Shown here piece by piece: positions 1-64,000 of a DNA stretch of 64,000 nt. Under the pieces are notes generated by a model, which saw only the letters and a list, made by a program, of their open reading frames with translations, had not been told where the DNA came from and made no database searches. Position 1 is the first letter of the stretch. Every line of letters starts with the position of its first letter. This DNA is from Actinomycetota bacterium (GTDB lineage: Bacteria; Actinomycetota; Coriobacteriia; Anaerosomatales; UBA912). Location of the stretch: NCBI GenBank assembly GCA_018334075.1, contig JAGXSC010000053.1, positions 1 to 64,000 on the forward strand, written 5' to 3'. Made by a program: the position numbers and the translations under genes.

Positions 1-1351
1 AGATAGCCATCAACGGAACGCTGAGGACCGCCGCGCTGATCGCAGGCCACCTGAAGTGCTTCCAGAAAGTCGCGGTGTCCGTTTTGAGCCAGGAAAGATA
101 GGGACACACCGCCATCAGCAGCACGAAAATGATACCGAATGGATGAGCCAGGGCATCAAAGGTATCGCGACCGTAAACTCTGCCGCCGAAAGCGGGAGAC
201 AACGTCATTGCCGCGATCACGATCGATGACAAAATCATGATGACGTTCGTAAAGTAGAACGATGCCTCTTTCGAGGTTAGCGATTCGAATTGATCGACGT
301 TTCTAAACTCGGCGTCGCGATACCAAAGACCAATAGCTGCCAGCACAATAGGCAATACCATCATGAATCCAAACAGCCACGCCGAGAGAAGATCTTCTTG
401 GAACGCATGTACGGATTGAATTATTCCGGAGCGTACGATAAATGTGCCAAGGATACACGCAGCGAATGTCACCGCCGCCATCATCACCGACCACCATTTG
501 AAGCCTTCCCGCTTCCGATACACCGTGAAAGCATGAAGCAAGGCGATACCCGTAAGCTGTGGAATCAAGGATGCGTTTTCCACCGGATCCCAGGCCCAGT
601 AGCCTCCCCAGCCCAGCACGACGTATGCCCAGATGGCACCGATTCCGTTACCAAGGGCAAGAAAGAGCCACGCAAATACGGTGATCCTGTCGGAACGAAG
701 AACCCATTCCTTGGATCCGTCATTGACAAAAAGCGCAGCCATGGCAAAGGCGAAAGGCACCGTAAACCCTGCGTAGCCAATAAAAAGCGTGGGGGGATGC
801 AGAATCATCGCCCAGTGCTGCAACAGTGGGTTCATGGCGGTAGTGGTTAGAAGTTCGCCACCAGGTCCAAACCACTCTGGTGGGGAGACCTTGAACGGAT
901 CATGGCCCTCGGTGAAGAGCTTGGCCAGGAAGATGCCTTGCACGACATTGATTATCGCTATTGCGATGTTGGAGAGCTGATCGGTGTATGGGAAGCGCTT
1001 CCATGCAACGTATGCCCCGAAGAGCGTGATCAACCACATCCAAAACATGAAAGAGCCTTCGCGGCCAGCCCATATCGCAGAGAGTTGAAATAGCCAGCGC
1101 AAGGGCGAGACATCGGTGGGATGATGTTGCGCCACATACATGAAGGTAAAGTCTTCTCGAAGGAAAGCCGCAACGACGATTCCGCATGCAACGGTCGCCG
1201 CGCCGGTAGCAATGAAAGTCGCATAATACCCGAGATTGGTAGCTCCTTCACCTTCCTTGGGCCCCAAAGAACGCCCCCAGAAAAGGGCTACGATAGACAC
1301 TACGGTGGACACAAGCGCAAGGCCCATAAACAAGCTTCCAACTGTAGTCAT
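1..1351 (-). CDS. ccmF: Cytochrome c maturation heme lyase CcmF, C-terminus off the left edge
   Basis: Integral membrane subunit of the system I (Ccm) heme lyase, which attaches heme from CcmE to apocytochrome c outside the membrane. I translated the minus strand from the ATG at 1349-1351; about 450 codons are open to position 1 and the gene continues beyond it. The tryptophan-rich WWD heme-handling motif is clear (WGGYWAWDPVENAS, near residue 250), preceded by NPLLQHWAMILHPP with the conserved histidines, and there are many hydrophobic segments. The ccmE homologue lies about 100 bases upstream on the same strand, so the two probably form an operon with further ccm genes to the left. CcsA/CcsB-type proteins share the WWD motif, but the length and the LQH...LHPP region fit CcmF. 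Confidence 0.9.
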   Translation of the reverse strand, partial: MTTVGSLFMGLALVSTVVSIVALFWGRSLGPKEGEGATNLGYYATFIATGAATVACGIVVAAFLREDFTFMYVAQHHPTDVSPLRWLFQLSAIWAGREGSFMFWMWLITLFGAYVAWKRFPYTDQLSNIAIAIINVVQGIFLAKLFTEGHDPFKVSPPEWFGPGGELLTTTAMNPLLQHWAMILHPPTLFIGYAGFTVPFAFAMAALFVNDGSKEWVLRSDRITVFAWLFLALGNGIGAIWAYVVLGWGGYWAWDPVENASLIPQLTGIALLHAFTVYRKREGFKWWSVMMAAVTFAACILGTFIVRSGIIQSVHAFQEDLLSAWLFGFMMVLPIVLAAIGLWYRDAEFRNVDQFESLTSKEASFYFTNVIMILSSIVIAAMTLSPAFGGRVYGRDTFDALAHPFGIIFVLLMAVCPYLSWLKTDTATFWKHFRWPAISAAVLSVPLMAI

Positions 1352-1451
1352 ATACTTACTGACGCTCCCTTCAATTGGGCACGGCGAATTACCTAGGCTC
1401 CGGTAACTCCATTACAATCGGGGCAAACAAGTTAGACCTGAAGAAAAAATA

Positions 1452-2126
1452 TTACTGCTGCTCGGCCTCGGAAAGAGAGACAGTTACAGCGACAAACGCT
1501 CCATTTTCATCCATCTCTCCACCAAAAACCACCTGGGACCCCGAGTCCATTCCGCTGGGAAGTGCACCTTGATAGATGATCGGAACCTGGCTTCCTCCGC
1601 TATTGGTATTTTGGACCTTGAAACGGAACTCCTCGGTTACGGGCTTTATGCTGCCAGCGACCACGAATCCGGTGACCATCCTATAGCCGCCTCCGGTGCT
1701 GGCCAACAGGTCGTCAACACTAATGGCGCCTTCGATAGACTCGTAGCGCGAAGGACATTGGGTGACCATCGTGTCAGAGGTAATTTTGGTGCTGCCATCA
1801 TCGAGAGTGCCGGTAATGATTGCAACTACCCCATCACCAAAAGTTGCCGGAACATTCCCCACATACTCAACTCGGATTTGTGGGCCATCAGTAGCCCCCT
1901 CATTGCGAATATCGAAGATCATCGGATCGGTCCTACGGTTCCAGGAACCTTCTATCACGGTACCCGTAACCCTGACCCTATCCCCGGAAAACTCGGTTTT
2001 ACCAGCGACTTCGCTGACGGTTCTCGAATACGCCCCATCCGGTCCGGCTCCTACCAGAATCGCCGCAACGGCGAAAACGACAATGACGCTGATTCCTATG
2101 AGGCGATTACGGGCTCGTTTGTTCAC
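1452..2126 (-). CDS. ccmE: CcmE-like heme chaperone, CxxxY type with two OB-like domains
   Basis: Periplasm-facing heme chaperone of system I. I chose the GTG at 2124-2126 because AAAGGAG lies just upstream and the protein then opens with a basic stretch and one membrane anchor (about residues 9-28). Residues 45-128 match the CcmE OB fold, ending at the heme-attachment site. The usual histidine (HxxxY) is replaced by Cys: CPSRY, Cys124 and Tyr128. Residues 148-224 look like a second, degenerate OB repeat (VTGFVVAGSI, then YQGALPSGMDSGSQVV) without the CxxxY. Cys-type CcmE is known from archaea and sulfate reducers; the doubled domain is unusual, since typical CcmE is about 150 residues. It precedes ccmF in the direction of transcription. 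Confidence 0.85.
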   Translation of the reverse strand: MNKRARNRLIGISVIVVFAVAAILVGAGPDGAYSRTVSEVAGKTEFSGDRVRVTGTVIEGSWNRRTDPMIFDIRNEGATDGPQIRVEYVGNVPATFGDGVVAIITGTLDDGSTKITSDTMVTQCPSRYESIEGAISVDDLLASTGGGYRMVTGFVVAGSIKPVTEEFRFKVQNTNSGGSQVPIIYQGALPSGMDSGSQVVFGGEMDENGAFVAVTVSLSEAEQQ

Positions 2127-2307
2127 TTCCGCGACTCCTTTCAGCAACTCGTCGTCGCACTTTTTGCGAAGACAACCAGAGAGCCTCGGCCAGTATAAAC
2201 AGCCAGAAGCACGCACCTAGTTTTAGAGCTACCTGCCTGAACGGTGATATGATAACACCGAATACGTCAGGTAACAATTCCAAAAACTCATAACATGCAT
2301 TAGCAAT

Positions 2308-3219
2308 TTATGGGCCGAGCCAGGAGAGATCGGGCTTAAATCCAAAAGTCCCCAGGAGCTCCAGGTATTCTTCCTCTGCAAGCTCTCCGGAAGCACCTGC
2401 ATAGGCCACCATAACCGCCTCGAGGACGTTGGCCCCGAAAGTCCTGCCCTCGAACCGTGGTGTAGTGGCGACCAGCAACTCCACTCCTCGGCTGGCGCAA
2501 AGCTCCACATCTGCAGGAGTAGTGGTGTTGGTGATCACCCACTTGCCTCGCATATCCCGAGGCATGAACTTCCTGACGTACTGCCAATCCCCGGCGATGA
2601 TGTCCGCCCACTGGTAGAGCCGCTCGACCGAGGGCTCGCTTTTAGGTGCCCTCTCCTGCTCTCCGCCTGTGGGATAGAGCCAGGAAAACGGCATCTGCGC
2701 TGCAATCGGAGCCAATATTTTTATCGACATCACGAGCGAGGACCAGCGTTTGATCGGAACAGGTACTCCCAGCGCATATATAAGGTCGCCGAAGATCATC
2801 TGACATCCTTCGTCACGGAGGGCCTCGGCCAAACCCCATCGATCGACCGCCGAAGTCACAAGGACCTTCTTGTCTCGAAACTCAAGGCCGTGCTCATCGC
2901 GCAGGTAGCGGATAACGCCTGCTTCGATCGCGCCTTTCAGGCCGCTGCCATCGACAATCGGAGTCGAGCCGGCCGCCGCTCCAAGCTTTCTGGCCTCCCG
3001 GAAGTAGTATCTCTTGCCAGCCGCTTTGAGGTACATGTCGATTCCGCCCATGCCAAAGGCGGAAACCTTCCCGTCGTACTCGGAGAAGATCGCGGCTGCC
3101 CGCTCCAAAGAGCCGTCTGTGCCCATTCGGCCTATCTTGAAGCGCTCGCCCGCAAGGTCGATCTCCACACTATGGTCGCGCTTCGCCGAGCCGATCGATA
3201 CACTCAGGACTTCCTTGAT
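2308..3219 (-). CDS. Conserved protein of the family often labelled quinate 5-dehydrogenase; probable ATC start
   Basis: About 303 residues. The N-terminus (KEVLSVSIGSAKRDHSVEI, then RMGTDG and FGMGGIDMYL) matches a Firmicutes/Actinobacteria family that databases call quinate 5-dehydrogenase, a name I do not consider established. The only conventional start in frame (GTG at 3166-3168) would cut off the conserved SVSIGSAKRDH segment. The frame is open back to a TGA that directly precedes an ATC (3217-3219), and an AGAGGTGG ribosome site sits five bases before that ATC, so ATC initiation is the best reading. The coding start overlaps the end of the HTH gene. Function unknown; the neighbourhood suggests a regulated cofactor-linked role. 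Confidence 0.6.
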   Translation of the reverse strand: MKEVLSVSIGSAKRDHSVEIDLAGERFKIGRMGTDGSLERAAAIFSEYDGKVSAFGMGGIDMYLKAAGKRYYFREARKLGAAAGSTPIVDGSGLKGAIEAGVIRYLRDEHGLEFRDKKVLVTSAVDRWGLAEALRDEGCQMIFGDLIYALGVPVPIKRWSSLVMSIKILAPIAAQMPFSWLYPTGGEQERAPKSEPSVERLYQWADIIAGDWQYVRKFMPRDMRGKWVITNTTTPADVELCASRGVELLVATTPRFEGRTFGANVLEAVMVAYAGASGELAEEEYLELLGTFGFKPDLSWLGP

Positions 3220-3818
3220 TCAGACCACCTCTCAGCCATCTTTGCCGCCTCCATCAGTGCGGCGCTGACACTCCCTGCACGCGGTTTGCGAGCACGAGCT
3301 GACAGCACATCGTCGATCACTCGCTCCAGCTCGCCGAGATCGACCTCCACGTCTGAGCGAAGCGGTGTCGAGCCAAGGGGAATACCGATAACCTCGGCGC
3401 CAAGAACGCGCTTCATAAGCTCGATGCGCCAATCGCTGGCCAGCAGGAGCACCACATCGAACTCTCTTAGCGCAGCAAGCGTCTCGAGAAGGCGGTTGAA
3501 CACGTCGTATCCCGCCTCTGTCTCGATGTTCTCCCTCTGTTCCTGGGAGAACACGAGCACCATGTCCAGCCCCTTGCGCTCACCTAGCTCTTCGACGCAC
3601 GAGGGATTGGCGACCGGAAAGCCCACAAGCGCGACTTTGGGCCCACGCCGGATCTCGCCCAAAGACTCCAGGAAGGAGATAAAGGTGCGCTGCACGCCAA
3701 AAGATCGTGCCACCTCCTCCTGAGTTGCGCCAGCCTCCCTCTCCGCAAGGATCTTTTCGATAGCGGTGATGAGCTTCTCGCGACTCAGGACTTTGTCGCC
3801 CACGCGAAAGAACTTCAC
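3204..3818 (-). CDS. HTH-domain protein, conserved hypothetical
   Basis: A 204-residue protein. Residues 20-55 form a Cro/CI-like helix-turn-helix (TQEEVARSFGVQRTFISFLESLG). The rest is an alpha/beta region (KVALVGFPVANP, then DMVLVFSQEQ, DVVLLLASDWR) resembling a small nucleotide-binding or Rossmann-like fold. The start overlaps the stop of coaX by four bases (ATGA) and the 3' end overlaps the next gene, so all three appear translationally coupled. I recall this protein next to the same downstream family in other genomes, which would make it a regulator of, or partner to, that protein. The ligand is unknown. Confidence 0.65.
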   Translation of the reverse strand: MKFFRVGDKVLSREKLITAIEKILAEREAGATQEEVARSFGVQRTFISFLESLGEIRRGPKVALVGFPVANPSCVEELGERKGLDMVLVFSQEQRENIETEAGYDVFNRLLETLAALREFDVVLLLASDWRIELMKRVLGAEVIGIPLGSTPLRSDVEVDLGELERVIDDVLSARARKPRAGSVSAALMEAAKMAERWSESRKS

Positions 3819-4618
3819 GATTCGGCCCCAGTGTTGCGTGCATATATCAAGATAAGCCCCTTCAGGGTCAGATCGGCATCAACGTGAGTTATCGTCTCGC
3901 ATATATCGGCCATCTTCTCGGCCAGTCCTCCGGTGGCCAACACCGGCGTTTGCGTGCCAAGCTCTTCCCAGATTCGGCGGACAAGCCCGTCTATCATCAC
4001 CGCTTCGCCCAAGACTAGGCCTGCCTGAACACTGGCGCGAGTATTGGTTCCAATGACACGCGAAGGAGCCTCGAGATCCACCACTGACAGGCGTGCGGCC
4101 TTGCTGAACAGGGCCTCGGCGCTCGTCTCCACCCCAGGCGCGATAGCTCCGCCGAGATAAGCACCGGTTCCATCGATCACATCAAGGGTAGTTGCGGTTC
4201 CAAAATCGACGATTACCGCAGGCCCTCCAAACTCCGCGAATGCTGCGACGCTATTGGCGATGCGGTCGGCTCCAACCTCATGCGGGTTGTCATATCGAAC
4301 AGACATGCCCGTTTTTAGGCCAGGCCCTACTGTCATCGGCGCCATTCCGGTAGCGGTTATCGCCAGCTCCTGGTAAACGGCCGTAAGCCGAGGAACGACA
4401 CTGGCGAGCACGCAGGCATCGACGTCGCTCCAGCCTCTTCCTCCCGCTTGGAGCAGCATTCCCAACTTCACGCGCAACTCATCGGCGGTCAGAAGCGAGT
4501 TCGTGGATACTCTCCAGCAGGAGTCCAGCGCATACCCGACGCCGGGATCAGCTGCGGGTGTTGCCGAAAAAAGCCCGAACACTGTTTGGGTGTTCCCAAC
4601 ATCGATAGCTAGGATCAT
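3815..4618 (-). CDS. coaX: Type III pantothenate kinase CoaX
   Basis: Phosphorylates pantothenate in the first step of coenzyme A synthesis. The 267 residues begin with the ASKHA phosphate-binding motif (MILAIDVGNTQTVFG) and contain the other family signatures: GADRIANSVAA, the pantothenate-site segment IVDFGTATTLDVID, and GGAIAPGV. Length matches the family (about 255-270). It heads a minus-strand unit with the HTH gene. The pantothenate genes panB and panC lie 13 kb away, so supply and activation of pantothenate are both encoded in this window. It is divergent from the response-regulator gene, with 131 bases between the two starts. Confidence 0.95.
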   Translation of the reverse strand: MILAIDVGNTQTVFGLFSATPAADPGVGYALDSCWRVSTNSLLTADELRVKLGMLLQAGGRGWSDVDACVLASVVPRLTAVYQELAITATGMAPMTVGPGLKTGMSVRYDNPHEVGADRIANSVAAFAEFGGPAVIVDFGTATTLDVIDGTGAYLGGAIAPGVETSAEALFSKAARLSVVDLEAPSRVIGTNTRASVQAGLVLGEAVMIDGLVRRIWEELGTQTPVLATGGLAEKMADICETITHVDADLTLKGLILIYARNTGAES

Positions 4619-4749
4619 CTATCTTCCCTCTCAAAAGACGGGCAGAGCAAAGGCCTCAGCAGCCCAGGCGCCTTGCGGATAAGTCTCGACACTTGTTCAA
4701 TGTTATCATCAGCAAAGGCAACAGGCGCCTATTGGATGGAGATTTTGGG

Positions 4750-5457
4750 ATGACAGCAAGTGAGCCCCTTCCCAGAGTACTTGTCGTCGATGACGAGCAA
4801 GCGATTCTCGACTTTATATCCTACAACCTGCAAAAGGAGGGCTACGAGGTCGTCACCGCTACCGACGGTGACACCGCAGTCACTCTCGCCGAGAACTCTC
4901 CCTTCGACCTGGTTATCCTCGATATCATGCTCCCGGGCATCGACGGCTATGAGGTCTGCCGAAGGATTCGGTCGCGCTGCGATGTACCGCTGCTCTTTTT
5001 GTCCGCTCGAGACACCGAGCTCGACAAGGTTGTAGGCCTGGAGATCGGCGGAGATGACTATCTTGCAAAACCCTTCGGTATCCGCGAGTTACAGGCACGG
5101 GTGCGAGCGCTTTTACGCCGCTCCAGCCGCAACGCTCAAGAGAGCGAGGTATCTGCAGGGAAGCTTGTGGCCTCGGAGATCCTGCTGGACGAAGGAACTC
5201 ACAGTGCCTATCACGGTGAAACACCCATCGAATTGACCCCGCGCGAATTCGAGTTGCTCGCCGCATTGATGCGCCGTCCGGGAATCGTGCTTAGCCGGGA
5301 ACATCTCCTCAAGCAAGCGTGGAAGTGGGAGTACATTGTCGAGACAAAAACCGTCGACACACACATTAAGCGCTTGAGGGACAAGCTGGAATCAGCGGGA
5401 ATCGATCCGTCTGTCATAGAAACAGTAAGGGGTTACGGCTACCGGATACAGCCCTGA
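4750..5457 (+). CDS. OmpR/PhoB-family response regulator
   Basis: A 235-residue DNA-binding response regulator. The receiver domain (about 9-120) has the acidic pair Asp14/Asp15, the phospho-acceptor Asp58 (VILDIMLPG), and Lys107 (LAKPF). The C-terminal winged helix (about 135-232) has the family pattern ELTPREFELL and the recognition region TKTVDTHIKRLRDKL, ending in RGYGYRI. I chose the ATG at 4750 because GGAG lies eight bases upstream; an in-frame upstream ATG at 4693 has no such site. The kinase gene follows 26 bases later, so the two form a pair. Closest in style to PhoP/PhoB regulators of phosphate or envelope stress; the target genes cannot be read from the sequence. Confidence 0.93.
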   Translation: MTASEPLPRVLVVDDEQAILDFISYNLQKEGYEVVTATDGDTAVTLAENSPFDLVILDIMLPGIDGYEVCRRIRSRCDVPLLFLSARDTELDKVVGLEIGGDDYLAKPFGIRELQARVRALLRRSSRNAQESEVSAGKLVASEILLDEGTHSAYHGETPIELTPREFELLAALMRRPGIVLSREHLLKQAWKWEYIVETKTVDTHIKRLRDKLESAGIDPSVIETVRGYGYRIQP

Positions 5458-5483
5458 CCCCTAAAGCTGCCGAGGAAAACACC

Positions 5484-6899
5484 TTGCGTACTTCGATAAG
5501 AACACGAATGTTGCTGTCACTTCTGACTGTGGCTTTGCTCTCCGCGGGACCTCTTTCATGGTACTTCCTGAATGAGCTGCAAGCTTATGGCGTGCGCAAG
5601 CTTGAAGAGAGACTTAAAAGTGAAGCCGGGCTGGTAGCGGCGATGACGGCCTCGATCGGAATTGAGGAGCACCAGGATCTCTCGGAGGCGTTGCGCGAAT
5701 CAGCACTTGAGGTCAACTCGAGCCTTATCGTGCTCGACAGCGACGGCAACCTCGTCGCGAGCTCCTTCGATGCGAGCGAGGCCCGCATAAACTACTCGCA
5801 GCGCCCCGAGGTCCGCATGGCGCTCGAGGGAGAGCGGGGTCAGCGGATGACTAGCGCTCCGGACGGACGACTGGAGCTTTTCAACGCGATCCCCATCATC
5901 CGCGATGGCGGAGTAGAGGGCGTCGCTTATGTCTCGGCGCGCACCTTCTCGATCGCAACACTCCTGCAAGACTACCTTGGCACTCTTGTGCTCCTGGCAA
6001 TCGTGTTCGCGATAGCCACTTTGCTGCTCGCGGAAACTCTCGCGCGCTGGCTATCTGGGCCTCTGCGGAAACTCGAGGTCGGCGCCGAGGCTTTTGCGGC
6101 GGGTGACCTTGGAGTCCGGGTGCGGCCCGAGGGCCCACGCGAAACCAGAGCCGCCGGCGAGGCTTTCAACACGATGGCCGACCAGGTGGGCAGCATCGTC
6201 GCCGAACTGGTCAAGGAGGAGCGGCGAAAATCGCAGTTTGTTTCGGATGTCAGTCACGAACTGAAAAGTCCACTGACGGCAATTCGTGGCACGGCCGAAA
6301 CTCTACTCGAAAATGACATCCCGGAGTCCGACAGACGGCGATTTCTCGCCACGATCGTAAGGGAGTCAAAGCGTCTAGCTCGGCTTGCAGAAGACCTGCT
6401 GGCGCTACAGCGCATAGAGGGTGCCACCGGCGAGTTGCCCATGCGAAGAGTCAACCTGCTTGAGGTCGCGCAAGGCGCAATCGAAGGCCTCGCGCACAAC
6501 GCCGCAGAGCGGCAGGTAACGATATCGCTGAGCGGAAACCCGCCCGCGGTTCTCGGCGATCCCGATCGTCTGCAGCAGGTGATAACCAACATCGTCGATA
6601 ACGCTGTGCGACACACGCCTGCCGGAGGGAGGGTGACTCTGGAGCTCGGTCGCGACGAAACTCACACGCTGGTTTCCGTCTCCGATGAAGGCCCTGGCAT
6701 TCCGGAAGAGTCCCTGCCCTACATATTCGACCGCTTCTATCGCGCTCAGACGAGCCGGGACCGCGCTACCGGAGGCGCCGGTTTGGGGCTCGCCATCGCC
6801 CGCTCCATCATCGTGCGTCATGCAGGAGAGATTACCGCGACCAACATAGAAGGCCGCGGAGCCCGGTTCACCTTCAGGTTGCCGTCACTCAAAGATTGA
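5484..6899 (+). CDS. PhoR-type sensor histidine kinase
   Basis: Membrane sensor kinase, 471 residues, TTG start with GAGG upstream. Transmembrane helices lie at about 8-27 and 160-182 and enclose an extracytoplasmic PAS/Cache-like sensor (SSLIVLDSDGNLVASS). A HAMP domain follows (about 185-240), then the dimerisation domain with the phospho-acceptor His258 (SDVSHELKSPLTAIRG), and an HATPase domain with N (NIVDNAVRH), G1 (DEGPGIP), F (IFDRFYR) and G2 (GGAGLGLAIA) boxes. It partners the response regulator just upstream. Its last 11 bases overlap the 3' end of the convergent yhaN-like gene. Confidence 0.93.
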   Translation: MRTSIRTRMLLSLLTVALLSAGPLSWYFLNELQAYGVRKLEERLKSEAGLVAAMTASIGIEEHQDLSEALRESALEVNSSLIVLDSDGNLVASSFDASEARINYSQRPEVRMALEGERGQRMTSAPDGRLELFNAIPIIRDGGVEGVAYVSARTFSIATLLQDYLGTLVLLAIVFAIATLLLAETLARWLSGPLRKLEVGAEAFAAGDLGVRVRPEGPRETRAAGEAFNTMADQVGSIVAELVKEERRKSQFVSDVSHELKSPLTAIRGTAETLLENDIPESDRRRFLATIVRESKRLARLAEDLLALQRIEGATGELPMRRVNLLEVAQGAIEGLAHNAAERQVTISLSGNPPAVLGDPDRLQQVITNIVDNAVRHTPAGGRVTLELGRDETHTLVSVSDEGPGIPEESLPYIFDRFYRAQTSRDRATGGAGLGLAIARSIIVRHAGEITATNIEGRGARFTFRLPSLKD

Positions 6900-9372
6900 T
6901 CCGAGTGGTAGACGGATGGATCTGCTCAAACAGTTCGGCGGTGTCGGGATGACAGGTAAAGAGTATGACCTGCCTTTTCGACGAGAGCTCCGAGATCGCC
7001 TTAGCTGTGCGCTCTCTTCGCACCGGATCGGCGTTCACCAGAATGTCGTCCATCAGAACCGGTAGCCCTTCACCTATGCCGTACAACGTCTCTACCAGTG
7101 CAAAACGCAGCGCTAGGTAGAGCTGCTGAACCGTTCCGGTCGAAAGCTCGGATGAAGGAATCGCCTCCGTTTGCTGATCGAAGACCATAAACCCTCCCTC
7201 GTCGGGAGCGGCTATGCCGGAATACTTGCCGGCGGTGATCCTGGTGAATATCTCGCCAGCTTTGCGAATCACCTCGGGCTGACGCGCTTGCCGATGGTGA
7301 TCCTGGGCGCACGCGATCAGGCGAGCCGCAATCGCTGAGGCCGCATAGCTGTCGACAAGCTCGGCTCTTCGCTCTTGCGCCTCGGCGAGCCGCAATCGCC
7401 TCTCTGCCATCGTGGAATCCTGCGTCGCCAAATCAAGTACTTGAGTCAGTGCCGTGTGCTCCTGGTGCAATGTGTCGTAATCCTCGTTTGCCTTGCGCAA
7501 AACTTCGCCGGCGCTCTCGGCCAGCGAACTCAACTGCCACTCCTCATCCGTCGCGACATCGCAACTAGCCAGCACGTCTTCGATCTCCGAAGCGCTATTC
7601 TCCCGCTTTCGCTTTGCGCTTTCGATAAGGCCTTTTAGACGATCCGCATCGCGAGCGGCGGCCTCACGGGCCCGTGCAGCCACCATGGTCTCATTGAGCT
7701 TTTTGCGAAGCGCCTCCGCGTGCATGGGCACATCCTGGAGCTCTGAATCGCTTAGCCCGGGTGCGAGATCCCCACCTGCGGCACTCAGCCGCCCTTTATA
7801 CTGCTGGCACCACTCTTCATCCCTGGCTCTGGCGTTTAGCACCTTGTCGCTGTCGAGGCACACATCTCGCCACTGCTTTATCGCCGAGGCGACGGTAGAC
7901 ACAGCCGCCGGATCCTCGCCTGAGAACGCCAGCCCCCGGGCGCCAAGCCACGTTCTCCACTCACCCCGAACATCACTGAGCCTCTCGACGTGTGCTTCGG
8001 CCTTCTTCCGAGCGGTCATAGCCTGCGCCTCGAGATTGCCTGCCGAGAGGTCGCTAGTCACTGCGGCCCCGCTTCCCCGAGCAAGCCAGAGGTGCAAGCC
8101 GACACCAAGTGCAGCCAGCGCAAATCCGGCTACGGCGAGAAGGACCTCGCCGAGGAGGGCACCGGCGAGAAGGAGCAGCAACCCCACGCCAAACAAAATG
8201 GCTGCTGGGAGCCTTTGAGGCGAAGTCATCTCAGCGGCAACAGCAGGTGGAGGCGTAAAGCACCTGAGCGCCATCTCCGCCTCATCGGCATCCCTGGAGC
8301 TCAGATCACAAGCGGCCTGAAATCCAGCGAGCTGCTCGCGCCACTTCTCGATTCCCGCCATCGTCTCCGGACCTATGTCCGCTTCGGAAGCCTGAGCTGA
8401 ATCTAGAGCGACGTCAGACAAGATGCGCTCGGCTTTTGCGGATAGCGCTGCGAGCTCCTGATCGTGAGCGCCAATAGCGGCAAGCCTCTGGCGAAAGCCT
8501 GAGAGCTCGGCGATGACCGGCTCCAGCTGGGAAGCGCGCTCTAAAACTCTCTGGTCCACAGTGACTTGCTGCAGCTGTGCAAGCTTCTCGGCATACTCGG
8601 ACTCATACCCCTCCATCTCTTCAGCTATCTCAACCAGGCGCCTTTTCCCGTTCTCGAAGCGTTCGATCGCCAGGGCGTACTGATGGGACGCTGAGCGCGC
8701 TTTCTCGCGCGTCTCTAGCGCCTCACCCAGCCTGACGCCCAGCTCATCGAGGCGTTGCCGCTCGGAGGCGAAATCGGCTGCGGCTGCCTCAAGCTGGGCA
8801 AGCTCGCCGCTTAGCTCCTTGATCTCTGCCTTGAGCTTGTTGTACTGAGTCTTCAAGGTGGCAGTCGCTTTTTCGAACTCCTTTTTGACATCCGCAGGAC
8901 TTACCGCTGAGCCGGTTTGCGCTGCATAAAGCCGAGAGAGCACGCCATCCCCGGACATGCGGCCGTCCTCGATCTGGGCGAGCTCCGAGAGTCCGAAGCC
9001 AAACACCACCCTGTACGTCCCTTCAATCACGCCCTTTGTCAGGCAACCCAGAAGATCCGGATACTCCGAGCCCTCCAGGGTGGTAACTTTGACCGCCCCG
9101 CCGTGTGCTCCCTCGATTCGCTCGATAGACCACTCGCCATTATCGTCGGTAAAAACAAGACGCCCGAGGCGTTTTCCCGCCAAAGATAGGTAGGGCGACT
9201 CGGCCTTCCGCTTGCCGACATACCCAAAGAGCGCCTGCCGGACGAAGTTGACGATCGTGGTCTTGCCGGCCTCATTCGGTCCGACCACGACGTTGAGCCC
9301 TTCCGAGAAATCCCCGAACGATGAGTGCTGCAACCGGCCGAATCGCGTGACCTCGACGCGCTTGAGTCTCAT
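6889..9372 (-). CDS. YhaN-like AAA ATPase (SMC/RecF-like), partner of the nuclease
   Basis: An 827-residue ABC/SMC-type ATPase. Walker A is at the N-terminus (GPNEAGKTT, residues 31-39). Long coiled coils follow (about 160-330 and 460-700), and the signature (LSTGTVQQLYLALR) and Walker B (LPVLMDDILVNAD) are near the C-terminus. A hydrophobic stretch near residues 395-440 probably forms two membrane helices between the coiled coils, which is typical of YhaN rather than SbcC. The start overlaps the stop of the metallophosphoesterase by four bases, so the two make a nuclease-ATPase pair analogous to SbcD/SbcC or Mre11/Rad50. Role in DNA end processing is inferred from the family. Confidence 0.85.
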   Translation of the reverse strand: MRLKRVEVTRFGRLQHSSFGDFSEGLNVVVGPNEAGKTTIVNFVRQALFGYVGKRKAESPYLSLAGKRLGRLVFTDDNGEWSIERIEGAHGGAVKVTTLEGSEYPDLLGCLTKGVIEGTYRVVFGFGLSELAQIEDGRMSGDGVLSRLYAAQTGSAVSPADVKKEFEKATATLKTQYNKLKAEIKELSGELAQLEAAAADFASERQRLDELGVRLGEALETREKARSASHQYALAIERFENGKRRLVEIAEEMEGYESEYAEKLAQLQQVTVDQRVLERASQLEPVIAELSGFRQRLAAIGAHDQELAALSAKAERILSDVALDSAQASEADIGPETMAGIEKWREQLAGFQAACDLSSRDADEAEMALRCFTPPPAVAAEMTSPQRLPAAILFGVGLLLLLAGALLGEVLLAVAGFALAALGVGLHLWLARGSGAAVTSDLSAGNLEAQAMTARKKAEAHVERLSDVRGEWRTWLGARGLAFSGEDPAAVSTVASAIKQWRDVCLDSDKVLNARARDEEWCQQYKGRLSAAGGDLAPGLSDSELQDVPMHAEALRKKLNETMVAARAREAAARDADRLKGLIESAKRKRENSASEIEDVLASCDVATDEEWQLSSLAESAGEVLRKANEDYDTLHQEHTALTQVLDLATQDSTMAERRLRLAEAQERRAELVDSYAASAIAARLIACAQDHHRQARQPEVIRKAGEIFTRITAGKYSGIAAPDEGGFMVFDQQTEAIPSSELSTGTVQQLYLALRFALVETLYGIGEGLPVLMDDILVNADPVRRERTAKAISELSSKRQVILFTCHPDTAELFEQIHPSTTRINL

Positions 9373-10619
9373 CTGTCATCCTCCGTCATGAATCGACCTA
9401 CCGCCAGGTTGCGGGCCCGCTGAACCAGCTCCTCGGCGTCGCTGTCAAAGCATTTGAGAGCCTTGTCGAGATCTTCGAGCGCTTCATCGAGGAGCTTTCG
9501 CGCCGTCGCCGGAGTCAGCATCTCATCTGCGATTCGGATCATGTCCCCGGTGAAATCTTCGGCATCCCGAAGAAAATCTATATCCAGCTCAGGCTCGATC
9601 TGGTTGTACGCCCTCTGAATCCACACCCATGGTGAGCGCTGTAGCTGCTCTTCCCGAAGCTCCTCAACGAGTTCGTCCAGCGCAAAGCCCCTGGAAACGT
9701 GCTGGTAGACCTCACTTCGACCTTTAAGGTACACGCGCAAGATGACAGGAAGACCGTTTGCCTCCCGACTTTTATCTTCGCACGCGTCCCTGATCGCGGA
9801 GGTGAGGCCTTCAATATCAGATACGCCGAGAACATCGATGTCCGCGCGCTCCCAGCGCACCGAGGCTGTTTCGACGAACCTCTCGGAGAGCACCTTGCCC
9901 CTGTCCATCGTCACGATCCAGCACCCGTGCGCTCCCGTCTCCTTCGGATTCAGCCCTTGGGGGCTCCCGCAATAACGAATGCGTGGATTCTCGGCGAGAT
10001 CGGCCGGCTTGTGAATGTGACCGAGCGCCCAGTAGTCCATCCGCGCAGCCCGAAGGTCATCGAGCGAGCACGGCGCATATGGCTCGTAATCCATCTGGCC
10101 GCCTACGTTCGCGTGCAATACGCCAATCGCGGTCTCATCGGCGTCGTTGCGTGAAAACCTCTTCGCCAGATTCTCCGTCACCGCCGCCGTGCGATAGCCT
10201 TGGCCGTAGAGCGCGCAGAGAACTCGGCCTTCGGTATCCCGATGCTCGATGCGCTCAACCGTGGCGCAATCAAAGTAGCGGACGTTGTCCGGCATCTTGA
10301 GACCCGCCGAGAACCCGTCGGCGGGATCGTGGTTACCGTGGACCAGATACACCTGGATGCCCGCACTGTCGAGTCGCTCCATCACTGAACGGAAGCGAAA
10401 CTGGGCTCTCACGCTCTTGTCTCGGCTGTTATAGACATCTCCCGAGAGAAGCACAAACGCTACGCGGCTCTCAATGGCGATAGTAGCTATCTTGTCGAAA
10501 GCCTCGTATGTGGCGCGCACCAAGGTCTCGCGCACTCTGTCGTCTCTGGCGCTTATGCCGGCAAAGGGCGCGTCAAGGTGCACATCTCCGGCGTGTACGA
10601 AGGTAAACGGTCGGCCCAT
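9369..10619 (-). CDS. YhaO-like metallophosphoesterase, DNA repair exonuclease family
   Basis: A 416-residue calcineurin-like phosphoesterase of the Mre11/SbcD/YhaO group. The metal-binding motifs run in order: HAGDVHLDAPF (Asp12, His14), LLSGDVYN, VHGNHDPADGF and ALGHIHKP. The C-terminal half is the adaptor region that normally contacts the ATPase partner. The gene starts with ATG behind GAGAGGG and is coupled by a four-base overlap to the ATPase gene. The length fits YhaO. Acts on double-strand DNA ends by analogy; the substrate is not shown by the sequence. Confidence 0.85.
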   Translation of the reverse strand: MGRPFTFVHAGDVHLDAPFAGISARDDRVRETLVRATYEAFDKIATIAIESRVAFVLLSGDVYNSRDKSVRAQFRFRSVMERLDSAGIQVYLVHGNHDPADGFSAGLKMPDNVRYFDCATVERIEHRDTEGRVLCALYGQGYRTAAVTENLAKRFSRNDADETAIGVLHANVGGQMDYEPYAPCSLDDLRAARMDYWALGHIHKPADLAENPRIRYCGSPQGLNPKETGAHGCWIVTMDRGKVLSERFVETASVRWERADIDVLGVSDIEGLTSAIRDACEDKSREANGLPVILRVYLKGRSEVYQHVSRGFALDELVEELREEQLQRSPWVWIQRAYNQIEPELDIDFLRDAEDFTGDMIRIADEMLTPATARKLLDEALEDLDKALKCFDSDAEELVQRARNLAVGRFMTEDDR

Positions 10620-10642
10620 TGCTTGTCCCTCTCGGATATCGG

Positions 10643-10662
10643 TTGCTGATCTACTTCAGCAA
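10643..10662. promoter_or_regulatory. Inverted repeat upstream of the yhaO-like gene
   Basis: A perfect 7-bp inverted repeat (TTGCTGA, six bases, TCAGCAA) sits 24-43 bases before the nuclease start and downstream of bioY. An outer CCCTCT/AGAGGG pair could extend it. No U-run follows, so it is not a convincing terminator for bioY; an operator or mRNA hairpin are alternatives. Confidence 0.3.
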
Positions 10663-10702
10663 TCATAACCAGAGGGTCTGACATGGCAAGCGATAAGGGT
10701 GT

Positions 10703-11284
10703 TTACGCCTGGGAGTTGACCACTGCCACGCCTGCTCGACGCAGTGAAGCGGCCACGCCCACGGCAACAACGGCTTTAGCGGCATCGAGCGCGATGAATG
10801 GCGCGACTCCCGCCACGAAAGCTGCAGATGGAGAGAGGCCCAGCACCATCATGAGCTGAAACCAGCCCAGCAGGTAAATCACTACGATGCCGACGGCGCA
10901 CCCTATTGCATCCGCTGCCAGCTGACCGATTTTCGAGACAAGAGCGCGGCAGATAAGCGAGACCAGGAGCGCGGCGGCGGCAAACCCGAAAAGATAGCCG
11001 CCGGTCGGGCCCAACAAAACCCCCATGCCGGAAGCGAAGTTCGCGAACACCGGAACGCCGGCCGCGCCAAGCAGCAGATAGGCTCCTATCGCCGCAAGCG
11101 CGGGAACGGGCCTTAGGAGCAGTCCGGCAAGCAGGACCGCGAATACCTGGAGGGTTATGGGCACTGTACCTAGCGGAATCGTAATCCATGCCGAGGCGGC
11201 TATCATCGCGGCGAACAGGCCGATTACGGTTATCTCCCTGACGCTGAAGTAGCTACGACCTCTCTTTGCTGTGCCCTCACGCAT
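10703..11284 (-). CDS. bioY: Biotin transporter BioY
   Basis: Substrate-binding membrane component (S unit) of an ECF-type biotin importer, 193 residues with about six hydrophobic segments. The family region ITIPLGTVPITLQVFAVLLAGLLL is followed by GPTGGYLFGF, the BioY signature. No bioM/bioN genes lie nearby, so it either works alone or shares an ECF module encoded elsewhere. A perfect BirA operator overlaps its promoter and birA is directly upstream, which makes biotin repression very likely. The ATG at 11282-11284 follows a GGAGG site. Confidence 0.92.
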   Translation of the reverse strand: MREGTAKRGRSYFSVREITVIGLFAAMIAASAWITIPLGTVPITLQVFAVLLAGLLLRPVPALAAIGAYLLLGAAGVPVFANFASGMGVLLGPTGGYLFGFAAAALLVSLICRALVSKIGQLAADAIGCAVGIVVIYLLGWFQLMMVLGLSPSAAFVAGVAPFIALDAAKAVVAVGVAASLRRAGVAVVNSQA

Positions 11285-11297
11285 GCTGTGCCTCCGT

Positions 11298-11329
11298 TTG
11301 TAAACTCGCTATTAGAATGCGGTTTACAA
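11298..11329. promoter_or_regulatory. BirA (biotin repressor) operator
   Basis: Perfect 8-bp half sites TTGTAAAC (11298-11305) and GTTTACAA (11322-11329) separated by 16 bases, matching the BirA operator consensus TTGTAAACC-N14/15-GGTTTACAA. It lies between birA and bioY and covers the -10 region of the bioY promoter, so occupation should block bioY transcription. Confidence 0.88.
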
Positions 11330-11353
11330 TACCAGACCTGCATGCAGTGTCAA
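11326..11353 (-). promoter_or_regulatory. bioY promoter
   Basis: On the minus strand a perfect -35 TTGACA (11348-11353) is followed after 16 bases by TATTGT (11326-11331). The -35 covers the birA stop codon and the -10 lies inside the BirA operator. This suggests bioY is transcribed separately from the long upstream operon and repressed by steric blocking. Confidence 0.6.
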
Positions 11354-12321
11354 CGAGCGCCTTTCAGCGTGACGTCGCCCGCCGAGAGGGCCACCTTTTT
11401 CCCGGAGTAGTCCTCGACAAGCAGGCGTCCCGTGTGGTCGATTCCACGGGCCCTCCCCGAACTGCAGATGGCGCCCGCAATATCTCGAACGACCACCTCC
11501 TCGCCTGTAAGTGTCGACAGGCTCTCATACTCGGCACGTAAAGCCTCGAAACCGTCCCTCTCGAAGTGGATGTACGCCGAGGCCACCCCATCCAAAATGG
11601 CTGCCGCAACTGCAGGAAGCAAAAGCCGATCCTGCTTGCCAACCGCCTCCGACAAGTAAGCGGCCCCCTCAAGGCGGCCAGAGCCCGGCCTGACATTCAC
11701 GCCTACGCCCGCGACTATCCACTCTACCTGGTCCACCTCGGCGGAAACCTCTACCAGTATGCCGGCAACCTTGCGCGAGCCGATCACGAGGTCGTTTGGC
11801 CACTTGAGCTTCGCATCTGCGCCCAGGCGCCTGAGTCCCCTGGCGACACCAACTGAGATGACCAGCGCAATCGGAGCCAGATCGGCGAGCGCGATCTGTG
11901 GCCTTAGCACCGCCGAGAGATACACGCCTCCTTCGGGGGACTCCCAGTTTCGCCCAAAGCGCCCACGCCCCTTCTGCTGGTGCGAAGCGAGAACAACCGT
12001 GCCGGAAGGGCAGCCCTTTGCCGCGAGCTTTCGAGCGTCATCGTTGGTCGAGCCGGTCGAAGCGCCGCCTTCAAAACGAACCCACAGCGGCTCACTGACC
12101 AAAGCGGCGACCTCTGCCGGCAGCGGAATATCCGGGGCCATTGACATTGAGTATCCCGAACCCGTGAATGCGGATACCTCATACCCGAGCGCTCTTAGCG
12201 CCTTGATGTGCTTGGCCACCGCCGCCCGGCTGATTCCCAGTCGCGAGGCAAGAAACTCTCCTGAAACCACGGTTCCTCGGGCCTCTCGAAGAGCCTCCAA
12301 GATCAACTGTCGGCTGCTCAT
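11350..12321 (-). CDS. birA: Bifunctional biotin-protein ligase / biotin repressor BirA
   Basis: Activates biotin to biotinyl-AMP, attaches it to carboxylases, and represses biotin genes. It is 323 residues long. A winged helix at residues 1-60 (LASRLGISRAAVAKHIKALRALG) makes it a group II BirA able to bind DNA. The catalytic core has STNDDARKL, the biotin loop GRGRFGRNWESPEGG, and KLKWPNDLVIGSRKVAGILVE. A small SH3-like C-terminal domain follows. The start overlaps dedA by four bases. The BirA operator immediately downstream identifies bioY as a target. Confidence 0.95.
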   Translation of the reverse strand: MSSRQLILEALREARGTVVSGEFLASRLGISRAAVAKHIKALRALGYEVSAFTGSGYSMSMAPDIPLPAEVAALVSEPLWVRFEGGASTGSTNDDARKLAAKGCPSGTVVLASHQQKGRGRFGRNWESPEGGVYLSAVLRPQIALADLAPIALVISVGVARGLRRLGADAKLKWPNDLVIGSRKVAGILVEVSAEVDQVEWIVAGVGVNVRPGSGRLEGAAYLSEAVGKQDRLLLPAVAAAILDGVASAYIHFERDGFEALRAEYESLSTLTGEEVVVRDIAGAICSSGRARGIDHTGRLLVEDYSGKKVALSAGDVTLKGAR

Positions 12322-13058
12322 GAATCATCTTTCTTTTCCGAGGCAGCAGAGTGTGGTACCGCATCGTCATCCTGGTGAGCGTGCTCGTCCTTTTCATGAA
12401 GGTACTCCTCGAGCACCTCTTCCCTTCGGTGAGCGAAATAGCGTCTGCGCCCCAGGACAAGAAGAACCGCCAAGCTGGTAAAGATGATCAATCCGAGTAC
12501 ACCGAAACCGCGCGCCACATTAAGCGCCCAGTCGAAGTTCTCGCCGACAAAAACGCCGATTGCGACCATCAATGAAGTCTGGGCTATCGCGGAGAGCAAC
12601 GTCCACCCCTGGAAGTGGAGAATGGGCATCCTGCTTGCCCCCGCAATGACAGGAACGAAGTGCTTGAGCCCTGTGGCAAACCGCGAAAAGAAGAGCGCCC
12701 GGGGACCATAGATGTTGAAGTACGCCTCGGCTTGCGCGATACGCTCTTCTGTAAAGTGGAAGCGGTGGCCATGCTTCGTCAGCGCGGGGCGCCCGCCCTT
12801 CCTCCCAAATAGATACGATATGTTGCAGCCGATCATTGTTCCAATCACGGAAAGCGTCCATACCAGCCAAAGAGAGAGCGTGCTGCGCTCGGGCGAGGCC
12901 ATAAACGCCGCAGAGATCACGACCGTATCTCCCGGCGTAAACGTACCTATCAGAAAAACGTTCTCAAAGATGGTGAAGAATACGACCAGGTGATAGCCCC
13001 AGGTGTCCAGAAGACCCAAGGCCCAGTCAACGATAGGAATTCCCGTAATAGCGTTCAT
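12318..13058 (-). CDS. DedA-family membrane protein
   Basis: A 246-residue DedA/VTT-domain membrane protein with about five hydrophobic segments. Family residues are visible: the ENVFLIGTFTPGDTVVISAAF loop, GCNISYLFGRKGG, and FFSRFATGLKHFVPVIAG with the conserved Arg and Gly. DedA proteins act as lipid scramblases or transporters, including undecaprenyl-phosphate recycling in some cases; which applies here is unknown. The C-terminus is an acidic, His-rich cytoplasmic tail. The chosen ATG (13056-13058) lies one base after the nadC stop, so translation is probably coupled; no strong ribosome site is visible. Confidence 0.85.
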   Translation of the reverse strand: MNAITGIPIVDWALGLLDTWGYHLVVFFTIFENVFLIGTFTPGDTVVISAAFMASPERSTLSLWLVWTLSVIGTMIGCNISYLFGRKGGRPALTKHGHRFHFTEERIAQAEAYFNIYGPRALFFSRFATGLKHFVPVIAGASRMPILHFQGWTLLSAIAQTSLMVAIGVFVGENFDWALNVARGFGVLGLIIFTSLAVLLVLGRRRYFAHRREEVLEEYLHEKDEHAHQDDDAVPHSAASEKKDDS

Positions 13059-13059
13059 G

Positions 13060-13989
13060 TCATCGCGCCAATTCGTCGAGTCCAAAATCGATAGGCGCAG
13101 CAAGCGTCAAGGCGCTTGAAGACACCCTATCAACACCGGTTGCGCGCAATCGCGCCAGGCGATCGAAGGTGATCGACCCGCTGGCCTCTGTGAGTACCGG
13201 CAGACCTGTTTTCCTGGAAACCTCACGCACAGCAGCCACAGCGGCCGCGAGAGTTTCGTCATCCATGTTATCCAACAGCACCATATCAGCCCCTGAAAGT
13301 GCAGCTTCTACCGCTTGTTCGACTGTGTCGGCCTCGACCTCTAGCTTCAGATCAAAAGCGGCCGAGCGAAGAGCGACAACCGTCTTGGTAATGCTACCCA
13401 AAAAGGTCAGGTGATTATCTTTGACGAGCGCCATATCGTACAAGCCATACCGATGATTGCTCGCACCACCTATCGCAACCGCATATTTGGACATTACTCG
13501 CAAACCCGGTGCCGTTTTACGCGTATCGACCACAATAAGGTCCTTACCAGCCTCAATCTGCCAACGGTGAGCCTCAGTCGCGATCCCTGAAAGCATCATT
13601 AGCGCATTGAGCGCACTGCGCTCGCCGGCGAGCACGACCCGTGCGTTTCCCGTCACCTCGGCGATCCGGGCGCCCTGTGTCACAGATGCGCCTTCATCGA
13701 CGAGGGCCTCGATCTCGACAGCACCTGCAAGCCCCGCCGCCGAGGAGAGCATCGACCAAGCACGCCGGACAACAGGTAAGCCGCATACAACCCCTTCCTC
13801 GCGGGCGACGATATGCCCTGTAAACCGCGCATCGTGCGGAACGATGGCGGCGGAAGTGACATCCCTGCCGAGAAGATCCGGCACGCCGCCTGGGACTCGC
13901 AGGGCCGAACTAGCGACGCCCAGATCCTCCGAGAGGGACGCGACGACCAGCGCATCGATCGCTTCGGCGAGCATGCTCTCCATCCTCAT
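13060..13989 (-). CDS. nadC: Nicotinate-nucleotide pyrophosphorylase (quinolinate phosphoribosyltransferase)
   Basis: Converts quinolinate and PRPP to nicotinate mononucleotide, the third step of de novo NAD synthesis. The 309 residues include the family signatures LNALMMLSGIAT, VDTRKTAPGLRVMSKYAVAIGGASNHRYGLYD split across the active site (Arg, Lys and the GG-NHR loop), KDNHL, and VEVEAD-type sheet residues (LEVEADTVEQA). I chose the ATG at 13987-13989, which overlaps the nadB stop (ATGA). It completes the nadA-nadB-nadC set in pathway order. Confidence 0.95.
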   Translation of the reverse strand: MRMESMLAEAIDALVVASLSEDLGVASSALRVPGGVPDLLGRDVTSAAIVPHDARFTGHIVAREEGVVCGLPVVRRAWSMLSSAAGLAGAVEIEALVDEGASVTQGARIAEVTGNARVVLAGERSALNALMMLSGIATEAHRWQIEAGKDLIVVDTRKTAPGLRVMSKYAVAIGGASNHRYGLYDMALVKDNHLTFLGSITKTVVALRSAAFDLKLEVEADTVEQAVEAALSGADMVLLDNMDDETLAAAVAAVREVSRKTGLPVLTEASGSITFDRLARLRATGVDRVSSSALTLAAPIDFGLDELAR

Positions 13990-15752
13990 CGGCTGTCGTC
14001 CCCCGCAGGCTCGAAGCACGGAGGGCTACCGTGCCGCCATACGGTGTGGCCGAGCCACTTTGTGTCTTCTCGGCATGGAAAATCGTCGCGATAGTGCGCG
14101 CCTCTACTCTCTTCACGCATAGCCGCAGCGCGCGAGATCAACATCCCTACTGTAAGGAGGTTTCGCGCCTCCAGGAGATCTGTCGAGTCCGCCGAGGAAA
14201 TCCAGCCTGGCGGCACGGAGCTTCTGTTCGCACCCGAACGGCAGAACAGGCCTTCCAGCGAGCGGGTGAGACGAGCGATCTCGTCAAGCGCTGCCGCAAG
14301 AGAGTCCGCCGAACGCGTGACCCCTACATGCCTTGACATCGTCTCTTGCAACTTGTCTCGCAGCTCCTTTGGCTGGAGTTGCTCCGCATGGCTCGTGGCA
14401 GATGATCCACTCGGCGGCTTGTGGCCGGTGAACCGCACATCCGGCTCAGAGGCGCGCCTGACATCGCCGGACACCTCCGGCGCGATTGTGGGCTCGCCAT
14501 CTTCCAGCAAAGCGCGTGCTATCCTTCTGGAGAACACAAGCCCTTCGAGCAGCGAGTTGCTGGCCAGGCGATTCGCTCCATGCAATCCGCTTGCGGCGAC
14601 CTCGCCGGTCGCGTAAAGCCCGGGAAGCGAAGTGCGTCCGTCGATATCGACTTTGGCCCCTCCGATCATGTAGTGCGCGGTCGGAGCCACAGGGACCAGA
14701 TCACGGGAGATGTCGTACCCTGCCTCCAGGCACCTCTCCCAGATCGTCGGAAATCGCTGCTTGAGATAGTCGCCGCCGAGATGGCGTGCGTCGAGCCAGA
14801 CATTCGGCCGCTCGCAGCGCGCCATCACCCTCTCGATCTCTCTGCTAACGACATCGCGCGGAGCAAGCTCCGCCAGAGGGTGCGCCTGGGGCATGAAGCG
14901 ATTCTCCGAGCAGTCCAGAAGATAAGCGCCTTCGCCGCGCAAGGCCTCGGTGATCAGGAACTTTGGGTTTGACGCATGGTCGAGCACGGTTGGATGAAAC
15001 TGCACAAACTCCATGTCCGATATCTCGACACCCGCTCGCCATGCCGCGGCTACGCCATCGCCGGTTGCAATCGTCGGGTTGGTGGTCATGCGATATACCT
15101 GCCCGCATCCTCCGGTCGCCAGAACAACCGCATCCGCGAAAAACGCCTCCGTGCGTCCACCGCGCATGTCGCGGACGAGCGCTCCTGTGCAGCGGCCTTT
15201 GTCGACAAGCATGTCCACAAGAAAACGCTCCTCAAGAAGCTCGACGCTCGGCAGACCCCGCACGTGGCGAGAGAGGGCGTCTTGCACCGCTGCGCCGGTC
15301 GCGTCGCCGGAGTGCAGGATTCTCGGAAGGGAGTGTCCTCCTTCAAGCGCCAGACTGACCCGACCGTTCACATCAAGGTCGAAGGCTACGCCCAGCGACT
15401 GCAGCTCCGCCAACGCCTCCGCGGCCTCTTCCACGACCGCGCGGACGACCCTTTCGTCGTTGATGCCTTGCCCAACCACAAGCGTGTCGGCAAGGTGCAG
15501 CTCAACAGAGTCGGCCTCCCCGACCGCGCCGGCGATCCCTCCCTGCGCATGCCACGTGCTCGTCTCTTCCAGTCGCGCCTTAGTGACCAGCGTGACCTTA
15601 CGCTTCTCGGCAAGTGCCGAGGCTGCGGTCAAACCCGCGATACCGCTACCGATGACAAGCACGTCGACGCGGCGAATTGCCAGCCGCTCTGTGTCCAGCC
15701 GCTCTACATCGCGCCTGCCCGGCACAAGAGGGTGTCCGGAGCCGTCAGCCAA
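13986..15752 (-). CDS. nadB: L-aspartate oxidase NadB
   Basis: FAD enzyme oxidising L-aspartate to iminoaspartate, first step of NAD synthesis. The 588 residues contain the dinucleotide-binding motif VDVLVIGSGIAGLTAA, the substrate-site segments TWHAQGGIAGAV and GGHSLPRILHSGD, the catalytic region EFVQFHPT, and SNSLLEGLVFSRR near the C-terminus. The start shown is TTG at 15750-15752, overlapping the nadA stop by eight bases; a GTG nearer the FAD motif is possible, so the first ~30 residues are uncertain. It uses fumarate or oxygen as acceptor; fumarate is likely if the organism is anaerobic. Confidence 0.95.
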   Translation of the reverse strand: MADGSGHPLVPGRRDVERLDTERLAIRRVDVLVIGSGIAGLTAASALAEKRKVTLVTKARLEETSTWHAQGGIAGAVGEADSVELHLADTLVVGQGINDERVVRAVVEEAAEALAELQSLGVAFDLDVNGRVSLALEGGHSLPRILHSGDATGAAVQDALSRHVRGLPSVELLEERFLVDMLVDKGRCTGALVRDMRGGRTEAFFADAVVLATGGCGQVYRMTTNPTIATGDGVAAAWRAGVEISDMEFVQFHPTVLDHASNPKFLITEALRGEGAYLLDCSENRFMPQAHPLAELAPRDVVSREIERVMARCERPNVWLDARHLGGDYLKQRFPTIWERCLEAGYDISRDLVPVAPTAHYMIGGAKVDIDGRTSLPGLYATGEVAASGLHGANRLASNSLLEGLVFSRRIARALLEDGEPTIAPEVSGDVRRASEPDVRFTGHKPPSGSSATSHAEQLQPKELRDKLQETMSRHVGVTRSADSLAAALDEIARLTRSLEGLFCRSGANRSSVPPGWISSADSTDLLEARNLLTVGMLISRAAAMREESRGAHYRDDFPCREDTKWLGHTVWRHGSPPCFEPAGDDSR

Positions 15753-16659
15753 TGGCGATCATGCGCTCCACCGCGCTCAAAGCTCGCAGGCGAACATCGG
15801 CGTCGACCTCGATCGGATATTGCGTCAGCGCAAGGGAATCGCGCACCTTGGCAAGGGTGGTCACCTTCATGTTCGGGCACAGCATCGCCGGCTGAATATG
15901 GTAAAAGCGCTTTCCTGGCGCAGCCTTGGCAAGAGCGTGCAATAGCCCTTCCTCGGTCACCACGATAAACGCCTTCGAGCTGCTCGAAGCGGCATGGGCT
16001 ATCATCTGACTGGTGGAAAGCACGGCATCGGCTATCTCCACAACTTCCGGGCGACACTCGGGATGCACCAGCACCTCGGCTTCCGGATGAGCCTCTATCG
16101 CCGAGCGAACCTCTTCGGGCGAGACGTCTTCGTGTATCGGGCAATACCCTTCCCAAGGGATGACCTCGACTTCCGGAAGCGCCCGAGCCACCCAGGAAGC
16201 GAGATTTCGATCCGGGCCGAAGAGCACCTTGGGTGCCGCCAGTGAGCGAACCACAGAAACAGCGTTGGCGCTGGTGACACAGACGTCGGAGAGAGCCTTG
16301 ACCGCCGCTGTCGAGTTCACGTAAGTGACCACCGGCACTCCGGGGTTGGCCTCACGCCAACTTGCGAGCTCATCGGCGGTCATCATGTCGGCCATCGGGC
16401 ATCCGGCCGATGGCTCGGGTAGCAGCACCGTCTTGTCTGGCGAGAGAATCTTCGCTGTCTCGGCCATGAAGTGCACGCCCGCAAAAACGATGATCCTTGC
16501 CGAGGTGGCCGCGGCCTGGCGCGACAGCCCAAGCGAGTCACCGACATAATCCGCCACATCCTGGACGTCAGAGCGCTGGTAGTTGTGCGCCAGGATTACC
16601 GCGTCGCGCTCCTCGGCACGCCGACGTATCTCTGCCGAGATTGACGGATGCCCTCTCAT
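15745..16659 (-). CDS. nadA: Quinolinate synthase A
   Basis: Condenses iminoaspartate with dihydroxyacetone phosphate to give quinolinate, using a [4Fe-4S] cluster. The 304-residue protein has the three cluster cysteines in typical contexts: AGCPMAD, HPECRPEV and AMLCPNMK. Also present are the repeat-unit motifs ILAHNYQ, VGDSLGLSRQA and VTYVNSTAAVKA. The start overlaps panC by four bases. The oxygen-sensitive cluster must be maintained by ISC/SUF systems not present here. Confidence 0.96.
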   Translation of the reverse strand: MRGHPSISAEIRRRAEERDAVILAHNYQRSDVQDVADYVGDSLGLSRQAAATSARIIVFAGVHFMAETAKILSPDKTVLLPEPSAGCPMADMMTADELASWREANPGVPVVTYVNSTAAVKALSDVCVTSANAVSVVRSLAAPKVLFGPDRNLASWVARALPEVEVIPWEGYCPIHEDVSPEEVRSAIEAHPEAEVLVHPECRPEVVEIADAVLSTSQMIAHAASSSSKAFIVVTEEGLLHALAKAAPGKRFYHIQPAMLCPNMKVTTLAKVRDSLALTQYPIEVDADVRLRALSAVERMIAIG

Positions 16660-17531
16660 CTGGGTCCCCGTGGCGGTATGATCGGCGCAGTGTCTATCAG
16701 CCGCACTTGTGCCACACGTCCCGCCACCAGGACGCGGACAGGGCGGTCCACCGCAGTCAACTCCTCGAGCGTATACGGATCGACTATGACCGCGTAGTCC
16801 ATCTCGATTCCCGGGCGGGAATCAAATTCGGCGGTCATAATCGCTTTCAGGGCAGCGACTGAGGTTTCCCCGGCTGACACGGCCGCCTCGGCTGCGCTGA
16901 TCGCGGCATACAGCGCAAGCGCGTCCTTACGAGCACTCGCATCCAGCCTGGAGTTGCGCGATGAAAGCGCTAGCCCGTCTCGGTCGCGCACCACTGGGCA
17001 GCTCACTATTTTTGTGGGAATGTCCAAATCGCGTGCCACACGCTCGACTATCCTTAGTTGCTGGAAGTCTTTTTCGCCGAAGAACGCCAGGTCCGGCCTT
17101 ATAACGCCGAAAAGCTTGGTCACGACCGTTGCCACACCGATGAAGTGAGAAGGGCGTGAGCTTCCCTCCCACACTGTCGCAAGCGCACCGGGATCGACCT
17201 TGACAGCGGTATCCAGCGAGACGCTGACATCACCGTACATGCCTTCGGTGGTCGGCGCGAACAGCAGATCCACTCCCTCGGCACGCAGCAACTCCGCATC
17301 GCCTGCCAGATCACGCGGGTAGGCGTCGAAATCCTCATGCGGGCCGAATTGAGCGGGATTGACAAATATCGATACCGCGACGTAACTGGCGCGCTTGGCA
17401 GCCGCGCGAACCAGGGATAGATGCCCTTCGTGCAGCGCGCCCATCGTCGGCACAAGGGCTATCGTCCTGCTTTCTCGGCGGGCATCTGCGATAGCCTGCC
17501 TGGCCTCTTCTTTCGATACGACCTGCTCCAC
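16656..17531 (-). CDS. panC: Pantothenate synthetase PanC
   Basis: ATP-dependent condensation of pantoate and beta-alanine to pantothenate. The 291 residues have the nucleotidylyl-transferase signature PTMGALHEGHLSLV, followed by VSIFVNPAQFGPHEDFDAYPRD, FFGEKDFQQL (KMSKS-like region), and the family loop VRDRDGLALSSRN. GTG start. It sits between panB and nadA; overlap with nadA implies translational coupling. Confidence 0.96.
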   Translation of the reverse strand: MEQVVSKEEARQAIADARRESRTIALVPTMGALHEGHLSLVRAAAKRASYVAVSIFVNPAQFGPHEDFDAYPRDLAGDAELLRAEGVDLLFAPTTEGMYGDVSVSLDTAVKVDPGALATVWEGSSRPSHFIGVATVVTKLFGVIRPDLAFFGEKDFQQLRIVERVARDLDIPTKIVSCPVVRDRDGLALSSRNSRLDASARKDALALYAAISAAEAAVSAGETSVAALKAIMTAEFDSRPGIEMDYAVIVDPYTLEELTAVDRPVRVLVAGRVAQVRLIDTAPIIPPRGPR

Positions 17532-17598
17532 GCGTAAACCTTTCTGTCGATCCTGCGAGGTGTCGTCTGCGCCAGATTCGGGATCCTAGCCCGAGCGC

Positions 17599-18462
17599 CT
17601 ACGCTCGCTTCAACTCGGCGAGCACCTCGGGGTCAAGTTGCGTCGAGTGCTCCTTGCCAGGAAACGCGTGATCGCGCACCTCGCCGGTGAACGTTCTCAA
17701 CGCATGGGTGATAGTGGCACTGAGGTTGACGTACTGCTTGGCATGCCGAGGAGGACTCTGCCCGCCAAGACCCAAGATATCGTGGAACACCTGAACCTGT
17801 CCGTCACAGCCGGCACCAGCGCCGATACCGATCGTCGGGATAGCCAGCTTCTGGCTTACGATCGCCGAGAGCTGCTCCGGAATACACTCGAGCACAATGG
17901 CAAACGCGCCGGCATCCTGCAGCGCGAGGCAATCCTCGACAAGCTTTAGCGCACTTTCGATGTCTTTGCCTTGAACCCTGTAGCCGCCAAGTTGATGGAC
18001 GGATTGCGGAGTCAGGCCGACATGCCCCATCACCGGAATACCGGCTTCCGTCAACCTGCGAACGGTCCCGGCAACGGCAAGGCCGCCTTCGATCTTGACC
18101 GCCTGCGCGCCGCCTTCGGCCATCATCCGGCCGGCGTTACGCATAGCCTCTTCTGGGGTGACCTGGTACGACATGAAAGGCATATCCGCCACAACAAGCG
18201 CCCGAGAGGCGCCTTTTCTGACAGCTTTCGTATGGTGCAGCATCTCCTCAACGGTGACAGGCAACGTCGAGTCGCGCCCAAGCACAACCATCCCTAACGA
18301 GTCACCGACTAGCACGATGTCCGCCCCTGCCTCCTCGACCATTCTCGCCGAGGGTGCATCGTATGCGGTGATCACCACAATGGGGAGACCGGCGCGTTTC
18401 ATCTCGCGCAAGGACAGAGTGCTAACCGGTTTCTTTGGATCAGGCACAGATGTATCGCTCAT
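17599..18462 (-). CDS. panB: 3-methyl-2-oxobutanoate hydroxymethyltransferase PanB
   Basis: Makes ketopantoate from 2-oxoisovalerate and methylene-tetrahydrofolate, the committed step to pantothenate. It has the family residues VITAYDAPSARMVEEAG, VGDSLGMVVLGRDSTLPVT, ADMPFMSY, VKIEGG, MGHVGLTPQSVH and GIGAGAGCDGQVQVFHDILG. The ATG at 18460-18462 was chosen over an upstream alternative because GGAAGGAG precedes it. The reaction consumes a folate cofactor, and the folate genes lie directly upstream in the same operon. Confidence 0.95.
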   Translation of the reverse strand: MSDTSVPDPKKPVSTLSLREMKRAGLPIVVITAYDAPSARMVEEAGADIVLVGDSLGMVVLGRDSTLPVTVEEMLHHTKAVRKGASRALVVADMPFMSYQVTPEEAMRNAGRMMAEGGAQAVKIEGGLAVAGTVRRLTEAGIPVMGHVGLTPQSVHQLGGYRVQGKDIESALKLVEDCLALQDAGAFAIVLECIPEQLSAIVSQKLAIPTIGIGAGAGCDGQVQVFHDILGLGGQSPPRHAKQYVNLSATITHALRTFTGEVRDHAFPGKEHSTQLDPEVLAELKRA

Positions 18463-18550
18463 AGTGACAACGCTCCTTCCCGGATTACACCGTCTCAGTC
18501 CCCCGGCGGAAGATCCAAGCGGTCCCGGCACAGTTAGGAAGCGAAGTATA

Positions 18551-19405
18551 TCACTCGCTTGAAGAGTCCGTCTCACTCCAATCTACTGGCGCCGCCGCCA
18601 AAGCAGCCAACAGGTCACGAGCCTCCTGAGCTTTGGAAAGTGGCACTTTAAGCTGGAACCGGCGAGAGAACCCATAGGGATCACTGCCCAGCCCGGGCGC
18701 GAACGGCTCCCAGGCCCAAGGTATCCCCTCCTGCGACAGGACAAGCTCGGCGAACGAGCCTTCGATCTGACCGGACATTCCCACCTGTCCCGACATGCCC
18801 CCAAGCGGAACCGCCCCCGACTGAAGCAGGAAGGAAGGATCCGAGCCGAACTCCATCACTGTCTCCCATGGCTCTTTCTCCGCCGAGAGTCTGGGCGGTC
18901 GCGCGAACCCGGGTACTTCCCCCAGCTTCGCGATGACAGAGCCTGCGCTTACCCGCTCGCGGTCAATAGGAGCGCCATCTGGCCATCTGATCTTCGGATC
19001 GACTTCGAGCAGGGGCGTTATCACAAAATCCCTCTCGGCCATTTTGGGATGCGGCACCGTGAGATGCTCGTCGGCCAATTGCACGTCTTCCGCCAAAAGT
19101 ATGTCGATATCGATTGCGCGAGGCGCGTTTCGCTCCCTGGCAGGCTCTCGGCCCATACTGTGCTCTATGCGCTCCAAAGCGGTCAGCAGGCGATCGAGAT
19201 CGAGCGAGGTCTCGATGATCGCGACAGCGTTTACGAACGCAGGATCTTCAGGATCAGGCCACGCTTCGCTCTCATACGCCGAGGAAACCGCGATCACCTT
19301 GGTGCCTTCGAGCCCTTCCACCCTTCGCAGGGCGTCAACCAAGGCTGCAAGCCTGTCCCCGGACGCATCACCCAGGTTGCTTCCGAGCCCAAGATGGACA
19401 CGCAT
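18551..19405 (-). CDS. folK: HPPK (FolK) with a C-terminal DUF2007-like extension
   Basis: Transfers pyrophosphate from ATP to 6-hydroxymethyl-dihydropterin. Residues 1-160 are a complete HPPK domain: HLGLGSNLGD, the ATP/Mg motif RAIDIDILL, and VPHPKMAERDFVITPLLEV. The remaining ~120 residues are not part of normal FolK. They include a Gly/Ser/Met-rich linker with a short repeat (GMSGQVGMSGQ) and a segment (ELVLSQEGIPWAWEPFAPG...FQLKVPLSKAQEARDLLAAL) resembling DUF2007 putative signal-transducing domains. The start lies five bases after folP. No folB is fused or adjacent, although FolB often partners FolK. Confidence 0.9.
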   Translation of the reverse strand: MRVHLGLGSNLGDASGDRLAALVDALRRVEGLEGTKVIAVSSAYESEAWPDPEDPAFVNAVAIIETSLDLDRLLTALERIEHSMGREPARERNAPRAIDIDILLAEDVQLADEHLTVPHPKMAERDFVITPLLEVDPKIRWPDGAPIDRERVSAGSVIAKLGEVPGFARPPRLSAEKEPWETVMEFGSDPSFLLQSGAVPLGGMSGQVGMSGQIEGSFAELVLSQEGIPWAWEPFAPGLGSDPYGFSRRFQLKVPLSKAQEARDLLAALAAAPVDWSETDSSSE

Positions 19406-19410
19406 CTAAA

Positions 19411-20250
19411 TCACCCTTCCGCGAGCGCCTGCGCGACTCGAACAGCCTGCACGGTCTCGGCCACGTCATGCACACGAAGCACCGCCACGCCGTTTAGAGC
19501 GCCCCAAACCGCAGCCGCAATGCTGCCGCCAAGGCGATCTTTCGGCACCTCGGCTTGGCTGCCGGCGATATCGGCGATAAACCGCTTTCTGGACGCTCCG
19601 AGCATGACCGGGTAGCTCATCTCCGCAAATCTGTCGAGGGAGCGCATCAACTTCAAATTATGCTCAACAGTCTTACCAAAACCTATACCCGGATCGACAC
19701 ATATGGATTCCGGGTCGACCCCCTCGGCCACAAGAGCCAGCGCTCGCGCCGAAAGAAACTCAAGCACCTCGGCTACAACGTCCTCGTAGAATGGCGCGAC
19801 CTGCATGGTGGCGGGCTCGCCAAGCATGTGCACGATCACGATCCCGGCTCCTGACGCCGAGGCAACCGAGGCCATCGCGGAGTCGCTAAATCCACTTACG
19901 TCGTTGATGATGTGGGCTCCCGCCTCAATGCAGGCGGCGGCCACCGAAGCATGCCGGGTATCGATCGAAACCGGAAACGTCCCCTCGGCGGCAAGCACCG
20001 AAACCACAGGCAAGACACGTGCGATCTCGTCGGCCGGCGAGATCGAAGCCGCGCCGGGCCTGGTAGATTCTCCGCCCACATCGATGATGTCGGCTCCGGC
20101 GTCAAGCAGGTGCTGGGCGTGTGCCAGGGCGCTATCAACGCAGGCGGTGCTTCCACCGTCAAAGAACGAGTCAGGGGTGACGTTGACTATCCCCATGACC
20201 AACGGACGATCCAAAATCAGGTCGATGCCACCACAACGCCAGATTCGCAT
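19411..20250 (-). CDS. folP: Dihydropteroate synthase
   Basis: Joins p-aminobenzoate to dihydropterin pyrophosphate; target of sulfonamides. The 279-residue TIM barrel has VMGIVNVTPDSFFDGG, DAGADIIDVGGESTRPGA, IINDVSGF, DPGIGFGKTVEHN and LGASRKRFI, all family hallmarks. It lies 27 bases after folE and 5 before folK in the direction of transcription. Confidence 0.97.
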   Translation of the reverse strand: MRIWRCGGIDLILDRPLVMGIVNVTPDSFFDGGSTACVDSALAHAQHLLDAGADIIDVGGESTRPGAASISPADEIARVLPVVSVLAAEGTFPVSIDTRHASVAAACIEAGAHIINDVSGFSDSAMASVASASGAGIVIVHMLGEPATMQVAPFYEDVVAEVLEFLSARALALVAEGVDPESICVDPGIGFGKTVEHNLKLMRSLDRFAEMSYPVMLGASRKRFIADIAGSQAEVPKDRLGGSIAAAVWGALNGVAVLRVHDVAETVQAVRVAQALAEG

Positions 20251-20277
20251 GGCGCTAAACTCCCCTCCACTTTTGGT

Positions 20278-20841
20278 CTATCTTCCGGTGATAAGCGACA
20301 TCGCCTCGGCGCGAGTCGCGGTGTTGCTCTGTAGCAATCCCCTTACCGCACTTGTCGTTGTAATCGCTCCAGGTTTGTTCACCCCACGCATCGACATGCA
20401 AAGATGCTCCGCTTCGATGACAACTATCGCTCCTGCGGGATCGAGGCACTCCACCAGTGTGTCGACGATCTGCGATGTGAGGCGCTCTTGCACCTGGGGC
20501 CGTCGCGCGAACGAATCTACCAGACGCGCGAGCTTGGAGAGGCCACATATCCGGCCGCTTTTCCCAGGGATGTACGCTACATGTGCACGCCCAAAAAATG
20601 GCGTCAGGTGATGCTCGCACATCGAATACAGGGGGATATCGCGAACGAGGACCATCTCCTGATGGCCCTCGTCAAACATAATCCGCAGATGCTCGGCCGG
20701 ATTGTCGAAAAGCCCGCTGAAAACCTCAGCGTACATCTCGGCAACCCTGCGAGGTGTCTGCGCCAAGCCCTCCCGGTCAGGATCCTCTCCTATCCCTTCG
20801 AGAATCAGCCGGACGCCCTGCTCGATCTTGCCTTGGTTCAT
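20278..20841 (-). CDS. folE: GTP cyclohydrolase I
   Basis: First enzyme of pterin synthesis, converting GTP to dihydroneopterin triphosphate. The 187 residues show the zinc ligands in [11 protein letters not shown] and LCMSMRGV (Cys and His residues), and the active-site stretch [23 protein letters not shown]. Type IA (zinc) enzyme. Start overlaps the ftsH stop by four bases. Confidence 0.97.
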
Positions 20842-22823
20842 GAGCCACCCTTGGCCGTATCAGCTATGGGGATCAGCGGTTTTGCCGCTTCCAAAGGCTC
20901 CTCGGTGCTTTCCACCGCCGCCGCGACTTCCTCAGAGGGCTCTTCCTGGTCTTTATCGGCCTTTTGCGCCGCTTCCTCCTTCAGGAACTCCTCCCAGCGA
21001 TCTTCGAGCAACGCCTGCAGCTCTTCCTTATCAACGGTCTCGCGCTCGATGAGCACCTTGGCGAGAAGGTCGAGTTGCTCGCGACGCTCGGCCAGGATCG
21101 TTCTCGCCTTGTCGTAAGCCTGATCGATAAGCGCCCGTATCTCCTTGTCTATCTCATAGGCGATCTCGGGGCTGTAATCGGCGTTCGCGGAGAAATCCCT
21201 GCCGAGAAAGACCTCGTGGGTCGCATCGCCAAAGGTCTGCGGCCCGAGCTTCTCGGACATGCCGAATCTGGTCACCATCTGCTTTGCGATCTTTGTCGCG
21301 CGCTCAATGTCGTTGCTCGCGCCAGTCGTGATATCGCCGATTGCAAGCGCCTCCGCGACTCGGCCGCCGAGCATCATGGCAATCTGGTCGAGCATCTGAC
21401 TGCGGGAGTTTAGGAACCTGTCCTCCTGTGGCAGCGCCAGCGTATAGCCGAGCGCCTGACCTCTCGCGATGATCGATATCTTGTGGATCGGATCGGTGTT
21501 GGGAAGCACATGGCCGACGAGAGCGTGTCCCGCCTCATGGTAGGCGATGATGCGCTTCTCCTCATCGGAGATCAGGCGGCTTTTGCGCTCGGGACCGGCT
21601 ATCACTCGCTCGATTGCCTCATCTAGCTCGACCATGCTGATCTTCTTCTTGCCATACCGAGCGGCGAGCAGGGCTGACTCGTTTACGAGGTTGGCGAGGT
21701 CTGCTCCAGTGAAGCCAGGCGTCCTGCGCGCAAGGACCCCGAGATCGATATCCTCGTCCATTGGTTTCCCTTGAGCATAAATCTCCAGGATCGCCCTGCG
21801 TCCTTTGAGATCGGGTCGATCCACGACGATCTGCCTGTCAAATCGGCCTGGCCGAAGAAGCGCTGGATCGAGGATGTCCGGGCGGTTGGTGGCCGCAATG
21901 AGGATGATGTTGTCCTTGATATCAAAGCCGTCCATCTCCACAAGCAGCTGGTTTAGCGTCTGCTCCCGTTCGTCATGGCCGCCACCGAGCCCAGCGCCAC
22001 GCTGACGGCCGACGGCGTCGATCTCGTCCATGAAGATTATGCAGGGGCTAGACGCCTTGGCCTGCTCGAACAGGTCGCGCACCCTGCTGGCGCCGACTCC
22101 AACGAACATCTCGACGAAATCCGAACCCGATATTGAGAAAAACGGCACAGCCGCCTCACCAGCCACGGCGCGGGCAAGCAACGTCTTTCCTGTTCCCGGC
22201 GGGCCGACGAGCAGTACGCCTTTGGGAATCTTCGCGCCGAGGGCCTGGAACTTCCCGGGGTTTGCGAGAAACTCCTTGATCTCGTGCAGTTCTTCGATCG
22301 CCTCATCTACTCCGGCAACGTCTTTGAAGGTGATCCTCGGCTGGTCGCGCGTCATCCGCTTGGCCTTGGCCTTGCCGAAGTTCATGACCTTGGAGTTGCC
22401 GCCCTGCATCTGCGAGAGCAAAAAGATGAGCAATCCGGCAAAGAGCAGGATCGGCAGAAAGTTGAGTGCGATCGTTCCCCATGGGATCGGGGATTCAGGA
22501 TCCACTCTGTACTCGACGTCCGGGTGTGCGGCCATCAGCTCATTGAGGCTGTCAGCGCCCACGTAGGTCGAGGTATAGTCCACAAGCGCGTTTCTGCCTT
22601 CTCGCCTCTCGGCAGGTGAAGGCCAGAACTGGCCCGTGACGAGCGACTCGGCGACTTTAAAGTCAGCGCTGATCACGCGACCATCCTTGACGGCCTGAAC
22701 GAACTCGGTGGTCGAGATTTCGGTAGGCGTGACCTGCTCCCGAGCAAACGACCCCGCAAAGACATAGACCAGGCCTACCAGTAACAGCAAATATAGAAGA
22801 ATCGTACGTACATTCTTGTTCAC
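20838..22823 (-). CDS. ftsH: ATP-dependent zinc metalloprotease FtsH
   Basis: Membrane-bound AAA protease for quality control of membrane and short-lived proteins. The 661 residues run: membrane helix (about 7-25), extracytoplasmic domain, second helix (about 115-137), AAA domain with Walker A GPPGTGKT, Walker [13 protein letters not shown] and the SRH region, then the peptidase with HEAGH and a downstream acidic zinc ligand. The C-terminal tail is acidic and coiled ([18 protein letters not shown]). The hpt-ftsH order is common in Gram-positive bacteria. Confidence 0.97.
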
Positions 22824-22870
22824 GATCTAACTACTCCCGTCTGAAATGATCAAAGAAAAACAACCGCCAT

Positions 22871-23410
22871 CTAGTTCGCGTACACCTCGGGTTTCAGCAC
22901 ACCGATGTACGGAAGATTCCGGTACCTCTCTCCGTAATCGAGCCCGTACCCCACGACGAACTCATCGGGGATCTCAAAGCCTACGTACTTACAGTTGATA
23001 GGTACCCTTCTTTTGCCCTTTTTATCCAGCAAAGTCACAACTTCAAGAGACGAGGGATTGCGTGACGCGAGATTTTTGAGCAGATACTTCAGGGTCAAGC
23101 CTGTGTCCAAGACATCTTCGACAACAAGCACATGTCTGCCCTCGATGCTCTCGTCCAGGTCTTTGATGATCCGGACGACTCCCGAAGACTGCGTTGAGGA
23201 GCCATAGCTGGACACAGCCATGAAATCAACCTCGACCGGAAGCGAGATGGCCCGCGCCAGGTCGGCCACGAAAAGCGCAGCCCCACGCAGAACTGCGACG
23301 AGCAGCACCTGCTTATCGGCGTACTCCTCCGAGATAGACTCCCCCATCTCGGCGATGCGCTGCCTAATCTGCTCTTCGGTCAGTACTACGCGATCAATAT
23401 CCTGGTGCAT
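22871..23410 (-). CDS. hpt: Hypoxanthine phosphoribosyltransferase
   Basis: Purine salvage enzyme converting hypoxanthine (and usually guanine) plus PRPP to nucleotides. The 179 residues contain the PRPP-binding motif [30 protein letters not shown], and [22 protein letters not shown]. It sits between tilS and ftsH, a widely conserved order. It could also recover hypoxanthine released by the futalosine step of the menaquinone pathway, although that link is inference. Confidence 0.95.
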
Positions 23411-23455
23411 CCGCGCTCCTCATCCTTACTATCGATCTTCATCCGCCATATGCGG

Positions 23456-24862
23456 TCACTCACCCGGTTCCCAAGTGAGCCGAACCGGATTACGAGTTTC
23501 CGGAGTCACCTTGTAATCCTCGCTCATCCGAACACCGGCCAACCACACAATACAATCTCCGTCTCGTACCACAGGAATCCTCGGTCGCAGACGGGCGGGT
23601 ACTTTTTCATCTATCAACATGTCCGAAAGCTTCCTGGTTCCGCTCATCCCAAGGGGACGCATCCTGTCTCCCGGCCTAACGCAGGTGACTGACAGGGATT
23701 CAGAAACAGCTCCGCCGTCTATCACCACCGAACACGCACTCCCGGAAAGATCGCCATGAGCAGCGCGACTGGCACGAAGTCTACCTGCGATGCCGAGATC
23801 GGCGGTACCAGGTATTGGGAGCAAAGAGGGTGCCAGCGTCTGAAGGTCCTCTCCCGTATGCAAGACAGTAATTGTACCGTACCGCGTCTCGACGCGCAGT
23901 CCTCCCGGTAAATCGCGAGCGAAATATCCGCCCCGGTCGTCTCCGCAAGCCTCGGCAAGAGCTTCGACGTGGTCGAACTCCACTCGCGAAGCCTGCGGGA
24001 AGTGGGCCTTCAGGACCTCGCGAATCACCCGGCGGCGCATGGGCTGCGAAAGCCGCGCCAGCCCGGCCCGGTCGAGGGTGAGTGCGGCGCCGTTCTTCCC
24101 GGCGATCTCGCGCGCGTGCTCCCTGGCCACCTCGGCCAGCAGGTCGTTTTCCGCCGAGAGAACCTCCACCGAGCGCAAGACGGCCTCGTCAAAGCGCGGA
24201 TTGATCTGCCGCATCATCGGCACGACCTCGTGGCGGATGCGCGCGCGCAACCGGGTGGTGTCCAGATTGCTCGCGTCTTCGCGCCAGGGCTGAGCGAGCG
24301 AGGAGAGATGGGTGCGAACCAGCTCGCGTGAGCACTCGGCAAGCGGGCGGATGATCCGGCCTCGGCGAGGACGCAGCGAAGACAACCCCCCTGACCCCGC
24401 GCCGGTGATGACGCGCATCAGGTAAGTCTCGACCCGGTCATCCCTGGTGTGCCCGGTCGCGATGCACCCGCTCTCCATCGGGATACCCGCACTTGCGCAG
24501 CGCGAGTCGAGCTCCTCTGCCGCAAGGCGATATCGCACCTCGCGGCCGGCGTCCTCGAGATTCTGGCCCGCCGAGGCGGCGAGTGCGGCGACATCGACTC
24601 GAGCGACTTCCAGCTCGACGCCCAGGCGAGCGCAAAGGTCCCTGACGAAGCTCTCGTCGGCGTCTGACTCGGCTCCCCGCAGCATATGGTTGATGTGAAT
24701 CGCCGAGAGACGCAGGCCCTGGCCCAGTTGCCCTGTCGCGAACAGATGGAGCAGCGCGACCGAATCCGCGCCGCCCGAAACCATGACCACCACAGCCGCA
24801 CCGGGAGGCACAAGGTCATAGCGCTCACAGGTCGCTCGCGCAATGTCGGAAAGCTCTGTCAT
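23456..24862 (-). CDS. tilS: tRNA(Ile)-lysidine synthase
   Basis: Modifies C34 of the AUA-reading tRNA-Ile to lysidine. The 468-residue protein opens with the PP-loop (VVMVSGGADSVALLHL), followed by HINHMLRGAESDADE and ATGHTRDDRVETYLMR, then the TilS substrate-binding and C-terminal domains (RPGDRMRPLGMSGTRKLSDMLIDEKVP). It appears to be the first gene of the long cofactor operon. No ribosome site is visible, while a TGTAAT -10-like hexamer lies eight bases before the ATG, so the transcript may be leaderless. Confidence 0.94.
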   Translation of the reverse strand: MTELSDIARATCERYDLVPPGAAVVVMVSGGADSVALLHLFATGQLGQGLRLSAIHINHMLRGAESDADESFVRDLCARLGVELEVARVDVAALAASAGQNLEDAGREVRYRLAAEELDSRCASAGIPMESGCIATGHTRDDRVETYLMRVITGAGSGGLSSLRPRRGRIIRPLAECSRELVRTHLSSLAQPWREDASNLDTTRLRARIRHEVVPMMRQINPRFDEAVLRSVEVLSAENDLLAEVAREHAREIAGKNGAALTLDRAGLARLSQPMRRRVIREVLKAHFPQASRVEFDHVEALAEACGDDRGGYFARDLPGGLRVETRYGTITVLHTGEDLQTLAPSLLPIPGTADLGIAGRLRASRAAHGDLSGSACSVVIDGGAVSESLSVTCVRPGDRMRPLGMSGTRKLSDMLIDEKVPARLRPRIPVVRDGDCIVWLAGVRMSEDYKVTPETRNPVRLTWEPGE

Positions 24863-24870
24863 GTGTACAG

Positions 24871-24876
24871 ATTACA
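24871..24876 (-). promoter_or_regulatory. Possible -10 element of the tilS operon (leaderless start)
   Basis: On the minus strand TGTAAT (5 of 6 to consensus) is followed by eight bases and then the tilS ATG, which places the expected transcription start at or next to the start codon. No ribosome site is present and no good -35 is seen, so the call is tentative. Confidence 0.3.
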
Positions 24877-24919
24877 TCCGGTGAGAAGAGTGCGCGAGTT
24901 CGCGGGAGGAAAAACGCGG

Positions 24920-25375
24920 TCAGATCCAGCCGCGCTCCTCGGCGATGCGAACCACCATCGCGGCCGTCTGGCCGGTAAGAGCGGCGCAATAGGCGTGGCG
25001 CTCCTCGCCATCCATGCCGCCGAAAGGAGCGATAAGGCTGCCGCAGGCCGTGGCCCGGTTGAGCTCCTGGAACTCGCGACGCACCTGCTCTGTGGCGGCG
25101 GTCGACTCCTCCCAGGCGCCGTCCAGCTGAGTGCGTCCCGCCAGCAATCCCACCGCCATGATCGCGCCGACAAGGGCGCCGCACGTGGTGCCGTCGCCTG
25201 CGATGCCGCCCCAAAATCCGCTTCCGAGCGACATGATCTCCGAGGGAAGGCGGTTGCCGGCGGCGTCATTTACCACCGTCAGCACCGCTTCGCAGCAAAA
25301 CATCCCATCGTCATAGAGCGCTTCTGCGCTCCTGGCGGCTTCGGTGGCCTTCGATGAGGATGTGAGCATCGGCAT
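24920..25375 (-). CDS. C_GCAxxG_C_C family (redox-type) protein
   Basis: A 151-residue protein of the C-GCAxxG-C-C family. Its cysteine pattern is visible: a Cys pair in FCCEAVL, TTCGALVGAIMAVG for the GCAxxG core, then ACGSLI and YCAALTG for the last two cysteines. The GSGFWGGIAGDG loop is also typical. Family members are small, often in anaerobes, and are thought to bind a metal or take part in redox chemistry; the activity is not established. A good promoter precedes it, so it is probably monocistronic. GAGGG is the ribosome site. Confidence 0.8.
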   Translation of the reverse strand: MPMLTSSSKATEAARSAEALYDDGMFCCEAVLTVVNDAAGNRLPSEIMSLGSGFWGGIAGDGTTCGALVGAIMAVGLLAGRTQLDGAWEESTAATEQVRREFQELNRATACGSLIAPFGGMDGEERHAYCAALTGQTAAMVVRIAEERGWI

Positions 25376-25410
25376 ATTTCCCTCGCTTGAGCAAAGTAAT
25401 ATATGAATCG

Positions 25411-25438
25411 TTTATACCATATATCACTCAAAGTGCAA
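25411..25438 (-). promoter_or_regulatory. Promoter of the C_GCAxxG gene, with overlapping inverted repeat
   Basis: Minus strand TTGCAC (25433-25438), 16 bases, TATAAA (25411-25416), about 35 bases before the start codon. An AT-rich inverted repeat ATATATG/CATATAT (25399-25424) overlaps the -10 and could be an operator. Confidence 0.5.
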
Positions 25439-25462
25439 GTCCCCGGCGAGGCCGCAACGGCG

Positions 25463-25823
25463 CTATCTCCATCTGTAGTCCCAGTTCTCGGCTTCCACAT
25501 TGACTTCTATTCCATCAATAACGACTACCGTATCGCTCTTCCAGGTGATGCGCGGCACTCCATGCGGAGATGGCTCGTTCAGGTAGATGTTCCTGGGCTT
25601 CGAGCCCAAATCCAGCCCGACGACCTCTGCTCTCACCACGGTGCGCCCAGCTGCGCCGGGATCTATGAAGTAGGCTCTGACCAACCGGTCCCCTGAGGGA
25701 GAGGAGGACTCGATTACCAGTTCGCCTGCTGGCAGAAGCATCAGGGTACCCATGCGAAGGTACAAGGTACCCGCCCAGAACAATGAAGCACAGAAAGACT
25801 ACAGCGATCCACCACTTTTTCAT
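25463..25823 (-). pseudogene. DUF5412-like membrane-anchored protein, apparent frameshift
   Basis: The gene seems to begin at the ATG 25821-25823, behind GGAGG, with a signal or anchor sequence (MKKWWIAVVFLCFIVLGG). The matching extracytoplasmic domain is in another frame: GTLYLRMGTLMLLPAGEL, then VRAYFIDPGAAGRTVVRAEV and NIYLNEPSPHGVPRITWKSDTVVVIDG. Together they match the DUF5412 pattern (short anchor, GELIES, DGGAT, IYW, W-DDTVVING). The frames join if one G is removed near 25771-25776 (GGGCGGG on the coding strand). Either the gene is broken or there is a sequencing error. A TTG start inside the second frame is possible but would lose the anchor. Confidence 0.55.
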
Positions 25824-25933
25824 CCGTGTCTCCCGCCTCCTCACGACCAGAGCACCCATACTCGCAGGATCATACCTTAGCACCTCATCGCCGCGATACG
25901 CTTCCTTGGTCTCACGCTCGAGAGCCGAGGCGA

Positions 25934-26140
25934 TCACCCCTCTCTTTTGCTCCCGCTGCGCATGATTACGATGAGCGCCGCCACTCCAGTCGCAAGCGTC
26001 GCCGACGCTGTTGTCCAAATCAGGTCAGATGCGGTAATACGGACGCTTTCATGAAGGGGGTCCGTGAGAATACCAAGTCCTTCCGCGATGACGATTGAAA
26101 TGCTGATGATGCCTCCCGTGCCGTCCCCGGGCCTACTCAC
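25934..26140 (-). CDS. Small hypothetical membrane protein
   Basis: A 68-residue reading frame with GTG start, overlapping the lipoprotein gene by eight bases. Two hydrophobic stretches are visible (GGIISISIVIAEGLGIL and ATLATGVAALIVIM), followed by a short basic tail. I do not recognise a family. It lies in the row of small envelope proteins behind the RHS gene. The ribosome site is weak, so the gene is uncertain. Confidence 0.4.
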   Translation of the reverse strand: MSRPGDGTGGIISISIVIAEGLGILTDPLHESVRITASDLIWTTASATLATGVAALIVIMRSGSKREG

Positions 26141-26708
26141 TCTTCGACAGCTGCAACAGCTCCACGAGGTGCTCGCTCAGTTCACCTTCAGGGACCTCGG
26201 GCATCCAGGGTCCCTGGTCGCCGCGCAGCACACTTATCCAGAGATGCTCTCCTGCCGGACCTGACCTGTGTTCGTTGAAAGACCAGTATCCTTCCTGTTC
26301 AACGATAACAGTGACGATCTCCGGGGTATCGCGCACGAGCCGTGCGCCCTCCCGTTCGAGGTCCCTCTCAGCACGCTTGCGGCTAAGCTCCTCGGTGATC
26401 ACCTGAATGAGCAAGAGAGTCTCGTGCTCTCGCTCGGGTTCCGAAAGTGCGATGTCGCTGTGGATGCCATTCATCTCCTCGAGCGTCCCCCGTCCGTGCC
26501 TGATGATATCACCCTCCCAGCCATCCGGAACCACAATCGTCCATGAATCAGACAGGCGCACACTGTCGCCGGGCCCCACCGCTGTGATGCGAGTCATCCC
26601 GCAGCCGGATAGCGCGACAACGGCGAGCAGGGCGACCAGAAGGCCGCCAACGCTGCGACCCAAGGCGCCTGCGGTCGGCGGCTGCACTGGCCAACTGCCT
26701 TTGATCAT
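26133..26708 (-). CDS. Lipoprotein of unknown function, downstream of RHS
   Basis: About 191 residues from the ATG at 26706-26708, behind GGGAGGG. An N-terminal signal ends in a lipobox (VVALSGCGM), so the protein should be lipid-anchored outside the membrane. The mature part begins DSVRLSDSWTIVVPDGWEGD and continues with mixed alpha/beta segments; the VPDGW motif resembles SIPEGYEAW in the neighbouring 175-residue protein, suggesting related folds. I do not recognise the family. Position in the RHS locus makes it a candidate immunity or accessory protein. Confidence 0.65.
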   Translation of the reverse strand: MIKGSWPVQPPTAGALGRSVGGLLVALLAVVALSGCGMTRITAVGPGDSVRLSDSWTIVVPDGWEGDIIRHGRGTLEEMNGIHSDIALSEPEREHETLLLIQVITEELSRKRAERDLEREGARLVRDTPEIVTVIVEQEGYWSFNEHRSGPAGEHLWISVLRGDQGPWMPEVPEGELSEHLVELLQLSKSE

Positions 26709-26728
26709 CGTACCCTCCCTAGCCACCG

Positions 26729-27256
26729 TTACTCGCGCAAGAACCTCACTATCGCTTCCTCGGCCGAGTCTTCATCGCTCTCAAGGGCCGGACGGTAAAC
26801 GGTAACCACCACGGCACCCCCCTCAACTTCCTTTATGACCCTGGCCAGGGCATTCACCTCCAGATCATCCTGCGGGGCCTGAAAGATACCCCACTCCCAC
26901 GAGTCAGGAAGCATGGCGGGCGCAGGCTTGACAGCCACCTCAGAGCGCAATGCGGGAAGCGCCCTGCTCGCCACTTGAGATGGCAGCACAAGCGCTCTCA
27001 GAACCAAGTCGAGGGCTTCATTTGAGCGGTAAACATCAAAGCGCCGATATGGCTCATCAACCGTCCACGCCTCGTAACCCTCGGGAATCGACAGTTCGAC
27101 GCCTTCTGCAACCATAAGCACGTCCGGACCGACTGTGGGATCCTCGTTCATGAAAATCCCCAAATAGACGTATGCGAATGCAAATGCGAGCAACGCAGCA
27201 AAAAACGTCAATCCGCCAATTATCGCCAGCTTTCGTGTCAGGCGCAGTCGCCTCAT
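26729..27256 (-). CDS. Membrane-anchored protein translationally coupled to RHS
   Basis: About 175 residues. I chose the second ATG (27254-27256), which overlaps the RHS stop (ATGA) and has AGGAG six bases upstream; another ATG two codons earlier is possible. A basic start and one membrane helix (about 10-33, IIGGLTFFAALLAFAFAYVYLG) are followed by an extracytoplasmic domain starting VELSIPEGYEAWTVDEPY. No family is recognised. Tight coupling to a polymorphic-toxin-like gene is typical of an immunity protein, but this is inference. Confidence 0.65.
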   Translation of the reverse strand: MRRLRLTRKLAIIGGLTFFAALLAFAFAYVYLGIFMNEDPTVGPDVLMVAEGVELSIPEGYEAWTVDEPYRRFDVYRSNEALDLVLRALVLPSQVASRALPALRSEVAVKPAPAMLPDSWEWGIFQAPQDDLEVNALARVIKEVEGGAVVVTVYRPALESDEDSAEEAIVRFLRE

Positions 27257-30200
27257 GCCCATCTCCTAATCTGTCCGAGCCGAATACCGAACATTGCGAT
27301 TCGTGCCATTCGGGCCGCATCGCCTAAGTACCGGCGCTTAAACCAACTATAATCGGGATGTGGATGGTTGCTGAAATACTCTAGAAGCCCCATTTCCTCA
27401 CCCATGGTCGACACGTAGATGTGTCGTGCTTCGAGCCACCTGGCCGGCATAGTTGTTCTCATCTCATTGTAAACAATGGCCCGGGCGGTCCGAAAGAACC
27501 ACCGCGCGTTTTCCAGGTACCACGTTCCTCTTGCAATAGCAGGAATAAAGTTCAGCACCGGTACACGAAGGATCCATTCGGGACTGGGACGCTCCCTGAC
27601 CACCGCTCTCCAGAGGCTCTGAATCCGCTGACTCACCAACCCCGTCGGATCCACCTTGCCCACCGGGTCGCCTGCGCAGTACTGGTACGCGCTCTCCTCG
27701 CCGTCGGCACGGGCGGGGTCTTTCGAAAGGAAGCGCATCGTGGCCGGGTCGTAGTGGCGCTGCGAGAGGTAGTAGGTCTGCGAGTGGGCGTCGTATACGT
27801 AGCCCGCGTAGCGAAGCGGCTGGCGGGCGGCGATCGCGGTGGCCAGGGCGGTGGTGACAGAGGAGTTGGCGACACCGTTTGCGGTGTGCGAGATCACAGC
27901 GCCGTAAGGATCGTAGGTGTAGCGGGCGAATACAGCGCCTGCCACGGTCGCGAGCGCGACGACATCGCCCCTGTCGTTCGTCGCGATATGGAAGGTCGTG
28001 GGCGTGGCTGTGCCGCTGGTGTGCACCGCCGCGTACGGGCGGTTCTGCTCGTCGTAAAGGTAGGCTATCCTCCACGCCGAGGCGCCTTGCGTGGCGGCAA
28101 GCGAGAGCAGCGTGATGCCGTCGTAGGCGTAAGTCGTAGTAGTCGTCCGGGAGCCTTCTGTAAGCACCGTCTGCGTGCGCTGGCCGGCCGCGTCGTAGGT
28201 GTAGGTTGCGGCAGAAGAGCCCCTTCTCCAGGTGACAAGGCGGCTCGCATCATCCCAGCCAAAAGAGGTCGTGACCCCGCCTGAAGTCGATGAGGTGCGT
28301 CTGCCAAGGGCGTCGTTTGCATAGGTCGTTTCGACACTTCCCCTGGTCGAGCGCCTGAGGCGGTCGTCGGTCGCGGCGGGACTGGCGGTATCGGTTACCG
28401 AAAACGTTGACGTCACACCGCCCGACACGGCCCTTGTAAGGTTGCCGCGCTCATCGAAGGTGTAATCCCACGCGGCAGAGCCAAGCCTTGCGCTTGCAAG
28501 CCTGCCGGAACCGGTGTAGGTGTAGGCGGATCTCACGGAAGACGCTCCTGTGACTGTGACACTCTCTTCGATCTTGCGGCCGGTATCGGCGTCGTAGGTG
28601 TAGACGGCATCGATGCCCGGCGCGGTCTGCTCGATGAGCTTGCCGGCCGCATCGTATCTCGCGCTTCCCGGCCGTCCCGCAACCCTCCAGTTCAACCGGC
28701 GGCCCTCATTGTCGCGCGCGGTTACCGTCGCTTCGAGCGAAACTCCTGTTCCGCGGACGGTCCGCGTGCTCTCATGACCGAGCTGGTCATAAAGGATCGT
28801 GGTGGTAAGACCCAGGTGCTCAACGGTTGCGGTGGAAACCCTTCTGGTGCCTCCCGCGTAAGCGAACGTGCTCCTCACACCCGCAGGTGACTGCGTGGTC
28901 GCAACCGAGCGGGAAAGTCCATCGTAGGCTGTCTCGATGCGCCTGATCTGCGACCCGTCTCTGCCCCTGTGCGTTTCGGATGCGACTCTGCCAAACGCGT
29001 CGTATCCGGTTTGCACCGTGCGGTCGGCAGGATCGGTGACGGCTACCGTGCGGCCAAGCCCGTCGTAAACGCTCCTCGTCGTCCTCCCGGCGCCATTGGG
29101 GGGGATGATGCTCTCGGAAGTGACAAGTCCGCGCCTGTCGAACGTGCGCCTCTTTTGGATTCCGTCAAAGTCGGTCTCGGCGAGCACCCAGGAAAGCGCG
29201 TTATACACCGTGGTGGATGGCTTGCCGAGCTCCGCGCTTATCTGACGGCCGAGCAAGTCGTAGGTGAAACTCGTCACGGCCGCCTCTTTTGTACCGGCAG
29301 CTTTCACGCTCTCGATCAGGCGGCCCGCAAGATCGTAGACGAACGTGTCGGTGACAGTGATATCGCCTTCAGTCGGCCGAGTCTCGGAGATGCGATTACC
29401 GCTTGCATCATAAGCATATACGACCCGCTGTCCGTCCGCACTCTCGGTGCTCAGCACGCGACCGGAAGCAGAGTAAGTGGTCACCTCTGCCGTCCCGGTT
29501 GTATTGCCCGGGGCCATGACATGCGTCACGCGACCAAGCGCGTCATACACCGTGCGAGTCGCTCTCGACAGATCGGCGCCGTGTGCAGAAAGCGGAACAA
29601 CAGGTGACCACTCGGCCACAATATTTCCGGCAGCGTTGTGCCAGCGGGTCGTCACGCCCTCAATCGTGTGGGTGGTTGAGCGGGCGCGGCCAAGCGTATC
29701 GAGATTGTGCATAATCGAAAAGGCGACAGCCCCGTCAAGGAAATAGTCTTCGCGTGTGACGTTGCCAAGCGCGTCGTAGGTGTATCCGACTCTATCGACA
29801 ACCTGCCCTCCAGCCTGGCGGCCTGACGTGATTACCCTGCCAAGCGCATCGTGTGTATTGGTTGTCGCGGTACCGGAAGCGTTTCTTGATAGCGCGAGGT
29901 GTCCTGCGAGCGTGTACGTGTTCGTCTCGGTCACAAAACCTTCGGCATCAGTGCGGCTGACGAGGTTGCCAAACGCGTCGTAGGAGCTTCTTTCCGTAAG
30001 CGTTACCGGGGTGGTGGCGTCAAAAGACAGCATGACTCCGGGTCGGCTCACCTGCAAGGGCTCGCCGTTTGGCGCAAAACCTGCGTCCCCAAAGCGGGTA
30101 GTGACCGTTTCGGTGCTGCTGATGGCGCGCGTCTCACTCACGGTGCGGCCAAAAGCGTCATACGTCCACTCAGTACGAGCGCGCTCGCCACTGTTGAGAT

Positions 30201-33200
30201 CCCGCTCCTCACTCAAGACGTTACCAGACGCATCGTAGTTACGGCTCGTCCTTGCTCCTGACGGCGAAATCTCCTCGACCACCCGGTCGAGCGCGCCTGC
30301 GATAGTGCCGTAAACGTAGGTTGTACTCGCACCTTCCTCATCAGTCTGGGTGATCATGTTACCCCGCGTATCGTACAACCACGTGCGAGAGTGGCCCGCA
30401 GGGTCGACCTCGCGGGTGATATCGCCGCTTCTCGTGTAGATGAAGGTCCGCCAGCGCACCGCATCCCCAACGGCATGCGGGTTGGAGCGACGGGCGGTTG
30501 TGCCTGTGGGGTTCCACTCGAAAGTCTCGCGTATCTCTCCGGCCAGGGCGAGAGCATCGGTCCGCACACTGCCGTATTTCACTGTAGTCGCAACACGGCC
30601 CTGCCCCCACTCGATCGCGCCTGCAGGCGCGTTGCCCTGACTCCAGGAAACTGGACGCGGCCTGGCATCGAAACCCCATGTTGCGGCAGGGATCTCGCTT
30701 ATGGATACGCGGCTCAAGTAGTATGTGCCGGGCTCGATTGTGCCTGTATAGCTGTAATTTACCGTGCGAACATCAGACGTGCCCGGAAAGTAGGTTACCG
30801 TGTTGGTGGCGCTCAGCGCCGAAGTTGCGGTAGCCGAATAGGCGACCGTGCGCGTGCCGTCAGGAGTCGCGTAAACGGCTCCCGTGATCCGGCCGCCAGC
30901 AAAACTCACGACGATACTCTGGCTGTTTGGCGACACGATATCAAGCCGGTCCGGAACAGGGCGGTGGTAATAAACTGTGTTGCCGTTGGTATCGCGCTCC
31001 TCTACAAGCCTTCCTGCTGCGTCAAACAGCAACGAGCCGCCGCCTCTGAACCGCAGCCGCCAACCCAGATCGGCGGAAAGATTGACAAACTCGCGGGTCA
31101 GTTCAGCGCGATAGCCCTCCGGCGCATGCCAAAGACCATCCCGAAGCAAGAAGCGGTAGGCGTCACCTTCCTCATCGAGGTATGTAGCGACGTTTCCGCT
31201 CTGCTCGATTGTCTGCTCGAAGTTGAATCGCCAACCCGGTCCGAACAATCCCTGGTTTGGCCGGGCCGAATCATAAACGCGGCTCAAACGGGCATCGGGC
31301 CCATGTGAGGCAATAGAAAGATCGGTGACGTGCGTCCTCATGCTTTCGGTGTTTAGCACCGCCTCTACCCTGTGCTCCGCGAACTGACCGATCTCTGCAG
31401 TGGTGTTATGCACGGCAGGGTTCAGCACTGCGGTTCGGCTATCGAGCGCGACTATAGTAGCCGGTGTCGCAGTGGTAGACGCCGACCCATGCACATTGTA
31501 TGGCACCACCTTGAAAGCGTATGCCGGCACATCATCCATCTCAGTGCCAGCGGTCCTGGCGTAAAGCGGGCGCGGATCATCCCGCAGATCAAGCCCCGTT
31601 CCGGAAAGGAACGGATTTGCCGTCAGGCTGTCTGGCATCGACGCGATCGCGGTGTCAGCGGGAAAAAGTCCCCTGCCCGCACTCGTCCACGAGGTCTCAG
31701 TGATATCTGCCATCTGGCGGTACACATTGCCGTCAAAAAGGTATACACGGTAGCCGGTCGCCCCTGTAACAGGCGCCCATGAAAGAGTGACTGCGCCTCG
31801 GCCAGTGTTTGCCGAGTCGTTTCGCGCGTCGCTTACACCATCGCCGTTCGTATCAGCCTCTGCGAACCACCCTGAAGTGGCGGTCGTCTGCACCGAGACG
31901 CGCTGGATCACAGCAGGCGGCGCTACGAGCCTGAACGTACTGTTCGACCAGGCGCTCCAGACTCGAGACGTCCCCCCTTTGGGGGAGCTCGCCGCACGGA
32001 CTCGTACATGATACGTCGTCCCAGTCTGCCACCCGCCGCTTGGCGCCGGCATCGCACACGAAGTAGCCGTGGTTCCCGAGGCCGTAGCCACCGGCGCCCC
32101 GCCTTGAGTAAGCGAAACAGCAACCTCGTATTGAACCTGCGGGTTACCGAGCGCCTCTGAGTACTGCCATGAAACAGATGGAACCTCACTAACATCACCG
32201 CCGGCAGGAGAAGTGATGCTTACCTGTGGAATCGGCGCATACTCAACCACGAACCGAGGACGTTGCTCAACGCTCATATGATCGGAGGAGCTAAACGCCA
32301 TGTGCCCGCCGATAGTCGCCTGCAGGCGTATCGTGCACTGATCCCCCGGGGTAGCTTGAGCCTGCCAGAGAGCGAATGCCTCGGTGACGTCCCACTGATG
32401 CCAACCAACTGACATGGGCACCCATTGACTGCCAGATACCGGCGCGATTTGGGTTTCGAGCGGCAGATAAGAGTTCCACGTCATGCTTGCAATACTAATA
32501 GCTGGAGTCGCGCGCATCACGCGCACGGAGCCCGGTGAGGCCACCTGGTTGCAGAAAAGGTTGAGCCTGGCGTCGACAACCACGTAATCTCGAGACCTCC
32601 AGACTGCAAGATTATCAAGAAGGTTTCTGCCTATCTGCATGAAGCCGTACTCTCCCCAGTGCGAAGCAGGGTTGCCATTGTTGACCCACACATTAATCCA
32701 GCCCGAGAAGTTGGTGTTCTCGTTTCCCGGCCTGCTCGACACATACGTGTCGTTTGGCGGACCAACATGCGAGATCGTCGGGTCGACGTAGACCGGATAG
32801 ACGCGCTCGGGATCGTCAAGCCAGGCGCGGTCGATCACGACGTCGAGCTGCCAGCGCCCCTCCTGCCCCGAGAGCTCGTAGTGTACGGCGTCACTGTACA
32901 CAGGTCCCAGGGTCGTCTCTGTTGAATCCCACATGAAAGGAGCGGGTATCCAAAGCTGCGGCTCGCCCCCTGAAGTTGAGCGCAAAGTGATCGATCCGTC
33001 ATCTTCGAGGTGAGGAGTCAATCCTTCCAGCCTAAGATCGAAGCCATAAATATTCGAAGCTCCGGCAGACGGGAGAACGATCGTCTCTTTCAGGCCGTAA
33101 GGGCGTGACTCGAAGTGAAGCGCGGCATCTGAAAAAGCGTCCTCGTAGGTACGCTCCCTTGCCGATTTGGCCCTGGCAGGGATGTTGCCTCTTCCGGGTT

Positions 33201-33680
33201 CTGCCGCTCCCGGCTTATTTCGCGCGGCAGGGCGAAGTGCCACACTCGCACCATCCATTTCAAAGCGCACCCAGTTCCCACGAAGATCACGAGGCAACTC
33301 GAGGCGGAACCGGTTGGCCTTGTTGACTGAGACCTGGCGACCGCCGACAGCCTCATCTACAAGTGCGGTATCGATACGCTTGAACGACTTGGACTGTGCA
33401 TCGCGATAGTGAATGGGATTTGCGAAGTATTCGGCGCGAATGGTTCCATCTGAAAGGAGAAGCTGGCGCCCGTTCTCACTGCGCTTTTCGACAAGCTCTT
33501 GCACGACATCGGGTGCCCTGTCACCGGATTCTTGCGAACTCACCGGCCCGGTAGGTACAAGTGACGTGCTTCCCGGCACAGCGTATGTGGCGCGCGGAGT
33601 TCCGATCACCGGACCCAGCAGCAAAACAAACGCAGCGCCCCGGACAGAATCCGGCCAAAGCGTCTCTGGAACAGCTTCAT
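27253..33680 (-). CDS. Large secreted RHS-repeat protein (WapA-like), frameshift in the signal peptide
   Basis: A giant wall or secreted protein of about 2,140 residues. After the secretion signal come an N-terminal beta region, a DNRLRE-type domain (TYVSSRPGNENTNFSGW), an Fn3-like domain, a calcium-type motif (DTNGDGVSD), about 25 YD/RHS repeats (YDALGRVT, YDASGNRI) and the RHS core (YDPYGAV...LRYAGYVYD...YYLSQRHYDPATMRFLSKDPA...VDPTGL). About 118 basic residues follow, the usual place of a variable toxin. The best start, ATG 33678-33680 behind GGGAGGGG, gives MKLFQRRFGRILSG; the hydrophobic core AFVLLLGPVIG and the rest are in another frame, joined if one G is added near 33638-33641. Without that, the frame is open back to 33789 but has no good signal. 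Confidence 0.85.
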
Positions 33681-33853
33681 CTCTTGCCCCTCCCTCTCCC
33701 GCTTCTTCTGGAAGCGAGCTCATGCCGACCCGGAAATCCCAATCCCCTGCCGACGCATTCTCCCACCACCGAAATGCAACATACTGCAATATACGCCTGG
33801 CATTTGCGTGTGCAAGAAAAAGTTTGCGTGCGGTTACACACCAGCCGCATCAC

Positions 33854-34567
33854 TCAAACAGAGCGGTCGATCATCAGCGCCAGAACCACAGTCGGCAGCG
33901 CTCCGGCGACAATCAGCGCGTTGTTGAATTGCGCTATGCCCGCGAATATCGACACCCCGAATCCTCCCGCGCCGACAATCGCCCCCATCGCGGCCGCGCT
34001 CACGTTGATTATCATCATGTTCTTCACCCCGCCGAGAATTATCGGGGCGGCCAGCGGCAACTGCACCCGAAGCAGGCGCTGAGCGCCGGTCATCCCCATC
34101 CCGACAGCGGCATCCACCACAGGTGCCGGTACCGCCCGCACGCCGGCGACCACTGAGAGCATCACCGGCAGCACGCTGTAGACCACAAGAGCGATGACCA
34201 CAGTCTCGGCGCCATACCCGATCCAGGGCACCATCAGCGCGATCATGGCGAGCGACGGCACCGCCTGCCCAAAGCCAGCCAGGTTGGCGAGAACATCCTC
34301 GAAGTGCCGTCCGAAACCGCTTAGCAACAGCACGCCAAGCAGGCCGCCGGCAACTATCGCGAGCCCGCTCGACACAGCCATGATCGCAATGTGGTCGCCA
34401 AACATCTCCAGCATCGTCTCCCGCGGATGGATCACAGGGTTCTCTCCCGGAAACATCCACCTGAGAACCGCTTCGAAACCGGCGGTATCAAAAAGCATCC
34501 AGGCAAGAAACAGCGCCATCACCGTCAGCGAGCGCCAATTCCGGCGAAATCCGGTCGCCTCACTCAT
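33854..34567 (-). CDS. Osmoprotectant ABC transporter permease (OpuCB/OpuCD-like)
   Basis: A 237-residue inner-membrane permease with about five to six helices. The EAA-type loop is clear (VPAPVVDAAVGMGMTGAQRLLRVQLPLAAP), preceded by FGQAVPSLAMIALM, a typical OpuC sequence. It starts at the ATG 34565-34567, overlapping the ATPase gene by eight bases. It is the shorter of two permeases in this operon. The RHS gene follows on the same strand but probably has its own expression. Confidence 0.88.
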   Translation of the reverse strand: MSEATGFRRNWRSLTVMALFLAWMLFDTAGFEAVLRWMFPGENPVIHPRETMLEMFGDHIAIMAVSSGLAIVAGGLLGVLLLSGFGRHFEDVLANLAGFGQAVPSLAMIALMVPWIGYGAETVVIALVVYSVLPVMLSVVAGVRAVPAPVVDAAVGMGMTGAQRLLRVQLPLAAPIILGGVKNMMIINVSAAAMGAIVGAGGFGVSIFAGIAQFNNALIVAGALPTVVLALMIDRSV

Positions 34568-35504
34568 CGCGACCCCTGATCGAGGCCACAAGCGCCGAGA
34601 AGGTGAGCACCCCTGCATGCGCTCCGGCAGCGTCCCTGACAGCCACCCGGTCCTGCCCGCTGCCAAGCATGACCGAGATAACCTCTTTCGGGGTCATATC
34701 GGCGGTCACCACAGGAAGCCCGTCAGCCGCGCCGGGCTCCACGGCCACATCCGTGATCGAGAAGCGCGAAAGCACCTTCAGCGAAAACTCCTCGCCAAAG
34801 AACCTGGACACGAATTCGTCCGCCGGCCTTTGCCAAAGCGCCTCGGGCGTGTCGTATTGCACCAGCCGGCCGTCACGCATCAGAGCGATACGGTCTGCCA
34901 GGACAAGGGCCTCCTCGACATCGTGAGTCACGAACACCACCGTCTTGCCGAGAATCTCCTGCAATCGCCGAAACTCCTGCTGCAGACGCGCGCGCATGAG
35001 CGGATCCAGGGCGCCGAAAGGCTCGTCCATCAGCAGCACGGGCGGATCAGCCGCCAGCGCGCGAGCGACGCCGACGCGCTGCGCCTGGCCGCCGGAGAGC
35101 TCGTGAGGCCTTTTCCGCTCAAAAGCCGCAGGCTCAAGCCCGACAAGTTCAAGAAGCTCCGCCACTCTGGCCGAAACACGTTTGGGACTCCAGCCGAGCA
35201 ACAAAGGCACCGTCGCAATGTTGCGGGCAACGGTCATGTGGGGGAATAGCCCGACGCTTTGGATGCCATATCCGATGTGGCGCCTCAGTTCATCGGCATT
35301 CCGGTGCCGCACGTCCATGCCGTCGATCAGGACTTCCCCTTCGTCGATTTCGATCATGCGGTTGATGGCGCGAAGAGTCGTGGTTTTACCGCATCCGCTA
35401 GGACCCAGGATGACGGCAAGCTCACCGCTTTTCACATGCAGCGTCAGCTTGTCGACCGCGGTGTTGCCTCCATACCTTTTGGTGACGCCTCTTAGCTCGA
35501 TCAT
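34560..35504 (-). CDS. Osmoprotectant (glycine betaine/choline-type) ABC transporter ATPase
   Basis: A 314-residue ATPase of the OpuA/OpuC class. Walker A GPSGCGKTTT, Q-loop GIQSVGLFPHMTVARN, signature LSGGQAQRVGVARAL, Walker B VLLMDEPFGALD and H-loop VFVTHDVEEAL are all present. The C-terminal ~70 residues contain a CBS-like segment (VTADMTPKEVISVM...DRVAVRDAAG...GVLTFSALVASI), which in OpuA/OpuC senses ionic strength or nucleotide. The start overlaps the upstream permease by four bases. Confidence 0.9.
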   Translation of the reverse strand: MIELRGVTKRYGGNTAVDKLTLHVKSGELAVILGPSGCGKTTTLRAINRMIEIDEGEVLIDGMDVRHRNADELRRHIGYGIQSVGLFPHMTVARNIATVPLLLGWSPKRVSARVAELLELVGLEPAAFERKRPHELSGGQAQRVGVARALAADPPVLLMDEPFGALDPLMRARLQQEFRRLQEILGKTVVFVTHDVEEALVLADRIALMRDGRLVQYDTPEALWQRPADEFVSRFFGEEFSLKVLSRFSITDVAVEPGAADGLPVVTADMTPKEVISVMLGSGQDRVAVRDAAGAHAGVLTFSALVASIRGRDE

Positions 35505-36730
35505 GATTTCAGACCGTTTTTCTGGAGGGCCAAAGACCCCCCGGTCCTGTCAAGAATCGCGATAAGGAACCTCAGCGTCACGTCGAGTGTAAGGCCGAGC
35601 CCGACGATCGCTATGATGCCTAGCACCACCAGGTCCTCGGCGGTTTGCTCCAGGCCGTAAAAGACGATGCGGCCCAGGCCCCCTCCGCCTACCAGAGCCG
35701 CCAGGATCGCGCCTGCCGCGGTCTGCACCAGCGCGATGCGGATGCCAGCCATGACAACCGGCGCGGCCAACGGCAGCTCGATCGAGAGCAGTCTTCGGCG
35801 TGAATCCATGCCCATTCCACGCGCGGCGTCGGTGACCCCTTTGTCAAGCGCCCGGATAGCCGCATAGGTGTTTCGGGTTATCGGGTACAGCGCGTACATG
35901 ACGAGCACCAGAAAAACTGGGGCCCACCCTATGCCGGACACGCCGATCGCCCTCGCAAGAGCGCTGTTCTCGGCAAGCCACCCCATCGACGGCATTATCA
36001 GGCCGACAAAAGCCAGCGCGGGCATCACCTGGGCGACATTGAGGACTCCAAATATGGCCGCCTCGGCGCGAGCGCGCTTGGCCGCCCAGACGCCGAGCGC
36101 CACTCCAGCCAGCAATGCGACACCGGTAGTCCCGAGGGTGTAGGCGACATGTTGCTGGAAGTTCTCCCAAAACGCCCGCTCGAAACGAGTGTATTCGATC
36201 ATGATCGAAAGGCTGCCCAAAGCGCCTGCCGCTGCCAGGGCGATAACCGCCGAGGGGGCCAGGAGCGAGATTCCGGCCCTGAGCCATCTTTGGGTGATGT
36301 GCAGAACCGAAGAACGCAACACCAGGTAGACCGCGAAAACATACAGCCAGAACGACACCCCGAGCGATGTGCGCGCCAAATCCCCGGCGGCCGCGATGTG
36401 GCTTCCCGCCGATTGTGACGCCAGGAGAAGCGAGACCGGGACTATCGACGCCGCCAGCAAAGCCGCAGCGAGCGCGGTTGCCCTGCCTGAGTGCGGGAAG
36501 GCCGTCGGCAATGCGAGAAGCAGCGCCAGCGCGATCCACACGCCAAGAAGAATCCAGCCCGCGTCGCCAAAAGCTTCCAGCGCCGAGACACTCAGGCCAC
36601 TCTGAACCCGGTTGGGCCGGTGCTCGAGAAAGACGCCGAGAACCGTCGCGAGGGCCCCGATCGAGGCCCCGGCGAAAGCTACCGGCTCAAATCCCTGTAA
36701 CCGCGTCCGTTCACTGGCCAATAAAGCCAT
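35501..36730 (-). CDS. Osmoprotectant ABC transporter permease, long form
   Basis: A 409-residue permease. The C-terminal half is a typical OpuC-like transmembrane domain (VMPALAFVGLIMPSMGWLAENSALAR, then GVTDAARGMGMDSRRRLLSIELPLAAP). The N-terminal ~200 residues add about five further hydrophobic segments not found in the short permease. The last bases overlap the ATPase start, and the gene overlaps the binding-protein gene by 20 bases. The two unequal permeases probably form a heterodimeric channel. Confidence 0.85.
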   Translation of the reverse strand: MALLASERTRLQGFEPVAFAGASIGALATVLGVFLEHRPNRVQSGLSVSALEAFGDAGWILLGVWIALALLLALPTAFPHSGRATALAAALLAASIVPVSLLLASQSAGSHIAAAGDLARTSLGVSFWLYVFAVYLVLRSSVLHITQRWLRAGISLLAPSAVIALAAAGALGSLSIMIEYTRFERAFWENFQQHVAYTLGTTGVALLAGVALGVWAAKRARAEAAIFGVLNVAQVMPALAFVGLIMPSMGWLAENSALARAIGVSGIGWAPVFLVLVMYALYPITRNTYAAIRALDKGVTDAARGMGMDSRRRLLSIELPLAAPVVMAGIRIALVQTAAGAILAALVGGGGLGRIVFYGLEQTAEDLVVLGIIAIVGLGLTLDVTLRFLIAILDRTGGSLALQKNGLKS

Positions 36731-37688
36731 TCTCCCTCAAGTACTCATTGGCGACAGTGGCCGCATCCTCACCACCAAGAGCGACTCGCCGATTGAGCTG
36801 CTGCAATATCTCCAGGCTCAAGCTCTCGAACACAGGAGCCAGGATGCTCTCGATCTGCGGATACGCCTCCATGATCTCGTTGCTGGCCACAGGTGTCGGC
36901 AGGTAGACAGGCGGCACACCCTTGGTATCCGTCAGGACCACAAGGCCGAAATCCTCGAGTTGCCCGTCGGTACCGTAGGTCAAAGAGAAGTTCACCCCGT
37001 CCGTGCCCTCCTCCAGCGCCTTCAGCATCTCGGCGGTTACTCCGTGCGAAAGGCCGATGAGCTGGTCCGGCCGCATCTCAAAGCCGTACGCCTCCTCGAA
37101 TCCGGCCAGACCTGTCGAGCTGTCCATCCACTCCCTGGCCCCGATGAGCTTGGCCTGCCCGCCGCCGTTGATGAACTCGGCGAAGTCCTCCATCGTGACA
37201 AGGCCGTTTGCCTCGGCGAATTCACGTGTGGTGGCTATCAGCTCGGTATTGTTCGCGTTGGCGGGAGTAAGCCACCGCAGGTTGTGGACCTCCCGGTCGA
37301 GCTCTCTGATGCGCGCAAGCCCCGCGTCGGCGTCGCTCCAAAGGTCCTTGCCCTCCTCGCCGTCGTGGTAAAACTGCCCCGAGCCGGTGTAATCCACCTG
37401 AAGGTCGATTTCACCCTCGAGCAGCGCCTTGCGCACGACATCGGGAGTTCCAAGCCGTGTGTTGTCGAGCGTCTGGATGCCGTTGGCCTCGAGCATCTGG
37501 ATTATCATGCTGCCGAGCAAAGCGCCCTCGGAATCGAGGAACGTGCCTACCCTGACTGGCGGCCCTTCAACCGGCTGCACCGGGGCCTCGCCGTCAGCGG
37601 CGCCCTGCTCCTCTCGAGCACATCCAGCAACACCGATTGAAAGTACTACCAGCAAAAAAACGAGCAAAAGCGAAACTTTCTTGCGCAT
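36711..37688 (-). CDS. Osmoprotectant ABC transporter substrate-binding lipoprotein
   Basis: About 325 residues from the ATG at 37686-37688 (upstream AAGGGG). A signal with lipobox (SIGVAGCAREE) anchors it outside the membrane. The mature part matches OpuAC/OsmX-type proteins: RVGTFLDSEGALLGSMIIQMLEANG, EIDLQVDYTGSG, LIGLSHGVTAEMLKALEEGTDGVNFSLTYGTDGQL. The binding pocket of the family recognises glycine betaine, choline or carnitine; which is used here is unknown. First gene of the four-gene minus-strand operon. Confidence 0.9.
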   Translation of the reverse strand: MRKKVSLLLVFLLVVLSIGVAGCAREEQGAADGEAPVQPVEGPPVRVGTFLDSEGALLGSMIIQMLEANGIQTLDNTRLGTPDVVRKALLEGEIDLQVDYTGSGQFYHDGEEGKDLWSDADAGLARIRELDREVHNLRWLTPANANNTELIATTREFAEANGLVTMEDFAEFINGGGQAKLIGAREWMDSSTGLAGFEEAYGFEMRPDQLIGLSHGVTAEMLKALEEGTDGVNFSLTYGTDGQLEDFGLVVLTDTKGVPPVYLPTPVASNEIMEAYPQIESILAPVFESLSLEILQQLNRRVALGGEDAATVANEYLRENGFIGQ

Positions 37689-37935
37689 TCCTACCCCTTT
37701 CCGCCACCAGATGGCTTTTCGCCTCCGGACGCCGAAGACATTCAATTTACATGAATGCGAGTATAAGCTCCAATTATCAAACACTCAAGCAGTGCATTCC
37801 CGCGCCGCGCTTTCGGCGCCACTTAGATCGAACGATTAACATTTGCGACCAGGATAGCTAGAGTATATCTGTCTTTATACACGGTACCCATTGGCATCGC
37901 GTTTATGCCGAGAATATGAACCGCAAGGAGATTAC

Positions 37936-39054
37936 ATGGCATCCTTTCACATAAGCGACCCGTCACTCACGCCCATCGCGTCCAAGGTAATCGCCGGCGA
38001 ACGGCTCTCCCTTGAAGACGGAGTCGCGCTTTACGCATCGAATGACCTGCTCGGCATAGGACAGATGGCCGATCACGTACGGCGCAAGATAAACGGCGAC
38101 AAAGTCTATTTCATGGTCAACCGCCACATAAACCCGACGAACATCTGCCGGAACCGGTGCAAGTTCTGCGCATTCGCACGAGACGCCGGCGAGCCCGGCG
38201 CGTACGAGATGACGCTGGATGCTGTCGTCAAGGCCGCCGAGGAGGGCGCGTCGGAAGGCGCGTACGAGGTGCATATCGTAAGCGGACTGCACCCCGAGTG
38301 GAGCTACGATTTTTACGTCGACATGGTGCGCAGGGTGCGGGCCGCGGTTCCTCGGCATGTAATCGTCCAGGCTTTCACCGCGGTCGAGATCGAGCATATG
38401 GCGATCATCAGCGGAAAAAGCACGCTTGAAGTGCTAAAAGAGCTCAAGGCCGCCGGGCTTGACGCGCTTCCAGGAGGCGGCGCCGAGATATTCAGCGAAC
38501 GCACCCGGGCGAGCGCATGGGAGAAGAAAACCCCGGGCGAGGTGTGGCTGCGCATACATGGTGAAGCCCACTCGGCAGGTATCGCGACAAACTGCACCAT
38601 GCTCTACGGCCACATCGAGACGCACGAAGAGCGCGTGGATCACCTCATACGCTTGCGGGAGCAGCAAGACAAGAGCGGCGGATTCCTCGCGTTCATCCCC
38701 CTGGCGTTCCATCCCGCGAACACCCAGCTCGAAGAGTTGCCCGGCACGACAGGATTCGATGACCTGAAAACGCTGGCCATCGCGCGGCTCATGCTCGACA
38801 ACATCCCGCATATCAAGGCCTTCTGGATCATGGTCGGCCTGAAGGTGGCGCAGTTGTCGACCGCGTTTGGCGTGGACGACATCGATGGCACCGTCGTGGA
38901 GGAGAAGATCACCCACATGGCGGGCGCCACAACTCCGGAAAAGCTCACAAAAAGCCAGCTCATCTCGATGATCCGGGAAACCGGACACACCCCTGTCGAG
39001 CGGGACACGCTGTACAATGTCGTAGCGGTGCATGACAATCCCGCGCGGACGTAG
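37936..39054 (+). CDS. mqnE: Aminofutalosine synthase MqnE
   Basis: Radical SAM enzyme that joins the MqnA product (3-enolpyruvyl-benzoate) to SAM, giving 6-amino-6-deoxyfutalosine. About 372 residues from the ATG at 37936, behind CAAGGAG. The radical SAM cluster motif is NICRNRCKFCAFARD (CxxxCxxC), with HIVSGLHPEWSYDFY, PGGGAEIF and FIPLAFHPANTQL characteristic of the MqnE/MqnC family. First gene of a tightly packed five-gene menaquinone operon. Confidence 0.95.
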   Translation: MASFHISDPSLTPIASKVIAGERLSLEDGVALYASNDLLGIGQMADHVRRKINGDKVYFMVNRHINPTNICRNRCKFCAFARDAGEPGAYEMTLDAVVKAAEEGASEGAYEVHIVSGLHPEWSYDFYVDMVRRVRAAVPRHVIVQAFTAVEIEHMAIISGKSTLEVLKELKAAGLDALPGGGAEIFSERTRASAWEKKTPGEVWLRIHGEAHSAGIATNCTMLYGHIETHEERVDHLIRLREQQDKSGGFLAFIPLAFHPANTQLEELPGTTGFDDLKTLAIARLMLDNIPHIKAFWIMVGLKVAQLSTAFGVDDIDGTVVEEKITHMAGATTPEKLTKSQLISMIRETGHTPVERDTLYNVVAVHDNPART

Positions 39055-39066
39055 AGGAATCACGGT

Positions 39067-39897
39067 ATGAGGCGTCCCCGGCTCGGCCACATCCGGTTCA
39101 TCAACTGCATGCCGCTTTATTACGGCATGGAGAAACGCGAGGCCCTGCTCGACATCGATCTTGTCGAAGCGAACCCCGCGGAGCTCGCCCGGGAGCTTCT
39201 CGCCGGTGCCCTGGACATCGCGCCGATACCGGCCATCGAGTACGCTCGCCATGCCGGCGAGTTCGTGCTGCTCCCAGATATCGCGATCTCCTCATGCGGC
39301 GAAGTCCAGTCGATCCTGCTGCTCTCCAAGGCGCCCGCCGAGGAGCTCTCCGGCCGCACGGTCGCTCTCGCTGACACTTCACGCACCTCGCAGGTGCTGA
39401 CGCGCGTGCTGCTCGAGCGACGCTTCGGTGTCACCTGCACGTACGCCGAGATGCCGCCGGACCCGGCTGCGATGCTTTGCGAGTGCGACGCCGCGCTGCT
39501 CATCGGCGACGAAGCGCTGAAGGCTTACTGGAGCCCCCCCGATGGCGTGCGCGTTTACGACCTCGGCGAGGAGTGGACGGCCTGGACCGGCCTGCCGATG
39601 GTGTATGCGGTCTGGGCGGTCCGCCGCTCCTTCGCCGAGCAAAACGCCGAGGCCGCCGCGGCGGTCGCCTCGGCGCTGAATGACTCCCTCGCCTGGTGCA
39701 GGCGCCACCTCGATGAGATATCCGGGCACGCGGCGATGCGCGAGCAGCTCGACGCCGGGAGGCTGCGAAGCTACTTCGACGCGCTTCACTTCCGCTTCGA
39801 GCCGAATTACCGGGAAGGACTTGTGCGCTACCTGTCCGAGGCTGTCGCCATCGGCCAGCTGGAGAGGGTCCCCGTCATCGAGGTTCTCGGCGAATGA
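39067..39897 (+). CDS. mqnA: Chorismate dehydratase MqnA
   Basis: Dehydrates chorismate to 3-[(1-carboxyvinyl)oxy]benzoate, entering the futalosine route. The 276-residue protein has the periplasmic-binding-like fold of the family, with GHIRFINCMPLYYGME at the start, ANPAELARELLAGALDIAPIPAIEYARH, ISSCGEVQSILLLSK, and LLIGDEALKAYW with the conserved Asp. It starts 12 bases after mqnE and overlaps mqnC by four bases. Confidence 0.94.
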   Translation: MRRPRLGHIRFINCMPLYYGMEKREALLDIDLVEANPAELARELLAGALDIAPIPAIEYARHAGEFVLLPDIAISSCGEVQSILLLSKAPAEELSGRTVALADTSRTSQVLTRVLLERRFGVTCTYAEMPPDPAAMLCECDAALLIGDEALKAYWSPPDGVRVYDLGEEWTAWTGLPMVYAVWAVRRSFAEQNAEAAAAVASALNDSLAWCRRHLDEISGHAAMREQLDAGRLRSYFDALHFRFEPNYREGLVRYLSEAVAIGQLERVPVIEVLGE

Positions 39898-41018
39898 GGA
39901 CTTCCGCTGACTCCGGATTGCCGGCCATCGCACTAGCCGCCGCGCGAGGGCAGCATCGCCTTACCTCGCAGCAAGCGCTCGACCTGCTGGAACACGCCGA
40001 CATCCTCCTTCTGGGAGCAGCGGCGACCGCGATGCGCGACCGGCTGCACCCCAAGCGCGAAGTCACCTTCATTGTGGATCGCAACGTCAACTACACCAAC
40101 GTTTGCGTCAGCAAATGCAGGTTTTGCGCTTTCTACTGCGGTGTCGACGACGCGTCCGCATACATACTTCCCGCCGAGAAGCTGTACGCCAAGGTCGAGG
40201 AAACGATCGCCCTGGGCGGAACGGCCATCCTGCTTCAGGGAGGGCTTCACCCGGATCTTGGGATCGAGTGGTACGAGCAGATGCTTGCCGATCTCAAGGC
40301 ACGCTACGCAATCCATGTGCACGGCTTTGGTCCGCCCGAGATCGCGCATATCGCGGCGGTATCGGGTATTGCGACTCACGAGGTCCTGCGTCGACTGCGG
40401 GATTCCGGCCTCGACTCGCTGCCTGGAGGAGGAGCGGAGATCCTTGTCGACCGAGTCCGCTCTCTGGTGTCTCCGGGCAAGGCCACCGCCACCGAATGGC
40501 TGAATGTCATGCGGGAAGCACACGATCTCGGTCTTTCCACGACCGCAACCATGATGTTCGGAGGCTTGGAGACGACCGAGGAACGCATCGAGCACATGGC
40601 GCGCATCCGTGAGGTGCAAGACGAGGCCGTTGCCGCGGGACGCATCGGCTTTCGGGCGTTCATCCCGTGGAGCTTCCAACCCGGAAACACCGAACTGGCG
40701 AGCGAGGCAAAGGCCTGCGGAGGTCACATCTCTGCCGCCAGCGGCTGGGACTACCTGCGCGCACTCGCGGTATCACGGCTTTTTCTTGATAATGTAACCA
40801 ACGTCCAGGCATCATGGGTGACACAAGGGGCCAAGATCGGCCAGGTCGCGCTATTTTTTGGAGCGAACGACATGGGCTCGACTATGATCGAGGAAAATGT
40901 TGTCGCCTCGGCAGGCACGCGATTCATGCTCGCCCGCGAAGAGCTGGTGCGCCTGATCGAGAACGCGGGATTTACGCCTGTGCAACGTGACACCCTTTAT
41001 AGAGAGGTCTTGCGCTGA
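39894..41018 (+). CDS. mqnC: Dehypoxanthine futalosine cyclase MqnC
   Basis: Radical SAM enzyme cyclising dehypoxanthine futalosine (DHFL) to cyclic DHFL. 374 residues with the cluster motif NVCVSKCRFCAFYCG, the family segments ILLQGGLHPDLGIEWYE and PGGGAEILVDRVR, and FIPWSFQPGNTEL. It overlaps mqnA at the start (ATGA) and the next gene by one base. Its substrate must be supplied by an enzyme that removes hypoxanthine from futalosine; no MqnB homologue is in the operon, but an MTAP-family gene follows. Confidence 0.95.
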   Translation: MRTSADSGLPAIALAAARGQHRLTSQQALDLLEHADILLLGAAATAMRDRLHPKREVTFIVDRNVNYTNVCVSKCRFCAFYCGVDDASAYILPAEKLYAKVEETIALGGTAILLQGGLHPDLGIEWYEQMLADLKARYAIHVHGFGPPEIAHIAAVSGIATHEVLRRLRDSGLDSLPGGGAEILVDRVRSLVSPGKATATEWLNVMREAHDLGLSTTATMMFGGLETTEERIEHMARIREVQDEAVAAGRIGFRAFIPWSFQPGNTELASEAKACGGHISAASGWDYLRALAVSRLFLDNVTNVQASWVTQGAKIGQVALFFGANDMGSTMIEENVVASAGTRFMLAREELVRLIENAGFTPVQRDTLYREVLR

Positions 41019-41902
41019 TGGAACGAATTGCCGAGGTACCCCTGGCCGAATTCGGCATCTGCGGTGGATCAGGCTCGCTTAGCTTCGACTTTCCCGCAGC
41101 CCTGGCGGACGAAAGGGTAACCGTTATCGACGACGATCTGACCTTCGAGACGCCGTTCGGGAACTCTCCCACCTTCACTTACTTCGAGGTAGACGGGCTT
41201 TTCGGATCCCGACGCGCCCTCGCGGTCAAAATGCACGGATGGCGACGCGGGGTGACGCGCGCTGCCGCATCGCTTCAGACTTTCTGGGTCTTTCACGAGG
41301 CGGGCGTGAAAAAGGTGCTCGCCGATGGCGGTGTGGGCTCCCTCAATCACCTGCTGGATCCCCGCGATATCGTCATTCCAAACGACTTCATAGACCTGAC
41401 CATGAAGCAGGACATCTATATCCGAGGCGATCATCTTCTCATAATGCGCGATCCGATCTGCCCTGCCCTTGCCGCCCGCCTTTACAAGGGGGCCTATTCC
41501 GCGTTCGACCGAGTTTTCCCGCGAGGGATCTACCTGGTGACCGACGGTCCCCGGTTCGAGTCCGTCGCCGAGACAAAGTACATGCGCGATATGGGCGGAG
41601 ATGTCGTGGGGCAATCGCTCTCTCCGGAAGTCTTCCTCGCTCGCGATATCGGCGCCTGTTTCGCGGGCATCTACATCGTGGTGAACTACGGCGAGGGCGT
41701 GGTCCGCGCCTGGGAGCACGACGAGCTCAAGGCCGTTTTCTTCGAGGAATCGGCGACCATCGCCGCGATTGTGGTGGACACCGTCGCCGAGACCGACCTC
41801 GCATCGCCATGCGGTTGCGGCGAACTACGAAAGCCCTCGCTTCTGAGCATCCCGGACGAGCGGCCGGAACACGAGCGGCCAGGCCTCAAGGACCCGGCGT
41901 GA
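41018..41902 (+). CDS. MTAP/PNP-family nucleosidase, candidate futalosine base-removing enzyme
   Basis: A 294-residue member of the methylthioadenosine/purine nucleoside phosphorylase (type I trimeric) family: FGICGGSGSL, VGSLNHLLDPRDIVIPNDFIDLT, DGPRFESVAETKYMRDMGGDVVGQS. By my manual alignment to human MTAP, key residues differ. The phosphate-contact RHG is MHG (Met72), the TTA before the GSL motif is DGG, and the base-binding pair Asp-x-Asp is N223-Y-G225. An Asn here is what 6-oxopurine-specific PNPs use, which suits hypoxanthine in futalosine. Its position between mqnC and mqnX strongly suggests it replaces MqnB. The C-terminal 30 residues are a Cys/Pro-rich tail (SPCGCGELRKP). Confidence 0.75.
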   Translation: MERIAEVPLAEFGICGGSGSLSFDFPAALADERVTVIDDDLTFETPFGNSPTFTYFEVDGLFGSRRALAVKMHGWRRGVTRAAASLQTFWVFHEAGVKKVLADGGVGSLNHLLDPRDIVIPNDFIDLTMKQDIYIRGDHLLIMRDPICPALAARLYKGAYSAFDRVFPRGIYLVTDGPRFESVAETKYMRDMGGDVVGQSLSPEVFLARDIGACFAGIYIVVNYGEGVVRAWEHDELKAVFFEESATIAAIVVDTVAETDLASPCGCGELRKPSLLSIPDERPEHERPGLKDPA

Positions 41903-43203
41903 GCACTCTCGTCACAGGCAAGTGGGTGCTTCCAATCGCCTCGGAGCCCATCCGCAACGGCGCGGTCCTAATCGACGGCGTGCGCATCGCAGAAGTCGGC
42001 CTCGCCGAAGAGCTGCTGGCGCGCCACCCCGAAGCCAAACGCTACGAGTTCGAGGACGCCACTGTCCTGCCCGGACTGGTGAACGCACACACGCACCTCG
42101 CAATGACATGCCTGAAAGGGCTTATCCCTCCGCAACCCTTCCCCGAGTGGCTAAGCAAGGTCCCAAAAGCGTTCGGCGCGCTGACCGAGGACGACATTGT
42201 CGCCTCCATCTCGCTCGGCGCAATCCACTCGCTTTGCGCCGGAACCACTGTTGTTGGTGACATCGCCTACGGACCGGAGTCTCTGGCGATCTGCGCTGAT
42301 ATGGGGCTTGGCGGCACCTTCTTCTGGGAAGTCTTTGGCATCACCGCCGATATGCTCGAATCCAGACTCGCCGAGATGGAGTTCCCGCTTGAGATCGCTC
42401 GCAATTTCGAGGGTCGCTTCGAGGCCGGCATCTCGCCTCACTCGCCCTACACCTCCGGACCCGATCTCATCAAAGCCGCCCACACCCTGGCAATCGCCGA
42501 GAAAAGCGAGTACGCCATCCACGTCGCCGAGTCGCCGGCAGAAACCGAGCTGCTTGCGAGCGGAAAAGGGGCCCTGGCGCCTGTCGCCGACCAGTTCGTG
42601 CCCAATTTCAGGCCACCTGGAACAACGACTGTCGGCTACCTCGATCGGCTCGGCGCGCTCGACGGCGCTGCCGCGATCCACTGCGTGAACGTCACCTCGG
42701 CCGACACAGCAGCGCTTGCCGCGAAAGCTCGTGGTGTCGTCTTGTGCCCGCGCTCCAACGCCTACCTGCACACCGGCATAGCTCCCGCACGTAAGCTGCA
42801 CAAAGCCGGTGTCACGCTGGCGCTTGGCACAGACTCCCTGGGCAGCAATTATGATCTTGACCTTTTTGAGGAGGCAAGGGCGCTGGCGTCGATCGCCCCG
42901 AACATCAGCGCACAAGATATCGTCGGGATGATCACTTACGGTGGCGCGAAGGTGCTAGGGCTTTCCGACCGATTCGGCGTGCTCTCCCCCGGAATGCAGG
43001 CTGATCTGGCGATTTTCCGTGTAGATGGCGACGACCCTTACGATTCGCTGCTGGCGAAAGCGGGGCTGGATGCCATCGAAGCCGTTATGAGCGCAGGCAT
43101 TTGGCGAGTCATGCAGGGCAAATCCTTGCTCGCGCCCACGCAGATCGCGCAGCGATCAAACCTGGCATCGAAGCGCGCGGCGGCGGCCCTGATGCTCTCC
43201 TGA
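41899..43203 (+). CDS. mqnX: Aminodeoxyfutalosine deaminase MqnX
   Basis: Amidohydrolase-family deaminase converting aminofutalosine to futalosine. About 434 residues from the GTG at 41899, which overlaps the stop of the preceding gene (GTGA); the longer in-frame ORF upstream is inside that gene. Metal-site motifs are present: LVNAHTHLAMTCLKG, ISPHSPYT, HVAES, HCVNVTSADT and LALGTDSLGSN. SAH/MTA deaminases are close relatives, but the operon context points to MqnX. Its presence means the pathway here goes through futalosine. Confidence 0.88.
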   Translation: MSTLVTGKWVLPIASEPIRNGAVLIDGVRIAEVGLAEELLARHPEAKRYEFEDATVLPGLVNAHTHLAMTCLKGLIPPQPFPEWLSKVPKAFGALTEDDIVASISLGAIHSLCAGTTVVGDIAYGPESLAICADMGLGGTFFWEVFGITADMLESRLAEMEFPLEIARNFEGRFEAGISPHSPYTSGPDLIKAAHTLAIAEKSEYAIHVAESPAETELLASGKGALAPVADQFVPNFRPPGTTTVGYLDRLGALDGAAAIHCVNVTSADTAALAAKARGVVLCPRSNAYLHTGIAPARKLHKAGVTLALGTDSLGSNYDLDLFEEARALASIAPNISAQDIVGMITYGGAKVLGLSDRFGVLSPGMQADLAIFRVDGDDPYDSLLAKAGLDAIEAVMSAGIWRVMQGKSLLAPTQIAQRSNLASKRAAAALMLS

Positions 43204-43208
43204 CGCCG

Positions 43209-43913
43209 CTAATGCTCTCCTAGATAGGTCTTCCTGACCTGTTCGTTATGTAGCAGTTCATCGCCGGGTCCTTCCAAAACAACCTTGCCCGTTTCAAGGA
43301 CGTAACCGCGATGCGCGACAGTGAGCGCCTTGGCCGCATTTTGCTCGACTAGTAGTATGGTTTTGCCTTCTTCGTTGAGCTTTTTGATCGTCTCAAAGAT
43401 CAGGTCCACGATCACAGGCGCCAAGCCCATCGAAGGCTCATCGAGCATTAGCAGGCGAGGACGAGCCATCAGGCCCCTTCCCATCGCCAGCATCTGCTGC
43501 TCGCCTCCGGAAAGTGTGCCGCCCTTTTGCGTCCGGCGCTCTTTCAGCCGAGGAAACAGATCGAAAACGTGGTCCATATCATCTTGTATCTCATTGTCCT
43601 TGCGCAGGTAAGCGCCCATTTCGAGATTCTCCAGCACGGTCATGCCCGCAAAGATTCTCCGGCCCTCAGGCACCTGCACGACATTCATCGCGGCAACAAG
43701 GTGCGCGGGAACGCCAACTATCGACTTACCCTCAAAAACAATGTCCCCCTGCCGAGGAACCAACTGTCCCGAAATCGTCTTCAGTGTGGTCGACTTTCCA
43801 GCGCCGTTGGCGCCGATAAGCGTAACTATCTCGCCTTCTTCCACATGAATGGTTATGCCCTTGAGAGCCTCAATCTGACCGTAATATGTATGAATAGCAT
43901 CGACCTTTAGCAC
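43209..43913 (-). CDS. livF: Branched-chain amino acid ABC transporter ATPase LivF
   Basis: A 234-residue ATPase. Walker A GANGAGKSTT, signature LSGGEQQMLAMGRGL and Walker B LLMLDEPSMGLAP are intact. The sequence following Walker B (SMGLAPVIVD) is characteristic of LivF, as opposed to LivG. It ends six bases from the convergent mqnX stop. It is the last gene of livH-livM-livG-livF on the minus strand. Confidence 0.95.
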   Translation of the reverse strand: MLKVDAIHTYYGQIEALKGITIHVEEGEIVTLIGANGAGKSTTLKTISGQLVPRQGDIVFEGKSIVGVPAHLVAAMNVVQVPEGRRIFAGMTVLENLEMGAYLRKDNEIQDDMDHVFDLFPRLKERRTQKGGTLSGGEQQMLAMGRGLMARPRLLMLDEPSMGLAPVIVDLIFETIKKLNEEGKTILLVEQNAAKALTVAHRGYVLETGKVVLEGPGDELLHNEQVRKTYLGEH

Positions 43914-43918
43914 TGATC

Positions 43919-44701
43919 TTACCCTTCCGCCAGAAGTGCCTCGGCGCCTGAGCCCAGGTACGCCTCGATAACCTTGGGATTGCGCTGAATCTCCGCAGGA
44001 AGCCCCTCGGCGATCTTCTCGCCGAAGTCAAGAACCACAATCCGGTCGGCTACGCCCATGACGACCTTCATATCATGCTCTATCAGCAGAACCGTCACGC
44101 CACTCGAGCGGATCCTGCGCACAAGGCTCATGAGCTCGATGGACTCCTGCGGATTCATGCCCGCCGCAGGCTCATCGAGGAGAAGGAGCTTGGGGTCGGT
44201 GGCTAGCGCCCGCGCGATCTCGAGACGACGCTGGTCGCCGTAGGGCAGGTTCTTCGCCAACTCATTTACTTTGTCCAGCAGTCCGATAAAGCTCAGCCAT
44301 TTCAGGGCCTCATCGATGGTGTTTTGCTCCTCGCGCTTGAAGCCTGGAGTCCTCAGCACCGCCCGCAGGGGCCCGGAGTTTGTCCGTACATGCCGACCGA
44401 CCATGACATTTTCAAGGGCCGTCATGTTGGCAAAGAGGCGGATGTTCTGAAAGGTGCGCGCTATCCCGCGCTTGCATATTCCATGCGGCTTCGCCCCGAC
44501 GAGCGACCTGCCATCAAAAGTCAGTGCGCCCGAAGTAGGGCGGTATATACCCGTCAACATATTGAAGACAGTCGTTTTGCCGGCGCCGTTCGGGCCGATC
44601 AAAGCGAGTATCTCGCCTGGCTCGATCTGAAAACTCACTTCGTTGACGGCTTTCAAGCCGCCGAACTCCATGGTTAGCTTGTCCACACTGAGAAGCGTCA
44701 T
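43919..44701 (-). CDS. livG: Branched-chain amino acid ABC transporter ATPase LivG
   Basis: A 260-residue ATPase with Walker A GPNGAGKTTVFNMLTGIY, the LivG-specific GIARTFQNIRLF Q-loop, signature-like LPYGDQRRLEIARAL and Walker B LLLLDEPAAGMNPQE. It pairs with LivF as a heterodimer. The next gene, livF, starts six bases after its stop. Confidence 0.95.
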   Translation of the reverse strand: MTLLSVDKLTMEFGGLKAVNEVSFQIEPGEILALIGPNGAGKTTVFNMLTGIYRPTSGALTFDGRSLVGAKPHGICKRGIARTFQNIRLFANMTALENVMVGRHVRTNSGPLRAVLRTPGFKREEQNTIDEALKWLSFIGLLDKVNELAKNLPYGDQRRLEIARALATDPKLLLLDEPAAGMNPQESIELMSLVRRIRSSGVTVLLIEHDMKVVMGVADRIVVLDFGEKIAEGLPAEIQRNPKVIEAYLGSGAEALLAEG

Positions 44702-44733
44702 AAAGACTCAGCGCCTTCCTCTAGCATCCATCG

Positions 44734-45924
44734 TCATGCCCGCCCATCCTTATCGGGCCCAGCCACTTTATCTCCGTCCCAGAGCTTTTCGTTCTTCTCT
44801 ACCAAAGCTCTAGTGTCATCGGCGTGAAGCTCCATCGCGCGGCGCTTCGAGGGAAATATCCCTTCGGGCCTGAACATCATCATGATTATCAAAGCCATCG
44901 CAAAAAGGAGGAACCTATACTGACTGGCAAGGTTGGCCTGCTCAATGGTGAGAAACGCCGAGAAAAACGGCGACTGGGCCGCCCACCGAATGATCTCCGG
45001 CAACCCAACGATTATGACCGCTCCGAACGCCGCGCCACGAATCGACCCCATTCCGCCCAGCACGACCATACAAACTACCAGTATCGACTCCATAAAGTTG
45101 AATGACTCGGGAGAGATGAAGCCGACCCAATACGCGAACGTGATACCTCCGACTCCGCCCCAAAGCGCGCCAAGCGCAAACGCCCAAAGCTTGGTGGTCT
45201 GAATGTTCACGCCTACAGAAGCAGCGGCGATCTCGTCTTCGCGCATTGCAACCCACGCACGACCCAACCTCGAATCATCCAGTCGCCTGATCACAAAGAT
45301 GGCCAGCACACACAGAAGCGCAATAACGTAGTACCACCATAGGTCGCTTGAGAAGCGAAAATCGCCGATGCTCAGCGCCTGGACCATCTCGGCCTGACCG
45401 GCCGGAGCGGCAACCGAATCACCGGGACCAGGCAAGCCTTTCGGGCCACGGGTAAGTCCAAAGATGTTGTTGTTCAAGGTGATTCTGACGGACTCGCCAA
45501 AGCCCAAGGTAACAATCGCAAGGTAGTCACCGCGCAGCCTCAGTACCGGAAACCCGATCAGCACACCGGCAAAGGCAGCTCCAAAAGCTGCTAATGGAAG
45601 TAAGACCCAGTAGCCCATCTGTGCGATCGCGTCGGGCAGCAAAAAGCCCATGAGCATACCGACGTAAGCTCCTACCGCATAAAACGCGATATAACCGAGA
45701 TCGAGCAGTCCAGCGTAACCGACGGTAATATTCAGGCCCAGGGCCAATACAACGTATATGCCCATGAGCGCGAATATCCGGACGAAGAAGTAGTTCTGCA
45801 CGGACTGGAAGTACAACGGCAGGGCGATAGCCGCAACCGCTAGGATCACCAACCAAATAAGCTTCTTTTTGTCGACCTTACCGCCGTTGACTCGTGGACG
45901 AATATCGGCTGTTTGCTCTGCCAT
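44734..45924 (-). CDS. livM: Branched-chain amino acid ABC transporter permease LivM
   Basis: A 396-residue membrane permease with about ten hydrophobic segments and typical LivM sequences: ALGLNITVGYAGLLDLGYIAFYAVGAY, FPVLRLRGDYLAIVTLGFGE, LDDSRLGRAWVAMREDEIAAASVG. A ~45-residue hydrophilic C-terminal tail follows the last helix. Three bases separate it from livH. Confidence 0.94.
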   Translation of the reverse strand: MAEQTADIRPRVNGGKVDKKKLIWLVILAVAAIALPLYFQSVQNYFFVRIFALMGIYVVLALGLNITVGYAGLLDLGYIAFYAVGAYVGMLMGFLLPDAIAQMGYWVLLPLAAFGAAFAGVLIGFPVLRLRGDYLAIVTLGFGESVRITLNNNIFGLTRGPKGLPGPGDSVAAPAGQAEMVQALSIGDFRFSSDLWWYYVIALLCVLAIFVIRRLDDSRLGRAWVAMREDEIAAASVGVNIQTTKLWAFALGALWGGVGGITFAYWVGFISPESFNFMESILVVCMVVLGGMGSIRGAAFGAVIIVGLPEIIRWAAQSPFFSAFLTIEQANLASQYRFLLFAMALIIMMMFRPEGIFPSKRRAMELHADDTRALVEKNEKLWDGDKVAGPDKDGRA

Positions 45925-45927
45925 GGC

Positions 45928-46854
45928 CTACACCTTCTCCACTGAAGACTGGCCGAGCAGTCCGCCCGGTCGGAAAGTAAGTACGAGGATCAGTGCGCCG
46001 AAAACTATGACGTCCCTGTAAGCGGAGCTGACGTAGCCGGACGCCATCGCTTCCAGGATTCCGATGAGAAACCCTCCGAGCATCGCTCCCCTCAAGTTAC
46101 CGATCCCGCCGACCACAGCGGCGGTGAAGGACTTAATGCCGGGGATGAACCCCATATCGAACTTGATGGAGCCGTAGTACAGGCCCGAGAAGATTCCCGC
46201 GGCGGCGCCTAGCGCAGGTCCTATGAAAAACGCTGCTGCGATAACGCGATTGATATCTATCCCCATGAGTCCAGCGGCATCACGATCCTGGGAGGTCGCA
46301 CGCATCGCCTTTCCCATCTTTGTTTTCGATACAAACGTGTCAAGGAAGAAGAGAAGCAGTATCGACGTGCCGACTATGATCAGCTGCAGGTACGTGATTG
46401 TTACACCGCCAAACTCCAGCCCCCCTGACGGAATCTTGTCGTTCGGGAAGGGCAGTGAACGTGCGGTGATCCACAAAAGCACCGCCTGCTGAAGAAATAT
46501 CGAAACACCGATGGCAGAGATCAAAGCTGCGAGTCGCGGTGCGTGACGAAGCGGACGATAAGCAATCCGCTCAATGAGCACGCCGAGTATACCTATCGAT
46601 ACACCCGCGATCAGAAAAGTCAGAAGAAAGAGTACGATAATGCCCATACCGGAACCGGTAAGCGCATCAAACTGAGCGAGAAAGTTGAACGTGAAGAGGC
46701 CTACAAACGCTCCGCCCATGAACATCTCGGCATGCGCGAAGTTTATCATCAACATAATTCCGTAGACGAGAGTGTACCCTAGCGCGATAAGCGCGTACAT
46801 TCCTCCGAGGGTGATTCCATTTACTAGCTGCTGGCCGAATATATCAATCGCCAC
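45928..46854 (-). CDS. livH: Branched-chain amino acid ABC transporter permease LivH
   Basis: A 308-residue permease with about eight helices. LivH hallmarks: LVNGITLGGMYALIALGYTLVYGIMLMINFAHAE at the start and TKMGKAMRATSQDRDAAGLMGID in the cytoplasmic loop. It follows livK after about 137 bases containing a strong hairpin, which may reduce its expression relative to livK. Confidence 0.94.
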   Translation of the reverse strand: MAIDIFGQQLVNGITLGGMYALIALGYTLVYGIMLMINFAHAEMFMGGAFVGLFTFNFLAQFDALTGSGMGIIVLFLLTFLIAGVSIGILGVLIERIAYRPLRHAPRLAALISAIGVSIFLQQAVLLWITARSLPFPNDKIPSGGLEFGGVTITYLQLIIVGTSILLLFFLDTFVSKTKMGKAMRATSQDRDAAGLMGIDINRVIAAAFFIGPALGAAAGIFSGLYYGSIKFDMGFIPGIKSFTAAVVGGIGNLRGAMLGGFLIGILEAMASGYVSSAYRDVIVFGALILVLTFRPGGLLGQSSVEKV

Positions 46855-46924
46855 TGGTTGTCCGCCTGTCTGAATCTACAGCACAAAGTAACTTCATCAT
46901 GGATTGGGCGTGGGTTCCCGCAAA

Positions 46925-46960
46925 GACCCGGGCTAGCGGAACCTGTCCACTGCCCGGGTC
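46925..46960 (-). other. Intercistronic hairpin between livK and livH
   Basis: Perfect 9-bp inverted repeat GACCCGGGC (46925-46933) and GCCCGGGTC (46952-46960) with an 18-base loop. No U-run follows on the minus strand, so it is more likely a processing or attenuating stem than a full terminator. Such stems often raise the level of the binding protein over the permeases. Confidence 0.5.
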
Positions 46961-46991
46961 CCTTGGTTTCACAAGGTTGCGTTAGTGCGGG

Positions 46992-48200
46992 TTACTCGTA
47001 TGCGACCCACTCGCCATTCCTCACGGTGTAAAGCGTGATGGCTTTATTGGTGGTGTCGCCGTTCTCATCAAACGCGATAGCACCGGTGATGCCCTCAAGG
47101 TTGGTAGCAGCAACAGCCTCGATGATGGCAGCCTTGCCCTCTGCCGAGGTCAGCTGGTCAACACCAAGGTCAGCGGCAACTACCTTCAGGGCCTCAAGGA
47201 TCACGAAGGCTGCGTCGTACGCATAGGTGTCGTATGCCTGAATATCCTCGTTGGGAAACTCAGCGGCAAACTTCTCCTTGAACTCCGTGCCCTGGGGCTG
47301 CTGGGCCAAAGGAAGACCTACTGAAGTCGCAAAGTTGCCTTCAGAGGAGTCACCAGCCAGCGCGATGTAGTCGGGGCTATAAATTCCGTCACCGGAGAAG
47401 AAGCCACCCTCGAAGCCAGCCTCGGCGGCTTGCCGCGCAAACAGGGCACCGGCGGTGTAGATTCCACCGTAGTAGATGAAATCAGGGTTCGCCGCACGGA
47501 TTCGGGTGACGAGCGCGTTGAAGTCAGTGTCGCGGTCACCGGTCTTTTGCCTGCCGAGGATCTCGCCGCCGCCTGCCTCGAAGTTCTTCACAAACTCGTC
47601 GGCAAGTCCTTCGCCATAAGGAGTCGAGTCGTCAACAACAAACGCGGTGTTCCAGCCTATACGGGTCAGCGCGGCCTCTGCGGCATAGGCTCCCTGTACG
47701 GGGTCGGTGGTGCAGACGCGGAACACATTTCCGTACTTTTGATCAAGAGTCAGTGCGGGGTTTGTCGAAGCCGGAGATATCTGTACGATACCAGCTCTTC
47801 CATAAACGTCCGAGGTGGGAATAGAAACACCTGAGTTTAGGTGCCCGACCACTCCGATGACATCAGGATCGCTGACAAGCTGATTGGCGACGTTCATTCC
47901 GACCTTCGGGTCACCTTGATCGTCAACCACAAATGCCTCTACCTGAATACCAAGCTCTTGAGCCTCTGGCGACGCATTGAAATCATCGATCGCCAATTGA
48001 GCTCCACGCTGGATGCCCTGACCAAGCGCTACGGCGCCCTGAGTCAAGGGAGCGCCAATACCAAGCTTAACCGTTACAACCTCTTCCCCAGCGCCTCCGC
48101 CGGGTTGCGCCGCGGTACCACACCCTGCGGTAGCCAGCGCAGCTACGAGCAGTGAAGCGGTGACCAGAGAAAGCAATTTCCTGCTTTTGCCCACTTTCAT
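46992..48200 (-). CDS. livK: Branched-chain amino acid-binding lipoprotein (LivJ/LivK-like)
   Basis: About 402 residues from the ATG at 48198-48200, behind GGAGGAAAGG. A signal with lipobox (LATAGCGTAAQ) precedes a type I periplasmic-binding fold: VKLGIGAPLTQGAVALGQGIQRGAQLAIDDFN, GVVGHLNSGVSIPTSDVY, FVVDDSTPYGEG, DFIYYGGIYTAGALFARQA. It is first in the liv operon and sits next to the transporter genes, which supports the assignment; the exact amino acid preference cannot be read from the sequence. Confidence 0.93.
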   Translation of the reverse strand: MKVGKSRKLLSLVTASLLVAALATAGCGTAAQPGGGAGEEVVTVKLGIGAPLTQGAVALGQGIQRGAQLAIDDFNASPEAQELGIQVEAFVVDDQGDPKVGMNVANQLVSDPDVIGVVGHLNSGVSIPTSDVYGRAGIVQISPASTNPALTLDQKYGNVFRVCTTDPVQGAYAAEAALTRIGWNTAFVVDDSTPYGEGLADEFVKNFEAGGGEILGRQKTGDRDTDFNALVTRIRAANPDFIYYGGIYTAGALFARQAAEAGFEGGFFSGDGIYSPDYIALAGDSSEGNFATSVGLPLAQQPQGTEFKEKFAAEFPNEDIQAYDTYAYDAAFVILEALKVVAADLGVDQLTSAEGKAAIIEAVAATNLEGITGAIAFDENGDTTNKAITLYTVRNGEWVAYE

Positions 48201-48517
48201 CCTTTCCTCCCTAGCTCCATTTGCAATTTTCCTGATTCCGTTTGTCACATCAGCGGTATCGTCATACCGCTTCCGCACATCCGGCACCAGACTTTCGGAG
48301 AATACCAGATACGCCGCTATTTCGACAACGAAATATTCCACTTTTCGCAATTTTCATACCATCTCTGGCCATCGAGCTCCTTCGGCCATCGAGTTCCTTT
48401 TGCGCTATTACAGCCTTTCCCGGCATCTTTTTATCTGCTTGCGGCAGATCGTCAGCCCGGATGGGGTAGAATCACAGCAGCTTTGAAATGCCCCCCGATG
48501 GAAGTGAGGAGCCGTTG
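48201..48517. promoter_or_regulatory. Divergent control region between livK and nfeD
   Basis: About 317 bases without a gene. It holds two perfect inverted repeats, AGCGGTAT-N4-ATACCGCT (48252-48271) and ATTTCG-N4-CGAAAT (48319-48334), both upstream of livK and plausible operators. There is also a near-perfect direct repeat of 16 bases (GGCCATCGAG[C/T]TCCTT at 48367 and 48385). I could not place promoters with confidence. Confidence 0.45.
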
Positions 48518-49000
48518 TTGACTCTGTGGTTCTGGATATGGCTTTTACTTGCGGCCATGCTGCTAATCGGCGAAATATTCACCGCTGGATTTTTCATGCT
48601 TCCTTTTGGCATCGGCGCCGCCGTAGCCGCATTATTGGCATTTCTGGGAGTCGCCTTGGTGTGGCAGTGGCTAGCTTTTATCGGTGTTTCTGCGGCGTGT
48701 TTCATCTTTCTCAAAAATTTCGCTAACCGAATAACCGCCGAGCAGCCGATCAAAACCGGAGTGGATCGGCTGGTTGGAATGACCGGTGTCGTCACCGAGG
48801 AAATCTTGCCCCACAGCTCCTCGGGCAAGGTGCTGGTGGACCGGGAGACCTGGCGAGCTGAAGCCTCCGACGCCAAAGTGATTTCTGTTGGAGCCCGCGT
48901 GCATGTTGAGCGCGTCGGTGGCACGCACCTAGTGGTCAAGGTAGTAGAGCAAGTAGATTCAGAAGTTAATCACCAGTCATCAGAAACGGAGGCATCATGA
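48518..49000 (+). CDS. NfeD-like membrane protein
   Basis: About 160 residues with two to three N-terminal helices ([20 protein letters not shown], then [17 protein letters not shown]) and a C-terminal OB fold ([12 protein letters not shown]...[14 protein letters not shown]...[14 protein letters not shown]), the short NfeD type. I chose the TTG at 48518 because GAGGAG lies six bases upstream; an ATG at 48488 in frame has no ribosome site. The stop overlaps the band-7 gene by four bases. NfeD and SPFH proteins regularly occur as pairs in membrane microdomain maintenance. Confidence 0.85.
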
Positions 49001-49941
49001 ATATAGAGTTCGCGTTAGGCTTGGTATTCATACCGATAGCCATTGTGTTCGTGGTGTACATGTCCGCCGCCATAAAGATCGTGCGGCCTTATGAAAAGGG
49101 CATCAAGGAGAGGTTCGGCCGCTACCAGAGCACGTTCGATGCTGGCCTCCACTTCATCCTGCCCTTTGTCGACAAGCTAACCAAGGTCGACATGCGTGAA
49201 AACGTAGTCGAGGTGCCACCGCAGGAAGTCATAACCAAAGACAACGTCGTCGTAACGGTTGATGCGGTCGTATATTACGAGGCCACCGATCCCATCAAGC
49301 TCATGTATAACGTCGCGAACTTCTACATCGCCGCCACAAAGCTGGCCCAAACCAACCTGCGAAACGTGATCGGCGAGATGCAACTCGATGAATCACTTAC
49401 CAGCCGAGAGAAGATTAATGCGGCTCTTCGCCAAATCCTTGACGACGCCACGGATAAATGGGGTGTTCGCGTGGTACGCGTGGAGCTGCAACGCATTGAG
49501 CCACCTGCCGATGTGACCGAAGCGATGCACCGCCAAATGAAAGCTGAGCGCACCCGAAGGGCGCTCATCCTTGAGGCGGACGGTGACAAACAGGCCGCGA
49601 TCACGCGCGCGGAGGGCTTCAAGCAATCAAAGATCCTTGAGGCCGAAGGAGAGGCTCAGTCGATTAGGGAAGTCTCAGAAGCAGAGAGATTCCAGAAGAT
49701 CGCGCTGGCCGAAGGAGAGGCTCAGGCAATCCTCAGCGTCTTCAAGGCGATCCACGAGGGAGACCCCACCAACGACCTCATCGCGGTGCGCTACTTAGAA
49801 TCACTCAAGGCGATCGCCGCGGGGCCAGCAAACAAGGTGTTCCTCCCAATGGAGGTAAGCGGCATCATGGGTTCGATAGGCGGCATCGCCGAGCTGTTCA
49901 AAAACGACACGAAAGCAGCGGGAGAAGAAACGACTCCCTAG
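48997..49941 (+). CDS. SPFH/band-7 domain protein (stomatin/QmcA-like)
   Basis: A 314-residue membrane-anchored scaffold. One N-terminal helix (about 5-25) is followed by the SPFH domain: [76 protein letters not shown] long Ala/Glu-rich coiled coil with a repeated segment ([16 protein letters not shown], then [13 protein letters not shown]) completes it. Coupled to the NfeD gene. Role in membrane organisation or protease control is inferred from the family. Confidence 0.9.
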
Positions 49942-49971
49942 CTTCAGCGTTATGCGCCCCGAAGCCGACAA

Positions 49972-50631
49972 CTACATACGAACATATACGATGCCGTCGC
50001 GAACCAAAGTCTCGAAGGTCTGGACGTCGGCTCCAGGATGGTCAGTCACACCCGTCCGGACGTCGTAGCGCCTGCCGTGCCAGGGGCACATGACGTAATA
50101 GCCGTCCATAAATCCCTCGGCGAGAGGGGCAAACGCATGACGGCAGACATTTGAGAGCGCGAAATACTCCTCGCCGACCCTTGCAACCGCAATGCTGCGC
50201 TTACCCACCTTCACGTGACGTATCTGCCCGTCCGGGAGATCGGCAACGCGAAAAACAGGTACATCGACGGGGCCTTCGGCACGCTCGACCACACCAAGGA
50301 GCTCGGCGCCATCCTCGACATCAGAGAGAATGAACAGACCACACCAGCACTTGCGGATAGCGGCAAACTCATCCCTGAAAAACGGGATGCACGGGCAAAC
50401 GATCTTCAGGTCTTCCTTCGGATTACCCGTCTGGATGCGGCATGGGCAATAGATGTCGCCATCGCGTTCCAGGATCTCAAGCTCGCTTTGCAACACCTCA
50501 TCGACAAAGTCGGTCTCGGTATTGAATTTGTATCCGAGGCGCTCTGCGAAGGGGGCCATGTAGTCCTTGAGATCTTGCACCGTTGTGTCCGGCCCGAACA
50601 TGCGCCGCTTTGGTCTCGGCGACTCTGTCAT
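49972..50631 (-). CDS. Fusion of a ferredoxin-thioredoxin reductase catalytic domain with a Rieske domain
   Basis: A 219-residue redox fusion. Residues 15-105 match FTR catalytic subunits, with six cysteines as CPC (62/64), CPC (79/81) and CWC (95/97), the set that holds a [4Fe-4S] cluster and an active-site disulfide. The usual CHC is CWC, so the functionally important His is replaced by Trp96. Residues 122-219 form a Rieske [2Fe-2S] domain with VCRH (Cys163, His165) and CPWH (Cys182, His185). A glutaredoxin gene overlaps its start by four bases, so Grx is probably the partner reduced by this protein. I know FTRc-Grx pairs in anaerobes, but not this Rieske fusion. Confidence 0.85.
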   Translation of the reverse strand: MTESPRPKRRMFGPDTTVQDLKDYMAPFAERLGYKFNTETDFVDEVLQSELEILERDGDIYCPCRIQTGNPKEDLKIVCPCIPFFRDEFAAIRKCWCGLFILSDVEDGAELLGVVERAEGPVDVPVFRVADLPDGQIRHVKVGKRSIAVARVGEEYFALSNVCRHAFAPLAEGFMDGYYVMCPWHGRRYDVRTGVTDHPGADVQTFETLVRDGIVYVRM

Positions 50632-50873
50632 GCTCCCAGCAACTCCTTGATTCGCTTCTTGTCAAAACCGACGATCACTTCATCGTCGATTATGACAACC
50701 GGGAATGATGTGCCTCCGGATATCCTTTTCACCTCATCGATCGCCTGCTCCTTTGCTTCGCCCTCGAGCAAATCGACCTCGGTAAGCTGGTAATCTATAC
50801 CGCTTTCTTCAAGCATCTTCTTGGTCATTCGACAGTACGGGCATGTCGTCAAAGCGTATAGAGCCACTTTCAT
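50628..50873 (-). CDS. Glutaredoxin (NrdH/Grx-like)
   Basis: An 81-residue thioredoxin-fold protein with the active site TTCPYCRMTK (Cys11, Cys14), the cis-Pro segment GGTSFPVVIIDDEVIVGF, and the glutathione-type GFDKKRIKELL end. It starts behind AGGAG and overlaps the FTR-Rieske gene by four bases. It is likely reduced by that protein rather than by glutathione, since such bacteria often lack glutathione. Confidence 0.92.
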   Translation of the reverse strand: MKVALYALTTCPYCRMTKKMLEESGIDYQLTEVDLLEGEAKEQAIDEVKRISGGTSFPVVIIDDEVIVGFDKKRIKELLGA

Positions 50874-50952
50874 GAAAGCTCCTCCTTTTTGGCTTGAGGG
50901 TAAACAAGGTCATCGAGAATGCCACCATCAAAACATCCATGCACTATTCAAC

Positions 50953-50980
50953 AGGATACCCATACCTAAAATGGTATCCT
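50953..50980. promoter_or_regulatory. Inverted repeat between glutaredoxin and octaheme cytochrome genes
   Basis: A perfect 8-bp inverted repeat, AGGATACC (50953-50960) and GGTATCCT (50973-50980), with 12 bases between. It lies in the divergent gap between the redox pair and the cytochrome gene and could be an operator controlling one or both. No U-run follows. Confidence 0.4.
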
Positions 50981-51044
50981 ATATTGAGAAAGCGGACACA
51001 ACACTTGTGGGAGCCTTGGTATTCAGGGCGGAGAGGAGGTAGGC

Positions 51045-52751
51045 ATGAAGACCGCGCGCGTCATCAAATGCGCAGTCCTGCTTACTTTGTTTGGGATGAT
51101 GATGATACTAAGCGGCTGCGTGGACCCGGTGTACGAGAGCTCGGAAGCGGCGGCGGGCAGGCAGGCCTGCGGGGGTGCGGAGTGCCATGACGTGAAAGTC
51201 GAGCGGATCGCCCAAGGCGCTCACTACACCTTGGGCTGCCAGGGCTGTCATGAAGGCACCGGCGAGGAGCACGCGAACGATCCGGAAAACGTCAACGCGA
51301 ACATAGATTTCAGGGTCTCTTCGTGCGCTGAATGTCATCAGGCGATAGCCGCGACCTACCTGTACGACGACAACCTCAAGGTGGGCCCATTCGGCGGATC
51401 ACAGCGTGAGCCCCGGGAAGCAAAAGTAAAGACATTCCCGCGCTACAACGAAATCGTAGCCGGACATGGTTTCACCCTAGATTATGACGAGGAGGGCGCG
51501 CACAAGTACGCTCTCGAAGACCACTACAAGACTCTGAGGGGCAAGTCCGAGGTGTGCCTGCAGTGCAAGTCGACCGAAATCTCATGGGCCTGGATCAGGG
51601 ACCGCGAACTGAAGGTCTCCGAGGATACCACCGTCACCCTGTATCACACAGAGACGCCGGTCGCCCCAGCAAGATCGCTGGTCGTGCCGGAAGGGACAAC
51701 GGTGCGCTTCTCCACGGACTTCGAAACCTACGAGGTTGAGTCGAAAGCCACCCTGCCGGACGGTACTGTCTACTCCTCTCCTCCAGGGCCGAGTGACGAC
51801 GCAACGGCAACCTTCAACTGGATTTGGGCGGCAGCGATGGCAGCAACTTCGGACACCATGCCCTACGGTGTAAGTTGCGCTCAGTGTCACGATCCCCACA
51901 CGACGGAGCCGCAGCTGCTACGCGCCGCGCTGGTAGAGGCCGTAGAGGATGGGTCGGTCGATGGCGAGGGAGGCGTCAACCCCTACGCCTCCGAGATTGT
52001 GACTGACGTCGCCGAGGCGTCTCTGACCGATCGCCGCGTACTCCAGTGCGCGCAGTGCCATGTCGAGTATGCGGGCGGGCGAAGCGCGGTGGACGGAGTC
52101 GTTCGCGACGTCTTCAGTTGGTCGAAGGCCGCCGATCTTCATCAGTACTATAGTGAGCAGTTCGACTACCAGCAGGATTGGCGACACGCTATCATCGGCG
52201 AGCCGCTCATAAAAAGCCAGCATCCGGAGGTGGAGCTGTACTGGAACAGCACCCACTACACCGCGGGCGTCGCGTGCATGAACTGTCACATGCCGCAAGT
52301 TCGCACCAAGGAAGGCGATGTCGTCAGGAGCCATTGGTTCACGAGTCCGTACAAATACCAAAACGAGAGGGTCTTCAACCAGTTTGCTACCCAAACCGGA
52401 TTGGATACCGGCTTTGCCGACCGGCCGTGCCAAAGGTGCCATCTTGATAGAACCGCACGTGGAATAGAGATGCAACGCGAAGTCTACGACAGGCAGAAGA
52501 TAGTACAGAATCTGGTAGCGGATTCCGCAGCCAGGCTTGGTGAAGTCCGAAAGGCCGGCGACAGGGCGGATGCGGCCAAGGCTGAGCAAGCACTGGAAGC
52601 TCACCGCAAGGCTCATGTATTGTGGGAGAATCTCATAATCAGCGAAAATTCGATGGGATTCCACAACTACGAGGAAGTGATGAGCTCGATGGATACGGCC
52701 GAACAATACGCGCGTGAGGCGATCTCACTGGCGAACGAAGCGCTTCCATAG
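51045..52751 (+). CDS. Octaheme NrfA-like nitrite reductase lipoprotein
   Basis: A 568-residue lipoprotein (lipobox ILSGC, Cys25) with eight heme sites in order: CGGAECH (Cys42, CX4CH type), CQGCH (65), CAECH (94), CLQCK (171), CAQCH (278), CAQCH (335), CMNCH (411), CQRCH (462). The fourth, CxxCK, is the catalytic heme of NrfA and octaheme reductases. Catalytic Tyr342 (CHVEY) and His393 (KSQHPE) match NrfA. Eight hemes with the CxxCK fourth fit the TvNiR-type octaheme nitrite reductase, which makes ammonia from nitrite; hydroxylamine or sulfite reduction are alternatives. No NrfH-type partner is adjacent. Ribosome site AGGAGG. Confidence 0.87.
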   Translation: MKTARVIKCAVLLTLFGMMMILSGCVDPVYESSEAAAGRQACGGAECHDVKVERIAQGAHYTLGCQGCHEGTGEEHANDPENVNANIDFRVSSCAECHQAIAATYLYDDNLKVGPFGGSQREPREAKVKTFPRYNEIVAGHGFTLDYDEEGAHKYALEDHYKTLRGKSEVCLQCKSTEISWAWIRDRELKVSEDTTVTLYHTETPVAPARSLVVPEGTTVRFSTDFETYEVESKATLPDGTVYSSPPGPSDDATATFNWIWAAAMAATSDTMPYGVSCAQCHDPHTTEPQLLRAALVEAVEDGSVDGEGGVNPYASEIVTDVAEASLTDRRVLQCAQCHVEYAGGRSAVDGVVRDVFSWSKAADLHQYYSEQFDYQQDWRHAIIGEPLIKSQHPEVELYWNSTHYTAGVACMNCHMPQVRTKEGDVVRSHWFTSPYKYQNERVFNQFATQTGLDTGFADRPCQRCHLDRTARGIEMQREVYDRQKIVQNLVADSAARLGEVRKAGDRADAAKAEQALEAHRKAHVLWENLIISENSMGFHNYEEVMSSMDTAEQYAREAISLANEALP

Positions 52752-52757
52752 GTGCCA

Positions 52758-53537
52758 ATGAGAACAGCCTTCCTAGGCTCAGGATCTTCGGGCAACGCGA
52801 CAGCTGTTGAAAGCGAAGGACAGGTAATACTGGTCGACGCAGGGTTCTCCGCTCGTGAGACCCTGCGTCGCCTTGGCTTGGCTGGTATGCGCCCAGAAGA
52901 TGTCCGCGCAGTTCTTGTCACCCACGAGCACACCGACCACATCGGCGGAGTTCAGATCCTGGCCAAGCGGCTAGGGATCCCGGTTTACGCAACCGCTGGG
53001 ACCGGCGAAACGGCAGGCATGCACGAGTGGGACGTCGATTTTCGGCGAGTCGACACGAGTGAGAGCTTCGCTGTAGGGTCTCTCACGATCCAAGCTTTCG
53101 CGCTTTCGCACGATGCGGCCGAGCCTGTGGGCTACCGCATAGAAAGCTGTAGCGGAGAGTCTTTGGGGCTTGTAACCGATACCGGTGTCATGCCCTCCTC
53201 GGCGATAGAGGTCCTAAGTGGGTGCACGATACTGGCCATCGAATGCAACCACGACGAGAAGATGCTGCAAACCGGCCCGTATCCATGGTTCCTGAAAAGG
53301 CGCATTGCCTCGGATCAAGGCCACCTCTCCAACATCGCGGCGTTTCAAGTGATTGAGCGCCTCGCCAGCGATCGGCTCGAAGCAGTTGTGGCACTTCATC
53401 TGTCGCGCCAAAACAACCATGCGGGAATTGTTCGCGACGGCCTTGAGACGCAGTTGCGACAGCTCGGCCTAGCGTGCCAAACAAAGATCATCGCGCAGGA
53501 TGCAGGTTGCGTCGTGCCCCTCGGGGAGTGTGCATGA
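52758..53537 (+). CDS. MBL-fold metallohydrolase (YycJ/WalJ-like)
   Basis: About 259 residues. Metal-binding motif THEHTDHIGG, then the later His/Asp ligands in LVTDTGVM and ALHLSRQNN, plus FLGSGSSGNATAVESEG at the start, are those of the YycJ group of metallo-beta-lactamase fold hydrolases, linked to DNA or RNA processing. I chose the ATG at 52758; a GTG two codons earlier is possible. Its stop overlaps the next start (ATGA). Confidence 0.87.
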   Translation: MRTAFLGSGSSGNATAVESEGQVILVDAGFSARETLRRLGLAGMRPEDVRAVLVTHEHTDHIGGVQILAKRLGIPVYATAGTGETAGMHEWDVDFRRVDTSESFAVGSLTIQAFALSHDAAEPVGYRIESCSGESLGLVTDTGVMPSSAIEVLSGCTILAIECNHDEKMLQTGPYPWFLKRRIASDQGHLSNIAAFQVIERLASDRLEAVVALHLSRQNNHAGIVRDGLETQLRQLGLACQTKIIAQDAGCVVPLGECA

Positions 53538-53968
53538 GCGTCCCTGCGCTTCGCGGCCACCACCTAATCTGCCTGCATTTTTTCGCCGGCGAAGGTTACT
53601 CGGCCGGATTCATCGCCAACCTGCAAAGCGTTCTGGAGCGTCTGCGCCATACCCCCTTGCGCCTTGTGGAAGGCCCCGACGACGTATGCGCCGCTTGCCC
53701 CTCCCTTCGAGACGGCGCCTGTGTTTCGGAGTCTGGCGGAGAAGAGCACATCAGGAGCCTGGACTCACTTGCGAACGAGCTTCTTGGCGTAGAGCCTGGA
53801 GGGCTACTTGATTTTGCGCAAATCAGGACTCGGCTGCCGGCGATACTCGATCGATGGCAAGCGTCAGCGTGCAGTACATGCGAGTTCCAGACCCTCTGCG
53901 CCGCGCTAATCGACAATCTGCTCCACGGCGGCAAGGACGTCGGTAAAGGCGGCACTTTTTGCCCCTGA
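53534..53968 (+). CDS. DUF1284 family protein
   Basis: About 144 residues from the ATG at 53534. The DUF1284 signature LRGHHLICLHFFAGEGYSAGF is at the N-terminus, and there are two cysteine groups (VCAACPSLRDGACVS and CSTCEFQTLC), suggesting an iron-sulfur or zinc site. Coupled to the MBL gene. The last 63 bases overlap the convergent btuD-like gene. Function unknown. Confidence 0.82.
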   Translation: MSVPALRGHHLICLHFFAGEGYSAGFIANLQSVLERLRHTPLRLVEGPDDVCAACPSLRDGACVSESGGEEHIRSLDSLANELLGVEPGGLLDFAQIRTRLPAILDRWQASACSTCEFQTLCAALIDNLLHGGKDVGKGGTFCP

Positions 53969-55174
53969 TCGCATCGCCGCGCTCGCCAATGCGATTGCGG
54001 CACCGTCGCAGTAGTCCCGGGAGGAGTCGAATCCGTTCACGAAGACAATCGGCGCCTTTGCCTCGATCGCCGCGCGAAGATTGCCGAGATTCCCTATCCC
54101 AAAAGGAACTTCGGCGATAAGGACTACATCGCTTTGCGCCGCCATATCACGCGCTTTTGCCTCCACATCCGAAGTAACCTCGCCGAAAGGCTCGAGCAGC
54201 ACATGCTCGATGCCTAGCGCTTCTGCGACCGCCTGATCGAAGTCGCCCTGATTCAGGGGCGCCGCGACCACCTCGTACCCCGCCAACACCAGTTGCCGCA
54301 TGAGTGGTGCGGCGGCGCCTGAACCGCCGACCACAAATATGCGATGACCTCGCGACTTCAGGCCGTTCATCTCTCTTGTCACGGGCACCACAGTGACCGA
54401 CCCCATCAGGGCATCGGGCACAATTACCGCGCGAACGCCGAAGACTTCCCTCACCAAGGCGGCCGTCAGCACTTCGGAAGGCGCGCCTGTGGTGTGAAGG
54501 CCACCATCATGGACCACGGCCAACCTGTCGCAATAGCGCGCAGCCAGATCGAGATCGTGGAAGATGGCCAGCACCGCCATACCGCCGTCCGCAAGCCCGC
54601 GAACCAGATCGAGAACCTGAAGCGCGTGATTGAGGTCGAGCTGGCTGACCGGCTCGTCGAGCAGCAAAACCGATGGCTCCTGCGCCAACGCCTGAGCGAG
54701 CGTCAAGCGCTGGATGTCTCCTCCGGAAAGCGTGTCGACTCGCTCCTTCGCCAGGCGCCTGGTATCCGTCCTGTCCATCACGCTGGATACGATGGCCTCA
54801 TCGTGCTCGGAAAGTCGCTGCACCAAGCCGAGGTTCGGATGACGGCCCATCGCGACGAACTCCTCGGCGGTAAAAGAGAGGTTCGTGACGGGTAGTTGCG
54901 GCAGAACGCCGACGATTCGTGCCCGGTCGCGATAGGACATCTCCGGGATCGGTTTGCCGAGAATTCGCACATCTCCGGTGAGGACATCGGATTCGCCGAA
55001 GATCGCTCGAAGCAGCGTGGACTTGCCGGCGCCGTTGGGGCCGATCACTCCGACCAGTTCGCCGCCGTCGACTTCAAGGGTGACGCCATTGAGCACGACG
55101 CGTCGGCCATAGCCGAGGGAAACGTCGGCAAAAGTGATTGCGGCTTGATGCGCGGTTTGTTGCTGCGCTTCCAT
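53906..55174 (-). CDS. btuD: Cobalamin-type ABC transporter ATPase with a C-terminal extension (BtuD-like)
   Basis: A 422-residue ATPase. Residues 1-265 are a FecE/BtuD ATPase with Walker A GPNGAGKSTLL, signature LSGGDIQRLTLAQAL and Walker B VLLLDEPVSQLDLNH. Residues 275-422 add a Rossmann-like domain (IFVVGGSGAAAPLMRQLVLAGYEVVAAPLNQGD, then VVLIAEVPFGIGNLGNLRAAIE) of unknown role, seen in some cobalamin or heme transporter ATPases of archaea and clostridia. The downstream position in the riboswitch-controlled operon points to corrinoids. Confidence 0.85.
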   Translation of the reverse strand: MEAQQQTAHQAAITFADVSLGYGRRVVLNGVTLEVDGGELVGVIGPNGAGKSTLLRAIFGESDVLTGDVRILGKPIPEMSYRDRARIVGVLPQLPVTNLSFTAEEFVAMGRHPNLGLVQRLSEHDEAIVSSVMDRTDTRRLAKERVDTLSGGDIQRLTLAQALAQEPSVLLLDEPVSQLDLNHALQVLDLVRGLADGGMAVLAIFHDLDLAARYCDRLAVVHDGGLHTTGAPSEVLTAALVREVFGVRAVIVPDALMGSVTVVPVTREMNGLKSRGHRIFVVGGSGAAAPLMRQLVLAGYEVVAAPLNQGDFDQAVAEALGIEHVLLEPFGEVTSDVEAKARDMAAQSDVVLIAEVPFGIGNLGNLRAAIEAKAPIVFVNGFDSSRDYCDGAAIALASAAMRSGAKSAAFTDVLAAVEQIVD

Positions 55175-56239
55175 CTAAAGTCGCCTTCCTTTGACCAGCA
55201 GCCAGAGAAAGAACGGCCCGCCCGCAAGCGCCGTGACAATACCGACCGGAATCTCCACCGGTGCCAGCACGATGCGCGCCAGCAGGTCCGCGACCACCAT
55301 GACAATCGCTCCCGCCAGCACAGAGGCCGGAACCAACAGGCGATGATCGGGGCCGAGCACGAGCCGCACCGCGTGGGGCGTCATCAGGCCGACGAATCCG
55401 ATCAGCCCCGAGACCGCTACCGCACCCGCCGTGAGAAACGACGCCGAGGCAAGGACGAGACGCTTGAAACGCTCAACATCCACGCCGAGATGCGCCGCCC
55501 GCTCATCACCGAGCAGCATGACATTGAGGGCACGAGAGTGTGTCATCGGCAGAAGCAGGCCGAAGCCAAGCATAAGTGCCAGCATGCCCACATACTCCCA
55601 CGACGCGCCAGCCAGTCCCCCCATCATCCAAAATACGAGTGTCGCCATGGATTCACGGGAAAACACCATGATAAACGAGGTCAGAGCGGCCAGAGTAAAC
55701 GAAATAGCGACCCCGGCCAGCAGCAGTGAGGTGACCTCCAGGCGGCCTCGCAAGGACGCCAGCCGCACGACCAGCATGATAGTGAGGATAGCGCCCGTGA
55801 AAGCCCCGGTGGGAACGCCCAGGTACCGAAGGCCGGTTTCCCCCGCGGTGAGCGTGATCACAATCATGGCGCCCAGTCCGGCCCCGCTTGAGACGCCGAG
55901 AATATACGGATCCGCCAGCGGATTGCGGAAAAGCGCCTGGTACATGACGCCCGCCGTAGCGAGACTCGCCCCGACCAGCATAGCCAGCAGCGTGCGAGGT
56001 AGCCTGATGTCGATGATCACATTATCTGAAATCGGTCCCTCGGCTCCTGAAAGCGCCCGCGCAATCGCGGCGATCACATCACCGGCGGGGATGCTGACCG
56101 CCCCCAGTCCGACTCCGGCCAGTAGCGCGCCGAGCAACGTGACCGCCAGAGTAGCCAGCACAACAGGAGCGCGCGCTCGCCTCGAGGCGGGTCGGCTCTC
56201 TGTCTCAGATGTATTTCTGGCGGTCACTGTTACGCGCAA
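55175..56239 (-). CDS. btuC: Cobalamin/iron-siderophore-type ABC transporter permease (BtuC-like)
   Basis: A 354-residue FecCD-family permease with about ten helices: DIRLPRTLLAMLVGASLATAGVMYQALFRNPLADPYILGVSSGAGLGA, FWMMGGLAGASWEYV, and LGDERAAHLGVDVERFKR in the coupling region. It directly adjoins btuD (next base) and lies 22 bases after btuF. The cobalamin riboswitch upstream of btuF assigns the likely substrate. Confidence 0.9.
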   Translation of the reverse strand: MRVTVTARNTSETESRPASRRARAPVVLATLAVTLLGALLAGVGLGAVSIPAGDVIAAIARALSGAEGPISDNVIIDIRLPRTLLAMLVGASLATAGVMYQALFRNPLADPYILGVSSGAGLGAMIVITLTAGETGLRYLGVPTGAFTGAILTIMLVVRLASLRGRLEVTSLLLAGVAISFTLAALTSFIMVFSRESMATLVFWMMGGLAGASWEYVGMLALMLGFGLLLPMTHSRALNVMLLGDERAAHLGVDVERFKRLVLASASFLTAGAVAVSGLIGFVGLMTPHAVRLVLGPDHRLLVPASVLAGAIVMVVADLLARIVLAPVEIPVGIVTALAGGPFFLWLLVKGRRL

Positions 56240-56261
56240 TCAGCTTCAGACTCGAACACTA

Positions 56262-57218
56262 CTAAAACGCCGTCGGGTGAAGGCTTTCGGCGATCTGCCT
56301 TACTCCCTGAACGACCCTGGGCCCTGGGCGCGATACGAGATTGTCCTCGAGTACGTAAACGCGATCATTCTTTACCGCCGAAAGACCGGCGAAACCCTGG
56401 CGCTGCTCGAGATCCGCAGGATCGCTCATCGAGCCTTTCGTCGCCAGGTATGCGACCGGATCATCAGTCACGAGTTGCTCGATCGAGTAACCTACGTAAC
56501 CTTCCTGTGTCACTACATTCTCTCCGCCGGCGGCATTGATCAGGTCGTTTATCAGAGTCCCGGTGCCAGCCGTAAAGAGCGGATTTTGCGCGACTTCAAT
56601 AAAGACCCTGACTCGCTCCCTGTCGGCCACCGCAGCGGAAATCTCATCAAGCTCGGCCTGCATGCCAGCGATAACCTCTTCCGCAGTATCCGGTGTGGCT
56701 GTAGCTTGCCCAACGATGCGAATCGCGGTAAGAAGATCCTCGAGCGATTTAGGATCAATTGCAAGCACCGCTGCACCTGTGCCTTCAAGCTGCTCGACAA
56801 CATCCTCCTGAACGCCGGTTGTCATAAGAATCAAGTCAGGATTGGCGGCGGTGATGGCCTCTATATTCGGCTGTATGAAGTCACCGATCTTGTCAATCTC
56901 GCCAACCTGAGCAGGATAATCGCAAAATGTGGTCACGCCAATGAGCCGGTCGATAAGCCCCAGCGCATACACGATTTCGGTGTTGGAGGGAGCCAGGGAC
57001 ACTATCCGGCGAGGCTCGCTCTCGATCACGACCTCTCTTCCCGCATCGTCTTCCAGGGTTATCGGAAACGTGACGCCGGCCTCAGCCGGAGCGTCTGGCT
57101 GCTGTGTCGCCGAATCTGCGCCTCTGGCTCCGCAGCCGGTCAGCGCGACCAGTAAAACGATCGACAGAGCAATGGCCGCCAGAAGGCGTGCCGTACCGCG
57201 TTTGGTGCCGTACAACAT
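56262..57218 (-). CDS. btuF: Cobalamin-binding lipoprotein (BtuF-like)
   Basis: About 318 residues from the ATG at 57216-57218, behind AGGAG. A signal with lipobox (LVALTGCGARG) precedes a class III binding fold: RIVSLAPSNTEIVYALGLIDRLIGVTTFCDYPAQV, TAANPDLILMTTGVQEDVVEQL, and SRPGPRVVQGVRQIAE, as in BtuF. The gene is directly downstream of a cobalamin riboswitch and its terminator, so uptake should be switched off when adenosylcobalamin is plentiful. Confidence 0.92.
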   Translation of the reverse strand: MLYGTKRGTARLLAAIALSIVLLVALTGCGARGADSATQQPDAPAEAGVTFPITLEDDAGREVVIESEPRRIVSLAPSNTEIVYALGLIDRLIGVTTFCDYPAQVGEIDKIGDFIQPNIEAITAANPDLILMTTGVQEDVVEQLEGTGAAVLAIDPKSLEDLLTAIRIVGQATATPDTAEEVIAGMQAELDEISAAVADRERVRVFIEVAQNPLFTAGTGTLINDLINAAGGENVVTQEGYVGYSIEQLVTDDPVAYLATKGSMSDPADLEQRQGFAGLSAVKNDRVYVLEDNLVSRPGPRVVQGVRQIAESLHPTAF

Positions 57219-57253
57219 GAAACACTCCTTTCTTTCATGCGACTTCAAGCACA

Positions 57254-57279
57254 AAGACCCGCCTGAAAAGGCGGGTCTT
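57254..57279 (-). terminator. Terminator stem of the cobalamin riboswitch
   Basis: Perfect 10-bp stem AAGACCCGCC/GGCGGGTCTT with a 6-base loop, between the riboswitch and the btuF start. The U-tract after the stem is short (TTTGTG region), so efficiency is uncertain. It would act as the expression platform. Confidence 0.6.
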
Positions 57280-57356
57280 CGAGAAAAGTCCTGGTCTGGC
57301 GGCTGGTGTCCGTTACAGACACAGCACCGCGATCAAGCCTCATAACCTCGAAGGCC

Positions 57357-57512
57357 GCATCGCAATCACCGGGCAGGTCTCCTGACTTCACGGCTTACGC
57401 ATCACATGCGCGTACCGATTCACAGTGGCGGGTCCGTGCCGGAATCTCACCGGCTTCCCTATTCTCCTACCTGAGTATCCAAGCGCGGGCTGGATAGTTG
57501 GCAGGCACCCAA
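57357..57512 (-). ncRNA. Cobalamin riboswitch
   Basis: On the minus strand the conserved core is readable: GAAGCCGGTGAGATTCCGGC, then ACGGACCCGCCACTGTGA, and the B12 box region AGTCAGGAGACCTGCC, framed by a P1-like GGTGCCTGCC at the 5' side. It lies about 140 bases upstream of btuF, followed by a terminator-like stem. It accounts for most of the 360-base gap between btuF and the hypothetical gene at 57581; the rest (57513-57580) shows nothing I can name. Confidence 0.92.
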
Positions 57513-57580
57513 TGATGCTTATTCGATTGTGACATCATCAAGATACACGACCCTGAACCAAGTAGCCAGAGTCGCCTCAC

Positions 57581-58156
57581 TCAGAATATCGCGCGAATGT
57601 CATCGAGGGTCGCAACTGCGTTTTCGACCATGTAATCTTCCACGTTGAAGTAAAACCTGGGCGCCAGGTCATGGCCCAAAGCCCTCAAAGCGTCGACCAG
57701 CCCTTCGCCCAGATCACTGCTGGAAACGAGTGCCTCTATGGCTTGTTCTCCGATGAAATCAGTGTTGGGGCCCACCAGGGCCGTTTTCAACCGAGCGGAG
57801 TGCATCCACACAGAATCTATACGGTTTCCATCACCGACGAACTCAAGAACCGCCGGATTTCCCTGGGGCTCAAAGCTCTTGCTCCACTTTGCTCCGGTAG
57901 ACATATAGCCGAGAACCCGACCCAGAACCTCAAGCTCATGAGGTACCCAAAAGGGCTCAGATGGAAGCTCGGATATCAGTTCCCGGAGATTGAATAGCAT
58001 TACCAGTTCCAAATCGGGAATACGACCACGCAGAATGGTTGCGGCCAAAGTGGCTTCGGCGTTGGATCGGGAGTTGACCAACACCTTGACCAGATCGCCA
58101 TTCGGGCTATCCAGGTGGACAGCCGCACGGGCAAGGGTGGCCTGAAGTGCGCTCAT
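57581..58156 (-). CDS. Hypothetical protein
   Basis: A 191-residue soluble protein that I do not recognise. It has no signal or membrane segment, and alternates helices and strands (ALQATLARAAVHLD, LEVLGRVLGYMSTGAKW, ALVSSSDLGEGLVDALRALG). The coding quality (codon use, length, isolated between two regulated regions) supports a real gene. Its neighbours give no clear hint. Confidence 0.6.
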   Translation of the reverse strand: MSALQATLARAAVHLDSPNGDLVKVLVNSRSNAEATLAATILRGRIPDLELVMLFNLRELISELPSEPFWVPHELEVLGRVLGYMSTGAKWSKSFEPQGNPAVLEFVGDGNRIDSVWMHSARLKTALVGPNTDFIGEQAIEALVSSSDLGEGLVDALRALGHDLAPRFYFNVEDYMVENAVATLDDIRAIF

Positions 58157-58257
58157 CGGCAGTGTCCTTTAGCGTTCTGAAGCCCTACACAAATTTCCAT
58201 GCCCTTAATATCGGATATCAGCCGATGCGCGTATAGTTATTTGCGATAATCGGTAGC

Positions 58258-58938
58258 TTATGGCTTTTTGGCGGAACTCCGCACCGCCAGCTCCCTAGCA
58301 AACCAGGCAAGCAGAAGCACGCCGAGGGAAAGAGCTGCAAGTATCGCAAAGAAAGGAAGTTGTATTTCAGGGCCAGAGTTCATCACCGGGTTGTCGGGAT
58401 GCAATACGCGTGCCCCTGGAGAGGTGAGAGCAGAGCCGAGCAGCCACCACATCACCGCAACAAACGCGATATCCATCGCCGCCTTCACTCTGCGACCGTC
58501 AACAAGGCCCACAGCAACCAACAGTGCCCCTGCCAGGAGTAGCAACTGAGCCTGAACGATCAATCTCGGGTCTTGTTGCGCGATGGTCAGGAAGCCTTCC
58601 TCGGAGCCGGTAAAGTCCCAGGTTTCCATGGCCGCAAAAGCGCCAAGCGCTGTATTTACCAGCCACATCGCCGCCGAAACGGACCTGATTCCGGTCGTCC
58701 AGCCATCCAGCTCGCGCCTGCCCGTAGCAAGAGCCGCCAACGCGACCACTCCAAGCAGCGTGAACGCTCCCAGGTTCACCCAGGTCGATGCACCATGGAA
58801 TATCGGAAGCCGAACGGTTTCCCCCAAGCCCACCACCGGCGGTATCAACCCTGTCAGCAAAACAGCCCCGGTAATCGAAGCAACCGCGCCGAGAAGCACC
58901 GCGAATCGCAATCGTGAATCTGCCGTGATCCAAGCCAA
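58258..58938 (-). CDS. Hypothetical membrane protein with about six helices
   Basis: About 226 residues. A perfect AGGAGG (58945-58950) lies six bases before a TTG at 58936-58938, so I start there; in-frame ATGs upstream (58956 and 58965) would place that site inside the gene. Hydrophobic segments run along the whole length (FAVLLGAVASITGAVLLTGLI, GAFTLLGVVALAALATG, LLLLAGALLVAVGLVD, FAILAALSLGVLLLAWF). No family recognised. Confidence 0.65.
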   Translation of the reverse strand: MAWITADSRLRFAVLLGAVASITGAVLLTGLIPPVVGLGETVRLPIFHGASTWVNLGAFTLLGVVALAALATGRRELDGWTTGIRSVSAAMWLVNTALGAFAAMETWDFTGSEEGFLTIAQQDPRLIVQAQLLLLAGALLVAVGLVDGRRVKAAMDIAFVAVMWWLLGSALTSPGARVLHPDNPVMNSGPEIQLPFFAILAALSLGVLLLAWFARELAVRSSAKKP

Positions 58939-59048
58939 AATAGACCTCCTGAACATAGCGTCCATGCAAGCAGCATAACGATAGCACACGAACAGGGCCC
59001 CATCTCGGGGCCCTGTCTCACGCGCACATTCGACTACGAACTCACGAA

Positions 59049-59885
59049 TCAGCTAGCTGGCAAACACACCGGACACGGCTCGGCAGTCTGATCCGAGGTC
59101 GCGGCAGGAGTGGGCTCCACCGAAGGTTCCGGCACAACTGTAGCATCCACGGAAGGCGTTGGCTCCACGGAAGGGGTCGTCTCATCCGAGCCGTTCGGAT
59201 CCTCTGGCGTTACGGGGTCTATAGGAACTGGATCAACTGCTGTCAATCCGAACCAGGCGAGGAACTTCTCCATCACGCGGAGCAAACCGGGGGGCACTTG
59301 TTCCTTCTGCCCTGCGGCGACCTTGCCTTCGGCCCGGGCGATATTAGCCTGGATGCGCGAGAGCGCGTTCTCGATACCGGTCTTTCTTTCCGGCTCGACG
59401 GTTTCAGTCACATCAACCGAAGGAGTCTCGTCGATGGAGTCTTCAGGGTAACCGATTACCACATCGTCGCGGCTTTCGGCGTCATCTCGGTCCTTGTCCT
59501 TGTCCTTGTCCTTGTCCTTGTCCTTGTCCTTGCCTGCCCGCTCCGGCCTGCCGCTGGAGCTGTTCATCTTGCGCTCGAATGCTTCTTCCTTCGCATCCCT
59601 GGCTCTGTCCGCTTCCTCTTCGGAGCTGTTCATCTTGCGCTCGAATGCTTCTTCCTTCGCATCCCTGGCTCTGTCCGCTTCCTCTTCGGCGCGGTCAAGC
59701 TCGTCTTCGGCCCGCTCTCTCTCATACTCTATGCGATCCTGCTCCTGATAATATTCATTTGCGTTGGGCTTGCCGTTGCCCCTACCCGGCTTGTCGTAAT
59801 CACGCGAACTCGCAAGGACGGCTGCAGGAAACGCCAGCGCGACTGCCACCATCAGGGCCGTTAGCTTCAACATCGGGTTACTCAT
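59049..59885 (-). CDS. Secreted, highly charged repeat protein
   Basis: About 278 residues from the ATG at 59883-59885, behind GGTGGAG. A signal peptide (LTALMVAVALAFPAAVLA) precedes a highly charged coiled region with two identical 22-residue repeats (EEADRARDAKEEAFERKMNSS), a run of Lys-Asp dipeptides, and an acidic, Pro/Thr/Ser-rich C-terminus (VEPTPSVDATVVPEPSVEPTP) with a CPVC motif at the end. It is probably exported and low in structure. Function unknown. Confidence 0.65.
   Translation of the reverse strand: MSNPMLKLTALMVAVALAFPAAVLASSRDYDKPGRGNGKPNANEYYQEQDRIEYERERAEDELDRAEEEADRARDAKEEAFERKMNSSEEEADRARDAKEEAFERKMNSSSGRPERAGKDKDKDKDKDKDKDRDDAESRDDVVIGYPEDSIDETPSVDVTETVEPERKTGIENALSRIQANIARAEGKVAAGQKEQVPPGLLRVMEKFLAWFGLTAVDPVPIDPVTPEDPNGSDETTPSVEPTPSVDATVVPEPSVEPTPAATSDQTAEPCPVCLPAS
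59491..59532. repeat. Hexanucleotide repeat (TCCTTG)x7 encoding Lys-Asp
   Basis: Seven perfect copies of TCCTTG on the plus strand, read as GAC-AAG on the coding strand. Units of six bases keep the frame, so copy number can vary without breaking the protein. Confidence 0.9.
59557..59688. repeat. Perfect 66-bp tandem duplication
   Basis: Two near-identical 66-base units (59557-59622 and 59623-59688) coding the 22-residue repeat of the secreted protein. The DNA is identical across nearly the whole unit, suggesting a recent duplication. Confidence 0.9.
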
Positions 59886-60053
59886 CGCTGACTCCACCTT
59901 CGCTCTCTTGGTCGTCTGAAACGACATCTCGGCATCTATATATATCGGCATTACCAAAATTCCTACACTCACCTAAACGCTGAAAGGTGCCATTTAGTTT
60001 CGGGTCAAACTTAATTTTCTTTGCTCACAGAGTTTGAAGGGTACACTTGAGGC

Positions 60054-61487
60054 ATGCCAACTCTACCGCTAGCAGAAGCCATATATCTTGTCGCAGTGCT
60101 GGTTGTTGTGTTGTTGATAGCCGATGAGGAGCGCGATACCGGCACTACCCTCGCCTGGCTGATCATATTAATACTGCTTCCCGGCATCGGGCTGTTCTTC
60201 TACTTTTTCTGGGGACGCAACTGGCGTCGAATACGCCGTCATAGTCGGATCGTCAAAAAAACCAAGGCCCTGGCGGACAGCGCTCTGGGACCCACCTACG
60301 AACTCTACGCCGAGGACGCAAAGAGCCTGGTGGCCGCAGTTCGCCACGACTATATCGACCGCCTGATAGGATTGGTGCAAGCCCAAAACGACACAATCCC
60401 ACTCCCCGCCGAATCCGTTGACACATTCACCAATGGCAGCGACAAGTTTTCGGCGCTAAAGGCAGACATCGCGAACGCAAAGCGCTTCGTCCATCTCCAA
60501 TACTTCATCTGGCAACGCGATTCACTGACCGCCGAGATCACAGAACTTCTCTTAGAGCGCTTGGCCGATGGCGTCGAGGTCCGCATCGTATACGACTTCA
60601 TCGGCAGCATTCACTACAGCAAGGCCGAGATTCACAAGCTCAAACAAGCCGGCGCTCAGGTAGTCGCCGACGTGCTGTCGCTCTCAAAGATCAACTACCG
60701 CAATCACTACAAGATCGCGGTCATCGACGGAGAGATCGGCTACACCGGAGGCATGAACATGGGTGCCGAGTACATCGATGGGGGCCCACGCTTCGAGTCC
60801 TGGCGCGACACCCACCTGCGCATCACCGGGCCGTTCGTCGCCGAGCTTCAGCGCCTGTTCGCGGGCCGTTGGTTCGAGGCAAAGCAGGAATCCCTGTTCG
60901 ATCTGCGATATTTCCCCGCTCCGGGGTGTAGTTGCCTCGGACCGATGCTGCATCTTGCCCACTCAAGCATCGACACACACTGGGAGGCCATACGGCACGC
61001 GTACCTGCTCGCAATCGCCAAAGCCGAGGAGACCGTGCGTATACAATCCCCTTACTTCGTGCCCGATACGTCGATTTCGGACGCCCTGATCATTTCGGCG
61101 CTTTCCGGAGTCGACGTCCGGGTGATGATGACCGGCATCCCCGATAAACGGCTGCCGTTTTGGGCCGCGCACTCGATGATGCCGCGGTTGCTCGAAGCCG
61201 GGGTGCGAATCTACCAGTACCGCGCGGGGTTCTTTCACGCCAAATCGATCGCGATAGACTCCAAGGTCTGCTCGATCGGCACCGCAAACATCGACACGCG
61301 CAGTTTCTCACTACACAACGAGCTTACCGTCTTCATGTACGACCCCTCGCAGGCCCGACTCACCCACGAAGCCTTCGAAAACGACATGATCCACTGCCAT
61401 GAGATTACGACGGAAGACCTCAACCGGCTCGGCCATTTCGTACGCTTTCGCAACTCAGTGGCGCGACTCGCGGGGCGTCTGCTCTAA
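60054..61487 (+). CDS. cls: Cardiolipin synthase
   Basis: A 477-residue phospholipase D-family enzyme making cardiolipin from two phosphatidylglycerols. Two N-terminal helices (about 5-20 and 28-50) are followed by two HKD motifs: HYKIAVIDGEIGYTGGMNMG and FHAKSIAIDSKVCSIGTANID. Also typical: RFVHLQYFIWQRD and IQSPYFVPD. It starts with an ATG at 60054 and appears monocistronic. Length fits the ClsA type. Confidence 0.95.
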   Translation: MPTLPLAEAIYLVAVLVVVLLIADEERDTGTTLAWLIILILLPGIGLFFYFFWGRNWRRIRRHSRIVKKTKALADSALGPTYELYAEDAKSLVAAVRHDYIDRLIGLVQAQNDTIPLPAESVDTFTNGSDKFSALKADIANAKRFVHLQYFIWQRDSLTAEITELLLERLADGVEVRIVYDFIGSIHYSKAEIHKLKQAGAQVVADVLSLSKINYRNHYKIAVIDGEIGYTGGMNMGAEYIDGGPRFESWRDTHLRITGPFVAELQRLFAGRWFEAKQESLFDLRYFPAPGCSCLGPMLHLAHSSIDTHWEAIRHAYLLAIAKAEETVRIQSPYFVPDTSISDALIISALSGVDVRVMMTGIPDKRLPFWAAHSMMPRLLEAGVRIYQYRAGFFHAKSIAIDSKVCSIGTANIDTRSFSLHNELTVFMYDPSQARLTHEAFENDMIHCHEITTEDLNRLGHFVRFRNSVARLAGRLL

Positions 61488-61498
61488 AAGCGCGTTCT

Positions 61499-61930
61499 TT
61501 AGTGAAAATGCCGAGAAGAACCGCTGTCCTCGGCGGCTGGAATCAGCCGGACGAACAGATCCAGCGAATGCTTCAGTTGCCCGTCAAGAATCACATCGAT
61601 GCGGTGCTTTCCCGCCTTGGTGAACTTGACGCCGGGCATATTGAGGATGATCTGCGCCCGGCCTCCTTCTATGGGGTGCATCTCGCCCAATGAGATCTCC
61701 CCGTCCAGCGCCGGAATCACCTCCTCGCCCGCCGGATCCACCAGCTTCAGCGTCAAGTGATGGTTGCCGGCTTCGCCGGGAGCGGCCGCTATACGAAGAG
61801 CAAGCGCCATCATCGGATGCACCGCGGGCAAAGCAGGGGTGTTTATAGTCTCGAAGACTCCGGCGATCAGAAGTTTTCCGTCTTCGGTGGTGGCGGCGTA
61901 ATCGGCCAGCACCGCTAATACAACCTGCAA
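61499..61930 (-). CDS. DUF6941-like hypothetical protein
   Basis: A 143-residue protein, all-beta in appearance, with ADYAATTEDGKLLIAGVFETI near the start and KLVDPAGEEV, MPGVKFTKAGKHRIDVILDGQL later. This resembles the DUF6941 family, often found in Actinomycetota; function unknown. It converges on cls with an 11-base gap. Start ATG 61928-61930 with AGGAGG upstream. Confidence 0.75.
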   Translation of the reverse strand: MQVVLAVLADYAATTEDGKLLIAGVFETINTPALPAVHPMMALALRIAAAPGEAGNHHLTLKLVDPAGEEVIPALDGEISLGEMHPIEGGRAQIILNMPGVKFTKAGKHRIDVILDGQLKHSLDLFVRLIPAAEDSGSSRHFH

Positions 61931-62014
61931 AATGAGCCTCCTTTTATGATTTATGCGTCAGCCAATGATAAAGTAAATGTGACAGGCGCGCCCTCCGACT
62001 AGAAACAATCCGCC

Positions 62015-64000
62015 ATGCATGACGCGCAGAAAGTGACGCCCTCGCCACCTGTTTGGCTCATCGCCGCAACAGGCCTTGCTGTGCTCTTAATCATAACCGC
62101 CAGCGCCGCCGTATACTTTGCGCAACGTGATATCTTCAACCAAAGCGCCATCCATTCTCTGGAAACCGTCTCCGAGCTCAAGGTCAATCAGGTAACAGCC
62201 TGGAAGGCAGAGCGCTTCCGTGATGCAGACGCCATAACGAACTCTGTCGGCGCGACGCGAATGGCGGGGTGGCTTGCAGACCCCCGAGCTCTTGACCAGT
62301 CGTTAGTCGCTCAGTGGCTCTCAGCCTCATATCACTCCGGTTACTACACAGGCGCGGCCCTCGTAGACACCAACGGCGAGATCAAAATGACTGCTGGAGA
62401 GACCCTATCGCACGTGGACGAACCAGTGCGTCGCGCGATAGATCTGGCGACAAAGACCGGGCGGGCACAACTAACCGACCCCTATGTCAAGAAAGAGGGT
62501 CGGGGCGCACAGATACATCTCGTGGCTCCCCTCTTTGATTCCATTGCCGAGGATCGGCGATTCGTTGGCGCCGTAATCCTTTGCATGAGCGCTGAGGATA
62601 CTCTTTTCCTCCTACTCGCTATGGATCCCCTTGGCAGCCGAACAGCCGAGTCGGTACTCGTAAAACGGGAAGGGAACTACTCTCGTTTTCTGAATGATCC
62701 ACGTCATATCGACAACAAAGACCTGTCTTTGAAAATCCCACTGACCCGCGCTGGCACCCCCGCCGTGATGGCGGCGATGGGGGAAACCGGCATCGTCCGT
62801 GGAAATGATTACCGGGACGTGCCTGTTCTCGCGCACATGGCGGCTATTCCAGAAACCGACTGGAAAATTGTCACCAAGATCGCTGAGGCCGAGATATTCG
62901 CCGGCTGGCGTGTCGGGGAGTGGCTAATCGGGATGATCGCGCTGGGACTGACGATCTCTACTGTCGGCGTCGCCGGACTTCTCTGGCAAAAAATGCGATT
63001 CACTCAACTGGAAGCTGTATTCGAGACGGAGCGAGAGCGCCTGATGACAGAGGGGGCGCTTATCGCCAGTAAGCAACGGCTCTCACTGGTGAGCGAGATA
63101 TCAAGTTATGGATTTTGGGAATACAATATCCGGACAGGTGAAATAGCCACAAGCCGCTCAATCGCAACCATGCTCGGATATGATCCTGATACTTTCGTCG
63201 AATCATACTCGACCTGGAAAGACCGGTTACATCCCAAGGACAGGGAGCGGGTGCTTACCGAACTCCTAGGTTACATCAACGGAATGTCTCCGGAATACAA
63301 AACGGCCTTTCGAGCGATGAAGGCTGATGGCACGTGGATGTGGACCATGTGCGTCGGAACAATCACCGATCGCGATGGAAGCGGAGCCCCCTTGTGTATG
63401 CTCGGGATCGACACGGACATCACCGCCCTCAAGGAAGCGCAGATAGAAGCTACGGTGTCTCGACAACTGTTGCAAAACGTTCTCGACACTGTCCCGGTCA
63501 GGGTATTTTGGAAGGATCGTGATTCGCGCTATCTGGGGTGCAACCAGCCATTCGCGACGGATTCAGGGCACACCTCTCCTGCAGAGCTCCTGGGAAAGAG
63601 CGACTACGAGATGAGCTGGGTCGAACAGGCGGATCTTTACCGCGCCGACGACCAGAAGGTAATAGACACCGGAGCGATCATGCTGGGCTACGAGGAGCCC
63701 CAGACGTCGGCGGAAGGCCGCAGCCGTTGGTTGCGCACCAGCAAGGTCCCTTTGCGGGATGAAAACGGCGCTATCATCGGCGTGCTGGGCACCTACGAAG
63801 ATATAACCGCCGAGAAGCTCGCAAAGCTCGAGCTCGCCCGTCTAAACGAGAACCTCGAGCAACTGGTGGACGAGCGCACCGAGGAGTTGAGCGAGGCCCT
63901 GGAGGAGTTGCAGGCAGTATCGGAAGACCTAATGGAGATGAACGAGCAACTTACTTCGGCCAATGAGGCCAAAACCCTCTTCTTGCGCTCCATGAGCCAT
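62015..64000 (+). CDS. Membrane PAS sensor histidine kinase, C-terminus off the right edge
   Basis: I translated 662 codons from the ATG at 62015 with no stop before the edge. Helix 1 (about 13-33) and helix 2 (about 305-326) enclose an extracytoplasmic Cache-like domain (YTGAALVDTNGEIK...AGETLSH). Two PAS domains follow: FWEYNIRTGEIATSRSIATML...GIDTDIT and VFWKDRDSRYLGCNQPFA...GTYEDIT. A coiled coil leads to FLRSMSH, the last residue of the window being the expected phospho-acceptor His. The kinase core and possible receiver domain lie outside. The paired regulator is not visible. Confidence 0.9.
   Translation, partial: MHDAQKVTPSPPVWLIAATGLAVLLIITASAAVYFAQRDIFNQSAIHSLETVSELKVNQVTAWKAERFRDADAITNSVGATRMAGWLADPRALDQSLVAQWLSASYHSGYYTGAALVDTNGEIKMTAGETLSHVDEPVRRAIDLATKTGRAQLTDPYVKKEGRGAQIHLVAPLFDSIAEDRRFVGAVILCMSAEDTLFLLLAMDPLGSRTAESVLVKREGNYSRFLNDPRHIDNKDLSLKIPLTRAGTPAVMAAMGETGIVRGNDYRDVPVLAHMAAIPETDWKIVTKIAEAEIFAGWRVGEWLIGMIALGLTISTVGVAGLLWQKMRFTQLEAVFETERERLMTEGALIASKQRLSLVSEISSYGFWEYNIRTGEIATSRSIATMLGYDPDTFVESYSTWKDRLHPKDRERVLTELLGYINGMSPEYKTAFRAMKADGTWMWTMCVGTITDRDGSGAPLCMLGIDTDITALKEAQIEATVSRQLLQNVLDTVPVRVFWKDRDSRYLGCNQPFATDSGHTSPAELLGKSDYEMSWVEQADLYRADDQKVIDTGAIMLGYEEPQTSAEGRSRWLRTSKVPLRDENGAIIGVLGTYEDITAEKLAKLELARLNENLEQLVDERTEELSEALEELQAVSEDLMEMNEQLTSANEAKTLFLRSMSH

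Follow-up and report, generated by a model that had tools for sequence, protein, structure and literature searches.

A PNP/MTAP-fold protein of the MqnZ family that may replace the MqnB–MqnD module of the futalosine pathway in Actinomycetota

The mqnE-A-C-Z-X operon

The window analyzed here is a stretch of 64,000 nucleotides from an uncultured Actinomycetota bacterium. It contains five mqn-type genes, mqnE, mqnA, mqnC, mqnZ and an mqnX-like gene, which form a single densely packed operon (Table 1). The mqnZ open reading frame is real and encodes 294 amino acids; its start overlaps the stop codon of mqnC and its stop overlaps the GTG start of the mqnX-like gene. An earlier note on this DNA had read the operon as encoding MqnE, MqnA, MqnC and a deaminase, with a relative of MTAP and PNP between mqnC and mqnX. 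The NCBIfam and Pfam matches agree with the former, with the reservation that the top NCBIfam match of the deaminase, the PRK08418 aminofutalosine deaminase family, lies under its cut-off, and the open reading frame and the PF01048 and NCBIfam scores bear out the latter.

Table 1. Genes and active-site codons of the mqnZ locus, and a gene found near mqnZ in relatives
Feature	Position	Strand	Evidence or remark
mqnE, aminofutalosine synthase	37936..39054	+	TIGR03700 513.6 bits, above cut-off
mqnA, chorismate dehydratase	39067..39897	+	PF02621 4.4e-74; the genome's single PF02621
mqnC, cyclic dehypoxanthinyl futalosine synthase	39894..41018	+	TIGR03699 469 bits, above cut-off
mqnZ-type gene, PNP/MTAP-fold protein	41018..41902	+	PF01048 1.7e-30; AF2 model; 34-sequence alignment
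M72-H73-G74 codons	41231..41239	+	phosphate-site Arg of MTAP RHG replaced
D103-G104-G105 codons	41324..41332	+	phosphate loop, MTAP T92-T93-A94, now acidic
E181 codon	41558..41560	+	equivalent of PNP base-binding Glu (human Glu201); 34/34
N223 codon	41684..41686	+	equivalent of PNP base-binding Asn (human Asn243), at MTAP D220 position; 34/34
mqnX-like amidohydrolase, probable aminofutalosine deaminase	41899..43203	+	PF01979 1.1e-47; conserved beside mqnZ
NDH-2-like gene near mqnZ	L009:6293-7642, L012:6699-7970, L013:120-1418, L045:8322-9581		

Family assignment and fold

With 106.6 bits against a Pfam gathering score of 25.1, the MqnZ protein is a member of PF01048. Its best NCBIfam match is TIGR01694 (MTAP), but at 107.8 bits the score is far under the cut-off of 274.85, and the protein is thus a relative of MTAP rather than an MTAP. 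AlphaFold2 predicts an MTAP fold for it (pLDDT 82). Among PDB structures, Foldseek ranks MTAPs from archaea and human highest and also retrieves the methylthioinosine phosphorylase (MTIP) of P. aeruginosa with hypoxanthine (3ozb). MqnZ is located on the MTAP/PNP branch of PF01048.

The MTA phosphorylases (TIGR01694; human 1cb0, archaeal 1v4n and 2a8y) share with MqnZ the fold, the overall alignment, the C-terminal CxC, the GGSG of the first loop and the His of RHG. They differ in the active site, where R60 of human MTAP is M or L in MqnZ, T92 is D or E, T93 is G or A, S178 is E, M196 is Q, and D220/D222 are N and G or A. The futalosine hydrolase MqnB (TIGR03664) belongs to the same superfamily and carries out the reaction expected of MqnZ, the release of hypoxanthine from futalosine, whereas MqnZ has no TIGR03664 match at E≤1 and lies on the MTAP/PNP branch. 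MTIP and PNP resemble MqnZ in the 6-oxopurine base and the PNP Glu/Asn pair but, unlike MqnZ, they are phosphorylases with an intact phosphate site and are found outside mqn operons. The fold of MqnD (PF02621) is unrelated to that of MqnZ, being MqnA-like and of the periplasmic-binding-protein type, and MqnD cleaves a C–C bond, not a glycoside.

The name mqnZ was given to a PF01048 gene that is co-localized with mqnC/mqnE or mqnEAC in Firmicutes (Megamonas, Selenomonas, Pelotomaculum and Syntrophomonas) and was proposed to substitute for MqnD, since mqnD is missing there (Ravcheev & Thiele 2016, PMC4746308). That paper does not mention mqnB and gives neither residues nor a mechanism for mqnZ. 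The gene context makes it likely that the family in the window is the same (e.g. MHY_27640), as it is co-localized with mqnE-A-C and occurs only in genomes without mqnD. The family is therefore not wholly new: it was predicted before but is uncharacterized. Our literature search found no later biochemical work on mqnZ, and a search on the MqnD product returned nothing relevant. Compared with the Firmicutes report, the Actinomycetota data add the absence of MqnB, the exchange with an mqnD-mqnB module, the pocket for 6-oxopurines and the loss of the phosphate site.

A PNP-like base pocket and a degraded phosphate site

Residues were assigned by alignment to solved MTAPs, to the PNP and MTAP of the same genome and to 34 MqnZ homologs. 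In all 34, the adenine-binding Asp-x-Asp of MTAP and its phosphate Arg/Thr set are lost, with His and Ser retained. Position 72, the Arg of RHG in MTAP, is Met in 28 sequences and Leu in six, next to invariant H73 and G74. The phosphate loop has changed from TTA to (D/E)-(G/A)-G throughout, with Asp (13) or Glu (21) at position 103 and an invariant G105. On the base side, D220-Y-D222 of human MTAP has become N223-Y-G225, and E181 aligns with the F-E-T of the genome's own PNP; MTAP carries Ser and Asp at the positions of E181 and N223. The earlier note had called three of these changes correctly, namely Met72 for the phosphate Arg, DGG for the Thr-rich loop and Asn-Tyr-Gly, with its PNP-like Asn, for Asp-x-Asp. 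Comparison with the solved MTAPs and the homologs (M/L at 72, D/E at 103 and N223, each in 34/34) upholds them. It had overlooked E181, likewise present in 34/34, which adds the Glu of PNP to the Asn.

E181 and N223 together make up the pair with which PNP reads 6-oxopurines, and hence futalosine suits the pocket better than aminofutalosine. The E/N pair also occurs in MTIP-like relatives from this phylum (L041-L043), in which both RHG and the Ser/Thr loop are intact. The broken phosphate site is therefore peculiar to the mqnZ family, and 6-oxopurine specificity is predicted to be common to the two groups. Judging by its residues, the former phosphate site of MqnZ is unlikely to hold phosphate. 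Nevertheless, of the phosphate ligands of human MTAP (T18, R60, H61, T93, A94 and T197), MqnZ retains counterparts in Ser18, His73 and Ser200, which leaves room for some phosphate binding. Furthermore, invariant R76 or R81 could stand in for the lost phosphate Arg. The other invariant residues of the family are W75, R76, R81, R144, Q199, E226 and W232, some of which may hold the carboxylate group of the benzoate.

MqnB and MqnD are both missing from the genome

The genome that contains the window (1.89 Mb, 99.68% complete) has no match to MqnB (TIGR03664) at E≤1 anywhere, the window gene included, so the mqnB elsewhere in the genome that the earlier note had named as part of a case against its reading was not found. 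Neither does the genome contain an MTAN-like gene, which would be expected to score with TIGR03664 as the E. coli control does. Its three real PF01048 proteins are MqnZ, a classical PNP with a TN-AA-GG loop (TNVAAG), whose gene clusters with those for MtnA and an S-adenosylhomocysteine-hydrolase-like protein, and an MTAP-like protein that carries RHG and TDHD. As for MqnD, the genome has no second PF02621 protein, the sole one being MqnA. What stands of the earlier reading is a 6-oxopurine (futalosine) enzyme with a degraded phosphate site where MqnB is missing; as a replacement of futalosine hydrolase alone it is too narrow, for it missed the loss of MqnD.

Co-occurrence in Actinomycetota

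Among 297 Actinomycetota genomes, PF02621 was found in 67, on which the MqnB and mqnZ-family profiles were run. The scores of the mqnZ-family profile are bimodal, with 26 genomes at 304-582 bits and the next best at ≤112 bits. None of these 26 has MqnB, and each carries a single PF02621 gene, which in G249 is split across two contigs. Three genomes were set aside: G186 and G209 have no real mqn genes, and in G005 the single PF02621 is of the MqnD type and MqnA is missing. The other 38 MqnA-bearing genomes all lack mqnZ; a second PF02621 is present in 37, confirmed as MqnD by profile score and tree for the eight to nine sampled, and MqnB over the cut-off in 20. Nine further MAGs with mqnZ, reached by another route, contain one PF02621 each, which brings the absence of MqnD to 35 of 35 genomes with mqnZ (26 + 9). 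Those single copies that were tested fall into the MqnA clade, apart from MqnD.

The naive Fisher p-values of 4e-17 for MqnD and 3e-6 for MqnB ignore relatedness, and the independent evidence amounts to two to four switches of pathway type. The MqnC tree requires four changes of type (3-5 in the bootstrap), at least two of them on well-supported branches and nearly all in the direction expected for MqnD. The co-occurrence is thus not one inherited accident. Of the two absences, that of MqnD is the closer correlate and the best predictor of MqnZ, because several lineages without MqnB (families f16/f18/f45) keep MqnD and have no mqnZ. On the comparison of operons lacking mqnB that the earlier note had proposed, all 26 mqnZ genomes are without MqnB, and some MqnB-less lineages are without mqnZ. 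One genome, G197 (L134, G197:C52:106000-121000), has MqnA and MqnC and lacks a second PF02621, MqnZ and a full-scoring MqnB (63-bit fragments), which reflects either assembly loss or another variant.

Gene neighborhoods in relatives

In families f22, f36, f53 and f7, the genes for UbiD, UbiA, UbiX, MqnE, MqnA, MqnC and MqnZ are found in one cluster, joined by MqnX in all but f7. These whole-route clusters have no further gene in common. In f10, which belongs to the same class, UbiD/A/X and E-A-C also lie together, with an adjacent mqnD-mqnB pair in place of mqnZ.

Other arrangements occur as well. In f24 (L055, L058, L061, L063 and L064) mqnZ is detached from mqnE-A-C and mostly packed against a gene for an M23-peptidase-like membrane protein, with which it overlaps in L055 and L061; the nature of this protein led us to reject it as a new MqnD. 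No dedicated mqnX was found in the f24 genomes, which contain a generic deaminase homolog. Another mqnZ genome, G002 (L060), has no COG0402-type deaminase homolog at E≤1e-40, although the 6-oxopurine residues are conserved in its MqnZ; deamination may fall to a different enzyme family there. In relatives from the same class as the window, though not in the window itself, a gene for an NDH-2-like pyridine nucleotide-disulfide oxidoreductase lies directly upstream of mqnZ (Table 1), and between mqnC and mqnZ wherever the contig includes mqnC. Its confinement to close relatives (L009, L011-L013 and L045) spoke against it as a new MqnD, and it was rejected. L045 has two more genes at this place, one glycosyltransferase-like and one for a small membrane protein. 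In L007:1118-7812 and L008:1195-7803, mqnZ-mqnX are away from mqnE-A-C and divergent from a nitrogenase-like cluster, judged by eye from NifH-like and larger subunit-like open reading frames.

MqnC and MqnA of the two pathway types

The MqnC proteins of the mqnZ type and of the MqnB/MqnD type intermix in the tree, and no column of their alignment cleanly separates the two. This argues that the substrate of MqnC is unchanged, and an MqnC retuned to the nucleoside or to a 1-phosphate was rejected on these grounds. In MqnA, Tyr19 (LPLYYG in the window) is invariant in mqnZ genomes; in MqnB/MqnD genomes the position is usually His, Trp or another residue, and Tyr in one (L076). MqnA doubling as MqnD is unpersuasive, as the single copies are of the MqnA clade and Y19 is also found in that one MqnA of the MqnB/MqnD type.

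Proposed function and alternatives

We give about even chances to the reading that the window gene belongs to the mqnZ family and that its product, a futalosine N-glycoside hydrolase with the PNP/MTAP fold, replaces the MqnB–MqnD module. Its parts differ in strength. From the residues of its pocket, MqnZ quite probably cleaves a futalosine-type nucleoside, and the state of the phosphate site favors, somewhat less firmly, hydrolysis over phosphorolysis. MqnX would deaminate the aminofutalosine made by MqnE to futalosine, the hypoxanthine of which MqnZ would grip via E181/N223. A water molecule, for which D/E103 at the old phosphate site is the likely activating base, would then cleave the N-glycosidic bond, and the resulting dehypoxanthine futalosine (DHFL) would be cyclized by MqnC.

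In pathways with MqnD, this enzyme converts cyclic DHFL to 1,4-dihydroxy-6-naphthoate and dihydroxyacetone. Since MqnZ replaces the whole mqnD-mqnB module, MqnZ or an accompanying enzyme would, with less confidence, cover this step too. MqnD is lost wherever MqnZ occurs and no linked candidate is seen, so that the step must come from MqnZ or from a partner tied to it; glycosidase activity alone leaves the loss of MqnD unexplained. That MqnZ itself performs the MqnD step is possible, but we lean against it. We know of no PNP-fold enzyme that carries out the isomerization and retro-aldol reaction of MqnD. Rather doubtful is the proposal that one PNP-fold enzyme fills both gaps by cleaving the N-glycosidic bond of futalosine and then isomerizing and retro-aldol-cleaving the sugar to give 1,4-dihydroxy-6-naphthoate. 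D/E103 and H73 would be reused as acid and base, and the substrate would be cyclic futalosine if MqnC precedes.

The fold and pocket of MqnZ suit N-glycoside cleavage only, and f16/f18/f45 have replaced MqnB alone while keeping MqnD. MqnZ might thus replace only MqnB, with the MqnD step carried out by an unrelated, unlinked enzyme. We consider this unlikely, although worth serious attention: MqnD is absent from 35 of 35 mqnZ genomes, mqnZ operons lack a second conserved gene, and a separate substitute for MqnD would have to be gained and lost in step with MqnZ. The converse, that MqnZ acts after MqnC in place of MqnD and an ordinary PNP or MTAP cleaves futalosine, is the published prediction (PMC4746308). 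It fits the anticorrelation of mqnZ, which is strongest with MqnD, and the presence of a PNP and an MTAP-like protein in the genome. However, these two keep phosphorylase motifs and would yield a 1-phosphate. An enzyme that acts only on cyclic DHFL, which has lost its base, would moreover have no use for an invariant purine pocket, unless the nucleoside is what MqnC takes. Hence, we regard it as improbable.

Loss of both genes would be explained chemically if MqnZ were a futalosine phosphorylase whose 1-phosphate product is processed by an isomerase of the MtnA type and a class II aldolase, as in the MTA DHAP shunt. MtnA is present in 26 of 26 mqnZ genomes and MqnZ retains S18, H73 and S200, but MtnA is a general salvage enzyme that is frequent in genomes without mqnZ too, and 34 of 34 homologs have lost the phosphate Arg and acquired an acidic residue. 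As the PF00596 class II aldolase is missing from eight of the 26 genomes, one of them 100% complete, this route fails as a general answer; we rejected it, and it is decidedly improbable. Both MqnE and MqnC belong to the radical-SAM enzymes, and 5'-deoxyadenosine is a product of MqnC. This, and MTAP being the nearest named family, would agree with MqnZ having an ordinary role in MTA/5'-deoxyinosine salvage, its place in the operon being incidental. Such a role is very improbable, given the lost phosphate site, the separate PNP and MTAP-like protein of the genome and the exclusive co-occurrence of mqnZ with MqnA-E-C and with the absence of MqnB and MqnD.

Significance

The futalosine route to menaquinone is widespread, and genomes that have MqnA, MqnE and MqnC without MqnB and MqnD look incomplete to annotation pipelines. 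The exchange of mqnD-mqnB for mqnZ within one class is a natural experiment on the role of MqnZ. If MqnZ closes both gaps, such genomes would be complete, and the published assignment of MqnZ as MqnD would be corrected or extended. A conversion of a phosphorylase to a hydrolase, possibly with gained C–C cleavage, would then be open to direct test. Were a single enzyme to cover both steps, MqnA-E-C-Z, without MqnB and MqnD, would add a third architecture to the two of the futalosine route.
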